Of a stretch of DNA of 64,000 nt, positions 1 through 64,000 are shown in pieces. The DNA is from Lunularia cruciata (Eukaryota; Streptophyta; Marchantiopsida; Lunulariales; Lunulariaceae), in contig OX419762.1 of assembly GCA_948567375.1 (NCBI GenBank), forward strand, positions 32,121,465 to 32,185,464. The letters run 5' to 3'. The position numbers were made by a program, and so were the translations under genes. Positions within the stretch are counted from its first letter, which is position 1. Every line of letters starts with the position of its first letter. The notes beneath the pieces are model-generated. The model saw only the letters and a list, made by a program, of their open reading frames with translations. It was not told the DNA's origin and did not search any database.

Positions 1-368
1 CTCTCTTCAATTCAAGTTTCTACCGCAAAATCACACCTCTTGCATGCACCTGTCAATGTCAATCATACTTCACGCCTATGGGCTGCCAGCTTTGAATGGT
101 CCCTTCTTGAATTTCTCGCCTAAACGAAAGGTTGTTAGACTGGCTTCACCTCGGGTTGAGCTCCTATCGATACAAAGACTCCTTACTTTGGGTTGTATGC
201 CGATAGGGCATTTCCGAGTACTTTGCCTTATGACCCAAAGTCACTTTACTTTGGGTTTCATCCCAAAGACTCTTTTCTTTGCCTTCTTTGGCCATACAAG
301 CGCAATCCGACTTCACTGTACACTTCTTCTTCTCTATTTTGAAAAAAAAAAAAAATGTGGGCACCACA
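1..368 (-). mobile_element. LTR fragment, family T (Tat-like gypsy), cut by window edge
   Basis: Read on the minus strand, this begins with TGTGGTGCCCACAT at 368 and continues with a purine-rich stretch. The same start (TGTGG[TA]-CC-CACATTTT) recurs at 5,793 and 14,918 on the minus strand and at 51,520 and 57,720 on the plus strand, each time against unrelated flanking DNA. That is how an LTR terminus behaves. Here it abuts the RT/RNase H junction of chromovirus copy 1, so a T element probably inserted there. Family assignment rests on the copy at 57,720, which leads into Tat-like gag and protease. Confidence 0.6.
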
Positions 369-3300
369 TACCATTTCAAGATTGGTGCATGTAGTAATGA
401 AAGGTAAATTCTTGTGTGGTTCTCCACATCCATTTATTCCCCTTGCCAAGTAATGTTGTTAGAGGTTGTACAACATTAGAGAAGTCCATGATAAATAGAT
501 GATAGAAATCCATCAATCCTAAGAAACTCTTGAGTTGAGTGTGGTCCTCTAGAGCGCTCCATCTTTTAATAACCACTATTTTATATGTTAACACTTGGAT
601 ACCTTTAGTACTTACTCTATGCCCTAGATAGTCTTTTTCAAACTTGCAAAACTCACACGTTAAGATTTTGGCATACATCTGATTTTATCATAGAATTTGG
701 ACTTCTCGTAGATGTTGCTTGTGATCCATCATTGACCTAATATAGACAAGGATGTCATCTAGGAAAAAAATAATACATTTATCCAAGTATGGACAAAACA
801 TATCATTCATCAAACTCATGAAAGTGGCCATTGTGTTGGTGAGGCCAAATGGCATCAACAGCTACTCAAAGTGGCCATACCTTGTTTAAAAGGTAATTTT
901 GTGGACAATTTCTTCCATAATTTGTATTTGATTGTAATTTCTCTATAAGTCAAGTTTGGTGAACTGTCTTGCACCATTGAGTTGATTGAATAGATCATCC
1001 ATGTGGGGTATTTTTTCTTCACCATTTGTTGATTTAGACCTTGATAGTCAATGCATATGTGCATTATATTGTTGTTGTTTTTCACAAACAAGACTAGAGC
1101 CCCATATGGTGGTATGTTGGGTACAATAAACCCTTTCTATAGCATATCCTCAATTTGAGCCTTACACTCCTCCAACTCATGTAGAGATAGACAATATAGT
1201 GCCTCACAAAGAGATGTCTTCCCAAAAATTATCTTGATTTTATGATCTACTCTCCTTTTTGGTGCTCATCCTTGAAGACATCCTGAAACTCATTGACCAC
1301 ATCTTTCAATTTCTCAAGAACTTGTCCATCAAGTTGTACACTTTGGATTTCTCTTATTAGGCCCATGAAACATCTATCTATCTTACAAATAGTTATTGTC
1401 CCTATGACATAAAGAGGTAATTCTTGTGTAATTCATGTGTGTAATTCATGTGTGCTCTCTCTTTAACCCCAATGATCTTTTATTTGTGAGTTCTCAATAC
1501 TTTCTTCCTCCAATCAACCATGGGATTATAGTGCTCCATCCACAACATACCTAAGATTGCATCATAATGAACTAATTGTATTACTCACCACTTCATTTCT
1601 TCATGATACTCTCCTATAGAGAGTGCTACCTTTCAAGGTACAATTCAATCATCTTTATCTGCCTATTAGATAATTCTACTTCATTCTCATCCTTCTCTAG
1701 ATCTATCTCCAACCTTATTGCAATAGAGCGAGACAAGAAGTTCTCTATTGCTTGAGGGTCTATCAACAATTTCACCTAATTGCCCTCTAGGACTCTATTT
1801 ATGATAATCAACTGTGAGTTTGTCTTCCTCACTCTTTGTGCACTTGTCTTCTTCCTTTCCTTTCCTTTCCTTTCTTTTTTGCTTCTCTATTGAACCAAAA
1901 AGGCAATAAGGTACATTTATTGGCAATCTTTGTTTTTTGATGTGATTTCCACCTCCTCTTCTTCAATTAGTCTCTCCATGTTGTTCAAAGATTGCTTGTA
2001 TGGAGGCCAAGGGCCTCTAGGACATCATGTACAACAATTGATGACTAGGTGCCTAACTTGGCAACAATTGTAACAATGATGTTGTTGTGCTTGAGTCCCT
2101 TCTTCTTGTGGGACCCCATCTCTTGTTCCTTCAAGCCGTCCCTTTTCTCCTTGGAGCAGTCGTGCTCCTTGTTCTTGAAACCAAATGCTGCCTAATTCCA
2201 TAAGGACTGATCCACCAAAGTGTTGTGTTTCAGCCTGATAATGTTGAGCCGTGACTACTCCTTCACCTCCTCTAAGCGCCCTTGCTATTCTTTAGCACAA
2301 GCAATGGCTTCAAAAACCATGCAAGGGTTTTTTACCATTACTTCTTGGAAAATTCACTCCTTTAATCCTTGTTTGAAATTATCCTGAGCTTCGGCTAGAC
2401 TCATGTTGGTTATTGCAACTTGTAGATCAAGGAATATCTCCATGTTCTCTTGTACACTACTCTTCTACTTCACACTCCATAGTCAAGTATGGGCCATCTA
2501 CACAAAATCCATGGATTGGAAGTTCTTCAATAGCCCTTCTTGCATGGTTGTCCAAGTGACCTCTCTTCCTTTTGCCAACATTGATTATTCCCAAGCATCC
2601 TACCATGTGAGGGCTTTATCAGTCAAGTACCCACGTGTGAATATGCATTTGAAATGATAGGTGATTTCAATGGTGAAGAATTGAAAGTATCAATTCATTC
2701 TTGAAATCCAATTGTACATTACTCCCATGGACAGTTGTTCCTTCTAAGGCTTGATAATGCATGTCCTCTTCATTCATTGTAATAATGTGGCCTGTGAGCC
2801 AACCTATCTCTCACTCAAGATGAACCTTTGATGGCTATTATGGTAGTGCACTATAAACTAAGAAGGCAAGTAACCCCAACTCCATCATATTCCTCCATTG
2901 AAGGCTAACACTCCAAGATTCAAACCATGGGTTATCCTTGGACTATAGAAGAAGATCAAACAAAAAGGCTTGTGGGTCCAAGAGTTTTCAATTCGTTCCT
3001 CAAAGCCAAACATCAAGGAATAATACCAAGTCAACACACTAGAATTCAAAATAGTGGTGCTCATCTTTTCCACTTCCTCTAAAGTAAGGTCCCCTCTATC
3101 TTAACTATAGCTATCTTTAGCTCATCATGACTAATGTAGAACCATCATATATCTACATATAAATAATATCTCTCATTGTGAACTGGGGTTGATGTCATTA
3201 GCATGAGTGACTCTCCATGTACTTCAATAGTTGGTATTAGGTTTTGGGACAATTCCCTTTCATACATTGCCTGATTATTCTTGAAGGTACTTACTTGACT

Positions 3301-4016
3301 CTACAATGCCTCCATCGTCATCTTGATCTCTTGAAACTCATTCAACATCCCTTGCATTCCTTGCATCAACTCTTGCAACTATGAATCCATGATTCCTACA
3401 CAACAACTGCTCAATTGTTACTTCTTACTTCAATAAAGGGTTAATATGATCACTTAAGAAGGGCCATGGACCATTGGGACCACCACTAGAGCTTCAGACA
3501 CTTTCACTCATTGATAATATTCCTCACCAAATTGCAGACTATGGAATCTCTAAACATTACTATAACCATATAATAGATTTCTACTTGAGTGTTGAAATGG
3601 AGAGGATTTGGTCTATTAAAATCCATCACAAAAAATTGTAGATTTTCAAATTCCACTCCATATCATAAATCACCACCGGCAAAATCATCAAGTTTGATGA
3701 ATTCATCACTATATCCATGAGCTCTGCCCCAAAATGGAAACCAAGATATACTCTCACTTGCTCACACTAGATGTACATAATCTTGATATGGAATGGATTC
3801 AAGAACAAAAAGTTAGGTGTCAGATATTGCCCTCCCGGGGCCTCCATCCCATTCTCTCTCTAACACTCTCCTAATCTATCTATTGCAATACAATTTTTGC
3901 TCAAAAATTGGAGAGAACCATTGTTCTCCTCAAAACATTATTCAGTCTTAGTAGCCCATGTTCTTCCAAGAGGGGTGATCCACTCTCTTGGATTGAAACA
4001 CTCACTCTAATACCAT
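369..4016 (-). mobile_element. Decayed chromovirus (Ty3/gypsy) copy 1, internal region
   Basis: A minus-strand gypsy interior aligning along its length with copy 2 (7,638-14,235). RT lies at about 470-1,240, protease at 1,250-1,820, a CCHC-like stretch near 2,000-2,090 and gag at about 2,200-2,780 and 3,190-3,420. The primer-binding site, close to the initiator tRNA-Met complement, lies next to the LTR at about 4,005-4,016. It is heavily decayed with many breaks. A family V LTR fragment (2,793-3,180) is inserted in gag, and the 3' half is absent beyond 369, where a family T LTR abuts. Confidence 0.75.
2793..3180 (-). mobile_element. LTR fragment, family V, nested in copy 1 gag
   Basis: The sequence beginning TGTGAGCCAACCTATC (plus strand) matches the ends of the longer family V LTRs at 27,868 (minus) and 51,696 (plus). 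All share blocks around 'catcctaagtgagaga', 'aaggcttgtgggtccaaga' and 'agtggtgctcat'. It splits the gag coding stretch of chromovirus copy 1. Only about 390 bp of the roughly 700-bp LTR is present. No target duplication was found by eye. Confidence 0.55.
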
Positions 4017-4431
4017 TGTAATCTTTTGAGGATACGTGACCTTAAGAGAAACACAAGAGAAGAAACAAAATCCTTGGCAAAACTCAATCCTTCGATGCCC
4101 CAAAAGAGCACCTTGATTATATTATATGGCAAAGGGTACTCCCTAAAGGAAGCTCCACCCTTGGATCAAATACATGGACTACTGACATGTTTGCAAGCTC
4201 TACCCTTAGATAAGTTGCATGTATGGGTGACATGTTGGTTCTGATCCTATCTGGTTGGTCAAAACATCTTTGAACAGAGGGAATCTCTAAGGAATCTTCT
4301 TGTAAGGATTGTGTAGGTGAGATACCGTTGGAAAGCTCTCAATGAGACAAACCTAAGGGGTGGGAGTGCCAGCCTTTCCTATAGGGGGGGAGGAATCTGC
4401 AAATTCTTGAGTCCTAATTCATCCATTTAGG
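4017..4431 (-). mobile_element. 5' LTR (partial) of chromovirus copy 1
   Basis: It starts TGTAAT next to the primer-binding site and shares long blocks with the 752-bp LTR of copy 2, for example 'gatgccccaaaagagcacct' and 'ggtggtcaaa'-type stretches. The match stops at 4,431, where a second LTR of the same family begins with TGTAATG. Confidence 0.65.
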
Positions 4432-5465
4432 TGTAATGTTCCGAGGATAATAGAGAAATGCAGAAGAGAAAACACAAGTTTCACACTCAAACTCCGATGC
4501 CCCAAATGAGCACCTTGGCTTTATTATATAGCAAAGTAGAGACACTCAATGCAAGCATAACCCTTGGATCAGATACATAGATGTGTGACATGTCATATCT
4601 GGTCCTATCTGGTTGGTCCAACCAATGTTGACTAGAAGGAATCTTTACATAATCTTCTTATAGGAATCTCTGAATTGTATGTGTGAGGTACCATTGGAAA
4701 GCTCTTGATAAGACATATAGAGGGAGGAAAGGCAAACCTTTTCTTCCTTGAGAGGGAATGTGCAAATTTTCAAGGCCTAATTCATTCGTTCAAGCGCTCA
4801 AAATTGCCTCATTTAGGTATATTTTGGTTTTTGCCTTATTAGGAGGAGTCCCCTTTTGTTGATACATTTTTCTTATCTATTTAGTCCATCATGTATAAAA
4901 TCCTTTGAAATGTTACCAAACCAAATTTCACCTCTAGATCATATGTCTAGATATTGGTTCTAAGGTTCTCAAGTCTATTCTGGTTTCTACCCTTTTAGTA
5001 AAAGTACTCTTTTGATTACACCTCTATCTGATCTATTTAGTCAATCATTTATAGCATCCTTCTAGATGTTACCAAACCAAATTTTATCTCTAGATCATAT
5101 GTCTAGCTATAGGTATTACATTAGGTCTCCAAAATTGACTCCAAAATTGACTCCAAAGTTTGTAGGCAATTCTTAGCTCTTGCACTATTAGTAGAAGTAC
5201 TCTCTTGGTAATAACCCTATCTGATCTAATAAGTCCATTATCTACAACATCCTACCATATTTTATCAATATAATTTTCATCTCTAAATCATATGTATAGC
5301 TATTGGTATTACATTTTCAAGTTGTTTGTGGCTCTTGTTTTATTGGTAGAACTCTCATTCTATGACACCTCTATCTAATCTACCTAGCCCATCATACATA
5401 ACATCCTTCTAGATGTTACCAAGTCAATTTTCACCTCTAGATAATATATGTAGCTATTGGTATTG
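4432..5465 (-). mobile_element. Second chromovirus LTR with expanded internal tandem repeat
   Basis: This LTR begins TGTAATGTTCCGAGGA and matches the copy 2 LTR, but is about 1,030 bp long rather than 752. The extra length comes from more copies of a roughly 130-150-bp unit ('agtagaagtacc...gatctat...atgttaccaa...agatcatatg-tagctattgg'). About four units can be followed at 4,830-4,975, 4,990-5,120, 5,195-5,310 and 5,335-5,465. Copy 2 LTRs carry two units. Confidence 0.6.
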
Positions 5466-5499
5466 AAAAACCTAAACCTAAACTTGAATACCTGGCTAG

Positions 5500-5793
5500 T
5501 AGTGCTAAGTGTTGTATTACAAAATTGTACGTTCTTGTTTTGCAGGACCAAAAGGAAAGTTGTTATGGGTTCTTTGGACCTGATTTATTGCCCTAATGCA
5601 AAGTAAACTTATTTTAGGTCTTCCCTTATAAGTCCAATCTGAGTCTTTCTTGCTCTCACACAAAGTTGACTTCTTTGGGTTCACTCCGATCACATGAATC
5701 TTCTTCTCTTTCTTCATCATTAGGCTTCAATTTGACTTATCAATACACTTCTAATTCAAAAAATTGTCAAAACCAAAAAATGTGGGTACCACA
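5500..5793 (-). mobile_element. LTR fragment, family T
   Basis: On the minus strand it starts TGTGGTACCCACATTTTTTGG at 5,793 and runs in parallel with the family T LTR that begins at 14,918. It has the same run of 'cagattggactt' and 'caaagt'-type blocks. It ends against the expanded chromovirus LTR. It may be the 3' LTR of the element whose integrase lies just upstream in minus orientation (5,794-6,690). Confidence 0.55.
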
Positions 5794-6706
5794 TACCCCT
5801 TCCCTCAAATGTGAGCATCCTTGCAAACATCATACTTGGCTTCTTTGTACATGTCAAGGTCCACAGTCCAATATTTTTTGACTCTCCACCCGTTTACTTG
5901 AGTGGCAAATAGACTTCCCTCCAAGTCTGCAAGTTGAAAAGAGCTATTATCATAAATGTGCATTACTCAATATGGCCCCATCCATCATAAGTGCAGCTTG
6001 CCAGGAAATGTTTTTGGCAATTGTCATATAACAACACCAAATTGCCTTCTCAAACAATGACAAGCTTGATTTGCTTATAATGCTTGAGTTTTTGCTGGTC
6101 TTGTATTTCCTTTGTGGTTTGCATTGCATTGTCCCTTTTCTCTTCCAACCATATTAGTTGATGGATTTGGAGATCCTAACTTTCTTCCTCCAACAATCAT
6201 TCCTTACAAAGGATCCAATATGATAGCACTTCAAATTCAACTAGTAGTATAGGATGCTATCCGTATGTCAAGAAATATAGATTTTGCTTGGTTGTAATCT
6301 TTTTAGTGGTTCTATATGCCCACAAAGCTGCAGGTAGCTTTGTGTCCCAATTGTAGGCATAGTTGACAATCACCTTATTCAATATTTTACATAACAATCC
6401 ATTTGCCTTCTTTGTTAATCCATTGGCCTCCGGGTTGTAAGGAGTCATCTTCCGATGTTTGATTTCCAAGTACTTGGTTAATGCCTCAACAAGTGAGTTA
6501 AAAAAATGAGTCCCATGGTCATTGACCAATTCCAAAGCACATCCATGACGTGAGATGATGTTTTGGAAGAAAAATTTGGCTACAGTTTCCGCATCATCCC
6601 TCCGAGTTGCCTTGGATTCAACCATCTTGGTAGTATAATTATTGCACACCAAGATGCCAAACATAATTAGTGCACACCAAGATCCTGGATAGTGATACCA
6701 AAATCA
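5794..6706 (-). mobile_element. Tat-like gypsy integrase remnant
   Basis: The minus-strand stretch at 6,257-6,664 encodes a piece of a retroviral-type integrase core. It reads ILVCNNYTTKMVESKA, then LVNDHGTHF (second catalytic aspartate region), then PYNPEANGLTKKANGLL (catalytic glutamate region). The wording resembles plant Tat/Athila integrases ('KWVEA', 'HPQANGQ') rather than the chromovirus integrase at 8.9-9.7 kb. It lies between two family T LTR segments, so it probably belongs to a decayed T element that keeps little else of its interior. The rest of the stretch shows no other domain. Confidence 0.6.
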
Positions 6707-7637
6707 TGTGACAACCCAAGAAGTATCACTTTTGTGGTAATCAACATGTAACTGTTTGGTCCCACAAAGATATGAGTAAAAAATGGTTAAATACAAAGCA
6801 AAATTCACAAAACAGTTTTTCTTGATTGCATCTTTAATCTCTCAAGTAGAAACCACACCCAAAAGAGAGTAACAAGTACTTAATCACCTTCTTCTCACAA
6901 ATTAACAATACCCATAATCACAATTCATCCCATCTGTCCAAACAATCTTGATTGTGATGATTTAGTTCTTCCTAAAGAAGGCTACTACACCATGAAACAA
7001 CTTCACCTTGGAATTATGTTCCACCCCTCCACTGAAGGCACAACTTCCTCAATTAAAATTGCTTTGCAATAATCCAACTTTATGATTACAAATGCAAAAT
7101 ACTACCAACACTACAATTCCTCATAGATAAGTCACAACATTGCTTTGATTGCGATCCACTTAGGATGAAACACACCAAATGAAATCAAGCATGGAATCTT
7201 ACATCCAACAAGCTATTGACTTGCACTTTGAATTTCTACACACACTCACAAACACACACACACAAGATTGATACTCAAAATTAAGCTAAAAGATGAGCAC
7301 TGAGTTACATCACTTTGCTATACTCAACTTTAGAATTATTGGGCTTGATAGGTTTCCGCTTTGTATCCATTCTTCATATGTGGAGCACTAAAGGAGTTGC
7401 AAATTTTTGTAGTCTCTTGTGCAGACTCTCCCTTCCCATGGAATGTAACTCAGGTTTCCTCACCAGCCTCTTTCCTTAGGACTAGTCTCCAATCTGACTT
7501 TGTCCGTCGAGTTGGATTGCCTCTCTCCCCTTCTTCCTCCAAACCCTTCTCACAATTACTTGTAGTGATTTCTGCCATGAAATCTAGAAAACTCAAGTTC
7601 CAATTCCAGGCCAAGAAAGTGATCAGAAGTCTACTCA
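6707..7637 (-). mobile_element. Family T LTR, 3' part (interrupted by copy 2)
   Basis: In minus orientation this aligns with the plus-strand LTR at 58,430-58,735 and 60,931-61,570. Shared blocks include 'gatcactttc', 'gaggctggtgagg', 'gcaagtcaat', 'aggaattgtagtgtt' and 'ttactctcttttgggtgtgg'. It ends in ...TTGTCACA at 6,707, followed by a TGGTATCA-like primer-binding sequence. The other half of the same LTR resumes beyond the inserted chromovirus at 14,241-14,918. Without the insertion the LTR is about 1.6 kb. Confidence 0.65.
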
Positions 7638-8389
7638 TGTAATACGCCGAGGATAGGAACCTGAAGAGGAACGCACCATGAGAAACACACACTTTCACAC
7701 TCAAACTTTGATGCCCCAAAGGAGCACCTTCTCTTTATTATATAGGTAAAGCGGATCTCCTCCAATGAAGCTCCACCATAGGATTAAGTACATAGATAGG
7801 TGACATGTCAGCAAGCTCCACCCTTGGATTACTTACTTGTATGGGTGACATGTTGGTCCTGGTCTTATCTGGTTGGTCAAACAAGCTTTGACCAGAGAGA
7901 ATCTTTTAGGGAATCTTCCTGTAGGAATCTCAGAATCACGTGGGTGAGGTACCATTGGAAAGCTCTCGACGAGACAAAGCAAGAGGGAGGGAATGCTAGC
8001 CTTTCCTTTGGTGGGGGGGATCTGCACATTTTTGAGGCCTAATTCATCCGTTTAGGCTTCCAAAATTGCCTTCAAAGATTTCAGGCATATTTTGGTTCTA
8101 ACTCTATTAGTAGAAGTCCCCTTTTGGTGATACATCTTTCTAATCTATTCAGTCTATCCTGTGTAACATCATTCCAGATGTTACCAACCCAATTCTCACC
8201 TTTAAATCATATGTCTAGCTATTGGTTCTAAGGTTTTCAAATCTATTTTGGTTTTTTGCCCTATTATTAGAAGTACCCTTTTGGTGATACTTCTATCTGA
8301 TCTATTTTGACCATCATGTATAACATCAATTTAGATGTTACCAAACCAAATTTCACATCTAGATCATATGGCTAGCTCTTTGTATTACA
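7638..8389 (-). repeat. 3' LTR of chromovirus copy 2
   Basis: It runs from TGTAATACG to TATTACA on the plus strand and pairs with the LTR at 13,484. It contains two copies of the 130-150-bp internal unit (about 8,085-8,230 and 8,250-8,389). A purine-rich tract on the coding strand lies immediately inside it (8,390-8,405). Confidence 0.9.
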
Positions 8390-8429
8390 AACCTTCCTCC
8401 TTTTAAGACTCAACGTCCTCGTTGTGCAA

Positions 8430-8595
8430 CTATTGCTCAAATGCTTGCACCAACACCGGTGCATGTGTCAAATTGGCAGTGGGTTCCCAGGTTGCTTCAT
8501 AGAGGAGGTAACCTTTCCACTGGACAAGATAATCCACCCGTGGATGACGAGTACCACACATGCATTTTTGGAGAATACGCTCCACCTCATATTCC
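8430..8595 (-). pseudogene. Chromodomain of copy 2 integrase C-terminus
   Basis: The peptide YEVERILQK ... DYLVQWKGY ... ATWEP is the canonical chromodomain signature, with the aromatic and tryptophan positions that contact methylated histone tails in the family. Its place just before the 3' LTR is typical of plant chromoviruses, where it steers integration toward heterochromatin. This identifies the element as a chromovirus. Confidence 0.9.
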
Positions 8596-8879
8596 TCGTT
8601 GCCATCAACGAGTGTCGGACAAGGTCGAATGTCTTGTGTGGAATGACCCAAGCCTCATCGAGGAGCATATCTGTGTAGTAGGGAAACATGGAACACTGGA
8701 TGGATCTTCATGTGTGATGGTAGCTCAAGGTGATAGGCCATAGCGCCAACTCAACGGAGAATTGAGAAAGGCCCAATAAAATGAGGTCTGAGCTTACAAG
8801 GTCCCACTAATGTGAGGTTGGTTGTCGATAGCCACACCTGATTCCCAACATTGAACTCCATGTGCCTACAGTGTGCATC

Positions 8880-9723
8880 ATCATACTGCTTTTGGTGATT
8901 TTGCGCAATCTGTCATTTGTGCTTAGCGCTCTCCACCCCTTGTTGGATTCTAGAAACAAATGTGTTGACTGCATTGACCTTGGTAGCCACCGGACAGATC
9001 TTCATCAAGATAAAAGGTGTGAAGGGATGCTCACCATACATGAGGAAGAATGGAGTGACCTGGGTGGATGCATTCACTGAATTGCTGTAAGCGAATTCCA
9101 CCAACGGGAGTAGGGTGTCCCACCTCTCTTGCTCTTCTAAGGTGAAGCCGCGTAACATGTCTTCAATAGTGCAATTAGCCCGCTCGGTTTGTCCATCTGT
9201 TTGTGGGTGGTAAGCTGTGGACATGGCCATCTTGGTTTTGAAGAAACCAAAGAGGATGCGCCAAAACAAATTGGTGAATTGAGTACCCCTATCGGTGATG
9301 AGTACTCGAGACAAGCCATGGTGAAAGAAGATTGCATCTAAGTATAATTGAGCAAGTTGTGGAGCGGTCACCTCCTTGGTGGTAGGGCGTACATGAATCA
9401 TTTTGCTAAGCCGGTCCACAAAGACCACGATGGAGTCAAATCCTGATGTGGTCTTGGGTAATTCACGGATGAGATCCATACACACTTGTTCCCAATGTTG
9501 TGTAGGAGTAGGGAGAGATTGTAGGAGCTTGATTAGAAGCTTTGTTCTGTTGACAAAGTAAGCAACTATGCACGTAGTCCATCACATCATTGCACATCTT
9601 GGGCCAATAGTAATGGCGCTGGACTGCATCCAAGGTCTTGTCCACTCCAACATGACATGCAATGGCCAAATCATGACACTCCGCTAGAATAGTGGTGTGC
9701 AATTCTGGGACATTGGAATCCAT
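8880..9723 (-). pseudogene. Integrase region of copy 2
   Basis: The stretch contains a zinc-binding motif (ending SCLLCQQNKA) and a catalytic core with MDLIRELPKT, ITDRGTQF and YHPQTDGQTERAN, the D, D and E regions of a gypsy integrase. It is followed by the chromodomain. Integrase inserts the reverse-transcribed DNA copy into the host chromosome. The region shows a few breaks. Confidence 0.85.
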
Positions 9724-9845
9724 AATCTGCCATCACGAAAGGTGAGTCCTTGGGTGCTCGTGACACCTTTGGATGATTGCCCTTCTACAATCTATGGATC
9801 AGTTTTTATAGCCGCTAGAATTTCTAGCCAAAATTTAGGGTTAAT

Positions 9846-11180
9846 CTAAACCTCTACCATTAAGTTGTTTGCCATTGGCATGCGGGTGAATGCATCTGCA
9901 AGTTGCTTTTTACCTTCAACGTAGGTGATTGTCATGTTGAAGCGTTGTTGCCACTCTACCCATCGAATCTGGTGACGAGATAGATCCTTCTGCGTCTCAA
10001 GGTAAACTAGAGGTTTATGGTCTGTCTCTACCACAAATGCCTTCTCACCCTGCTAGTGTTTCCAATGCATGGTTGCCAAGACGATGGCCAACTCATCTTG
10101 TTCTGTGGTGTAGTAGTTGCACTTTGCCGATAACAACTTTTGAGAGAAATATGCAATGGGATGCTATCCTTCATGCCATTATTGTTGTAGGACTGCTATG
10201 ATTGCTACGCATGATGTGTTTGTAGCTAACTTGATTGGACATTTTGGGTCATACTATTTCAAGATTGGTGCATGTAGCAAGGTGACTTTCAATTCTTGAA
10301 AGGCCAACTCTTGTGCGGTTCTCCATGTCACTTCTTCCCCTTGCCAAGCAGTGCTATTAAAGGTTGTGCAACCTTGGAGAAGTCCTTGACAAATCGACAA
10401 TAGAATCCCGTCAAACCCAAGAAGCTCTTGAGTTGAGTCTGATCTTATGGGGCTCTCCATTTTTGTATGACCTTTAATTTATCTATGAATACTTGAATAC
10501 CCTCTGCACTTACTCTGTGCCCCAAGTAGTCTACTTCAGACTTGCCAAACTCACACTTTGAAATTTTGGCATACAATTGATTTTGTCTTAGAATCTGGAG
10601 GACTTCTCATAGATGTTGTTTGTGTTCCATCATCATGCTATTGTATACTAAGATGTCATCCAGGAAGACAATGACAAACTTATCCAAATATGAACAAAAT
10701 ATGTCATTCATTAGACTCATGAAAGTGGCAGGTGCATTGGTGAGACCAAAAGGCATCACGGATACTTGAAGTGGCCATACCTGGTTCAGAAGGCAGTCTT
10801 GTACACATCCTCCTATGCAATTTGGATTTGATTGTAACCGCTCTGCAAATCTAGTTTGGTGAAGTGTCTTGCTCCATTGAGTTGATCAAATAGATCATCC
10901 ATGCGAGGTAAGGGGTATTTGTTCTTGACTGTTTGTTGATTGAGACCTCGATAGTCAATGCACATGCGCATTATACCGTCTTTCTTCTTCACAAACAAGA
11001 CCAGAGCCCCATATGGTGATATACAATGTTGGATGAACCCTTTCTGTAGCATATCCTCAATTTGATTCTTGCACTCCTCTAACCCATGAGATGATAGGCG
11101 ATATGGGGCCTTACAGGGGGGTGTCTTTCTGCGGAGTGTCTCAATTTTATGATCTACTCTCCTTTTTGGTGGTAACCCTG
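9846..11180 (-). pseudogene. RT and RNase H region of copy 2
   Basis: RNase H motifs include VETDHKPLVYL and KKQLADAFTRMP (9,846-10,034). RT motifs upstream include [34 protein letters not shown] and [11 protein letters not shown] (about 10,830-11,180), and the FLDD catalytic region near 10,640-10,680. Together these copy element RNA into DNA and remove the RNA strand. Sequence is clearly chromovirus-like. Confidence 0.85.
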
Positions 11181-11379
11181 AGGGTAGATCATCAGGAAAG
11201 ACATCTTGAAACTCATTTATGACATCCAACAATTTCTCAGGAATTTGTCCCTTGAGTTGTGCACTCTGGACTTCTCTTATTAGACCCATGAAACACCTAT
11301 CAGTCTTACAGATAGTTGTTGTTCCTATGACATACAGAGGCAATTCTTGCCTATGTGGTTTTTCTTTAACCCCAATGAT

Positions 11380-11990
11380 CGACCATTGGTGGGTTCTCAC
11401 TAATTTCTTCCTCCAATCTACCATAGGGTTGTAATGCTCCATCCATGGCATACCTAAGATTGCATTATAATGAGCTAATTGTATCACTCGCCACTCAACT
11501 GCTTCTTGATATTTTCCTACAGAGAGTGTTACACACCTGGGTAATGATTCAATCCTCTCTGTTTGTCCAGTAGGTAACTCTACTTCTTCACTCTCATCTC
11601 TCTCTAGATCCATTCCCAATCTTATTGCAATAGAGCAAGACAAGAAATTCTATGTGGCTCCTGGATCTATTAACACTCTCACTTGATTGCCTTCTAGGAC
11701 CACATTCACTACAATCAATTGTGAGGTTGCCTTTTGGTACCTTTGTGCGCTTGTCTTCTTCCTTCCCTTTTTTTCTAGCTTCCTTATTGAGCCAGTAAGG
11801 CCACAAGGTACATTTACTGGCAATCTCATTTTCCAAAGTGACTTCCACCTCCTCCTCTTCAGTGCATCTCTCCATGTTGTTCAAACATCACCTGTATGAA
11901 GGTTGAGGGCCTCTGGAAAGTTGAGCATGATAGTTGGTAGATATATGCCCAATACAACCACAATTGTAACAACGGCGTTGTTCTCCTTGA
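11380..11990 (-). pseudogene. Protease and CCHC nucleocapsid region of copy 2
   Basis: The peptide with [14 protein letters not shown] is the C-terminal part of a gypsy aspartic protease, with the Ile-Leu-Gly-Met-x-W motif. Upstream at about 11,930-11,971 lies a zinc knuckle start, CYNCGCIGHIS, from the nucleocapsid portion of gag, preceded by an arginine-rich stretch. Confidence 0.75.
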
Positions 11991-12075
11991 GTTCCTTCTC
12001 CTCGGGGACTCCATCTCTCCGTTCTTCTACCCGTCCCCGTTCTCCTTGAAGCGGTTGTACTCCTCGGTCTCGAAA

Positions 12076-12900
12076 TCAAAGGTTGCCTAGTTCCATCGGT
12101 ACTGGTCCACCCATGGGTGTCATTTTTGCCCAATAATGTTGAAGTCGAACTACTCCTTCACCTCCACCTAATGCTCTTGCTATTCTTTGTGCACAAGCAA
12201 TAGCTTCAAATATCATGCAAGGATTTTGTAACATGACTTCTTGGCAAATCCGCTCCTTCAACCCTCGTTTGAAATTGTCAAGAGCCTCTACTAGACTCAT
12301 GTTGGTTATTGCAACTTGTAGATCCAGAAATGCCTTCACATACTCTTGTATGTTGTTCTTCTGTTTCAATCCCCATAGTCGGATCCGGGCCATCTGCACA
12401 GAGTCCACCGATTGGAAATTCTTCAGCAATCCTTCTTGCATTGCTGTCTATGTGACCTCCCTTCTCTTGGCCAACATGGATTGTTCCCAAGCGTCGTACC
12501 ATGTGAGGGCTTTATCGATCTAGTACCCACATGCAAACACGCCTACAGCATGCTCGGTGATCTCTGTTGAGAACAACCAAAAATATCAATCCATTCTCGA
12601 GATCCAATTCTCCACTACTCCCATCATACGTTGTCCCTTGTAAGGCTTGATATTGCAGGTCTTCTTCATCTGGAGTAGTAATGTGGCTTCATCATTGATA
12701 GGGTTTGTAGGCACAAGTGCCTCTCCAAGTACTTCAGTCGTAGGTATTGGATTTTGAGACGGCTCTTCTTCTTGCATTGCTTGATCATTCCTGAGGGTTT
12801 GCACTTGACTTTATAACCCCTCCATGGTCATCTTAATCTCTCAAAATTTGTTCAACATCCCCTGCGTTCCTTGCACCAACTCCTGTAACTACGGATCCAT
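12076..12900 (-). pseudogene. Gag capsid region of copy 2
   Basis: The minus-strand peptide contains KNFQSVDSVQMARIRLW, NIQEYVKAFLDLQ and NFKRGLKERI, the retrotransposon gag pattern also found in chromovirus copies 1 and 3. Gag forms the virus-like particle. The N-terminal part extends toward 12,900 and has several breaks. Confidence 0.75.
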
Positions 12901-13470
12901 GGTTCCTGTAACACTCGATTGCTATACCCTAAACTTCAATAGAGAGTTAATATGATCACTCTAGAGGGTGCACAAACTATTGGAACTACCATTGGGACCT
13001 CAGAAGCTACCACTCATTGGTAATATTCCTCACCAAAATTCTTGACCACAAAATCCCTAAACATCACTTTTGGTCTCAGTACATAACTAATTTCTACTTG
13101 AGTGTTAAAAGGGAACGGATTTGGAACATTCAAATCCATCACAACAAAATGTAACTTGTCAAATCCTACTCTCTATCATAAATCACTATAAGGAAAATCA
13201 TTGGGTTTGGCGAATTCATTATTGTATCCACGAACTCTGCTCCGAAGTGAAAAACCAAATACACTCTCACTTTCTCGTGCTGAATGTACATAATCTTGAT
13301 GTTGAATGGATTCAAGAATGGAAAGCGAGGCACTGGATATTGTCCTCCCGGAGCTTCCATTCTATCCTCCTAATCTACCAATTACACCAGAATGTCTCTC
13401 CTCAAAATTACTCAGTCTCAATAGCCCATGTTCTTCCAAGAGGGGTGATTTGCTCTCTTGGACAACACCT

Positions 13471-13482
13471 GCTCTGATACCA
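13471..13482 (-). promoter_or_regulatory. Primer-binding site, initiator tRNA-Met, copy 2
   Basis: The coding strand reads TGGTATCAGAGC one base inside the 5' LTR, the exact plant initiator tRNA-Met complement used by many gypsy and copia elements to prime minus-strand synthesis. Confidence 0.9.
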
Positions 13483-13483
13483 T

Positions 13484-14235
13484 TGTAATACGCTGAGGAT
13501 AGGAGACCTGAAGAGAAACACACCATGAGAAACACACACTTTCACACTCAAACTCTGATGCCCCAAAGGAGCACCTTCTCTTTATTATATAGGTAAAGCG
13601 GATCTCCTCCAATGAAGCTCCACCATAGGATTAAGTACATAGATAGGTGACATGTCAGCAAGCTCCACCCTTGGATTACTTACTTGGATGGGTGACATGT
13701 TGGTCCTGGTCTTATCTGGTTGGTCAAACAAGCTTTGACCGGAGGGAATCTTTTAGGGAATCTTCTTGTAGGAATCTCAGAATCACGTGGGTGAGGTACC
13801 GTTGGAAAGCTCTCTATGAGACAAAGCAAGGGGGAGGGAAGGCCAACCTTTCCTCTATTGGGGGGGAATCTATACATTTTTTAGGCCTAATTCATCCATT
13901 TAGGCTTCCAAAATTGCCTTCAAAGATTTCAGGCATATTTCGATGCCAACTCTATAAGTAGAAGTCCCCTTTTGGTGATACATCTTTCTGATCTATTCAA
14001 TCCATCCTGTGTAACATCATTCCAGATGTTACCAACCCAATCTCACCTTCAAATCATATGTCTAGCTATTGGTTCTAAGGTTTTCAAATCTATTTGGGTT
14101 TTCTGCCCTATTAGTAGAAGTACCCTTTTGGTGATACTTCTATATGATCTATTTGACCATCATGTATAACATCGTTCCAGATGTTACCAAACCAAATTTC
14201 ACATCTAGATCATATGGCTAGCTCTTGGTATTACA
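13484..14235 (-). repeat. 5' LTR of chromovirus copy 2
   Basis: A 752-bp partner of 7,638-8,389, TG...CA, followed by the ACTCA target duplication at 14,236-14,240. Confidence 0.9.
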
Positions 14236-14240
14236 ACTCA

Positions 14241-14918
14241 AGACTTCAATCCTTGGAGGTTAGATGTCATAACTATGACATCTAACCTCCAAATCACAAG
14301 ATTCCTCACTATGAGTAAGGGACTCTTCTTTCCACCCCTCATTGGCATCATGCAATCTCTCACTCTTGGTATCTAGAAGATAATTCTTCCATCTCCTAGA
14401 TGCAAAATTCTCACTCCCTCAAGATTCTTAAACATTGAACTCTTAGCTGGCTATGTAATAGGCACTTCTTAGTGGTAAAGGATACTTGCATGGCATTTTG
14501 AAAGTCCCTTGATGAATTCTCAGTTTTATATTTCTTCTCTGCGTGGTCATTCTTTAGTCACTCTTCACTTGATAATCACACATTTTTCATGCATTCTTCT
14601 TGTCACTATCAATTTTATCTCCTCATACATTAGCCGTTTTCTTGCTAGTATGTTCTTGGCTTGCAAACCCAAAGGAAATTTGTTACTTTGTCTTTGCATT
14701 GGATGATCACTCCGAGGCAAAGTTTCCTTACTTTGGGTTTCTCCAGTGACAAGTCCAATCTGAGTTTGAGTTCTTCTTTTCTTGACACAAAGTAAAATGC
14801 TTTGGGTTTGACTGAAAGACAAAATTCTTTTTCTTTTGTTGCCATTTGGCTTCAACTGACTTTGATTGTACACTTCTTCTTCAAAATATAATAAAACCAA
14901 CAAAATGTGGATACCACA
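14241..14918 (-). mobile_element. Family T LTR, 5' part
   Basis: On the minus strand it starts TGTGGTATCCACATTTTG at 14,918 and continues to the chromovirus insertion at 14,235. The remainder is at 6,707-7,637. It interrupts the decayed gypsy copy at 14,919-18,020. A perfect 40-base palindrome lies at 14,253-14,292. Confidence 0.65.
14253..14292. repeat. Perfect 19-bp inverted repeat with 2-base spacer
   Basis: The left arm 14,253-14,271 (TTGGAGGTTAGATGTCATA) and right arm 14,274-14,292 are exact reverse complements, separated only by AC. It lies inside the family T LTR, 13 bases from the copy 2 target duplication. Confidence 0.95.
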
Positions 14919-17900
14919 CTAGATCTAGGCCAATGTTGGAGCATCAATTGTATCCATGTTAGGTGCCAAATGAATCTACTTGTTGAGCTTATCAACAAAC
15001 ATTACAATGGTTTTAAGGCCCTAGTTTGTCTTTGTCAAGGATGTGATGAGGTCTAAGGCTACATGTTCCTACTAGGTAGGTGGAATTGGTTGTGGTTGAA
15101 GGAGTCCACTCATCTTTTTGTTATTGTTTTGTTGCATTAGTAGCTCTAACAAGATCAAACAAACACTTGAACCTCTTATACTATGTTAGGTCACCACCAC
15201 TAACATTCCAGGGTACCCAAAGTCTTGCCTACACCCATGTGACCAATGATTGGTAAGTCATGGTCTTCTAAAACCATACAATTTGTAGAGCACCCTTGGC
15301 TCGACCATAGATTTTGGTTCTCATAGAATTAAAGGCCTTCCTTGGAGGAAAAAGTGTTGTATTCCTAGTTGTTCTTGATCTCAAGCAAATTAATTCACTT
15401 TTGGCAAGACACAAAGGCAATGAGATGTAATTCATCTAAAAAAAATTGCTATAACATAGCTCTAATGGTAAAGTTAGAAGCATCAAAACCAACCACATAA
15501 GGTAGTTGAGGATCATATGGTTGGAAGATAGGTCTTGATTTAGTTTCTTGAATTTAATTTCTTTGTGCTTGATGGTCCACTAAAATCTTGATTTCTTCTC
15601 TAAGAGATTGGTCAGTAGTGCAACCATATGATCATAGTAGTGGATAAACCATTGGTAAAATCCTGCCAAGCCATTAAATGCCCTCACTTCCATGGCATTT
15701 GTAGGAGTAGGCCAATTGACAATGGCCTTGATTTTCTTCTCTTCTATTTTGATCTCCTCGGATGAGACCTTATGACCTAAGATGTTAATTTCCTTTTGCC
15801 AAAAGGCACACTTCAACTTCTTGCAATAAAACTTCCATTGGCGTAATCATCTTAGGACTTCTCATATGTGATTCTTGTGTTTTACCTCCATCTTATTGTA
15901 GATTAAAACATCATCCAAGAACACTATCACATATTAATCTATGAAAGTTGCCAAAGCATTAGTGAGCTCAAAAAGTAAAACTCTCCACTCAAAATACCCA
16001 TACCTTGTGCAAAAGGTAATCTTTTGCACATCCTCCCCATTAATAGGAGTCCAAAAATACTATTTTGAAGATCCAACTTGGAGAAGTATTGTGCTCCAAT
16101 CAATTGATCCAGCAAGTCATCAATTCAAAGCAAGGGATATACATTCTTTATGATATGTTACTAAGGCCAGGGTAGTGAATACATAATGAAAGTCCTCCAT
16201 CCTTCATTGTTATAGAGAGTATTGGTGCTTCCCAAGGAGATATATTATGTCATATGAAATCCTTCTCCAACAACTTGGCCAATGTTGTTCAAAGCTCTTC
16301 TAAATCCTTTGATGAGAGCTTATGGATTGGTCTACTCAAAGGATTACTACCTAGCAATAGCATGATCTTGAAGAGCATACCTTAATCAAAAGGTAATCCT
16401 TTTGAAAGATATTCTGAAAACACATCTAAAACTTCTGACACTATGTGATCAACCATTGCTTGTTGAGGCTGATTACACTTTTCAATTCTCATTGCACAAT
16501 TGGCTTGATCTAAATAGAAAAAATAAGAATATGTTTTTCCAAAACTTACTCTATAGTTACTTTATTAACAAACTTCCCATCTTGGGATTGACTATTCTCA
16601 AGTATTTTACTCAAAAGTGCCAAACAACCTAATATGTAATTATTACCTTGGTGTTGTACTTGAATTTCTTGTCAAGTCAAATCAAATTGAACCTTATGAT
16701 GTTCAAGCCAAAATAGACCTAAAATGACATTGTAGTGTAGGGGAGCTACTACAAACCTCATACACTTTGAATATTCCTTCCCAATTTTGAATGTAATAAA
16801 ATATGAGGTACAAAATGAAAAATCCTTTCTACCATCTACCATCATCAATCTATTACTAAATAGTAGCTTGATAGGAATACATAATTCTTTTGCTAATTGC
16901 ATAGACATGAAATTCTTAGAACTCTCACAATCAACCAAAATATTACAACAATGATCAAATATCATACCTTGCAAGTGTATCAAACTTGTAAAGATTGAGC
17001 CTTCAATCATGTTAGAACAAATAAAGTTTCCAATAAGTGGCTTGATCTTTTGAGATTCTTTGTTTCCCTGATCCTCATATTTCAAGAGCTCTATTTGGGC
17101 AATGGGTTGAAGTTGTCCATCCCTAGTTGGACACTTGGCAATGGGATGTCCTAATTGAAGCTCTTTCAATTTATTCACCACTAGTCTGGTAAAAAATATA
17201 GCACTTCAAATTTTTCACTTAGTAGGTGCAGACATTCAGAACTACAATAAAGAAACCTAAGAAATAAAAATTGCCAAGAAACACCTAATGGTCAATGATG
17301 GCCACTATTGGGTCTATGGCACTAGGAGGGTACAGAGAGGGTATGGTTGGGGCATTGGGCTTCACCACTATCTACTCAACTGGTTCTACTGACTCTTATG
17401 CCTCCTTGAACTTCTCCTCTGGCTATAAAGACTCTACAAGGTCATCCACAAGCTCTCCCTTAACTCCCTAAGTTTTCTATCTATTCTAGTTCTAAGTCCT
17501 AGGGAAATCTGCTCCAATGTTTGATCTCCAAGTGGCTCTATAAGTTTGTGGACTTTATGGAGGTGAATATTGGTGTCCTCAAAGTCCTCCATCATCTACA
17601 ACATGGCAGCACATACTTGTTTGATGGTATTTTGACATTTCTTCTCCTTCAACCCCTTGAAAGTTAATTGCACCATCACTTCACTATCTTGAAGAACCTT
17701 GGTTAGTGCAAGAGTAGTTGCTACTACCAAAAGATCAAGGTTCTCATGCTTCTTTGCATTCAAGCAAATCATAATGTTGATGAGTTTTTGATGCATCACC
17801 TTTAGGTTGTCCTACACATCCTTCATTGCTTCTTGGTATTTTATAATACAAAGAAGGAACTCTCTCTTGTATGCGGTTGTCACTTCCTCATAACTTGCCT

Positions 17901-18020
17901 TCAGGATGGACACCAATGCTTTGTTAGTCACCAATTGCCTCACTTGTGCTTTGAATTGTAGGATCTGATCCTTGGATTTTTTTGCCTTCTCTTTGGCTAC
18001 CACCTTTTTAAGGTCTTCCA
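14919..18020 (-). mobile_element. Decayed gypsy element, pol and gag-like remnants
   Basis: Minus-strand remnants in the order gag to integrase. A lysine-rich, coiled-coil-prone stretch lies at 17,596-18,021. A protease-like region at 16,672-17,181 has ILVDCESSKNFMS and YNVILGLFWLEHH. RT lies near 15,580-16,320, with VIVFLDDVLIY near 15,890-15,930 and NILGHKVSSEEI with GLAGFYQWFI at 15,580-15,816. Integrase-like wording is found at 14,950-15,350. Many breaks. No clear LTR on the right side; the left is cut by the family T LTR. Confidence 0.65.
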
Positions 18021-20600
18021 TTGTCTTTTGAAAAGTTTTGAATTAACTCTTTCCAAAATGGTCCTCTTCTTCAACTTCTTTCAAAGAAACTCACCAAATA
18101 GACAATTCCTTTTTTGATTTTGATTTTTGATATCCACTTGCTCTTCTCCTATTCTTCTCTCCAATTACTTTTAAGCAAGAACCAAAAACTTAAAAAGAGT
18201 GGAAGGCTGAAGAACTACAAAAACACTCTTGCTACAGAAATGTTGAGTTTATAAGAGTTTCCTCTATCCTTGCTTGTAGTGGTCTTCAATGCCCATCATT
18301 CCCCACTTGTGTGAGCCATCTTGGAGGCAATCTTTGCATGTCCTTGAAATTTGTGAACCGCCATCCTTCTTCCCACTCTTTTGAAAATTATCTCTATCTT
18401 TGGAAGATGAGGACAAGGTCTTCCAAAGATCAAAGTCTTCAAGGCCCATCTTTGGGAGAATGTTATTCATATTCATTCAAAAGTTTAGTTCTTTGTGAAG
18501 ACATTAGTCTTGCAAAGAGTCATAACTTTCAAAGATAAGGTCTTAACACCAAAATCAAGGTTTTTGGGATTTCTTTTGTGCAGGCCAGAATTCCATTCTT
18601 CTCTCTACTCTAAACAAGAAAAAAACATTAAAAAATGAAAAGTTTAAATTCCTTGGCACTACAAGCACAAAGAATGTTGCTTGAGTTCTTTGGGTAGGAT
18701 GTAGATCATCAAAATGATGAGTCCTCCGCCCCAAGACAAGAAAAGTATGAGTCAAGACAAATGTCAATTTATGCTAGTGTCAGCATGTTGTACCTTCACA
18801 ACCACTACAAGTTCCTCTCTCAATTTTTGGAACTCAAATTGATACAACTTACAGGTTCAATATGTCAAAAATGGCTTGATAATTTCAAAACAAAGGACCC
18901 AATAGGCCCAAGGACACAAGTCTTGCTTAAAGTTGCTGAGAGGCCCTACTGACCTCATTGTTTGCCTGAGATTGTGAGAAATACATATTTGTTTCGTAAG
19001 TAGCATCAATCAAAAGTACTTTTGGAAATTCCTTGGCCAATTCAACTGCAAATATTAGTGGAAAGAAGAGATTCATCAACTTTCTTATGCACCTCTAGCA
19101 TAGTCATGCAGCATGTGTTCCTCTTGTAATATATCCAAGTACACTTCAATGGGTGTTTTGGCATGTGATTTGCTTGAATCCTTGAGCATTGATCAGGCTA
19201 TTTGGGTTTTGTTTGCAAAGAGTTGTCAAGTAGAGGTGATTGTTCTGATAAATCCTTCCGAGATAGCAAACAAACCAAAGTTTTTACAATTCTCCTTCTC
19301 CTCCTTTTGACCTTTTGAAGCTATGATGTCGAACACTATAACCTTGTTACAATGCCAAGGCTTGCATAGCTTTCTCTGCAGCTGGGAGAGTGGGATATGA
19401 GGTCTAGAGTGATAATTGAATAAACATGTTGAATAGAATGTCTATTCTTCTTTATTCCCAAATGCAAGTAAAGCTCTTTGTTAATAGAGTGCAATAGGTT
19501 ACAAAGAGGTGCGGACAATTCCAGAAGATTTTGGAAGAAGTTAGAGAGAGCACTATTCAGGAAGAGTATGTGAAGAAGTTAGAGAGAAGAAATGGCTTAG
19601 TTATATATATTTGACACCTATATGAAATCTTTATTAACACCATGTGCAACATTATATCACGAAGTGTCTGCCAACAAAAGGGAGAGAGGGTGTTTCTCAA
19701 CAAGCTCCCTTCTTTTTGTGCATAAAAACTTGACTGATATGATAATTCCTTTTTTGTTGGAATATGATAACACCCTAGTATGATCATGCGACCTGGGAAA
19801 TGGTATCTTCTCCACTGGATTAGATCTTCAGTGCACGCAGTACTAGAAAGAATGTCTATAATTCATCTAGAGAACTCATCTTTATAATAAGGATATTAAG
19901 GTTTTAGACCACCAGTCTTAAGATATCCAGATATAAAATATAACAGTTAGAATAATCATGATAATCATAAAAACTTTGAATTGTGAACTCACGCGTTTGA
20001 AGATGAGTTCATCTAGGATGCGATGATGTAACAGACAGGGCCTACTAGTGTAACTTTGGAAGAACCTGTGACATATGAACATACGATCAGAACCAGCATA
20101 TGCATGCAGCTGCAAATTTCATCCATCTGATTCCACCTGCACTCCTAGCGGGATAGAACAGTTGTATTTGCCATCTGCGTTGGGAGACCTTTATGGTTAC
20201 TTCAAATTACGCTACTCTGATCCCTCCACTCCGTTTCCAGGCGGCAGATGCTATTGACCCCAACGTATAGAAAGGCATGCGAGGACAGTATCTACATAGA
20301 CGAGAAGCCTTCCAAGGATTCCAACTTGGTGTATAGTTAGCGTTCCGCACCTCTTATATATACAATTGTGACTGTATTCTGTTAACTTTTTACTAAAGTG
20401 TCAATGTCATTCTTTTCGGTTGTAGAATGATAGAATATATAAGATACAAGTATTATTAGTTATTAGATACAAGGAAAGGGCATGGTAATCCGGATCTTGT
20501 TTCACGGAATCTGGAAGTTAGATACGAACAGTACTCGATAAAATCTTGTTGACTCAGAGGAGAATCAGAAGATCTACATAAATTAATGCTACCTTGTACT
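18021..20600. other. Unassigned AT-rich DNA
   Basis: No retrotransposon domain, RNA gene or convincing protein was recognised. Reading frames are short and lack family motifs. Around 19,900-20,250 the DNA is less AT-rich and has more CpG than its surroundings, and contains splice-like sites (minus-strand GTGAGT near 19,990). That could mark a scrap of host gene, but no protein was recognised. Confidence 0.3.
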
Positions 20601-20745
20601 TCAATCGGTGTATTGTTCTTTAGAATTGTCAATTGGTGCAAGATTACTTCGAGCATGAAAGTGATACGCATCTGGTTCCTGTTTGTTCAAATTTCGAGAC
20701 TTGTTACTCGAAGAAGATAACTGCTCCGCAATATGGTGACCTTGA
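20601..20745 (-). other. Possible terminal exon of an unknown host gene
   Basis: On the minus strand an AG-preceded stretch (AATATCAG before 20,745) opens a frame of about 48 codons ending in TGA at 20,601-20,603. The peptide includes QEPDAYHFHARSNLAPIDNS, a balanced composition unlike the Leu/Ser-rich chance frames nearby. I do not recognise the protein. A chance open frame of this length is not rare, so this is only a candidate. No upstream exon was found. Confidence 0.2.
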
Positions 20746-20841
20746 CTGATATTTAAAATGCAATTCGTCCTAAGGTACCCAAATCTATCAGATTATCATC
20801 AAACTATCTAAGATTCCACCCACATATTTTGGTGGAGTATG

Positions 20842-20843
<2 letters not shown>

Positions 20844-20910
<67 letters not shown>
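20844..20910. repeat. (TA)n microsatellite
   Basis: About 67 bp of uninterrupted TA dinucleotide. It creates a spurious Ile-Tyr repeat frame on the minus strand. Confidence 0.98.
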
Positions 20911-20917
<7 letters not shown>

Positions 20918-23900
20918 ACAGGTACATCATTGTCATCCAAACTTCTAGTCAAGTGACTGTCTTGCACTGCATGTAATAGCAAGGTGTTTCATCAGTTATG
21001 TTTGCTCTTGCTCTTGAGCAGTCAACAGTGATAACAAGCCAAACATAATAGAGAAGCCAAGCAAAGTCTACTCCTGAATTGTGTGGTAGAGGTCCTTCAA
21101 AGGCATGTCTGGTAAGTGAAGGGAGGACCCTAGCCGCACTAGATGTTCCTACGGCAGCCGCTTGTAGGTGGAGCTCAAAGCCTGAGCACATTGTCAGATG
21201 TAAGGTGAAAAATACATGCTGTCCACAGTAGGAAGTAAGGATGGTTGGGGAGGCACCCAATGCCCCTCTCCTCTGCAAGTACCTTGTATTGCCTCCTTGA
21301 GGAGTCTGTCAAAGTGGTGGTGAAGGTGCCCAAAAATCTCAATTGCCAAGGGGACAAATGTGGCCAGGATAGGTAGGGCATGTAGTGGTCCTCCCTCCCA
21401 CTAGAAGCAATGGTCGTTGCTGCTCCCGCCTATGCCCTGCCCATACTAGTGACTCTACTTGTAGGGGGTTCACAACCACCACCACATTATGCAAGGTGCA
21501 ACAACCGTCCATGATAGTAATAATATCCACTGGCATCCAATGGATAGGTGGTCTTGGTAGGTCCAACTATTGCTCAATCTGAACCTTGGCCAACTACTGC
21601 TCATCAGACTGATAGAAATTCAAAAAGAGGGGTCCAAAGTCCTCCATGTGGTTATTTCAAGCAGACAAAGGTCCATCAAAATTGGGGACTTATACATTGG
21701 ACACATGCAAAGACAACGGATAGAGGCACACTTGTCTTTCTATCTAGTCCAAATCATAATAACATTCTTTGAAGATAAGCATTCTGTAACCTAGAAGGTT
21801 GGTTGGATGGACACTAAGATTAGAGTTTAGATTTTGAGCACTGTGAACAAAGCACCATATGTACAACATAAAATACATGGTATATCTTGATCACCATAGA
21901 TGAGGTTTAAATGTTTATTTAAAATTACCTCTCAACTTTGAACCATAGTTTTAATTCTAATGTATGTAGCACAAATAATCACACATTCAAGAATCCAAGA
22001 GATGTTACCTTTTGATAATAAAGAGAAAATGGTGACCATGTTGAACACACGAAGGATGGGAAGACCTCATCAAGCCATGCAAGGGAGAGAAAAGAGATAA
22101 ACAGGGGCTAGGCCCCAATAGTATTGATACAAAAAATCTGCCCAACCACACCTACGATATCTGAGCTATGCAAGATGGAAGGTCTACAAACTACAAGAGC
22201 AACCAAAGAAACATCACCCAGTCAAATTGCTCTCCTATGGATTGCACCAGCCAATGCTCTTTGTAGAGCAATGGACATATGTTGTCTAAAGTATGCTACA
22301 AAGTATGAGAGTGAGAGTGGTGCCCCTAACGTCTTATATGTTAAGCTCTTGTGCACTCCTTGACAAATGCATTGAATGTCCTGTCCATCACTCCAAATAA
22401 CTCCAAGGCTAGAGGAACAAAGAGGTGCCCTTGTTGCATACTCATGTACTTGGAGACCTTGCGTGCTGCTGCTCTAATCACCACCCATCCATGAGGATGA
22501 GTAATCACTCCCTCCAAAGTGCATCATGCGTAGGGTATGTAACCACAACATCCACCTTTGTCACTTGTTCATCTTGGACCAAGTATAAGTCTGCTCTGAC
22601 ATGTGTCATCTACAAAGCATATGTACGTTCCCTCTAAGCAAGGTATCCACTCTCTCATGCCATAGCAAACACTATATCCCTGATGGCATGATGGGTAGCT
22701 ATCCTCTATACTCCAAAAGGACACCGTGTCATATGGACCGCTGATGCATCTAATGTAGAAAGAGTTTTTACATTGAGAGACATGTTACACTCTTTTTCAT
22801 TCCCGTGAGTGTGTACAACCTCAAAAGTACTCATTGCCAAAGGCCAGTTATTGATAGAGTACAATTATAACTAGAGGAGCACAAGCACAAGGGCTAAATT
22901 GGGCTATGTAATTTATTCATACATGACTGTCCTGGCTACAACAGTCTTATGGACGTGTTGAGCATAAGGCTCTTCGTATAATCATCTTTCCTTCCTATCC
23001 ACGGTGAAAATTTACGCTTGGCCCTATCTACAGTGTACTCGGCGACTGACTGAACACCGAAGTCTCTTTCCAAATTTCTCTAGTATGATTCAATATCAAT
23101 ATTTTTATCCTTCTCGGTAAAAGATAGAGATCTTGCGCTTGGCGAGTTTGGATGCGAAACTACGGTCCTTGTTGTTCTCCCTTCTAAGGGACGAAAAGCT
23201 GGTAAACAAGCATGTCTTAATTGCGATCTGTCGGTTTAAGGGTAAGAGAGGGTTTAGGGTTCATACTCTCTATTTGTGTCTGTAGTGATAGTGGTTACTT
23301 GCTGAAGAAGAAACAGTTCATGTCTATCTCTGAGCTCTAGATGTCTTTTCTCTTCACAGCCAAAGAAAAGACAAAGACTTTATCTTATTCAGTTTCATGC
23401 TTAGAATATGCATATCTGGACTACAATACGTACCGTCACCTACCAAGACGGCAATCCTTTACGTGTCCATGGATTCTCGTGAATGGATAAGTAATCTCTA
23501 TTAGATTGTCATGATTTTAAAGATTAAAGATGTTACAGATGGGGAAGCTCAGAAATCTCGTCGATGGGAAATAATGATCTCTTAAGTTGACATGACCTGG
23601 TTCGAGAGGGGGAGTTTGCATGCGATACTAAGCACCCCGTGCGAAAGTGGCGTTAAACTTCTGCAAAGTGCTTCCCAGCTTCATCACTGAAGATCAAATT
23701 TGCGAGGACTAGCTTAAAGAAGTTTGTTTAGACGGGTCATAATTATACTAGACGAGGGTGCAAGTTACATCTCGAAAAGTCACTGCCAAACTTTCCAGAC
23801 AAATGCTGTTTAGGGACATCAGCTTAACTTTCGGTTAATGATTAATCATTCCAATCGACGCGTACCGGTTCTACCTTGTCCGCTTGCACTGGCTGCACAA

Positions 23901-24400
23901 TGACAAAAATGAAACATGTAATAATTTCACCAATCCCCGACGGATTTAAATGTGGCCAAAGAATCCTATTTTGATGGAGGCAATACTCCTCTAGAACATC
24001 CACACTCATCGCACTCATCACACACACAAAATCTCGGTAAAAAATTGAATCTAGGGGTATGTAAATGCAAAGATTAGTTATAAGTTCGTTAATTGTAAAG
24101 GTTCAAACAACTATATATCATATCAGATCAGATCAAATAACCTTGTATAGGAAAGGTCGTAGATATATGGTCTGAACCCCCTTTGGTATGCTGAATATAT
24201 TTGGAGTAAAATCGTTTCGCAAGTAAGTTTCTGTTTTGCAGGCTTTCTTGTAGGTTACTTTGATAGATTGATAAGTGATCAACTAGACTAAGTGTTTTAA
24301 CAAGTCTTAATCATGGATACTGAATTGCATGATTCTTTCCTTCATTCCACTGGAGATCAATATGGGGTTTAAAAAATGGGATTTACTGGATTTTTACCGG
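20911..24400. other. Unassigned DNA including one arm of a diverged inverted repeat
   Basis: The stretch 22,055-22,600 is related in inverted orientation to 31,260-31,775 (see that repeat). Between 22,940 and 24,060 the DNA is richer in CpG and looks low-copy. A minus-strand frame at 23,842-24,027 and splice-like signals there might be host exon remnants, but no family is recognised. No retrotransposon domain was found. Confidence 0.3.
22055..22600 (+). repeat. Diverged dispersed repeat, arm 1 (inverted partner at 31.3-31.8 kb)
   Basis: It shares 'ggggctaggccccaatagta', 'gacctcatcaagcc', 'ttgcaccagc' and 'accacaacatccacc' with the reverse complement of 31,260-31,775, in the same order. Translations of both contain a related VFPSF-type hydrophobic peptide, suggesting decayed coding sequence of an unidentified repeat family. 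Confidence 0.5.
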
Positions 24401-25373
24401 AGCTGTTTTATTTTGTGAGTATGGATCTCAATTAGGGATTTACGGGCGTGGTTAGTCGAGCATTTTGAGTAATTACCATTAAGAAGCAGTGGCAAAACCT
24501 GCCACATGTAAATTTTTCTGAATACCGTCCCATAGGGTCCATAGGTCCTAGAGTTGGTTGTACTCAAGGGTGGATGCACGCTAGATATCCTAGTTAACAT
24601 TTTTGGGTGTCTTGTGCAAGAGGTGACACCCAAGAAAACAAGATTTGGATGGATGATGTCAACATCATTAGCATCACTAAGCAATTCTCTTCTTCTAACA
24701 TTGTTAAGTGTAAGCATTTGAACATTTGTGTTGATTTATGGTGCAAACATCACTAAATGATTCTCCAATTGAATTGCTTCTCACAATGCATCTACTTGAG
24801 AATATTCATAGTGCACCAACTTTGAGAAACCACAATTCAAAATTTTGAAATTGAGTTTGATGAACCATGGAGGAAATCAACTCTCAATATGAAAATCTTG
24901 TTCTTTTTCCCATTCCCTCTCTCTCTCATTTGGAATATAGTCTTTTTGCCTCCCATTCTCTTTTTGGTTAGTCCCAATTCAACTACTATTTCTACCAGTC
25001 CAAATTTAATATAGAGTATTAGATTTCAAGATCTCTTTAAAATGGTATCATTTGTATCACCTATGTTTGTATGATCTATACTTGAACCATCCATGTACCA
25101 TCTACTCCTTGTATCGCAAGCAAAGAAAAATGCAAGAAAAATAGGTTCATGATGATCTTCCATCATTACACTCAAATCATTGATGATTTGGAAGATCCTG
25201 AGCATTTTAAGCAGATACACTAAGGCACTTGCAAAAACCATTCATAAGAGTATTGTATTCAGCTACTTGGCTACTCTTTTATGAGATTTGGGAAGGGTTT
25301 CCAGGTTCCATGAATGTAGACAGCTTGCAAAACAAATAAACCTATTATGTAAAACCTATAAAGCTCAAAATAT

Positions 25374-25450
25374 CCCTCACCTATGTACTTATCCTTGTCC
25401 TTTATAAAACCCAAAGCTCAAAATTGGAAGGATAAGTACACAGGTGAGGG
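25374..25450. repeat. Inverted repeat, 23-bp arms, 31-bp spacer
   Basis: Left arm 25,374-25,396 (CCCTCACCTATGTACTTATC...) and right arm 25,428-25,450 are reverse complements with one mismatch. A short direct repeat, AAAGCTCAAAAT, occurs both before the left arm and inside the spacer. Confidence 0.9.
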
Positions 25451-27064
25451 TCTCATTATGAAGGAGATAAAGCATGGATGGACAACTATGGACCATAAAT
25501 TGAATCACTTTTTCACTCATTTTGACACAATGGATGCTTTGTTGGGGGTAGTGCAAGCATTTCCCCACCTTGTAAGTATAGGGACTGAGAGTGAATTAAA
25601 CATTTCTGAATGGTTGAGCAAAATGCATAAGATAGGATATAGAGTTATACCAAAAGAGGTGTAGGAAAATTTTGAAGAAGGCACATCTTTGTCAAGAATT
25701 TCACAAGTGTTTACTATCCCATTTAATACTGTTTACAATTCCTAGCACAGAAGAAGAGAGGTTAGATGGGTTAGAGGATTTTAGTCAAGGGCTAAAGAAT
25801 TTTGAGGAGGATGTTCTAGCTGCAACAAGAGTTCACAAGGATGTTCTAGCAAAAACATGAGACAAAGGAGAGAAATAATTAGGAGATAGAGGCAAAAAAG
25901 AAGGGGAGCATGAGTATGAAGGAGAATTGCACTAGAGGCAGAAATCCTCTCAAGGAAATCCAGAAGATTATCTTGACATTATCTCATTTGGGTACGACAT
26001 GATAAGCCATACAAAATTGAAGAGAGATTTTTTAATATCAAAGGAGAGGTGTAAATTAGCAAAGATTAACAGTAAGAAAATGGCCAAGATTCAAAACCTT
26101 AGAGTTAAAATCACAGTAGTGGAGAGATCCAAAACACCTAATCATGAGAGGGAAGTATGCTTGCTTCTTTGGAGGGTTAATTTGCCTCAAGTTGGGTTGG
26201 CACGGTTTATCACAAGTGGTTTGATTGCTCAAGATGGAGATTAGCTCCTCTGGTGGGGTTTGCTTGTCCATTGTGGGGGTCACTTGACTATTGGAGTTTG
26301 CTCACCTCAAGGAGGATTCTTTTACCTCTTGCATGCATTTATTGCTTCTTGCAAGGTTTACTTAACTTTTGTGGAGGTTTCCTTGCCATATAGTGTGAGC
26401 TTGCAAATCTAAGATGCTCCATGTTTTCTTTGGTTTGTTTTGGCATTGGTTAACATTCTATATATACTCAACAATGGACTAAACCAGACATATCTTTTAT
26501 GCCAACGACAATGGATTGCATTTCTATACAAGTTTTAGAAGTAGATATGATATCACAAAAGAATGTTGGTCTTTTTAAAAACACAAACCATTATAATATG
26601 AAAATTCTTTTGCGTGCCAAAATCTGAGGTCCATCCACTATATTATAGGTACAAGGATATAGGAAACATCAAACCAAACTACTCAATTGTGGTATTACCC
26701 AAACACAAAGTCCCTTATATAATCCTCAATTTTTGTGGACATCTAAATGGGCATGCCTAAGAGCACATCTCAAACTATTACCTAATGTTAAAGGTCTCAA
26801 AAGGTAAGAAATTTTTTTTTGATACAGAACCAATATATGCAGAAGTATTCCAGCCAAAAAGAAAAGATGAAAAGCATAGATGTCAAAACTTATCAAGGAG
26901 TGAGAAACATCATGTTGGTGTTCCAAAAATTCTTGTATATCTTTATTAGTGAGTCACTTCATATTGGTAGATGCCACAATGTTTTTCAAAAAGTCTTGTA
27001 CATCTTGCATCACAATCACAATTGCAACAATGTCTTCCGAGGTGATTATATTACTCCAAGCATT

Positions 27065-27087
27065 GATGATGATGATGATGATGATGA

Positions 27088-27141
<54 letters not shown>

Positions 27142-27159
27142 TTATATATTTATATATAC
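27065..27159. repeat. Compound (GAT)n-(TA)n microsatellite
   Basis: About eight GAT units pass directly into about twenty TA units and then imperfect TATATTTA units. It creates spurious Asp-rich, Met-rich and Ile-Tyr-rich frames. Confidence 0.97.
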
Positions 27160-27603
27160 AAAGGTGGTGTTCAATGTATTAGTGATAACAACACCATATG
27201 ATAGGTAGTGATCTAAGGGTATTATACCAAAAGAACTCTACTCTACTTTATTGCACTCTGGTGCATCATCAAGGCATCTAGAAATGGGTTAACGTATCTC
27301 CACCAAAAAATATCTCCACAACCATTCCCCCTCTTCTTGGGAAATAGGATAGAAAATAAAGGGATGCCACCAAAATCCCATATGGATCACTTCCTTCATT
27401 TCTTGAAACTTTACTCCTTGTGGTGCTCCCGTTTCTTCAAAATTGCTTTTTATGATCTTATTAGGCTTAAATGCTAAGAGAATCATGGAGAATGATAGAA
27501 TTACTGCAAAAGTGCTCAAATAGAGAGGTACTCAAAGGGATTTGTCCTTTTCAGACTTTCACATGATTCATGAGATGAGAGGTAAGAGAGAACTTTAAGA
27601 GGA

Positions 27604-27813
27604 ATGCAGGGAAATCTATTGAATTGGACTAAGGACCATTGGGAAATGGTACTTGGCCTGGATGCTAGGGTTGTAGGAGCAATGATGATAGATACCAAAT
27701 TTGCAAACAAGGAGCTAAACTCCAAAGTCAAGAACCACTTTAACAGTAAGTACTCCAAGAAAATTGATGGAGTGAAGCAAGTTACAAGGACCCTACCTAA
27801 AGAGCCATTGTAG
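27604..27813 (+). pseudogene. Accessory-ORF remnant, related to 42.9-43.1 kb
   Basis: The peptide contains WEMVLGLDARVVGAMMIDTKF-like sequence (a W-x3-L-G core, then DTKF). It lines up with a peptide at 42,880-43,087 that has WKIVLRGDISSSG and NLDTKF. The two loci share spacing and the lysine-rich C-terminal context. Function unknown. It probably derives from the accessory coding region of an LTR element and is fragmentary. A family V LTR begins 54 bases downstream. Confidence 0.45.
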
Positions 27814-27867
27814 AGGTAGTTATGAAACTCTTTAAATAGGAAAAAACAACCTACTTAACCAATGGCA

Positions 27868-28571
27868 TGTGAGCCAGCCTATCTCTCACTTAGGATGAAC
27901 CACTAATGGCTATTAAGGTGGCACACCATGGATTAAGAAGGCAAAGAACTCCAAATCCATCACACTCTTCCAAGGCTAGAACTCCAAGGTATCTCCAGGA
28001 CTCAAGACATTACTCACTAGAGAACACAATGAGAGAGATATAGTTGAAAATGAAAGGATGATGAGTACCTCATCACCCCTATCTTATATACTTATGAAAA
28101 AGTTACACACCAAATTTACTAATTAGTTAAGTAACTCAAGTTATTAGGTTAAAAATCAAATAAAATTCAAAAGTCTAAAGAAATATCCAAGCACATGGGA
28201 ATAATCCCATGAGTAGATGATCTTATCCTTACCTACCAACTAAGTCAAGTATTCTTTCACATGGGCTATCCTTGGACTATGGAAAATTTCCATACCAACA
28301 AGGCTTGTGGGCCCAAGAGTTTCAACTATTTACTCAAAGTCAAATAATTAAGGATAATACCAAGTCAATACACTAGAAGACAAAATAATTGGTGCTCATT
28401 CTTTTCCCTTCCTGTACAACATGGTCATCTTTATCTTAGATAGAATTAACTCTAGCTAATCATAACTAATGTAAAACTTTAGTTGAATTCCATATAAATA
28501 ATATTTCTACACTACTTGCAATACTAAACTTAATATACTTATAAAGCACACATGTATCAATGGGTGTTACA
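27868..28571 (-). mobile_element. Family V LTR
   Basis: About 704 bp in minus orientation, starting TGTAACACCCATTGATACATG at 28,571 and ending ...GGCTCACA at 27,868. It corresponds to the plus-strand LTR 51,696-52,386 and the fragment 2,793-3,180. No matching target duplication is visible, so it may be one end of a decayed element rather than a clean solo LTR. Confidence 0.65.
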
Positions 28572-29847
28572 TTTACCTCTGAACTAAAATTTCACTTTTT
28601 TATCCGAGTGAAGGTCTCCTTACCTTCTATGATACAACTTCAACTTATGATGGTTAATCCTATCCCAATGTCTTCCTCCCAACTCTTTGAGATCATAGGT
28701 ATAATTGCCCCATAACACAAGGTGAGTATATTTAATGGTAGATATGGTGTTAATATATAATCACGAAACACATGCAAGCTAGCTCTTGTGAAATTAGAGA
28801 GCCGGGTCGAATGCAGTATCGAATGATAAATAAACTACCAGCGAAGTCAATTGCTTCAAGATGAATCTACAAAACTTTTCTGGAGCAGTTAGTATAAGTG
28901 GTATTCCTCAACAGCGTAGCAGTAAATTGTAAAAGATAGTGCAGCAAGCCATAGGATGTAATCCCACAGATGAAAGTAGGCCACGTCCAGACTAAAATGG
29001 GGAATTCTGAATCGACATACTCCCTCTCGGAGTACTGGTGGCTTTTAAGTTCAATTATTGGACCCGACATCCATTAATCGGATAAAGGGCTTGCACGTCG
29101 ACCGCCTGAAAATAGCGTAAAAGCAGCAGATTATGAAGGATTCCATCTCTACTCAATGTAACTATCCGGTTCTTGAGCACTTCCAACAGGTTTAGATTCT
29201 TGACCAGAAGATTTCGGATAACATTTGAGCATAAAGAATCTGGATGTTCGATGGAAAAGTAAGTACAGTGCTCTGATTGAAGTCTGAGAGACTCAAGGAG
29301 AAAGAAAGGTAAAGACGAAAAGAAGCTGTTTGCACTCAAGCTCTCGCTTGTGTCGACAAGTTGATTAAGAAGAATCTTTCCTCTCTACTTCTAAGATCTA
29401 AAAAATATGCGGCTACCTTGCCCAGCGATGAATATTGACTGGCCAGGAAGATGCACGGAGGTAATTGAACAAATTAATATTGTCTTTACTATCGTGGATA
29501 TACTTACACTAGTCCATCGAACGTTCAGTATAATTTGGAGCCTTTTTGAAAAAATTGGCGCAACTGATTGAACTCCTTTTACGTGTGCTGCTGTTGTGTA
29601 TACTGCGATGCATGAACCACATTAGATGTTCCAATTTTGAGATAATTAATATCCCTCCAACTCTAATTTGCAAATCCTGAAGTTCCCCCTTTATCGATGC
29701 TAGCGCTGGTCAGTTCTAGATACTGTCCTACGATCGAAGTCGTTTGCAATTAAATATGCCTTTGGCGCAGGGTGTGTAGAAACTCAAAAGAGTATGAACA
29801 AGTTTCATGCCTGATGTTTGAAATGAATCATCTGAAGATGCTAAAGG
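28572..29847. other. Low-copy-looking stretch with splice-like signals
   Basis: This stretch has more CpG than its neighbours and matches no repeat family elsewhere in the window. Plus-strand ATG at 29,427 (MNIDWPGRCTE) runs into a good donor (GAG/GTAATT). On the minus strand a pyrimidine-rich acceptor-like site (CTATTTTCAG) precedes 29,105. No protein family is recognised. Confidence 0.25.
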
Positions 29848-29940
29848 AACTTCAAGCATGAAGATTTAAGCAGCCGTTCACCAATTCCAGTTTACAACCT
29901 GGTTCGCGATTATGCCCGGAGATTTGAAAAGATCTCATAA
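29848..29940 (+). other. Possible terminal exon of an unknown host gene
   Basis: A 30-codon plus-strand frame after an AG (GCTAAAG/G) ends in TAA at 29,938-29,940. The peptide contains SSRSPIPVYNLVRDYARRFE, whose composition looks like real protein. It is short enough to be chance, and no upstream exon could be tied to it. Confidence 0.2.
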
Positions 29941-30747
29941 TCAACTCAAATTGGAAACAGATGTCCGAGGTGCTAGTTCTAGGTTTAATTTTTTTTTTCA
30001 ATATTTTTTTAACATTTAAATATATTAATAAATCATTTATATTAATTTTAAAATTTTGAATATAATTCACATTGAAAATTGATAACCCTTTATACTTAAA
30101 TATAAATTATTTACATTAATATCCATTGGAATTGGTTGTTGGTATAAGGTATGGAGATATTTTAGGGAAACTTTTATTTGACATAGTTAATTTTAGAGCT
30201 CTCTTGTTTATTACTTTGGCCATACTAGGTTATATATTTTACTCATCTGCAAGTGATATACACATTTTGTGCTTTTTACATCAAATTAGGCAAACCTTTG
30301 AGTACTTGACCACTAAGGTTCATCTTGTAGACGGAAGAACGTCAAAATATATGGCATGCTCTTTTCAAGTATCCCTCCCCACCTTGAACTTCCATAGTGT
30401 GTATCACATCCATAGATGAACAAAGTATTCCTAGAGTGCCATAGATGAACTATGTATTCCTAGAGTGCTAGTTGGATATGAGGATTTTGTCACACACTTC
30501 TTAGACATAGACTTTGTAGAGGATATTCTCCATGTGAAAAACCTTCCTCTATTAAGAGATCCATGGGTAAAATTTGGTATACTCTCTTCCAATATTGCAT
30601 AGGGATAAACTTACTTGATTCACTAGGTTCTCTCTTCTTGGACTTTTTTTATCATTTTGGAAAACTTTTGATTGGACAATTATGGGAGTCTTTTGTGATA
30701 TCATTGCACGAGGGACATTTGAGTGTGTGATAATAGATTTGGTACAT

Positions 30748-30861
30748 GGACAAACATCTATCCCAATCTCATGTGGAGATTGGGATGGATATTTGTTTCC
30801 TCCATAGATAATAGGCTTACCCCTCATGTGGAGGGGTAAACCTACTCTCTATGGAGGAAAC
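30748..30861. repeat. Twin hairpins sharing an identical ATGTG loop
   Basis: Hairpin 1 has arms 30,748-30,770 and 30,776-30,798 (23 bp, about four to five mismatches, innermost 11 bp perfect). Hairpin 2 has arms 30,795-30,825 and 30,831-30,861 (31 bp, about three mismatches). Both have the loop ATGTG, and they overlap at GTTT. Confidence 0.95.
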
Positions 30862-31259
30862 CACACCTATGGCATTTTTGGGTAGCTGTGCTCTTTTGGC
30901 ATTCCTAATTTTCTCCTATTTTGTGGTTGTTGATAGGCTAGTCTTGTAGATATATGGGACCGAGGTGGAGGAGAGATCCTTTTCCATGTGTTATTGCAGT
31001 AAATGAGAGAAAATCTCTCCCCAAGTTCACAAGAAGACCTTCTATCTTTTGCTTCCTTACCTTCTGATTGGCCTAGAGGCTTGAATTTTTCTTTTTGTGG
31101 ATTTACAGTTTCAACATACGCTACATTCTCTCTTAGTTGACTCATCCATTCATAATGCATTGGGCTATTAGAGCACATCTTTTCTCTTGTTCTAGCAAGG
31201 GTGCAAGCTCTTGGATCCTAGCTACACCATGAATTAGTGCATTCCAACTTGCACCAACT

Positions 31260-31775
31260 ACCTTATATGATTAGGTGATAGTAGTGGATGTTGTGGTTAT
31301 GGTCCCCATGTATGATGTAGTTTTGGAGGGAATGATTACTTGTCCTCCTAGATGGGGAGCAAGTGGAGTGGTAGTAGGAAGGGTCTCCAAGTGTTGCAAG
31401 TTCACCTCTTTATTCCTCTAGCTTGGGAATTATATGGAGTCATGGATACTGCATTTAATACATTTTTCAAGGAGTGAGAGCAAATCAAATTAGGCATCAA
31501 GGGGTTTCACTCTCATTCTCATACTTCCTAGCATATTTTGGTTAACATGTGTAAAATATTTTGGGTAAAAAGCAGTTGCTGGTGCAAGCCATAGGAGAGT
31601 AATCACACTAGTTAATGCTTCTTTAGATGCTATAGCAACTTGTAAACCACACAACTTGCAAAGCTTGGATATCTTAGGTACAGTAGCGCAGATTTCTCAT
31701 ACCAATACTATTGGGGCCTAGCCCCATTTTACCCCTTATGTCTCATCCTTGTACGGCTTGATTGGGTCTTCCCAT
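31260..31775 (-). repeat. Diverged dispersed repeat, arm 2
   Basis: Inverted relative of 22,055-22,600. Shared landmarks include 'tactattggggcctagcccc', 'ggcttgattgggtcttcc', 'gctggtgcaa' and 'ggatgttgtggtta'. The two arms are about 9 kb apart. Family not identified. Confidence 0.5.
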
Positions 31776-32327
31776 CCTTCTTGGTATTTGGTGCAGTCAC
31801 CTCTCTTCATTTCAAGAAACACTCTTATTTTACTCTCTAGCTCCCCAAACCTGCTCAAATATAACTACTCTTTTAGGAGATTTAAGCCAGATTGTCAAAG
31901 TGGACCGTGTTGTAGTGGTATTTTGGCAAACATATTTTCATTTCTTTAAATTTATAGTTTTGCACATCTTCCATCATTTTTAATAAAAATCAGTATAGTC
32001 TCATTAAATTTAGGTTTTAACTTATTCTAAAATATTTATATGCTTTAATAAAATTCTTCTAGATTTCAAAATTATTCTTTTGTAAAAAATCTAATCATTC
32101 ATTTATATATAGATTTTTTTTCCAATTATAGAGACTTGTTTTGGTTGCTTAAAGTTAATTTCTATTCCTATAATTTGCTTGTCCTAGAAATTTTATTCAT
32201 TTGGTCTCATGTTATACCCATACCTTTTTGTGGTGCACACCTTCTGCAAAAGTTGCAATTTTGTTCAATCTTTCTTTTTTTCAATAAGATACACTAAGTT
32301 ATTTTCATGAAGAAACTCCTTGTATGG

Positions 32328-32331
32328 GTGT
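32328..32331. repeat. Target-site duplication GTGT, left
   Basis: GTGT directly before TGTCGTGCG matches GTGT at 42,287-42,290 directly after ...ATGACA. The bounded element then has TG...CA ends. Confidence 0.8.
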
Positions 32332-32887
32332 TGTCGTGCGTATATACATCGCTACACAACATACATCGCTGTCAACATCATACACTATAAAAGCACAACT
32401 CACACATAAGTCATACATAGACTCTAAAGTGCCACAATTAATCAGATTGCTTAACATTCTCAACTCAACTCAACTCAGATCAGTACTTGATCTGTCACTC
32501 TATAAACTGCCAACAATTGGGCACTGATTACAGTCAAGCCACACCCACTCAAGCATAGAGAATCCAGGTGACGCTCGCTGGCCTCTGTCCACCATAGCCA
32601 GGAACTCGAAGGCTCAACATCAGAGAAGTGAGCTCTCTGGAGCTCACTTTGAAACTATACCCCCTGGACTCGAGCTAGCCCTGAAACCCTAACGGTCCTG
32701 CTGACGGCACACTCGACGGTGCAAACGGTGCAAAGTGACGGTGGGCCCCACCGTGAAGTCAGTACCCCGAACACAAAATCTAACCGTCGGAAAGTAGTCC
32801 CTGAGAAACAGCTAGAATAACTCTAACTACCATCACTGGAACTCTAGTGTCCGAGCATCTAGATGCGGAACTACAAATGGCGTGACA
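32332..32887 (-). repeat. 3' LTR of methyltransferase element (556 bp)
   Basis: It consists of segment A (32,332-32,438, 107 bp) and segment B (32,439-32,887, 449 bp) in plus-strand order. The solo LTR at 50,597-51,149 has the same two segments in the same relation, which shows that A plus B is the complete LTR. TATAAAAG at 32,386-32,393 lies on the strand opposite to the element's genes. Confidence 0.9.
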
Positions 32888-32889
32888 GC

Positions 32890-32996
32890 TGTCGTGCGTA
32901 TATACATCGCTACACAACATACATTGCTGTCAACATCATACACTATAAAAGCACAACTCACACATAAGTCATACATAGACTCTAAAGTGCCACAAT
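32890..32996 (-). repeat. Extra 107-bp copy of LTR segment A inside the 3' end
   Basis: Nearly identical to 32,332-32,438 (one difference noticed: cattgctgtc for catcgctgtc). It is separated from the LTR by two bases (GC) and abuts the polypurine tract on its inner side. The arrangement 'LTR end - GC - LTR' resembles the junction of two LTRs in tandem. Confidence 0.9.
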
Positions 32997-33008
32997 CGCC
33001 CCCCTAGC
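32997..33008 (-). promoter_or_regulatory. Polypurine tract of methyltransferase element
   Basis: The coding strand reads GCTAGGGGGGCG directly before the terminal repeats, the expected place for the primer of plus-strand DNA synthesis. Confidence 0.7.
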
Positions 33009-33169
33009 TGGTGGTTAGGTCCCTCTAACTCCAGATAGCCATCTACTCTAAGTATATGGTATACCCTCTAATGGGCAAAGATCAGGAGGCCGGGTGCTAT
33101 GGAGCCCCATCGTTAGTCGACTGTCTGCAATCTATACCATATAAAGAATGAACTAGCTATAGGTCAAGT

Positions 33170-33304
33170 ACATCTAGGACATAACCACTGTCCCTGAGGA
33201 ACCACCGTGAGGGGAGGAGTCATACATGCCATATGCCATCCTCTCGAACAGCTATCACACACTAACATAGTAGCAGCTCCACCAGAAGAGCCACATAACA
33301 TACA
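33170..33304 (-). CDS. C-terminal PHD finger of the polyprotein
   Basis: The last 45 residues carry a complete C4-H-C3 zinc signature: CMLC, then VCDSC, then WHMAC, then WLCPRC. They include the hallmarks of PHD fingers: W two residues before the third zinc pair, the PPL stretch after HMAC, and the final W-x-C-x2-C. PHD fingers read the N-terminal tail of histone H3, usually its K4 methylation state. Placed after the integrase where chromoviruses carry a chromodomain, it probably tethers the integration complex to chosen chromatin (inference). RING and LIM spacing do not fit. Histone preference cannot be read with confidence; the acidic patch typical of H3K4me0 readers is weak. Confidence 0.9.
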
Positions 33305-33359
33305 CCTCAAGCCTGCACGTACAAGTGCCAAGCTTGGATCCATAGTACCATCAATGTTT

Positions 33360-34408
33360 GGGAGGTGGCATGGCGCACAATTGCGCACATGATCCTTCCA
33401 AACAACACCATCACGTCCTTCTAACACAAGGACTCCAGATGGCAAAACCTCGCGCACTCTCAAGATAGTGCGGCCTGTAGAAACATCAAGTGTCGTCGGT
33501 GCTGTCTGCTGTAGATATACATAGTCGCTTGGATGAAATCGACGGATCGAGGGTCTATAACCTCCTCCTCGAATGGTAGCATAGCGTAAAGTATCTCTAT
33601 GCTGAGCAATCGCCAAGTTCTCGAAGGCCATCGGCATCACTCTCCGAAAGATCTCTGCCCGCTGAGAACATGCGCTCATCCATACATCAGGGTCATCCAA
33701 GTCCAAAACTACAGTAGCATCTCGACGAATGGCTGCAGGTAAATCTGGATCTCGTCCATAGAGTAGAAAGTATGGAGAGAAGGATGCTAAGGAGGCTTGC
33801 CGGCTGAACCGATAGCCCATGGCCAACCAAGGTAACTGGAGATCCCAATCTCCCAAGTGGCCTCTCTGCAAACCATACTTTTGCAATCCTCTCTTCACCG
33901 TCTGAACCACTCTCTCTGCTAAGCCATCTGCCTCAGGGTGATCTCGGGATGTAGTACGATGATCAATCAAAGCCTTGTCACACAAGACCTGAAACTCTCC
34001 CAAGAACTCTGTACCCTGATCAGTCAAAACCTCAGCTGGTGCACCAAAATGACTAAGAACTCGATCCAGGAACGAGTAAGCTGTCCCTTCACTAGACTTG
34101 TCAGGAAGTGCCACCAACTCAATCCACTTGGAGAAGTGCTCCACCATCACCAAAACATACCGATGATGTCTCACAGTCAGCGGTAAAGGTCCGGCGAAGT
34201 CCAAACTCCAACAGTAACCCAATCCCATGATAGGTAATGGGTGTAACTGTGGCGTAGGAGCATTGAATGATGCTCTAACTCGGTCACAAACCACACATCT
34301 GGCAACAAACTGCTGTACCTCGGTCTGCATACCGCGCCACCAATAATGACTCTGGAGTAAGCTATATGTACGCTTTACTCCAAAATGTCCTAGCTCCTCA
34401 TGAGCATG
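33360..34408 (-). CDS. Integrase (DD35E) of methyltransferase element
   Basis: The N-terminal zinc-binding HHCC is HAHEELGHFG ... CVVC. The catalytic core has SLDFAGPLP, LTDQGTEFLG and PEADGLAERV, with 60 residues between the first two aspartates and 35 between the second and the glutamate. A C-terminal SH3-like segment (HPSDYVYLQQT ... VLVLEGRDG) follows and leads into the PHD finger. Integrase joins the DNA copy to host DNA. A GTGT duplication at the ends of this insertion implies a 4-bp stagger, whereas chromovirus copy 2 has 5 bp. Confidence 0.92.
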
Positions 34409-34789
34409 ACGGACCAACTGTGGTCTCTGTGATGGAAGTGGTACTACTCGCACTCTACCATCCTCCCATACACGCAAAAGGTGTCTACCCTCCAATCTGA
34501 ACCGTCTGGCCCGCTGAAGAACACGGTCTCTCTCCTTGGCCCCAACTGTGCCACCCACAACACCAGTGCGAAGATAGTCCATCACTAAGACATCATCATG
34601 AATGTCTTGCTGAACTGTACCAATATCTTCACTCTCTGGATCTGTGACCTCAATAACTCCTCCTGTATGCGCTGAGAGAGATACCACCAATGTCTCTGCA
34701 AATATACACAGAAAGGCCGATGCATGCCAACCTGGCACCATCTCCTCATCTGTCTCACCATGCCAACGTGCTCCGGTCTGATCCTGCTG

Positions 34790-35125
34790 GCTGGGACATG
34801 GGTTTCTACTCAACCCATCTGCATCACGGTTCACCACTCCAGGTCTGTGAACAACCGTGAAATCATACTCCTGTAAAATCAGAGCCCATCGTGCAAGCTT
34901 CCCTGAAAGCTTGTCGGACTCCATCAACCACTTCAGCGGCTGATGATCAGTGATGAGAGTGAAGGGGTTACCAAATAGGTAACATCGGAAATGTGCTACT
35001 GCCCAAACTGCTGCCAAGCACTCTCCCTCTTATGAACTATACTTCGCCTCCGCTGAATTGTTGGAGCGACTAGCATAGGCCACCACAAACTCCTTCTCCT
35101 CATCATCATGTTGGGTGAGCACCGC
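34790..35125 (-). CDS. RNase H region of methyltransferase element
   Basis: Motifs VHTDWSMLGLGAVL, LITDHQPLKWL and VNRDADGLSR follow the RT thumb/connection and mark the gypsy-type RNase H, which degrades the RNA template during reverse transcription. Confidence 0.88.
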
Positions 35126-35399
35126 TCCAAGCCCCAACATACTCCAATCAGTGTGAACCTGAAATGGTCGTCCCCTGATCGGTCTCCTCAAAATAGGAGC
35201 AGATGTCAACCTCTCCTTGAGCTCTACAAAAGCTCTCTCCTGCTCATCTCCCCAACACCACTCCTGTGTAAGCTTGGTCAGCTTCGTCAAGGCCTTGGCA
35301 ATGGCACTAAATCCTCTAACATAGCGGTGATAGAAGTTTGCCAACCCAAGGAATGCTCGCACTCTGCTCACATCCGTAGGCCAAGGAATACGTGCAATA

Positions 35400-36075
35400 G
35401 CCTCCACCTTGGTCTGTTGAACACCAAGTCCTCCGGGGTAGATAGTGTGACCCAAATACTCAACCTGCTCATGGAAGAACCTACACTTCCCAGGATGTAA
35501 TTTGAGTCCATGAGATCTCAACCTCTCAAACACCTCCAACAACTGTCTCTCATGCTCCTCCACAGTAGTGCTATACACCAAAATGTCATCAATATAGCAC
35601 CAAGCAAAATCCAGTCCAGCTAGGATCCTATCCATGACCCTCTGGAACTCAGCAGGAGCATTCTTCAACCCAAATGGTAAGAATCTCCACTGATATAACA
35701 CATCCTTGCCGTGAGGATCAATAGCCCAAAATGCTGTCTTGGACTTATCTTCCTCCCTGATCGGCAATTGATGATATCCCGCTCGAAGATCCAAAGTACT
35801 GAAGACCTTTGCATGCCCAATCGCATCAAAAATCTCCTCCGGTGTAGGCATGGCATACCGATCAGCCCTGGTCTGTCGGTTGATAGGACGGTAATCTCCA
35901 CACATCCGCCTATCTGTATAGTTGCCATGCATATCCTTCTTGGCTGGCATCACTGTCGCTGATGCATACTCTCTATGTGAAATCTCCACCAAACCAGCCT
36001 CAAAAAGGTCACTACTCCGGCTCTGAATCAATGTCCTCTCCATCTCACTATATCGATAAGGACGTCGGAAAACAG
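35400..36075 (-). CDS. Reverse transcriptase of methyltransferase element
   Basis: Ordered RT motifs are RMCGDYRPINRQT, STLDLRAGYHQLPI, FLPFGLKNAPAEFQRVMD, the catalytic CYIDDILVYS (YIDD at about 35,585-35,596), KLHPGKCRFF and LGLANFYHRYV. These are diagnostic of Ty3/gypsy. The wording (DLRAGYHQ, YIDDILVYS) is distinct from the FLDD-type chromovirus RT copies elsewhere in this window, so this is a different gypsy lineage. Confidence 0.95.
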
Positions 36076-36279
36076 GTGTGTCGCTAGTCAGCTCAATCCG
36101 TATACCAGGTCCCTTCAGAGCACCCAAATCCTTCATACTGAAGGCAAAACAACTTGTGTGACTCCTCAAGAACCTCCAAACCCTCCGTCTTTCCTCTCCA
36201 GTAAGCTTGGGTCCAAGATCTGGCTCCCAAGTATCCTCTGTAACTGTAGTAGGAGTGGAAGACGTACTGACTAGCTGCT

Positions 36280-36580
36280 ATACTGGGCCCTTGGGAGCAA
36301 TGGTGTCATGCTCCCGACCACTAGAGGTCCCAACCTCTGTGTGAAAAACTCCCTCCACTCTGGCTGCAAGCTCCATACGTCCTCTGGCTGCATCCCATGT
36401 GGACCAAGGGTGTAATCCAAGTAGCCCACGCTCACCTGGATGGACTCCAAGTAGACCACTCTCCCTAGTAGCTACTGGATGTGTCCCAAGAATACCATGT
36501 CCACTCGGTCCATCGCCCCCAGCATGTGCCTGAATTGTCTCGATAGGCACAGGGCTCACAAGTGTCCGAGTGGTGATGCC
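36280..36580 (-). other. Linker between methyltransferase and RT with GxLGxHP repeats
   Basis: The peptide downstream of the methyltransferase motifs contains three spaced GxLGxHP-type units (GILGTHP, GLLGVHP, GLLGLHP). No known domain matches. It may be a flexible spacer or a protease-processing region (inference). Confidence 0.6.
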
Positions 36581-36599
36581 TATCAAGCGCATCCTACGC

Positions 36600-37565
36600 T
36601 GCTCTGCCAAACCAAGGCTCACAATCCAGGTCAAACAGTTCAGGTCCATAGCCTGACCTAACACTTGACGCCTGGATGCCTCTGACACTGCTGGAACAGC
36701 GGTAATACCGGTGCAAAAACCCATCGCCCGCTCTCTCTCATCAGCATTGGGCTCCACCAATTGCTGTAACTGTGAGTCCCAAACAAGTCCAGGTCCTCCC
36801 TCTCGAAAAGCATGAGAGCCTGGGAAACTCATGAGTGTGGGAAATGCAGCTCTAGGCTGTCCAACTAGGTTCACCACTGCCATGGGTGACCTATCAGCCA
36901 CTACCATTGTCTGAGACTAACGCCCAACATCCAAGATATCATCAACAAGAATGTGGTCCAGTCGCTGAATCCCATCATAAGCACGCTGTAGAACCTCTCT
37001 GGGTAAGAGGTTTGTCCACCAAAGACGAAGACGATGAGCCCGTGATCCCACTCTGGCTGCATCTAACAATACAGCAGGTCCCATCCATGAATGGACCTGA
37101 TGTGTACTCGCCACCACTCTAGTGCGAGAATCACCCATCAATGGAACGTTCTCCAAAAGGTAAGCTGGAGAAACATACTGATGAACCTGGAGATGTCGTA
37201 GTATCCGTAACATCTCCCAAAACACACCAGAACGAGGATCCTGAAGACCCAAACCGCGGCCCGCACGTGTATGTCCCTGACATGGCCATCCAGAAATCAC
37301 CAAGTGAACAGGCCCATGTCTCTCTAGGTCATGCGCCCCCAGTAAGGAAATGTCTCTTGGTAAGGCCTTCTGGTAACCTCTGACTGCTGACATCGGTAAT
37401 AGCTCCGGATACCGATAGGCCAAGTGTGCCACATGATGTAGAGAGACTCGCCTAGCAGTCTCATCTCTCTCTACATACAAGTACCTCTGTACTCGGATAC
37501 CCGCTTGTAATACCGCAGCTAGTCCGGTGCTGATCCCACCAAACAACTCCAATAGGCATATCCCC
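36600..37565 (-). CDS. DNMT3-like cytosine-5 DNA methyltransferase domain
   Basis: Motifs in order: I, LLELFGGISTGLAAVLQAGI (S-adenosylmethionine binding; compare DNMT3 SLFDGIATG); IV, VISGWPCQGHTRAGRG (Pro-Cys catalytic pair); VI, YLLENVPLMGD (Glu-Asn-Val); VIII, AARVGSRAHRLRLWWTNL (compare DNMT3 IKVSAAHRARYFWGNL); IX-like, ADERERAMGF (compare EMERIFGF); X-like, RRQVLGQAMDLN. The linear order and the wording of I, VIII and IX fit DNMT3 better than DNMT1, CMT or the rearranged plant DRM enzymes. It would transfer methyl groups to cytosine C5 in DNA. It lies between protease and RT, where gypsy elements normally carry nothing. The catalytic residues of all core motifs are present. Confidence 0.9.
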
Positions 37566-37993
37566 TCTACTGGATACTGCCAAGCAATGAGTGTGGTATC
37601 TAGAGGTGTCAAAGCAATCGCCTCTAGAGGCTCATCCTCACACTCATCCCTTGATGGTACGAAGGCTCCACTCCAAGCCTGCTGCACCAACTGATCTGCA
37701 TGCTGCTGCAATGCCTCCTCTGAACTCCACAATGGAACATCCAAGGTGGATGGAACAATCCCACTCGTACTCCATAGCCGAGTGATCTCCTTTGGTATTG
37801 GAGTATCCTCTGCATGGGCGTTCCCCTCCAACAAGTCACCAGGCCAAGTAACTGCACCGTTGAAAGCCAAAACTGATGCTGCCATGGTCCCGGACTGTAG
37901 TGAGCCAAGACTGCCACTACTGAAGCTTACTGGTAGGCGACATACCCGTCCCTCACCAGACTGCCAACCAGGTCTATAAGAGGCTGTCTCCTC

Positions 37994-38326
37994 CCAATAG
38001 TCAATACTGAAACCCATAGGGTATAACACTGCTCCCCCAACTAGCACATCATAGGACTCAGCTATCGTCGCAATAGCCTGAGCTCTCACCACCGAGCTAT
38101 CAGTCGGATGACCAGGCTGAACCTGGACAACAAGCTCTCCACGTGTGATGTACTGTGTCGAACCACCACCAAGAGATGTCTGGATCTGAAATGGACACCT
38201 CTCCACATCGGTCTTCCGTAACTCCAGACTAACAACTGCAGCCTTCCCCAACATAAGGGGCTGCGCACCAGAGTCTAACAAGACTCTCTGTGGTGTATAG
38301 ACCTTCCCTGAAGGTCCTACCAAACG
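37994..38326 (-). CDS. Aspartic protease of methyltransferase element
   Basis: The motif RVLLDSGAQPLMLG contains the DSG catalytic triad, with downstream ATIAESYDVLVGGAVLYPMG as the retropepsin 'ILG' half. This protease would cut the polyprotein. A long region of about 290 residues without recognised domains (roughly 38,320-39,190) separates it from the zinc knuckles. Confidence 0.85.
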
Positions 38327-39189
38327 AAAGATCCCCCTCTGGTTATCCAATAGGACAACACCAGGTGTAAACCGCGCTCTCTCAAAGGCCGGTCTAGCTG
38401 GCAACTCCTCCAGTCTAGCCGCTGCTGCCTGCCATAAACCACTGGTCGCTGAACGGATCCCATGCTCCTCAACCAAGTCAGCTCCACTACCAACCACCTC
38501 TGCTCTAGTAGTAGGAACTGCACCATCCCTACTCTCACACAACGTGGCAGCCAACCGGAACACTGGGGCTGGGTCCACTCCCAATGTAAACATGTCACTG
38601 GCTGAAAATAAAGGATGCCGCATAATCAGCTGAGCCGCCCCCAACATCATGCTAGACTCAATCTGTGTAGTAGCAGGTGGCTGACTAGCAGGTATTCCAT
38701 CAGGTACTCCATCACCACCTACCACACCTGCACTGGGACGTCTAGGAACCATGGATGTCGTCTGCAATGCCTCAGATAGCGTGAAAGACTGGGGAAGTCT
38801 GACCTGTCTCCCAACCTCTCCTCTCTGTGGGTCCAACTCCACTGATGCTCCTCTAGGCTCTGGAGCACGTACTGCACTCCTAGTCACTGCTGCAGATGCA
38901 TCCACCTGTGCTGCTCCGCACATGAAGTCCAAAGCATCTCTATCACCAGCATATGAGGTGGAAGCCTCAGCACCCGAATCTGATCTCCTATGAGCAATAG
39001 CCATACTAGCCAATCTCTGCTCCAACTGCTCAATCCGAGTAGCCATAGTTGTGTCAGAAGTAAGGGCAGGTACTGCACCCCTACTAGGTGTAGATCCTCT
39101 ACCACCACCTCTACCACCTCGTCCTCCATGAACTGGAGCTCCTCTACTACCTGCCATAGCAGCCCTACCACTCAGTAACTCCGGGTGTA

Positions 39190-40363
39190 GGTCAAAACAC
39201 CGGTCACTAGTATGACCAAATCTATGGCAGTGCTCACACTGCCTCTGTGCTGGCTGTGATGCACCAGAGGTATCAGGTCCGCTGCCCTGAGTACACTCTC
39301 TCCTATGGTGAGGTCCACCACAAGTCCAACAAGCAACACCACCACTCACTGGTTGCTGCTGACCCGAAAATGAGGGTAAGGGTCTAACTCCACTAGGCCC
39401 TCCACTCGCTCCATAGGATCTGGGCTGTCCACCCTGTCCTCGAAACCCAACTGGGCGTGGTGCACTCTGCTGCACTCTAGAAGAAGTCACAACCATGGAT
39501 GAGGTCTCTCTACCAAATCCAGATGTCACCACTCTCTCCTCCACCATGTTGAGCTCAATACGCTCAGCCAAACCAAAGACTACTGCCAAAGTGGGCGAAG
39601 TAGCCTGCAACAACGTAGCATCACGAACTCTACGTCGCAACTCCCTGTCCAGTATCCCATACCAAAACTGGACTGCCTGGGCCTCAGTAACTCCCTGAGT
39701 GAAACTGATCAGCCGCCTCATGCGAGTGTATGCCTCGCGTAGGCTCTCTCCAGCCTTCCGCTGGAACTCCTGCAAGCTCCTCAGCTTGTCAGTCCGCACT
39801 CCCTGGTAGTTCTGCCTCAAACATAGGAAGAACTCAACCATGGGGTTAAACCCCGGTACCACACCACCTCCTGCAGCGGTACCTCCACTCGTAGTAGCAC
39901 TATCTCCAGCTAGTGCACCTCCACTAGCTCCACCAACACTACTCGAGCTAGAACTCGTAGGTACAGCCGACCTACTCCTGGCCACCGAACCTGAAGTGAT
40001 GGAGACATAGTGTGGAGACCAATACTGTCTCCATAACTCAATCTCCTCCAAATGAGCTCTCCTGAACTCATGGTAGTCGTCCATCGGTGGACCCTCCAAG
40101 TGCTGAAACAACCCCTTCCATGCCATGAAGGGTGTGAACAAAGTCGGGTTCCGCATCTGCTGTAGATCACACCAACTATCGAACTCCTGGATGAAGTCAT
40201 CCAACTCAATGGTACCCACTGTACCAGAGTAACGCCTAGGGCCTTTGGAGGCCCCATAAATCTCGTCCATGTCCCACAACAACGGTGCAGACACACCAAG
40301 TGCACTCTCAACTGAATCAGCTCCTGTGTTGAACTCCAACTCAGAGTCAATCTCCTCCCTCAC
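39190..40363 (-). CDS. Gag with two CCHC zinc knuckles, methyltransferase element
   Basis: It starts MREEIDSELE at 40,363. A capsid-type helical region (FQHLEGPPMDDYHEFRRAHL ... REAYTRMRRLISFTQG) is split by a Ser/Gly-rich insert. A Gly/Gln-rich stretch leads to two knuckles, CWTCGGPHHRREC and CEHCHRFGHTSDRC (about 39,197-39,331), then an RG-rich tail. Gag packages the RNA. The first in-frame methionine was taken as the start, about 1.5 kb downstream of the 5' LTR. Confidence 0.85.
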
Positions 40364-41837
40364 TGGGACCTGAGATACAGGCTGATACCGAGCACCACTC
40401 CGAGTAAACCCACTGCGTACTGCAGGGCTAACTCCTCTGGAATCTCCAAAGAACTCCGTCGTGACAAAGTAACCACACTAACAAACCCGAACCACCAACT
40501 GCAACAGCAAGTCGCAACCGCAAGTGCCCCACCAAGTGCCAACACCACCGCGTGCCAACACCAACTAAAACACCACCCACTAATGTAACTCTAACCGAGA
40601 TAACTACACTAGGGGAAGGGCAACCTGTAACCTGCCATCATAACACGCACTCTCACGGTCTGCAGGTCATCACTTCCTGCCTCACCGGAGAGAAACAAAG
40701 GTAGTCTGACTGGTCATCACTCCAGCCTCACCACCAAGAGCACACCAGAGCACCAACGCTCAAAAGTCAAGGCACCTCACACAAACGTGGTGCACAAACA
40801 GGAAGCAGAGAATGGAGGGGATCCAATCACAATAAATCTAAACGAAAACCCTCCATCTCATAACACAACACGGGACTGACTCTGCCACCATTTGGCATTT
40901 GACATAAGAGTAGTTCGTATCTAAGTCCTAAGCTACTAGGATCACCAAGAATGGGATCAAACTGCCTCTCCTAGCCAAAGCTACATGTGTATAGATAACA
41001 GTGGCACAGTCACTATGACAACAAGTGAGGGTGGACCAGTTGGCTAGGGCACCAGTCTAGGAACAAGAGATCTAGGGGTCAAACCCTGTTGCGCACAATC
41101 TAGCAAGAAAGGCAGATTTTGCCAACCAATGACCAAGATCTACACTAAACTAGCTAGCCTCACGCCAGCAAGCTGGCTTGCTGGCCCTTCTGGCCCTTCT
41201 AGGCCTTCGTAGCCTCTCATAGCCCACAGCCCTATGCCTCGAAGCCTCGAAACGCCAAAATTCAGCCAAATGAGGCCTTTCTTGTTGCCACTTCAAACCT
41301 CCTCCAAAATTGGCGAAACTTCTCCAAATCTGCGAAACTCCTCCAAACTAGCGAAACTTCTCCAAATCTGGCCAAACAGCAAAACTCCTCCAATTCTGGC
41401 CCAAAATCTGACGTAAATCTGACGTAAAATCTGACGTAAACCCTAAAGATGGATGTCCGCCAAATCCCCCGCTAACTTTCCACTCGAGCCAAATTGACAA
41501 AACGGGTTTTTCCAAATCACAATTTCATGAGAAGAGCTTTCCAACTCCACCTTCAATTTCACTTTTCGAGCCCAACTCGCAGCAAATTGGTCCTGCCTTC
41601 ACCTCCTGAGCTCAAAATCACAACACTGCTCGAAAATTGCTCCTTCTTTGCTCGAAATTTGGCCAGCGCTTCCGCACACCGTCCGCCTAACTGCCAAATT
41701 TGTATCAACTACACGAGTTCTGCACACTAGGGAAACACAGAACCTGAATCGAGCTACCACGATCCACCGAGCTTGGAGATACCACCAACACTCAACGTTC
41801 CTGCACCCGATTTCCCCCTGACTTCACTTCTCTGATG
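40364..41837 (-). other. 5' leader of methyltransferase element with short tandem repeats
   Basis: An untranslated leader of about 1.47 kb. At 41,290-41,402 a degenerate 18-20-bp unit (GCGAAACTTCTCCAAATCT) recurs about five times, and at 41,405-41,440 ATCTGACGTAA recurs three times. No convincing upstream reading frame on the coding strand. The sequence next to the LTR (TCAGAGAAGTG on the coding strand) is only a partial match to known primer-binding sites. Confidence 0.6.
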
Positions 41838-42286
41838 TAATCAGATTGCTTAACATTCTCAACTCAACTCAACTCAGATCAGTACTTGATCTGTCACTCT
41901 ATAAACTGCCAACAATTGGGCACTGATTACAGTCAAGCCACACCCACTCAAGCATAGAGAATCCAGGTGACGCTCGCCGGCCTCTGTCCACCATAGCCAG
42001 GAACTCGAAGGCTCAACATCAGAGAAGTGAGCTCTCTGGAGCTCACTTTGAAACTATACCCCCTGGACTCGAGCTAGCCCTGAAACCCTAACGGTCCTGC
42101 TGACGGCACACTCGACGGTGCAAACGGTGCAAAGTGACGGTGGGCCCCACCGTGAAATCAGTACCCCGAACACGAAATCTAACCGTCGGAAAGTAGTCCC
42201 TGAGAAACAGCTAGAATAACTCTAACTACCATCACTGGAACTCCAGTGTCCGAGCATCTAGATGCGGAACTACAAATGGCATGACA
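41838..42286 (-). repeat. 5' LTR of methyltransferase element (449 bp)
   Basis: It matches segment B of the 3' LTR (32,439-32,887) over exactly 449 bp with about five transitions. Segment A is not present on either side. Directly outside lies GTGT (42,287-42,290), the target duplication. Confidence 0.9.
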
Positions 42287-42290
42287 GTGT

Positions 42291-42799
42291 TCTTTGGATT
42301 TCATTGGTAAAAATGTTTGTATATGAAGAAGAAATCAACAAAGAGAAGTACAATACAAAGAAATAAGTTCAAAGAGGAATCATAACCAAAGAAGACAAGC
42401 ATAAAGAAACTTTAGAGCAAAAGTTCTTTGGAATTGAAGACCACACCCCAATTTGAATGCCATCTAGATAAAAACTGCCAGCAATGACTAATGGGTGCAT
42501 CGTAGAATCCTCACATGGGGAATATGATGGCTGAATCATTAAGGACCATTACCAATGACTATAAAACTAAGTGCTAGGTAAGTACTTTTTAGGTATTTTG
42601 ACAAAAAAATTCAAGAGCATTCTGAAGAACACCAAAGCACTCTTAAGCCTTTGTTCTTTGAAGTTAAAGCACTCTTGGTAGAAAGATGGTTTGAGCAAAG
42701 AAAGCCATATAGAAGATTTTTAGGGTTATTGTTTGATCTATAAGTTTAAATAAGTGGGAAATAAGAGCAAGGAGTGATTTACTCCAGGGCAAACAACTC
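42291..42799. other. Unassigned AT-rich flank
   Basis: No gene or repeat boundary recognised. It leads into the accessory coding region on the plus strand. Confidence 0.3.
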
Positions 42800-45060
42800 A
42801 TGTTCTTGCTTTGGAATTGGGAATTGGGTTCACTTGCCATCATTCAAAAAATGAGGAATAGGACCAAGAGAGCAATTGGGGATCCTTGGGATAATCTTTA
42901 CAGTTGGGGAGAAGAGAATTGGAAGATAGTTCTAAGAGGTGACATAAGTTCCTCCGGAGTGATGAACTTGGACACTAAGTTTGGAGATATGGGAGAAGAA
43001 TTTAATCTGAATATAGTTGACTCCTTTACAAAGAAGCACTCCTCTAGTAACACTTGGAGGGTTGCAACGTACAAGGATCCTGCTTGATTGTTTATAGTTT
43101 AGTTGATAATGAAATTTTTTTGCCCAAAGCAAACCACCTAGCTGACCATAAACTAGCGATCTTTTTTGAGCAGGTACACCAAGAAAAACTTGCAAATTGG
43201 GCCTGCATGTTCTATTGTTAGGCCTGGTCCATGATCAAAGAATTTGAAGAAGATAGAGGATCCATCTACCTCACCTCATTTGCAATTCACTTCCTTATGG
43301 GGTTGAATTATGAGTGGAAGAGAATCAATAGTCACTCGCATTTGGAAGATTACTTTGCAACTCAGCCCAAAGGACTAGGAACAATCAAGAAACATCCAGA
43401 TGCAGATGCAAAGGTTGCCAAGTCTGGCAAATTTGTGGAGGTGAAGGAAGTAGTAGTATCTATGACTCCAAAGAAACAATCTTCATCAAGCAAGACACCA
43501 ATGAAGGCACCTAAGAGAGTAAGGAAGAATCCCCAAGTGGTGGATCTTTCTTTGGGTGAAGAGAAGGAATAAGCAAAAGAAGAAGAGGAGGGGCTCATTG
43601 TACAAGAAATATAGATTGAGTAGGGACAAGAAGAAGAAGATTATGCAGATATGGAATTAGCACCACATGAAGAGGCACCAAGTAAAGAAGAAGAGATTGT
43701 GGTTGAAGAAATAAAGTCCAAGAATATCTTCGGCCCCAAGAACCTGCAAATGCAGCCCAAGTAGAGCCAAATAATGAAGATCAGGGAGAAGAGGAAGACT
43801 GAGTAGATGTAGAAGGCAAAGTAGAGGAGGCTCCAACAATAGCACACCATGAAGATGAAGATGGTAGTCACTAAATTTCTAGCCCCACCTATAGTTGATG
43901 CAGTGTATTTCCTTGTCAAATTTTTTGGACCTACATTAAGGTTCTTGTAGATGACCTTGCACTTGTGCCAAGAAGAATGGCCAGATGCAATAGATTATGC
44001 TTTGCTGGTCAAAAAAGATTTCTTACAAATGGATATGCATTGAAGGTAAAAATGGCAAGTGGAAAGAAGACATGGAGAAGGTAAGGAACCTTTATACGGA
44101 AGAATGTAGGAAGGTGAATGTGCTAGTGTAAGAGAACCACAAGGTTCAGAGATAAAAATAGCTTGCTAGTTGCAAAGCAGAAGACCTTCATAGAAGACAC
44201 CCAAAGACTACAAGGTGAATTAAGAAGGGAAGGGAAATGTAAGCAATAAGAGTACAAAGAAGACTTATAGAAGAAGGATGTAAAGAGTGCAAGCATCAAA
44301 GATGAGTTGGAGAGTAAGAAGGTGAAGTTAGTCACTTTGGAATTGCAGATGGCCAAGTACAAAAAGGAAGCATCACTTCAAATTGAGGCTCCACAAGAAC
44401 AACCAAAGAAGGAATAGAGGAGAGTGTAGCAGATTGGCAGATGATCATTCAAGAAGTAACCACCAAAGTCAATGCACTAGCTATCAATTCCAAAGAGAAG
44501 AAGATGAAAGTTATTAAAGAGTTAGTAAGTAGATGATTTCTCCCAAGGAAGAAGTAGTGGTAGGAAGGGTGACCAAAGCTAAAATTCATGAGCTGAAGTT
44601 TTTGTAGGCTCAAAATCTAAGTACTCACGTGTATGAACACCCAAAGATGGAGAGGCCATATCTGAAATTGAGGAAGCATGTACATAGAAAATTCCAAGAA
44701 ACTGGAGGCATTGTAGTATTAAATATCTCAAATTACAAGGACAGTACTAAAATACTCCTTAGGAAAGCTAGAGGCAAAGGTAGTTCTTTGTAATAGTTTT
44801 CTACCAAAGAGCCTTCAACAAATCAAGATTCTTTGTAGTTGTATAGTATCTACATAGTTGTATGATCTTTGGAGTAAGATAAATATCTCTCAAGATGATA
44901 AAGTAGAGTTTCTTTAGAGAGGAGTTAACACTTTCCCAAGGCACATGTTTGTGAGTTAGCAATGTAAAGATAAGCAAGGTAGGATAAGATAAGGATGATG
45001 AAAAGCTTCAACATACAATGTAGATGTTAGGGAAGTGCAATCTTTGTAGATCTTTGCACT
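42800..45060 (+). pseudogene. Accessory coiled-coil coding region, decayed (locus 1)
   Basis: Plus-strand peptides include a folded-looking start (WGEENWKIVLRGDIS, NLDTKFGD), a segment with FAIHFLMGLNYEWKRINSH, then long Lys/Glu-rich stretches (43,430-44,400) with coiled-coil character and a KKQ/PKR basic patch. Similar architecture recurs at 47,600-49,640 (minus) and 58,760-60,850 (plus). It is followed at 45,060-45,560 by LTR-type sequence matching 60,900-61,330. Likely the extra reading frame some Tat-like elements carry. Several breaks. Function unknown. Confidence 0.5.
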
Positions 45061-45560
45061 TCCTCAACAATTAAATTTTTTTTGTTAGGGATAGGATATA
45101 ATATTTAAGGCTTTTTTTCAATTATAAATATTCACTCTATCCTTTGAACACAAACAAAGCAAAGGGTCAAAATCCCTTTGTTGCTTTTGCTTAAATTCCA
45201 AGTATTTCTTATATTCCTTTGTTGAGTGACTATGAGCAATAATAATATGAACCTAAGTGATTCAATGTGTGTGATTACTAGTGCTTGTGGCTAGGATCTA
45301 GGATCCTTTCTAGTTTTGACAGAGCAAAGCAATGCCTTGATGGGTCTTAAGTGAGTTGTAGTGTTGAAGTACCACGGAATCAAAGACAAAGAATAATTGC
45401 CAATATGAAGTACCTTTAGAGACAATCCCTTTGGGAAGGGTAGAACATGTTCTTTATAGTTGATGTATATGAAGTAGAGGCATCCCTTTGGAGTTGACTG
45501 AATCATCACCTTCAAGAAATATTTGAAATGTATCTTAAGTGAAAGTGACTTTTAGGCTGT
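45061..45560 (+). mobile_element. Family T LTR, 3' portion
   Basis: It shares order and wording with 60,900-61,330: 'gcttaaattccaagtatt', 'agcaatgccttga', 'gagttgtagtgtt', 'ttgaatcatca'-type blocks. This repeats the pattern at 57,720-61,570, where accessory coding sequence is followed by the LTR tail. Confidence 0.55.
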
Positions 45561-47450
45561 TAATTTGCCATAGTGCACCACAAAAGATGACACTACCCTC
45601 TTTTTGGAGTGGTTCTTGTCCAAGAGGTTAAATAGGTAACAATAAATAACTATAATTGTGAGACTTCTCCTCAAAGCTAGCCATTTCTAAAGCATGTCCT
45701 TGTGTGAAAACCTATTCATTGCTATTATATTGTAAATTACATGACATTGGGGTTGCATAATTTTCCTTTTTTATTTTATATAGATATTTCATACATGTGT
45801 GATTTAGAACCCTTATAGCAATTCTGGGATAGTCCCCTGGAACTTTCCCAAAGTTACACCTCTAAAAGATTATTAGTAAAGAATACATATAATAATATAC
45901 TATTTAATTGTAGTATCTAATGTTTAGAAAGGATGTCATACAGAAGTCAACCCTAATGTCAATGCAACATGCTGTAGGTCTTGGTAGAATTTTGTGCACA
46001 ATGGAAATGGAGAGTGTGTAGCAAGGGGTTGAAATAGTTCACTCTTCCTTTTAGCACAAATACCAACAATTACTAGAGAAATTTATTTTAGTAGGAACGG
46101 TTACTATTAATTACATGTCAAGTGGTATATAATGACAAGCAAAGGATAATTCATTTGGCAGGAGTTAAGGATTCTTTGAATGTTTATGTGCTAATTTTGG
46201 GAGGTAAGTCTGTTGAAAAGAGTTTTACTTATATGCAAAAATGCAAAGATCCTATCATGACATATTTGAAGAACACTCTAACTTGGACAAAGTTTATTTG
46301 CAAAGGAAACTACTACTATGTTGAAGCCAATAAATATCTTATCAAAGACTCATGATATGCAATTATGACAACCCAATGTTGACATACTAATAGTATAGTT
46401 GGTAAGAATAGGTTTTTCTCATGAGGATATGGTTTGGAAATGGGTAGAACTGTAGAGAAAGTCTCATATTGTCATGGTTCATCTATAATTACATCTTTAA
46501 CCTCTTGGGCAAGAACTATTCCAATAAGAGTATATTGCCACCAACAATGGTGCACTATAGAAAACTAAAACAATTAAATCACTAACATGAAAGATATAAT
46601 ACTAATGGTGCTATTGAAGGTGATGTTTTAGTCTATTTTGATGGTTGATAGCCCAAAGGTCTTTCCCTTGTACCCTTTCCCTTGTTATGCATACTACAAT
46701 GCTAATGAGAACATTCTACCTTTCTCACAAGGGATTTCCACCACTATATTGTAGGTTTGTAACACACTAGAAATTTTTCTATATGTGTTTCTTTCCAGTA
46801 CTCACAACCCTCATGATTGCTCAATGCATCATCCCAATTCTTCAGAACCCCCAAGGATCCAACACCCTTGTCAAGCCTGAATGTCTTCCCTTGTTCCAAT
46901 ACTTGTGTTCTTACTTTGAGTTACTCAATCCAGCAATCACAAAACATACAAAACACAAACATTGTTACACTAAGGATCATGAAAATCCTCATGCATCTTT
47001 ATCAAGACAGAACCCAATTTGCATACACACAAGCAAGGAGATTGAGCATACACAAATTGGACAAAAAGGTGTAATTTGGAATTCCATGATTGAACCTTTA
47101 TTATATTAAGGTCATTCCTTTTATAGCTTCAACTAAAAAAAGATGGAGCACATTCATGGTTGTGCAATACCATAGTCCCATGATTAACTCTAAACCAATT
47201 TAGGTTAGTTAACTCTAATGTACCTACCTTATTGTTCAAATTAAATATTGTGGTGACATGACTTACAAGAGATGCTTTATTGTACACTCTACAAGTCAGA
47301 TGACTCTAGCTAAGCATTAGGAGAATGGTCTTGATGATATGGCACTAAAAAAATATTCTATCATACATTGGTCATATCATATAAATGTTCTATACAAATT
47401 TTGGAACCACTTCAATAATGATCCAACCCAAATGACATCCCACCCTGATG
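45561..47450. other. Unassigned AT-rich DNA
   Basis: A plus-strand frame at 46,122-46,355 (MVYNDKQRIIHLAGVKDSLN...) and another at 46,783-47,109 are open, but no family motif is visible. No repeat relation to the rest of the window was recognised. Confidence 0.3.
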
Positions 47451-49636
47451 ATGCTTGACTTTAATGGTCATGACTTACAAGATATATGTACATATTTATG
47501 GTGGATACAATAGGCCCTATTGCACTAATATGCCTTTACTTTTACACATTCAAATTAACTCATTGACATGTTTGTTATACCCCTCAAGTTCTTTGTGGAT
47601 ATTGGCCAAGTCATTCTTGAACTTGACATTGGTATGCTTCCTCAATTGGACAGCCAACAATTGCTTATTGCCCATTTGAATATAATTTTGCCTCCAAAAC
47701 TATATATTTGACTTTAGCTCCCTTAGCTTTGTGTGATGAGCCTAGGTCATAACCAACATTTTCACTTATGCTTTCAATAGATTCATGACATCCTCCACAA
47801 CAGTAAGAACTCTCATCCAATTGTCATCCTAGGTTCCCAAATGGATTCCGATCCCATCTCTACTTCATCCTAGACCTGCACACAAAGGATTTGTTCCTTT
47901 TCTTTGTGAATGTTTATAATCATGGTCAATTTTTTTATGTGCATTTGGGCCTTCTCACTATTGGTCTTATTGGCATGTTTGTTTTTGGGATTTTTGTCAT
48001 TTTCCTAGAGGAGGAGAACCTTTAGTTCTTATTTAAATCTTGAGCACTTAGCTCCTTGTGCTTCTTCTTCATCTCCTAAGCACAATACTTGGACCTCTCC
48101 CTATGCTTAATAAGTTTTTGTCCAATTGTGAAATCCATTATTGTGGTCCAGCTATCTCGTCCTTCATGGTGGCAATTTCATTCTTGTTGGTGCTCAATTT
48201 CTCCTCTTGCACCACCTTGTAATCTACAAATGCTTGCTCCTCCTAGGACACACCTATCTTTAGCATCATAACCTCAGCCTTGGTACTGTGCAACTTCTCT
48301 TTACATCTCCCTAGTTGGGCATCCCTATCCCTTTTCCAAACCTTGTAGTCCTTGCAAAAGGAATTATACTCCTCCCTCTTGCATTGCAACTCAACATCTA
48401 TAGCTACAAGTACAATCTCCAACTCGTGGATCTTGGGTGCAACGGCACTCAAGATCCTTTTTCTTCTTACAGCTCCTTCCATTTCTTGATTTTCCTAGAC
48501 CTGGTCATATTGACAACTGCTCCCCTCAGCTATTGCAAGTTACTCCCTAAGCTACATGAGCTCTTGAGTGCCTCCTAGCTTAAACTTTTCTCCTTGAGCT
48601 ACAATAAGTTGAGCCTCCAGCCATGCAATACTAGCCTATGCCTTGGCCAACTCCAACTCTGCTCCTAACTTTTTCCAAATGATGTTCTAAATGTGATAGT
48701 GTGAATACTCTATCAACCTCTTGTAGTCCGTCACCGCAAGGTCTATCTCTTGGTAAGCAAGAAGCAATTCTTCCATGGCCTTCAACACCAATCCCAACAC
48801 ATGAACAACCCATGCCAACAATGGTGGATAGTTTAGCATGGATATGTCCTCCTTAACTTGGTTCCAAATAAATTTCCTCTTCTTGTGGGACATGTGCTTC
48901 TCCTCTTTTGTATGGATGACCCTGAGTTGTTGTTGGGACCACCATGGTGCTCTTCACTTCTAGTACCACTTGGGAGCTTGATGCTAGCTCCTCCCCTTCA
49001 TCTGCTTGTTTGGTAACCACTACTTTAGTAGCTATCATGGTCTTGATAGCAATAGCTGGTTTTGCAAACAAGTTGTCAAAATCCAAGGACAATCTCTTCA
49101 TTGGATACGTCTATGCACTTGAGAGTCTTCCCTTATTTTTTGATTTTCCTCCATCCAATTAAGATGCCATTGCTTGGGTATCCTTGATTATTGGTTCTTG
49201 GTTGGAGGAGAGAAAACTATTTCCTCCATTTTTCTATAATTGCTTTGTCAATTCACGAATTTGATGGTAAAACATCTCTGCACAATCCATGGTCTCCCCT
49301 CATGTTTTAGTTGGAAGAAGGTGGCCTGCCCATTGTTGACATAAGTGGTCTGTGTTGACCTGAAGATCTCCATGAGTGAAATAACTATGGTGCTGCACTC
49401 CATGGGACCATTATACCCATTCACCTTCCATCTATTCCCCTTCTTCTTGGATTTGAACAAGGCCTTGAATTTCCTCATCATGTCTTTTGTTTCTCGAGGC
49501 CACTTTGTGACACCTCACCTCTTTCCAAAGTGCACCCTTTTCTTTCAACTTGCTTAGCTTAACCAAGAAGAGTGTAGAAATAGTTGTTCAACGTACAAGA
49601 AGGGAGGTTTATGATTAATTACCTTCCACTTCAAGG
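47451..49636 (-). pseudogene. Accessory coiled-coil coding region, decayed (locus 2)
   Basis: Minus-strand peptides in order: GRPWIVQRCFTIKF at about 49,250-49,480, a low-complexity linker at 48,853-49,101, then charged helical stretches at 48,243-48,890 (for example REEYNSFCKDYKVWKRDRDA). The layout parallels locus 1 and the 58.8-60.8 kb copy, in opposite orientation. Several breaks. Function unknown. Confidence 0.45.
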
Positions 49637-49716
49637 GGATCTACTATTGCTAGTTCTTCCATAGTACATTCCTTTCACAAGGAGTGTACTATGGAAGAAC
49701 TAGCAACAGTAGATCC
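49637..49716. repeat. Inverted repeat, 37-bp arms, 6-bp spacer
   Basis: Left arm 49,637-49,673 and right arm 49,680-49,716 are reverse complements with about two mismatches; spacer TTCACA. It sits where the minus-strand accessory region ends and a plus-strand lysine-rich region begins. Confidence 0.95.
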
Positions 49717-50596
49717 AGATAAAGAGCATGGAGTGATGCTCTTCAATGAAGAAGGTTGTCAAGTAAGAAAACCTTTGGCAAGCAAACTCTGCACATTGGG
49801 AAAAGACCTTCAACTAGAAAAAGCCATTTGTCTTGGAAGACCCTTGGCCTGAAAATTTATAAGTAAATGAGGTGCCAATAGATAAAGAACTACAATTGAT
49901 GACTATTTGATTGTACTAACACTCTCATTTGCAAACATCAACTGCTCACTACACTGCACTTACCAAAAGTTTGTAATTTTGGGTTGTCACCTTAAATATC
50001 CACATTTGGCTTAAATTCTTTTTCACTTTTTTTGGAGTTAGCAAGAGCAAGATTCAGACTTGAAATATAATAAATAAATATTCAGATAAATAAGTCAGAT
50101 CTAGAATTCACCCACTTTGGGAAGTACATGGAGGTGAAAGAAGCTTATAGTACTTTGTGCTTCAAGAAGTAGAAACAATAGGTTATTGCCATGAAGCTAG
50201 TGATTAGGAAACAACTTTTGAATCCTTCTAGGCCAAAGGAAAAAGCCACCAAGAGGACAAGGAGGATCCTTGTGGAGAAAGAAGTGGAGAACAAAGATGG
50301 CATTGTACTATACCACAACCAGATCTTACACCTGCAGCCAATGGTTCAACAAGATCATAATTTCTTGAGACAAGAACGTGGTTGAGGATCAAGGTGGAGA
50401 AGTACAATCCATCCTAGCCCAAACCGTACCAAGGACAAAGGAACAGTTTCAAGAGGAAGAATGAACACCACTCTTGGGAAGTATTATGGAGAAGCTGGGG
50501 CTTCTAGTCCCAAAAAAAATATGGCAGAGGGTTTGGAGATAATGAGTTCTCCTCTGAGTATTTCTTCCACTCATAGGAGAAGTGGAACAAAGAGAA
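49717..50596 (+). pseudogene. Plus-strand lysine-rich coding remnant
   Basis: Peptides such as RPKEKATKRTRRILVEKEVE (50,191-50,385) and SIMEKLGLLVPKK resume after the solo LTR at 51,154 onward (CYGWKKYQG-like). The solo LTR is therefore inserted in an older repeat. Resembles the basic part of the accessory region. No domain recognised. Confidence 0.35.
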
Positions 50597-51149
50597 TGTC
50601 ATGACATTTGTAGTGCCAAAGCTAGCTTGCTTAAACGCTGGAGTGATAGTTTTGGTAATCATAGGTATTTTGGTAGTTACTCATGGACTACTTGTTGATG
50701 GTCCAATTTTATGTTAAGGCTATTCATTACATGGTAGGACACACCATCACTTGCACCATTTACACCATTGGATATACAATCAGCGGTACCATTAGGGTTG
50801 GAGACTAGGTCAAGTAGAGGGGTGTACCTTCAAAGTGCAGCTCTAGAGAGCTCACTTCTTTGATGTTCAGCCTTTGGGTTCCTGGCTATGGTGGACATAG
50901 GCCGGCGAGTGTCACCTAGAGTCTATTAGCTAGAGTGAGTGTGGCTTGACTATAATTAGTGTATGATGGTTGGCAAAGTGTTGAGTGAAGGATCAACTAC
51001 ATATCTGTTTGAATGTGATTCAAGTGGAGGAATAAACTGATTATTGTGTCACTTTAGAGTTCATGTATGACTTATGTGTGAGTTGTGCTTCTATAGTGTA
51101 TGATGTTGATAGCAATGTATGTTGTGTAGTGATGTATATATGCACAACA
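50597..51149 (+). mobile_element. Solo LTR of the methyltransferase element family
   Basis: 553 bp, TG...CA, starting TGTCATGACATTTGTAG and ending ATATATGCACAACA. It corresponds along its whole length to the coding-strand LTR of the 32.3-42.3 kb element, segment B followed by segment A. The 4-bp duplication AGAA flanks it (50,593-50,596 and 51,150-51,153). It is clearly diverged, so older than the full element. Solo LTRs arise by recombination between the two LTRs of a former full copy. Confidence 0.88.
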
Positions 51150-51309
51150 AGAAGAATGCATCCTACGGGTGGAAGAAATATCAAGGCATAAGGTGTGAGA
51201 CCTTGCCAAGACAAGGAAGCACATCAAGCCAGTGGTGGACTTTGGGCCAAAGAAGAACATCAAGATGAAGCATCCAAGATAAAGGTACCAACAATAGTAG
51301 TAAAAGTGT

Positions 51310-51519
51310 ATCAATTGGATGTCCATTGGATCAATGGTGACATTACAGCTGGAGATCTAAGTTGAGTAAAGGGATATGCCTTTAAAGTGCAGCTCCAAAG
51401 AGCTCATTTCTATGATTTTCAGCCTTCAATTTCCTGGCTATGGTGGACAGAGGCCAATGAGTGTCACCTAGAGTCTCTTAGCTAGAGTGGGTGTGACTTG
51501 ATTGTAATCAGTGCATGAT
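51310..51519 (+). mobile_element. Partial LTR, methyltransferase element family
   Basis: A second, shorter relative of segment B ('aaagtgcagctcca', 'ttcctggctatggtggacag', 'gagtgggtgtgacttgattg'), ending where a family T LTR starts at 51,520. About 210 bp. Confidence 0.65.
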
Positions 51520-51695
51520 TGTGGTATCCATATTTTCATTTTTACAAATTTTAAAGTAGAAGTGTATTGTGGAAACCAAATTGTAGCCAAAGGAAGAAGA
51601 AAATAATGAAATTATGTGCGGTCGGAGTAGATATGAGGAATCAACTTTGGGTCAGAGGAGAAAGTACTTGGAAGGGACTTTCAGAAAGACAGATC
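51520..51695 (+). mobile_element. Family T LTR, 5' fragment
   Basis: It starts TGTGGTATCCATATTTTC and parallels 14,918 (minus) and 57,720 (plus) for about 175 bp, then is cut by a family V LTR. Confidence 0.6.
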
Positions 51696-52386
51696 TATAA
51701 CACCCATTTGTGCATGTGTGTGCTATTGTGATATTTAATTTGGTATTACAAGTACTTGAGAGATATTATCTATAAAGAGATAAATGCTTGTTCTACCATA
51801 ATCATGATTAGCTAAAGTTAGTCATAGCTAAGATAGAGGGGATCTTACTTTAGAGGAAGTAGAAAAGATGAGCACCACTATTTTGGATTCCAGTGTATTG
51901 ACTTGGTATAATTCTTAGGTGTTTGGCTATGAGCAAAGAGTTAAGAACTCTTGGACCCACAAGCCTTCTTATTTTGAACTCTTTTATAGTCCAAGGATAG
52001 CCCAAGTGAAGGAATCCTTGACTTACTGGTTGGGTCAAGATAAGATCATGTGCTTAGAAGAATATTCCCATGAGTATGGATATTCCTTTAGCTTTTTGAC
52101 CTTATTTTACTTTTAGCCTAGTAACTTGAGTTACTCCAATAATTAGTAACTGTGGTGCATGAGTATTTCATAAGTATATAAACTAGGGGTGAGGAGGTAG
52201 TCATCATCCTTTCATTTGCAACTATCTCTCTCTCATTGAGTTCTCTCATGAGTAATGTCTTGAGTCTTGGACTGTTAGCCTTGGAGGAGTATGATGGAGT
52301 TGGGGTTCTTTGCCTTCTTTTTCCATGGTGTGCTACCATAATAGCCATCAGAGGTTCATCCTAAGTGAGAGACAAGCCAATTCACA
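51696..52386 (+). mobile_element. Family V LTR
   Basis: About 691 bp, TATAACACCC...TTCACA, the plus-strand counterpart of 27,868-28,571. Followed by TTTTTGGTTCTGTTGTCAGG, which could be a diverged primer-binding site and would make this a 5' LTR. Confidence 0.65.
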
Positions 52387-53694
52387 TTTTTGGTTCTGTT
52401 GTCAGGACCTCTCTAGAATACAAGATAATGTTTGGCGTACAATTCTATATTAGACAGAAGGAGGCTATGAGAGCTCACTTGGAGAGAACATTAGGGGGAG
52501 AGAGAACTGGACTTATATTAGAGAACCAAGACCTATTCTTATACTCTGTAGTTCATTATGATTCTTTGAGATGATTTTTTACATCTTGTACACATGAGAG
52601 GATTTGGAGAGATTGTGTGAGGTGGATTGCAGATTTTGTGGATTATGGTGATTTTGGGCAAAATCTCAAGTTTGAGATTTAGACTTGAAATTTTTACACA
52701 TGATAGCTTGGGATCTCTTCCAGTTAGCATATTTAAAATTATTGTGAGAGCTAGTACACGCACTAAGCTAGAACTTTTGAAAGTTGATAGGGTAAACTGC
52801 TCCCACAACTAGAGACTATGATTTCTTTAGTTTTCAATGGATTGTTCTAAAACTTTCTAGAAAAAATTAGTGCATAGTATTCTACCTTTTGGTCTAAGAA
52901 TTAGAGAAAAATCGTTTGTGCAAAAAAGTTATGAGTTTAGAGTTTTAGTGAGAGTGGTGGTTTTCAGACCAAATCTGAAATATGTGTATTGAATAGAAAG
53001 ATGCTTAGGCCAAATGGCTCAATGAAAAGATCTAAAATTTTATATGGAAGGACACTCTAGGGTTATTTCAACTGTGAAAAGTTTTAAAGGACTATGAGAT
53101 ACCAGTTGAGAGCATTTAGTGACATTGTGAGGAGGGGTCAATTCTACAATCTTGTAGTATGCATGTTGAGATCTTGTGCATGAGGAATGTGGGAGCAACA
53201 AAAAGCATATTTGAGTGTGTAGACTCATCTTGGGAACATGGAGGGTCACCAAGAGTGGAAATTGAGGCTATGCATGGTTCCCCAAGGGTTGGGAGTGATT
53301 GTAGGGGTGGATCTAAGGAAAAGAGAGTTTAGAATAAAATTTGAAGAGAGTGTTAAGAGGATCCAAAAACCTACACCAATTGGAGGAAGGAGTGAGTCTA
53401 AGTTCTTTTTATGTGGAGAGAAGGGACTTAAGGCAAGTTCATATCCATTGACCTTTGAGAGAAAGAGATTGAGGGAAAGGAGAGGCTTACTTGACTTGGG
53501 TTTGCATGTTGGACCTTCTTCACCAAGATTGGGAGGGAGAAGATCTAAGACCAAGGAGTTGTGTGAGGTTTGTGGGGTGGAGAGACTTCCAAAAGAACAT
53601 GAGTGTAGTGGAGTAGAGGCACTTTTATAGGCTTTGGTAAAGAATCTTGGAGAGAGTCTTAGTATAGCTATAGAAATACTACCACCTTCATTAG
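52387..53694 (+). other. Unassigned stretch downstream of family V LTR, with 130-codon frame
   Basis: The plus-strand frame 53,238-53,630 encodes a basic 130-residue peptide starting MEGHQEWKLRLCMV. It has a C-terminal cluster ELCEVCGVERLPKEHEC that could bind zinc (C-x2-C-x8-H-x-C) but does not match the CCHC knuckle. The opposite strand is also open. If the family V LTR is a 5' LTR, this could be gag-like coding sequence. No clear assignment. Confidence 0.3.
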
Positions 53695-56600
53695 CGTAAT
53701 ACAAGAAGCTACACGTATTATCTAGAGGTGAAAGTTGGCTTGGTTACATCTAGAAGTATGTTGTTTACAATGGACTAGGTAGATCAAATAGAGGTGTCAC
53801 CTAAAGAGTACTTCTACTAATATAGCAGATGTAAAAAATAGCCTGGAAACTTTAGAGTCAATTTTGGAGGCCTAAACGGATGAATTAGACCTCAAAAATA
53901 CATTCATCAGTCCCTTTTAGGATTAAAAGGCTTTCCTCTTCTCCCTTATGACTTGTCTTGTTAAGAACTTTCCAATGGTACCTCACCCACATGATTTTGA
54001 GCTCTTTATAGGAAGATTCCCTTAATATTCCCTTCAATCAAACCCCATTTGACCAACTAGATAGCACAAGGACTGACATGTTACCCATCCAAACAACTAA
54101 TCCAAGGATGTAGCTTGCTAGCAGGTCATCAATCCATGTATCTTATCCAAGGGTGGAGCTTCCTTTGAGGGGATCCTCTTTGCTATATAATAAAGAGAAG
54201 GTGCTCCTTTGGTGCATCAAAGGATTGGGTGTGAAACATGTGTTTTCTTTATTGTTTCTCTTGGAGAGTTCTGTTGTCTTCAAAGTATTACAATGGTATC
54301 CAAGCATGTGTTTTAATCCAAGAGAGTGGGTCACCCTTCTTGGAAGAACACGAGCTATTGAAATTGAGTAATTTGAAGTGGAGAACATAGTGCAATTGCT
54401 AAACTTTGGAAGTGCTTTAGAGAACAGATAGGATGGGTGCACCAAGAGGATAGTTTCTTGCACCTAGCTTCCCATTCTTGAATCTATTCCACATCAAGAT
54501 TATATACATCCAATGTGAGAAAATGAGAGTATCCCTAGTTTATCGCTCTGGAGCAAAATTCATAGATAGAGTGATGAATTCACCAAACTCGGTGATTCTA
54601 CTTGTGGTGGTATATGACAAAGAGTGGGATTTGACAATATACATTCTATTATGATGTTATGGATCTGAATGTACCAAATCCTCACTCTTTCAACATGCAA
54701 GTAGAAATCCGTCATGTAGTTAGACCAAAGTGATATTTAGAGATTTTGTAGTCCACAATTTTGGTGAGAAAGATTATCAACAAGTGATAGCCTTTGAGGT
54801 CCCAATGGTAGTCCCCATAGTTTGTGCACCCTCCCAAGTGATCATTCTAACCATTTATTGAAGTAGGAAGCAGCAATTGAATATTGGTCATGTATAGAAA
54901 TCATGGATCCATAGTTGCGGGAGTTGATGCAAGGAATGCAAGGGATGTTGAACAAGTTTTGAGAAATCAAGATGACCATGGAGGAATTGAAAAATCAAAT
55001 ACATACTGTCAAGAATGATCAAGTAATGCAAGAAGGGGTGCCATCTCAACAACCAACACCAACAATCAAAGTACCTGGAGAGTTTTGCATGCCGATGACA
55101 CCAATTTCAATAAAAAACCAAGCCATATTGTTACCACAAATAAAAAAGACAGGCAACATCAAGCCTTAAAAGGGACATGGTTCCATGGGAGTAGTGGAAA
55201 ATTGGATTTCAAGAATGAATTGATACCTTTGATTATTCATAATGGAGATCATTGATAATTTTGCAAATGTGTTTGTATGTGGGTACTTGATTGATAAAGC
55301 CCTCACATGGTATGATGCTTAGAAATGATCATTTTTGGTAGAAGGAAGAGAGGTCACTTGGACAGCCATGCAAGAACGGCTGCTCAAGAATTTCCAATCT
55401 ATGGATTCTGTGCAAATGGCCCAAACCAGACTCTGGGGGTTGAAGTAGAAGAATAACATACAAGAGTACACGGATGCATTTCTGGATCTACAAGTTGTGA
55501 TAATTGACATGAGTCCAACTAAAGCTCTTGAAAATTTCAAGAGAAGATTAAAAGAGCTAATGAAGTAATGGTGAGAAGTACTTGTACTTACTAAAGAAGT
55601 AATGGTGAAAAATACTTGTACTTTTTTTGAAGCCATTGCCTATGCCCAAAGAATAGCAAGTGCGCTTGGTGGAGGTGAAGTAGTTTTTAGCATCGGTGAA
55701 TAACACCGATGCAAAACTATCAGGCCAAGACACTCCATTTTTGTGGACCAATTCATATGGAATGGGGCAACATTTGGTTTTGAGATAGAGGAGCAAGACG
55801 TCTCCAAGGAGAACGGGGACGGTTTGGAGAAAGGAAAGAAGGAGTCCCGTGGGGAGAAGGGGCTTGAGCAAAACAACAATGATGTTACAATTGTTGTGCT
55901 TGTCATCTATGAGGCCCTTGGCCTCCATACAAGTGACCTCTAAACCACATGGGGAGGAAAATTGAAGAGGAAGATATGGAACTGCATTGGAAAACAAAGA
56001 TCACTAGTTAATGTACCTCATGGCTTTACTAGCTTGGCAAAGAAGACTAAAAGTGGGAAGAAGAAGAGGATGAGTGTGCAAAGAAGGAGGAAGATAAACA
56101 CATTATTAATTGTTGTAAATGGAGTGCTAAAAGGCAGTCCGATGAGAGTGTTGATAGACCTTGGGTAGCATTGAATTTTTTATCTCACTTTGTTGCAATA
56201 AGGTTGGAGATGGAACTAGAGAAGGATGAGAAGGACAAAGTAGAGTTACCTAATAGTCAGATAGAGAGGATTGAGTTGTTATCTAGAAAGGTAATACTCT
56301 CTATAGGAGGGTATCAAGAAGCAATCAAGTGGAAAATGATACAACAAGCTTGTAATGATGCAATGTTAGGTATACCATGGATAGAGCACTACAACCACAT
56401 GGAGGATTGGAGGAACAAAGTAGTGAAAACTAGTCAATGAAAGATCTTGGGATTAAAAGAAGATCACAAAGGCAAGAGTTGTCTCTATATGTCAAAAGAA
56501 CCACATTTATTGGTAAGACAGATAGATCCTTCAAGGGTTTAAAAAGAGAAGTCCAGAGTGCCAAACATAACGGAAAAATTCTTGAGAAATTGAAATATGT

Positions 56601-57719
56601 GGTCAATGAGTTCCAAGATGTCTTTTTGGATGAATTTCCTATAGATTTACTACCAAAAAGGAGAGTAGATCATAAAATTGAGATACATCTTGGGAAGACA
56701 CCTCTTTGTAAGGCCCCATATCAGCTCATGAGTGTAAGGCTCAAATCAAGTAGATGTTGCAAAAGAGGTTTATCCAACCCAGCGTATCACCATATGGGGT
56801 TCTTATATTGTTTGTGAAAAAGAAGGATGGAATAATGCACATGACATTGACTACCAAAGATTGAATCAACAAATGGTGAAGAAAAATTATCCATTACCTT
56901 GCATGGATGACTTGTTTGATCAAGTCAATGGGGCAAGGCACTTCACCAAACATGATTTGCGGAGTGGTTACAACCAAATCAGGATTGCAAAAGAAGACAT
57001 ACACAAAATGGCCTTTCAAACAAGGTACGGTCACTTTGAGTACTTGGTGATGTTGTTTGGCCTCACCAATGCTCTAGCCACTTTCATGAGTTTAATGAAT
57101 GACATATTTTTGTCCGTACTTGGATAAACTTGTTATCATTTTTCTTGATGACATCTTAGTCTATAGTAGGAAGTTGATAAAGCACAAGCAAGATATGTGA
57201 GAAGTCCTCTAGATTTTATGACAAAATCAATTGTATGCCAAAATCTCAAAGTGCAAGTTTGGAAAATCTGAAGTAGACTACTTAGGGCATAGAGTAAGTG
57301 TAGAGGGTATCCAAGTGTTAAAAAATAAAATGGAGTGCTCCAAAAGATTAGACTCAACTCAAGAGTTTCTTGGGATTGATGGAGTTTTATCATCAATTTT
57401 TCGAGGACTTCTCCAACATTGCACAACCTCTAACAACACTATTAGGCAAGAAGAAGAGGTGGATATGGAGAACCGTACAAGAATTGGCCTTTCAAGAGTT
57501 GAAAGATGCATTACTACATGCACCAATCTTGAAATAGTATAACCCAAAATGTCCAATCAAGATGGCTACACATGCATTAGGTGTAGCAATAAGAGCAGTC
57601 ATACAACAGGAATGGCAAGATGGATGGCACCCAATTGCATATATCTCTCATAAGTTACTATTGGCAGAATGCAATTATCACACCACCAAACGAGAAGAGC
57701 TGTCCATTGTCCTTGCAAG
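53695..57719 (+). mobile_element. Decayed chromovirus copy 3 (5' half)
   Basis: Plus-strand relative of copies 1 and 2. The LTR is 53,695-54,292, the primer-binding site TGGTATCCAAGC follows at 54,294, gag is at about 54,890-55,680, protease near 56,100-56,440 (AMLGIPWIEHYNHM), RT at 56,440-57,530 ([41 protein letters not shown] near 57,140) and the start of RNase H to 57,719. Multiple breaks. At 57,720 it is interrupted by a family T LTR within RNase H. The 3' half is outside the window or lost. Confidence 0.82.
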
Positions 57720-58273
57720 TATGGTACCTACTTTTTTTGGTTTTGTTAATTTTTGTGCGGTTTTGAAGAAGAAGTGTATAGAAAAAGTTGTAATGAACTC
57801 AAACTGCAGTAGAAGGCAAAGAAGGGTGGCTTTGGGTTGTAATGCAAAGTAATGTAACTCTAAGTCCAAAACAAAGTACTCAGATCAGAACCGGTCAAGA
57901 AAGACCCAACGTAAGGAGACTTTGTCTTGGGATGATCAAGCCAATGCAAAGACGGTGTAACAATATCTCTTTGTAGAGGCAAATAAAAAATGTATAGGCA
58001 CAAAGACGGCGGACAAGGTGCAAACCACTAAATGTATATAACACCAAGAGGAAGTCATATAGAAAGGGTGCGTTTCAATGACGAGCAATGGAGGAATGGC
58101 TGATCAACAAGGAAAAATAAAATTGGGACTTCGTTGAGGAGATTATGAAATGTCCCGTATGTATCCTATGCCATTGAGTAGTTGACCTAAAGGAGTGCTT
58201 GTAGAGAAGCCGGTTGAGTGTTTGATGTTTAGGAAGGCTGAAGGAGTGAGGATTTTAAGACCAAGGGACAGTA

Positions 58274-58299
58274 GGATCTTTAGGGTTTAGGGTTTAGGG
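58274..58299 (+). repeat. Three TTTAGGG units
   Basis: CTTTAGGGTTTAGGGTTTAG-type run, the Arabidopsis-type plant telomere repeat, inside the family T LTR. A short telo-box like this is commonly found in plant promoters and is not evidence of a telomere. Confidence 0.85.
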
Positions 58300-58735
58300 T
58301 CATCTTTAGGTTTAGGATCATCTTTCAATAACCACGCACTAGAGATCATACAATGCAAAAGGAGGGTGAGAAGAAGAGTCCGTCGCTTGCAGTAAGAAAT
58401 CCAATGATTCAAAGATTAGATATGATAGCTTGAATTGCAATCCTGAGTAGACTTTGGATCACTTTTCTAGCATGGAATTGGAATTTGAGCTTTCCTAGGT
58501 TTATGGCTGAAGAAGCCTTGAGTGATTGCAAGGAGGTGAAGGAAAGAGAGGCAATCTGGCTCGATGGATAGAGGCAAATTGGAGATTGGTGTTGGGGAGA
58601 GAGGCTGGTGAGGGAATTAGGGCTTCCTTTCTTAGAAAAGGAGAGTCTGCGGAGGAGACGGATGAGATTCAAAATTCCTTTACATCATCCTGCACAAAGA
58701 ACAAGTACAAGGTGGATACCTATTAAGATCCAGTC

Positions 58736-60930
58736 AGGCAAAGCATCATTGGGATAATGATGGCACTTTTCAAGCCCAATTGTACAACTTATGTGATGAG
58801 ACATCAAGCAGTCTTCTTCCACCAAATGTTTGCAGGTGCGCCAATAAATTAGGCACACCTGCAAACATTTCAACAAAGAACACGACAGATGGTGTGGTGT
58901 TGGAGACAGCAAGATGTTCCTCATTATCTGGTCCATTTGCTGCACATTTCTACTTTGGATTGAACTTGATGAAGGAGTCTGAGCAAAGAAAGATGGTGTT
59001 GCATTTCCATCTCGACTTACGAAAGATTGTAGATGGCAAGGAACAATAGTATATTTGATAGATCCAAAGTAGTGATGAGCATTATGTGTGCACAGGGCAA
59101 TATCTACAAGTAGCAGTGGCCATTCCAAAGACCCTAAAGTGAAGTCACGCAAAGGAGATTTTTTTGTCAGTCAAGCCAAAGAAGGTGCGGCAAGTAAACC
59201 CAAGACAAGAAGTAGTAGTGCTTGATGAGTCGTCAAGAGAAGAAGAGTCGGAAGGAAAAGTCAAGTACAAGGAAGAAGGTTTGGAAGAAGAAGAAGAACC
59301 AGAGTTGACATTGCAAAGTGAAGAGTTGAGCAGTGGGAGCAAAGGTGAGGTAGAAGTTCAGCAATGAGGTAGAGATGATGCTAAGGAAGAAGAGAAGGGG
59401 TTTCATCCAGCTGAAATAGAAGAAACTCTGGAGGCTGAGCCAATGGCAGAAGTTCAGCAAAGAAGAGGAATAAGTGTTGCTACTATAGCAGAAGTAAGTA
59501 ATGTGAGTTTGTTAGAAGAAGAAGGGGCCAGTTCATATGAAGAATCTCTAAGAGTTAGAAGATTATGACTTTGGAGTAAAGCTTTAGTGGAAGAGGTAAG
59601 AAGCAAAGAGCCAAAGCAAGTTGAGAAGTCCAAAGTCTTGAGTGGAGTAGAGTACTTGTCATGGGTGGTTTGTCCTTTTCTAGTATAGTTACAAAAGAAG
59701 CAAGATGAATTAAAGCACAATCACTCAGGAGTGAAGGACAAATTGGCAATAGTACAATATATGAGATGCAAATTTGGAGTTGAAAAAGAAGATGAGTCGA
59801 GGAGAGTGGGAGTTAGTAGAGCTTCATAATGATGTAGAGCTAAGGAGAAAGGAGATTGAGAGTCTAACCAGGGACTTTGCAAAGAGAGGCAAAGCCATGG
59901 CAAAGCAAGAAGAAGATTGGAAGGAGCAATTAGTGAAGTCTGAGGTCTTGTGGACAGAAGTGCGTGATACACACATAGAAGTTATTCATTTGAAGGTCAT
60001 GGCTGTTGTTATGGGTCAAGAGTTGGAGAGTTTGAAGGCCAGTGCAGCAGAGAAAGATTGGGCTTGGCAACAAGAGTTAGCCATATGCAATAGAGAAGAA
60101 GAACCATTGCGGGGGTTGGTAAGAGGAATGGAAGAACAACTTAGGTAGAGTGTGAAGGAGAAGAAAATACTAAAGATTGAGTTGGAAGATGAAATAAAGA
60201 TGTCTCAGGAAGAATTAATAGCAGAGAGAGAGAAGCTGCAGATGTCAAGACAAGATGCAAGCAAAGACATTGTTGTAAGAATGAAAGTAATGTTAGGGAT
60301 GATATCTAAAGTCCAGTTGGAGGAAGCAAGACTGCACAAGTTAAAGTTGTTACTGTAGGAAACTAGGAAGAAGAAAGCAAAGGACATTGAGTTGAAGTAG
60401 TTGTTGATTTGCTTAAGAGATCAAGTAGATAAGAAGATATTAGAAGCAAAAGACAATGTGTGTCTTAGATTAGACTTAGTGAATTCAGAAGTGGAGAAAC
60501 ATTGTAGTTCCATGAGGTTAGATGCAAAGTCCAAAGTGGCAGAAGCAGGAGTGTAGGTGTCTTTGGATTTAGCACTTAACACTTTAGAGAAGAGTGAGTC
60601 AGGAGAAAACAAGTAAGATAAGTTACCCACTAGTGTAATTGTAGTATGTAGAGAAGAGATAGTAGAAATAGTCAAGGACTTAGTAGAATTAGATAGACTT
60701 GAAGAAGGAGGAATACTTGGAAGATCATTGGGTTTAGAAGCCAAAGTAGAACTAGACATCAGATTGGATTAGGACAATTTTGAGATCAGAAGAGGTAGAT
60801 ATGAAGAGGTGCATTGTCATTTTGGATATGTAGGTTGGTGAAGTTATTAGGAAGTAGTTAAGGAAGTTAGATAACGGTTGAAGTGCTCTGCCTATTTAAA
60901 GGAGACATTCACAATATGTTGTTGTTCGGT
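58736..60930 (+). pseudogene. Accessory coiled-coil coding region in the family T LTR (locus 3)
   Basis: Plus-strand peptides: FAAHFYFGLNLMKESEQRK near 58,930-59,040, an acidic stretch with VVVLDESSREEESEGKV (59,164-59,367), then a clear long coiled coil at 59,774-60,148 (ELVELHNDVELRRKEIESL ... MAKQEEDWKEQLV) continuing at 60,152-60,358. Architecture parallels 42,800-45,060 and 47,451-49,636. Probably an extra gene of the element of unknown role. Several breaks. Confidence 0.5.
58824..58870. repeat. Inverted repeat, 19-bp arms, 9-bp spacer
   Basis: Left arm 58,824-58,842 (AAATGTTTGCAGGTGCGCC) and right arm 58,852-58,870 are reverse complements with one mismatch; spacer AATAAATTA. It lies near the start of the accessory segment. 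Confidence 0.92.
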
Positions 60931-61570
60931 GCTCATAATTCTAAGAATAGATAAAGTGAAGTATTGTGAAGCAGTGCTTGTCGCTTGAGCTTAATTCCAA
61001 GTATTAGCAATGCATTTTTATTTGTGAGTGTGTAGAGAATTTTGAAGTGCAAGTCAATGTGAGTGTTGGATGTTGGATTCCAAGACCTTGATCTTCATTC
61101 TATGTGATTGATCCTCAGTGAAGTGCAATTGGAGCAATGCTTTGACAGATCTGAGAGGAATTGTAGTGTTTGTAGTATTCTACAATTATGAGTGCAACGT
61201 AGTGTTGATGTGAAGCAATTTTGATGAAGGAATTTGTGCCTTTAGTGGAAAGGTGGAACACAATTCTGAGGTGAAGTTGTTTTACAATAGAGTAGCCATT
61301 TTTGGGAGAGATTGAATCATCAAAATCAAGATTGTTTGGAAAAATTTGATGGATTTGTGATTAGGAGTGTTAATTTGTGATGATTTTGCAAGTAAGTGCT
61401 TGTTACTCTCTTTTGGGTGTGGTTTGTACCTGAGAGTCTAAAGAAGAAATCAAGAAGAACCACATTTGTGACATTGGGCTTTGTATTTGGACATTTCTGA
61501 TCAATATTTTAGCAAGAACAAACTTTACTTACATGATTACCACAAAAATGATATTTGTCAGGTTGTCACA

Positions 61571-64000
61571 TGATTTTTGGCACTACTACCAAGGAATGTA
61601 ACTTCCTTGTATAAGGTACTCAAACACATCACCTGATATGAGGCGGCTCACTCTCACTCTTCCGGTAACCAAAGGAATCAGAAGAAGAAAGGCAAGAAGC
61701 CCAGAAGAAGAGCTTCTCGTAGTACATCCTCTTCTTTGGAAGAATCCTCCACATCTTTGAGTTCTTTGTCAGAATCCAAAGAAGATTCGAAGCGACAAAG
61801 AATACAAAGACATGGGGAAAAGAAAACTTTGACACCTCTTGCAAAGAATGTAAATAAGGCTGATAATAAGCCGGATACTCTTACAAAAGAGTTTGTGGAT
61901 TTTAAAATCTAGATGATTGGGGCAAAGGATCAAAGGAAGTCTCCTTCATTTGGAAGATCCAATGTGTGGTGCACTACGTGTGGCAAGTTGGGTCATGCAA
62001 ACATGGAATGCCACACTTGGAATGCATTTCCAGTACAACAAATTGATTAGGTTCTAGGCTAGGACCAAGGAGAAGTAGAAGAGGCAGTATACCAAACTCA
62101 AGAGATATAGCCTCAGGCAAGCACATCGTGTCAAGGTCCAAGGTATGGACCAAGAGAGTAAAATAGAAATGCTCCCCCATGAAGACCACTGATGGGCAGC
62201 CAAAATTGACCTCAAAATGTTGCACCTGGAGCATGTTATAATTGTGGCTCAATGGAACATTGGTCTCCAAATTGTTTGGAGCAAAGACAACAAATTGGGT
62301 ATGTTTCCTTATGTGGAAATTGTAAAGGATTGGGTCATATTGGCAATCAATGTCCTCATCTACCCAACCCAAATCCGCCTATGAAATATGTACAGACCCA
62401 AGCTGAGCGTGCTGCACTCCAGGTGAAAGGAGATACAATTGTAAATTGTAGAACACTTGAGGAGGAGAGACCTCAAAAAGGGAGTCCGGCTTCCAAAGGT
62501 GAATGGCCGGACCTTGAAATTTTGAAGGTTGAGACACACTCAAGTAAGAAGAAGCATGATCATCGAGGAACTAAGTACTACCTCTTTGTCCTCACAAAAG
62601 GCAAAGAGACTATGCTCAAAGACTATTCTTTCTGCTAAGGAGGAAAAGATTCTAGCAAAAGCTTTGCAGAAGGAAATCACAAAAGTAGTACTCAAAACTC
62701 AAGAGATGAGTTTGGAGGAGGAGATGAAGATGAAGCCTCCCATTTTTCTGGCGGATATCAGATCCAAAGTGAAGGATTTGATCCAAGCCAAGGTTAGCCA
62801 ACCCAAAGAACATCAGGTCAAGACCACCAGTACTCCAATCAAGATCATGAAGGGCCCCAAAGTCAAATTTGAACATGGTGAGACTTTGAATCCAAAGGCT
62901 AAGGTGAAGAAGGTGGAATTGGGAGGAGTATCTTAATACAATATTGTAGCAGATTTGGTATCCATGAGTGCAAATGTTACATTCAAGCAACTATGGAAAG
63001 ACAATAAGCTGCACAAGAAGCAGCTAAGTTCAGCCCTCAAGAAAGTAAGGGCAATGTCTAAAAAAGACCTGTTAGCCATTTATCGTATTGAATAGGAAGA
63101 TCAAGGATCTCCCAAAGTTGATGCAGAGATTGCAGGATGCATGATCACATTGATGTCCATTGATTCAGGTTCCAATGTGAATGTCATGACCAAAGACGCT
63201 GCAAATAGGTTGGGGTAGCATATTTTTGAGCCCACATCCCGAGTTTTGAAATTTGCAGACCAAACTAGGAGACGGCCATTGGGCATATTGCTGAACATTA
63301 CAATGATCATTAGAGGGTACCTTTCAAATAAAACTATATTGTATTAAGACCAATAACAAAGATGGGTTACACACTATTGATTGGAAGACCCTGGTTGTAT
63401 AGTGCCCAAGTAATGGTGGATTGGGACCAATAGAAGTTGTGCTTTAAAAACATTTTGTCCAAGGACCAAAAGCTGGTGACTGTAAGTTGGACAAAGGTTC
63501 CCCACCCCAAGGAAACAATTTTGTTAGAAGACAAGGATAAATCCAAAGATTTATTGTTTGTCTTCAAAAGATTCCAAAGATGAAGTCCAAGTCAATTACT
63601 TGGAATGTTATGTGGTAGACATCAACGACGAAGATCCATATGACCTTGCCTTAGATGAAAATGAGTTGGAGGAAGGAGGTTTGATGGCAGCTTGACTCAG
63701 ATTAGGCCGAGTGAGTCATGTTGAAGGAGTCATCAACCTTGATGACTGTCAAGATATTGTCTTAAGTGAAGGAAATTTTTAAATTTTTTTTAAGATAATC
63801 ACTTTGGAGGAGTTGGTAGGATACACTGCCCTGTTTATAGAATTCCAAGATGTATTCTCCTAGTTTATTGATCAAATGCCAAGTATTCCACGAGAATTTG
63901 GAGAATACCATATTGATCTGGTTGAAGGTGCAGTTCTGGTTTGGCAAAGATAGTACCGCTTGAACCCAAAGTACTAGTTCTTGGTGAAAGATGAAATCAA
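61571..64000 (+). mobile_element. Family T (Tat-like gypsy) internal region, runs off window
   Basis: After a primer-binding-like TTGGCACTACTACC, gag-like sequence at about 61,850-62,940 includes two zinc knuckles, CYNCGSMEHWSPNC and CGNCKGLGHIGNQC (about 62,230-62,360), and a basic tail. Protease-like sequence at 63,100-63,420 has MSIDSGSNVNVMTKDAANRL (DSG core) and LLIGRPWLY. RT begins near 63,840 (EFQDVFS ... DLVEGAVLVWQR). Two knuckles and this RT start resemble Tat/Ogre-type gypsy elements. Several breaks. RT to 3' LTR would lie beyond 64,000. Confidence 0.75.

Follow-up and report, generated by a model that had tools for sequence, protein, structure and literature searches.

What is a cytosine DNA methyltransferase doing inside a retrotransposon of the liverwort Lunularia cruciata, and is it a property of the element family or of a single copy? 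We analysed a stretch of 64,000 nucleotides from contig OX419762.1 (the window), for which a sequence-only reading had reported a DNMT3-like enzyme at positions 36600-37565, between the protease and the reverse transcriptase (RT) of a plant LTR retrotransposon. The location holds. The domain lies within a single retroelement of 9955 bp on the minus strand (32332-42286), and its features are listed in Table 1.

The element is coded in one frame that runs from about position 40270 down to 33164 on the minus strand and that in this copy contains in-frame stops, namely two TAG codons and one TAA codon ahead of the final stop. The encoded parts are, in order, a Gag-like stretch, two CCHC knuckles, an aspartic-protease-like motif, the methyltransferase, RT, RNase H, an integrase with H2C2 and rve domains, and a PHD finger. 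We take the protease-like segment and the zinc knuckles of Gag to be such from their motifs. The order of RT, RNase H and integrase, together with a Ty3-type RT, assigns the element to Ty3/Gypsy, and among solved structures the closest RT comes from Ty3 (4ol8, 3.2e-56). A Pfam scan of the element ORFs identified rve and H2C2 and no phage-type integrase, and hence no tyrosine recombinase was found in the element. Elsewhere in the window, the same 45-bp tandem repeat is present at 7768-7853 and 13615-13700 with an RVT_1 fragment between the two (ORF 10813-11643), and these repeats probably mark the two ends of a further LTR element.

Table 1. Features of the methyltransferase-carrying retroelement, in window positions and in the orientation of the element.
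Feature	Position	Strand	Evidence
4-bp target-site duplication, left flank, ACAC in element orientation	42287..42290	.	
Repeat A, first copy, 449 bp; element start TGTC at 42286	41838..42286	-	
Probable start codon	40268..40270	-	analogy with Marchantia models starting at a matching MDG
Gag-like stretch, weak	39668..39820	-	PF03732 0.039, under cut-off
Two CCHC zinc knuckles, presumably of Gag	39197..39331	-	motif
Aspartic-protease-like segment (LLDSGAQ ... YDVLVG)	38012..38284	-	motif; Pfam in window copy, nothing above 0.1
DNMT3-like C5-methyltransferase, motifs I to X	36635..37549	-	Pfam, profile, fold, motifs
Motif I	37523-37549	-	
Motif IV (Cys)	37274-37291	-	
Motif VI (Glu-Asn)	37145-37159	-	
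Motif VIII	37010-37045	-	
In-frame TAG within methyltransferase, between VIII and IX, window copy	36917..36919	-	3/41 copies
Motif IX	36716-36739	-	
Motif X	36635-36661	-	
UAG between methyltransferase and RT, then CAGCUA (fits CARYYA)	36278..36280	-	copy alignment
RT and first part of RNase H, Ty3/Gypsy type	35036..35917	-	PF00078 8.6e-33, PF17919 2.3e-21
In-frame TAA, RT-RNase H part, window copy	35030..35032	-	reading-frame inspection
Integrase, H2C2 zinc-binding and rve core	33935..34435	-	PF17921 7.1e-19, PF00665 6.7e-13
PHD finger, polyprotein C-terminus, after integrase	33170..33304	-	PF00628 1.2e-10
Purine run GGGGGGCG immediately upstream of first B; candidate primer for the plus strand	32997..33004	-	
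Repeat B, first copy, 107 bp	32890..32996	-	
Palindrome GACAGCTGTC at junction of first B and second A	32884-32893	-	
Repeat A, second copy, 449 bp; 5/449 positions unlike first A	32439..32887	-	
Repeat B, second copy, 107 bp; element end ...GACA at 32332	32332..32438	-	
4-bp target-site duplication, right flank, ACAC in element orientation	32328..32331	.	

The methyltransferase domain is real, as the sequence-only reading had proposed from its motifs. Motifs I, IV with its cysteine, VI with its Glu-Asn, VIII, IX, and X of the C5 methyltransferases follow each other in a linear, non-rearranged order, and the profile check that had been suggested gave a significant match: PF00145 hits the window ORF 36917-40363(-) at residues 1019-1082 with an E-value of 7e-07, above the gathering score. 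The likeness to DNMT3 was likewise borne out. In a phmmer search of 36920-37720(-) against the PDB sequences, DNMT3A (3.4e-09) and DNMT3B ranked first, and a profile built from 12 members scored DNMT3A at 1.2e-25, followed by DRM (7e-12), HaeIII (6e-10), and HhaI (3e-09). The profile alignment extends over motif IX and, weakly, over motif X. An AlphaFold2 model of a stretch from a natural copy (L033) has a mean pLDDT of 86.8, and the 50 matches listed of 1324 in a Foldseek search with the model are DNMT3 entries, with an E-value of 8e-19 and a TM-score of 0.82 on DNMT3A, to which the element enzyme is about 21% identical. By both profile and fold, DNMT3 is the type of C5 methyltransferase nearest to the enzyme.

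We rejected a DRM origin on the linear motif order and the lower profile score, and a bacterial methyltransferase on the scores of HaeIII and HhaI, which fall far under that of DNMT3. On host exons, which span different parts of the domain, the element profile scored 53 bits for a DNMT3-like, 29 for a DRM-like, and 8 for a CMT-like sequence. The element enzymes form a group of their own in the methyltransferase tree, in which the host is represented by two short, long-branched references only, one DNMT3-like and one DRM-like. Four loci without a match to the element appear to be genes of the host, namely L001 and L004 (DNMT3-like), L002 (DRM-like, with a rearranged motif order), and L003 (CMT-like); the labels of L003 and L004 rest on motifs judged by eye.

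To place the window copy within its family, we used two samples of copies. A PF00145 search of the window's own assembly (565.8 Mb) gave 2161 candidates, of which 123 were scored, and 40 copies were picked by hand from the 123 rows, mostly with longer open frames, so that stops are under-counted in this set. L005 is another copy of the family outside the set of 40. A search with the RT gave 49,831 candidates, of which 101 were scored; ten of these rows were taken for comparison of the methyltransferase stretch, and another set of ten was picked for long downstream frames. Other copies carrying the domain, which the sequence-only reading had recommended to look for, were found in both samples. 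All 40 fetched copies contain the methyltransferase, through which they were chosen, and belong to the same family, with 84-99.5% identity in the protein pieces compared. Nine of the ten RT-chosen copies hold the full-length stretch without indels. The copies of the family number in the dozens and are spread over eight large contigs. Eight contigs of 60-85 Mb make up 558 of the 566 Mb of the assembly, and its plastid accD is closest to that of Pallavicinia lyellii (93% over the full length) and to a Sphagnum-labelled cluster (94% over 97%), as would fit a bryophyte and probably a liverwort.

The catalytic residues are strongly conserved. All 50 copies that span these sites have retained the cysteine and the glutamic acid; motif VIII keeps one of its two arginines in 48 of the 50 and the other in 45, and motif I is exact in 33. 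The cysteine is also present in 108 of the 111 homologs that cover the site. Among the homologs P0001-P0152, the residue before the cysteine in motif IV is a glutamic or aspartic acid instead of a proline in 15 of the 111 that cover it, some of them from Closterium, which is unusual for C5 methyltransferases. The pooled dN/dS for the nine RT-chosen copies is 0.283 for motifs I-VIII, 0.278 for the part beyond, and 0.37 for the linker. For the 41 profile-chosen copies, from which L061 was left out since its first 703 nt are absent, the values are 0.372, 0.505, and 0.664, respectively, and 0.313 for RT-RNase H. With other region borders, the second half gives 0.375 and the linker 0.75. The domain is held about as strictly as the RT in the less biased sample, and its second half is looser in the larger one.

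Many copies are nevertheless interrupted. At least one stop precedes the conserved UAG (see below) in 27 of 41 copies, and two more contain a frameshift; an in-domain stop at alignment codon 305 is common to 14 of the 41, and seven of the nine full-length RT-chosen copies have an additional stop ahead of the UAG. These stops and frameshifts imply that most copies are dead. Some copies may have spread using an enzyme supplied from elsewhere, and one lineage possibly without its own enzyme. The element is not depleted in CpG, with an observed/expected ratio of 0.49 versus 0.27 and 0.15 in its flanks, and thus does not show the loss of CpG that self-methylation might leave behind. In the methyltransferase-RT region of 41 copies, singleton C-to-T changes amount to 0.259 per site for CHG, 0.216 for CG, and 0.143 for CHH. 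This ranking is the one to be expected of copies methylated in the manner of plants.

The enzyme had been read as part of the gypsy polyprotein, which is correct except that the frame is interrupted. A TAG corresponding to that at 36278-36280 is present in 51 of 51 copies (41 profile-chosen and 10 RT-chosen), which rules out a degenerative mutation and means that the enzyme does not lie within one uninterrupted gag-pol frame. The stop is directly followed by CARYYA in 49 of the 51 copies. A UAG with this hexamer is the type I context for readthrough, described for tobamoviruses among others (PMC5382211), and the element has this context, with a frame under selection downstream of the UAG. None of the open frames in the 101 RT-chosen rows is longer than 1037 amino acids, the distance from the UAG to the next stop, and by our own count 25 rows have exactly this length, as given by a tool that reads through stops inside the match. 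Six Gag-side gene models from Calypogeia and Marchantia (P0002, P0003, P0004, P0005, P0007, P0017) terminate at most about five residues from the UAG position. Twelve database models continue from the methyltransferase into the RT without a stop; those from Marchantia are probably bridged by predicted introns, and those from Closterium are perhaps truly fused. The sequence pattern suggests that the UAG of the liverwort elements is a site of programmed readthrough, which would place the enzyme on the Gag rather than the Pol side.

The termini of the element are not two equal LTRs: the left end consists of repeat A (449 bp) and the right end of B (107 bp), A, and B, giving the plan A-coding-B-A-B. 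In a comparison that matched four right ends and three left ends, one of them in part since the retrieved stretch stops there, the B copies were 98-100% alike in the four elements in which the first B was compared, and the palindrome GACAGCTGTC was present at the junction of the first B and the second A in all four. An exact 4-bp duplication flanks all 12 copies in which both flanks were recognised, never one of 5 bp, and of 132 pairs of flanks taken from different copies, two agree. The right end is GACA in 14 of 14 copies; the left end, recognised within the retrieved stretch in 12 of these, is TGTC in 11 and TGAC in one (L089). The junction of the second A and B reads CTGATT-ATTGTGG in 12 of the 14 copies and has one extra base in the other two. 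Equal LTRs with a 5-bp duplication, as might be read from the window on its own, are ruled out by the 4 bp seen in 12 copies. The ends are permuted relative to those expected of the cDNA, and together with the 4-bp duplications this would imply a circular cDNA opened at the palindrome. Such a route would explain the arrangement of the repeats, the palindrome, and the variable junction together.

Relatives of the element are found in other genera. A protein search listed 32 matches, including P0001 (76% identity), Calypogeia fissa (73%), many proteins from Marchantia polymorpha (35-73%), Sphagnum fallax (46%), Closterium (35-45%), and metagenome proteins. The 120 of 240 matches listed in a profile search add Sphagnum troendelagicum, Marchantia paleacea, and Riccia sorocarpa. 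The named hosts among the matches listed are liverworts, Sphagnum, and Closterium, plus one bacterial MAG label. The latter protein (P0038, “DNA cytosine methyltransferase” from a Candidatus Obscuribacterales MAG) falls within the element family and is probably mis-binned eukaryotic DNA. In three metagenome proteins (P0021, P0023, P0028), the methyltransferase is located after the RNase H and not ahead of the RT, and P0023 adds an integrase and a PHD finger. This second architecture means that the enzyme has either moved or been captured twice. The methyltransferase and RT trees, the latter of eight rows and without an outgroup, contain the same three groups, and this match would favour one old capture and a later move. 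A protein from a 23-Mb contig of S. troendelagicum (P0048), 71% identical, is placed inside the liverwort group with weak support, which would fit either old vertical descent or horizontal transfer.

The nearest solved chains to the PHD finger, among the 60 of 88 matches listed, are those of CHD4, KMT2D, MLL3, PHF12, KDM5, and DPF3. PHD fingers of that sort tend to read unmodified H3 tails, and our guess is that the finger targets the element to chromatin. The domain is also annotated in the relatives P0022, P0023, and P0030. In P0022, a metagenome protein, a G-patch domain (PF01585) is located between the methyltransferase and the integrase.

An element of this kind has been described from the charophyte alga Klebsormidium nitens. 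KnitGypsy-Dnmt3 is reported to carry a Dnmt3 in a Gypsy element with a DIRS repeat structure and to be under purifying selection (de Mendoza et al. 2018, PMC5890265), and the presence of DNMT3s in streptophyte retrotransposons is restated in a 2025 paper (PMC12344493). As far as the published description goes, the two elements share the Ty3/Gypsy domains, a Dnmt3-type enzyme in the coding frame, the linear motif order, purifying selection, and the plan A-coding-B-A-B. However, KnitGypsy-Dnmt3 is algal and its enzyme is in the Pol ORF, whereas the enzyme of the window element appears to be on the Gag side; the stop before the RT, the PHD finger, the target duplication, and the land-plant host also set the window element apart from KnitGypsy-Dnmt3 as described. 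Judged against this description, the window element is of the KnitGypsy-Dnmt3 type, combining Gypsy domains, a Dnmt3, and DIRS-type repeats, and the window copy is an inactivated member of an abundant, old Ty3/Gypsy family of that kind. The core finding is thus already known in kind, and what the sequence-only reading had called unexpected in a host defended by methylation has a published precedent in an alga, besides being represented in the window by a defective copy.

Other systems are more distant. SymbioDIRS-Dnmt3 and SymbioLINE-Dnmt of dinoflagellates are also retroelements with a C5 methyltransferase, but they are described as having a tyrosine recombinase or LINE machinery, without a DDE integrase, and were published as independent captures. 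The DIRS/PAT-type elements have the same split direct repeats, A-coding-B-A-B, yet use a tyrosine recombinase, while the window element has a DDE integrase and 4-bp target duplications. The cellular DNMT3s (animal DNMT3A/3B and plant DNMT3) are similar in motif order, profile, and predicted fold; the element enzyme differs from these in having no companion domain in the same product. Relative to the open-licence descriptions consulted, the additions made here are the relatives in liverworts, Sphagnum, and Closterium, the location of the enzyme on the Gag side ahead of a stop of the leaky type, the PHD finger, the target duplications of 4 bp, and the model of opening at the palindrome.

The explanation that we consider best, with a probability of roughly 0.45 for the whole, is that the methyltransferase is a working part of a Gag-side polyprotein, is packaged, and methylates the cDNA of the element, which integrates by a circular route. 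Ribosomes would make mostly Gag-PR-methyltransferase, and readthrough of the UAG would yield some RT-RNase H-integrase-PHD, so that the enzyme would be packaged with the RNA at Gag-like amounts. Plus-strand synthesis would start at the purine run, reverse transcription would give B-A-coding-B-A, and the packaged enzyme would methylate the new double-stranded cDNA. The ends would then be joined into a circle. The integrase would nick this circle where B and A meet in the palindrome, and insertion of the TGTC/GACA ends with a 4-bp stagger would regenerate A-coding-B-A-B. Pre-methylated cDNA may resemble host DNA and be less sensed or degraded, with milder harm to the host. Methylation of its own cDNA is our best guess at what the enzyme does for the element, and the roles put forward in the sequence-only reading, such as tuning of its own silencing or masking of its DNA, are likewise conjectural.

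The target of the enzyme could be another one. Instead of cDNA, it may act on chromatin or host DNA around the integration site, in which case the integration complex would be guided by the PHD finger. The window element has this finger at the C-terminal end of its integrase part, and the three relatives also contain one, which agrees with such a role, but the enzyme and the PHD finger flank the stop on opposite sides, so that most of the enzyme would be made without the finger, and we regard this as the least probable of the roles considered. It is somewhat easier to imagine, though still unlikely, that the domain has been retained for something other than catalysis, such as the binding of nucleic acids, or for action on RNA, or that it is a passenger in slow decay. 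The stops ahead of the UAG in 27 of 41 copies and the looser second half in the larger sample (dN/dS of 0.51) point in this direction, as does the K. nitens domain, which did not methylate in yeast, a result that its authors call inconclusive, while SymbioDIRS domains methylated CG in the same host; the same authors suggest RNA methylation for the LINE type (PMC5890265). The invariant Cys and Glu in 50 copies, the Cys in 108 of 111 homologs, and the dN/dS of 0.28 in the RT-chosen copies argue against these options and for a working enzyme.

The same reading depends on the stop and the termini. If the UAG were not read through, the RT part would come from spliced RNA or internal initiation; four Marchantia models (P0006, P0011, P0012, P0016) do join the methyltransferase to the RT by skipping the linker, but gene models are predictions, a random hexamer fits CARYYA in about 1 of 512 cases (by arithmetic) whereas 49 of 51 copies have it, and the window contains no ATG within the first 40 codons past the UAG, all of which makes this doubtful. 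We are similarly sceptical of an ordinary linear integration in which B-A-B goes back to an old duplication and has since been copied passively. Some room is left for it, since the purine run and the primer site are candidates and the B copies were compared in four elements only; however, the usual scheme of reverse transcription would bring back two equal ends, and the near-identity of the B copies and the exact 4-bp duplications outside the permuted ends in 12 of 12 copies, one of which (L089) has TGAC as its left end, speak against passive copying. The outcome that the sequence-only reading had named as contrary to its claim, a one-off capture or an assembly artefact, could appeal to the two stops in the window copy that most copies lack, but the presence of the domain throughout the family, whose dozens of copies lie across eight large contigs, the selection on it, and the named relatives in other genera rule this out for practical purposes.

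The retrovirus-type integrase follows, in the textbook route, a linear substrate. The permuted ends with their 4-bp duplications suggest that such an integrase can routinely use a circular one. A wider picture, which we offer as speculative and rather improbable as a whole, would be a streptophyte-wide lineage with a DDE integrase, from algae to liverworts, in which a closed circular cDNA is opened at the palindrome, DNMT3 made at Gag level pre-methylates it, and the PHD finger chooses the chromatin. Cytosine methylation is the means by which plants silence transposons, and a conserved methyltransferase of the de novo type within such an element is therefore a testable paradox. Given the high copy number, the relatives in Marchantia, a tractable model, and the constant recoding-type signal, the question of whether mobile elements methylate their own cDNA, and for what reason, becomes a practical one.
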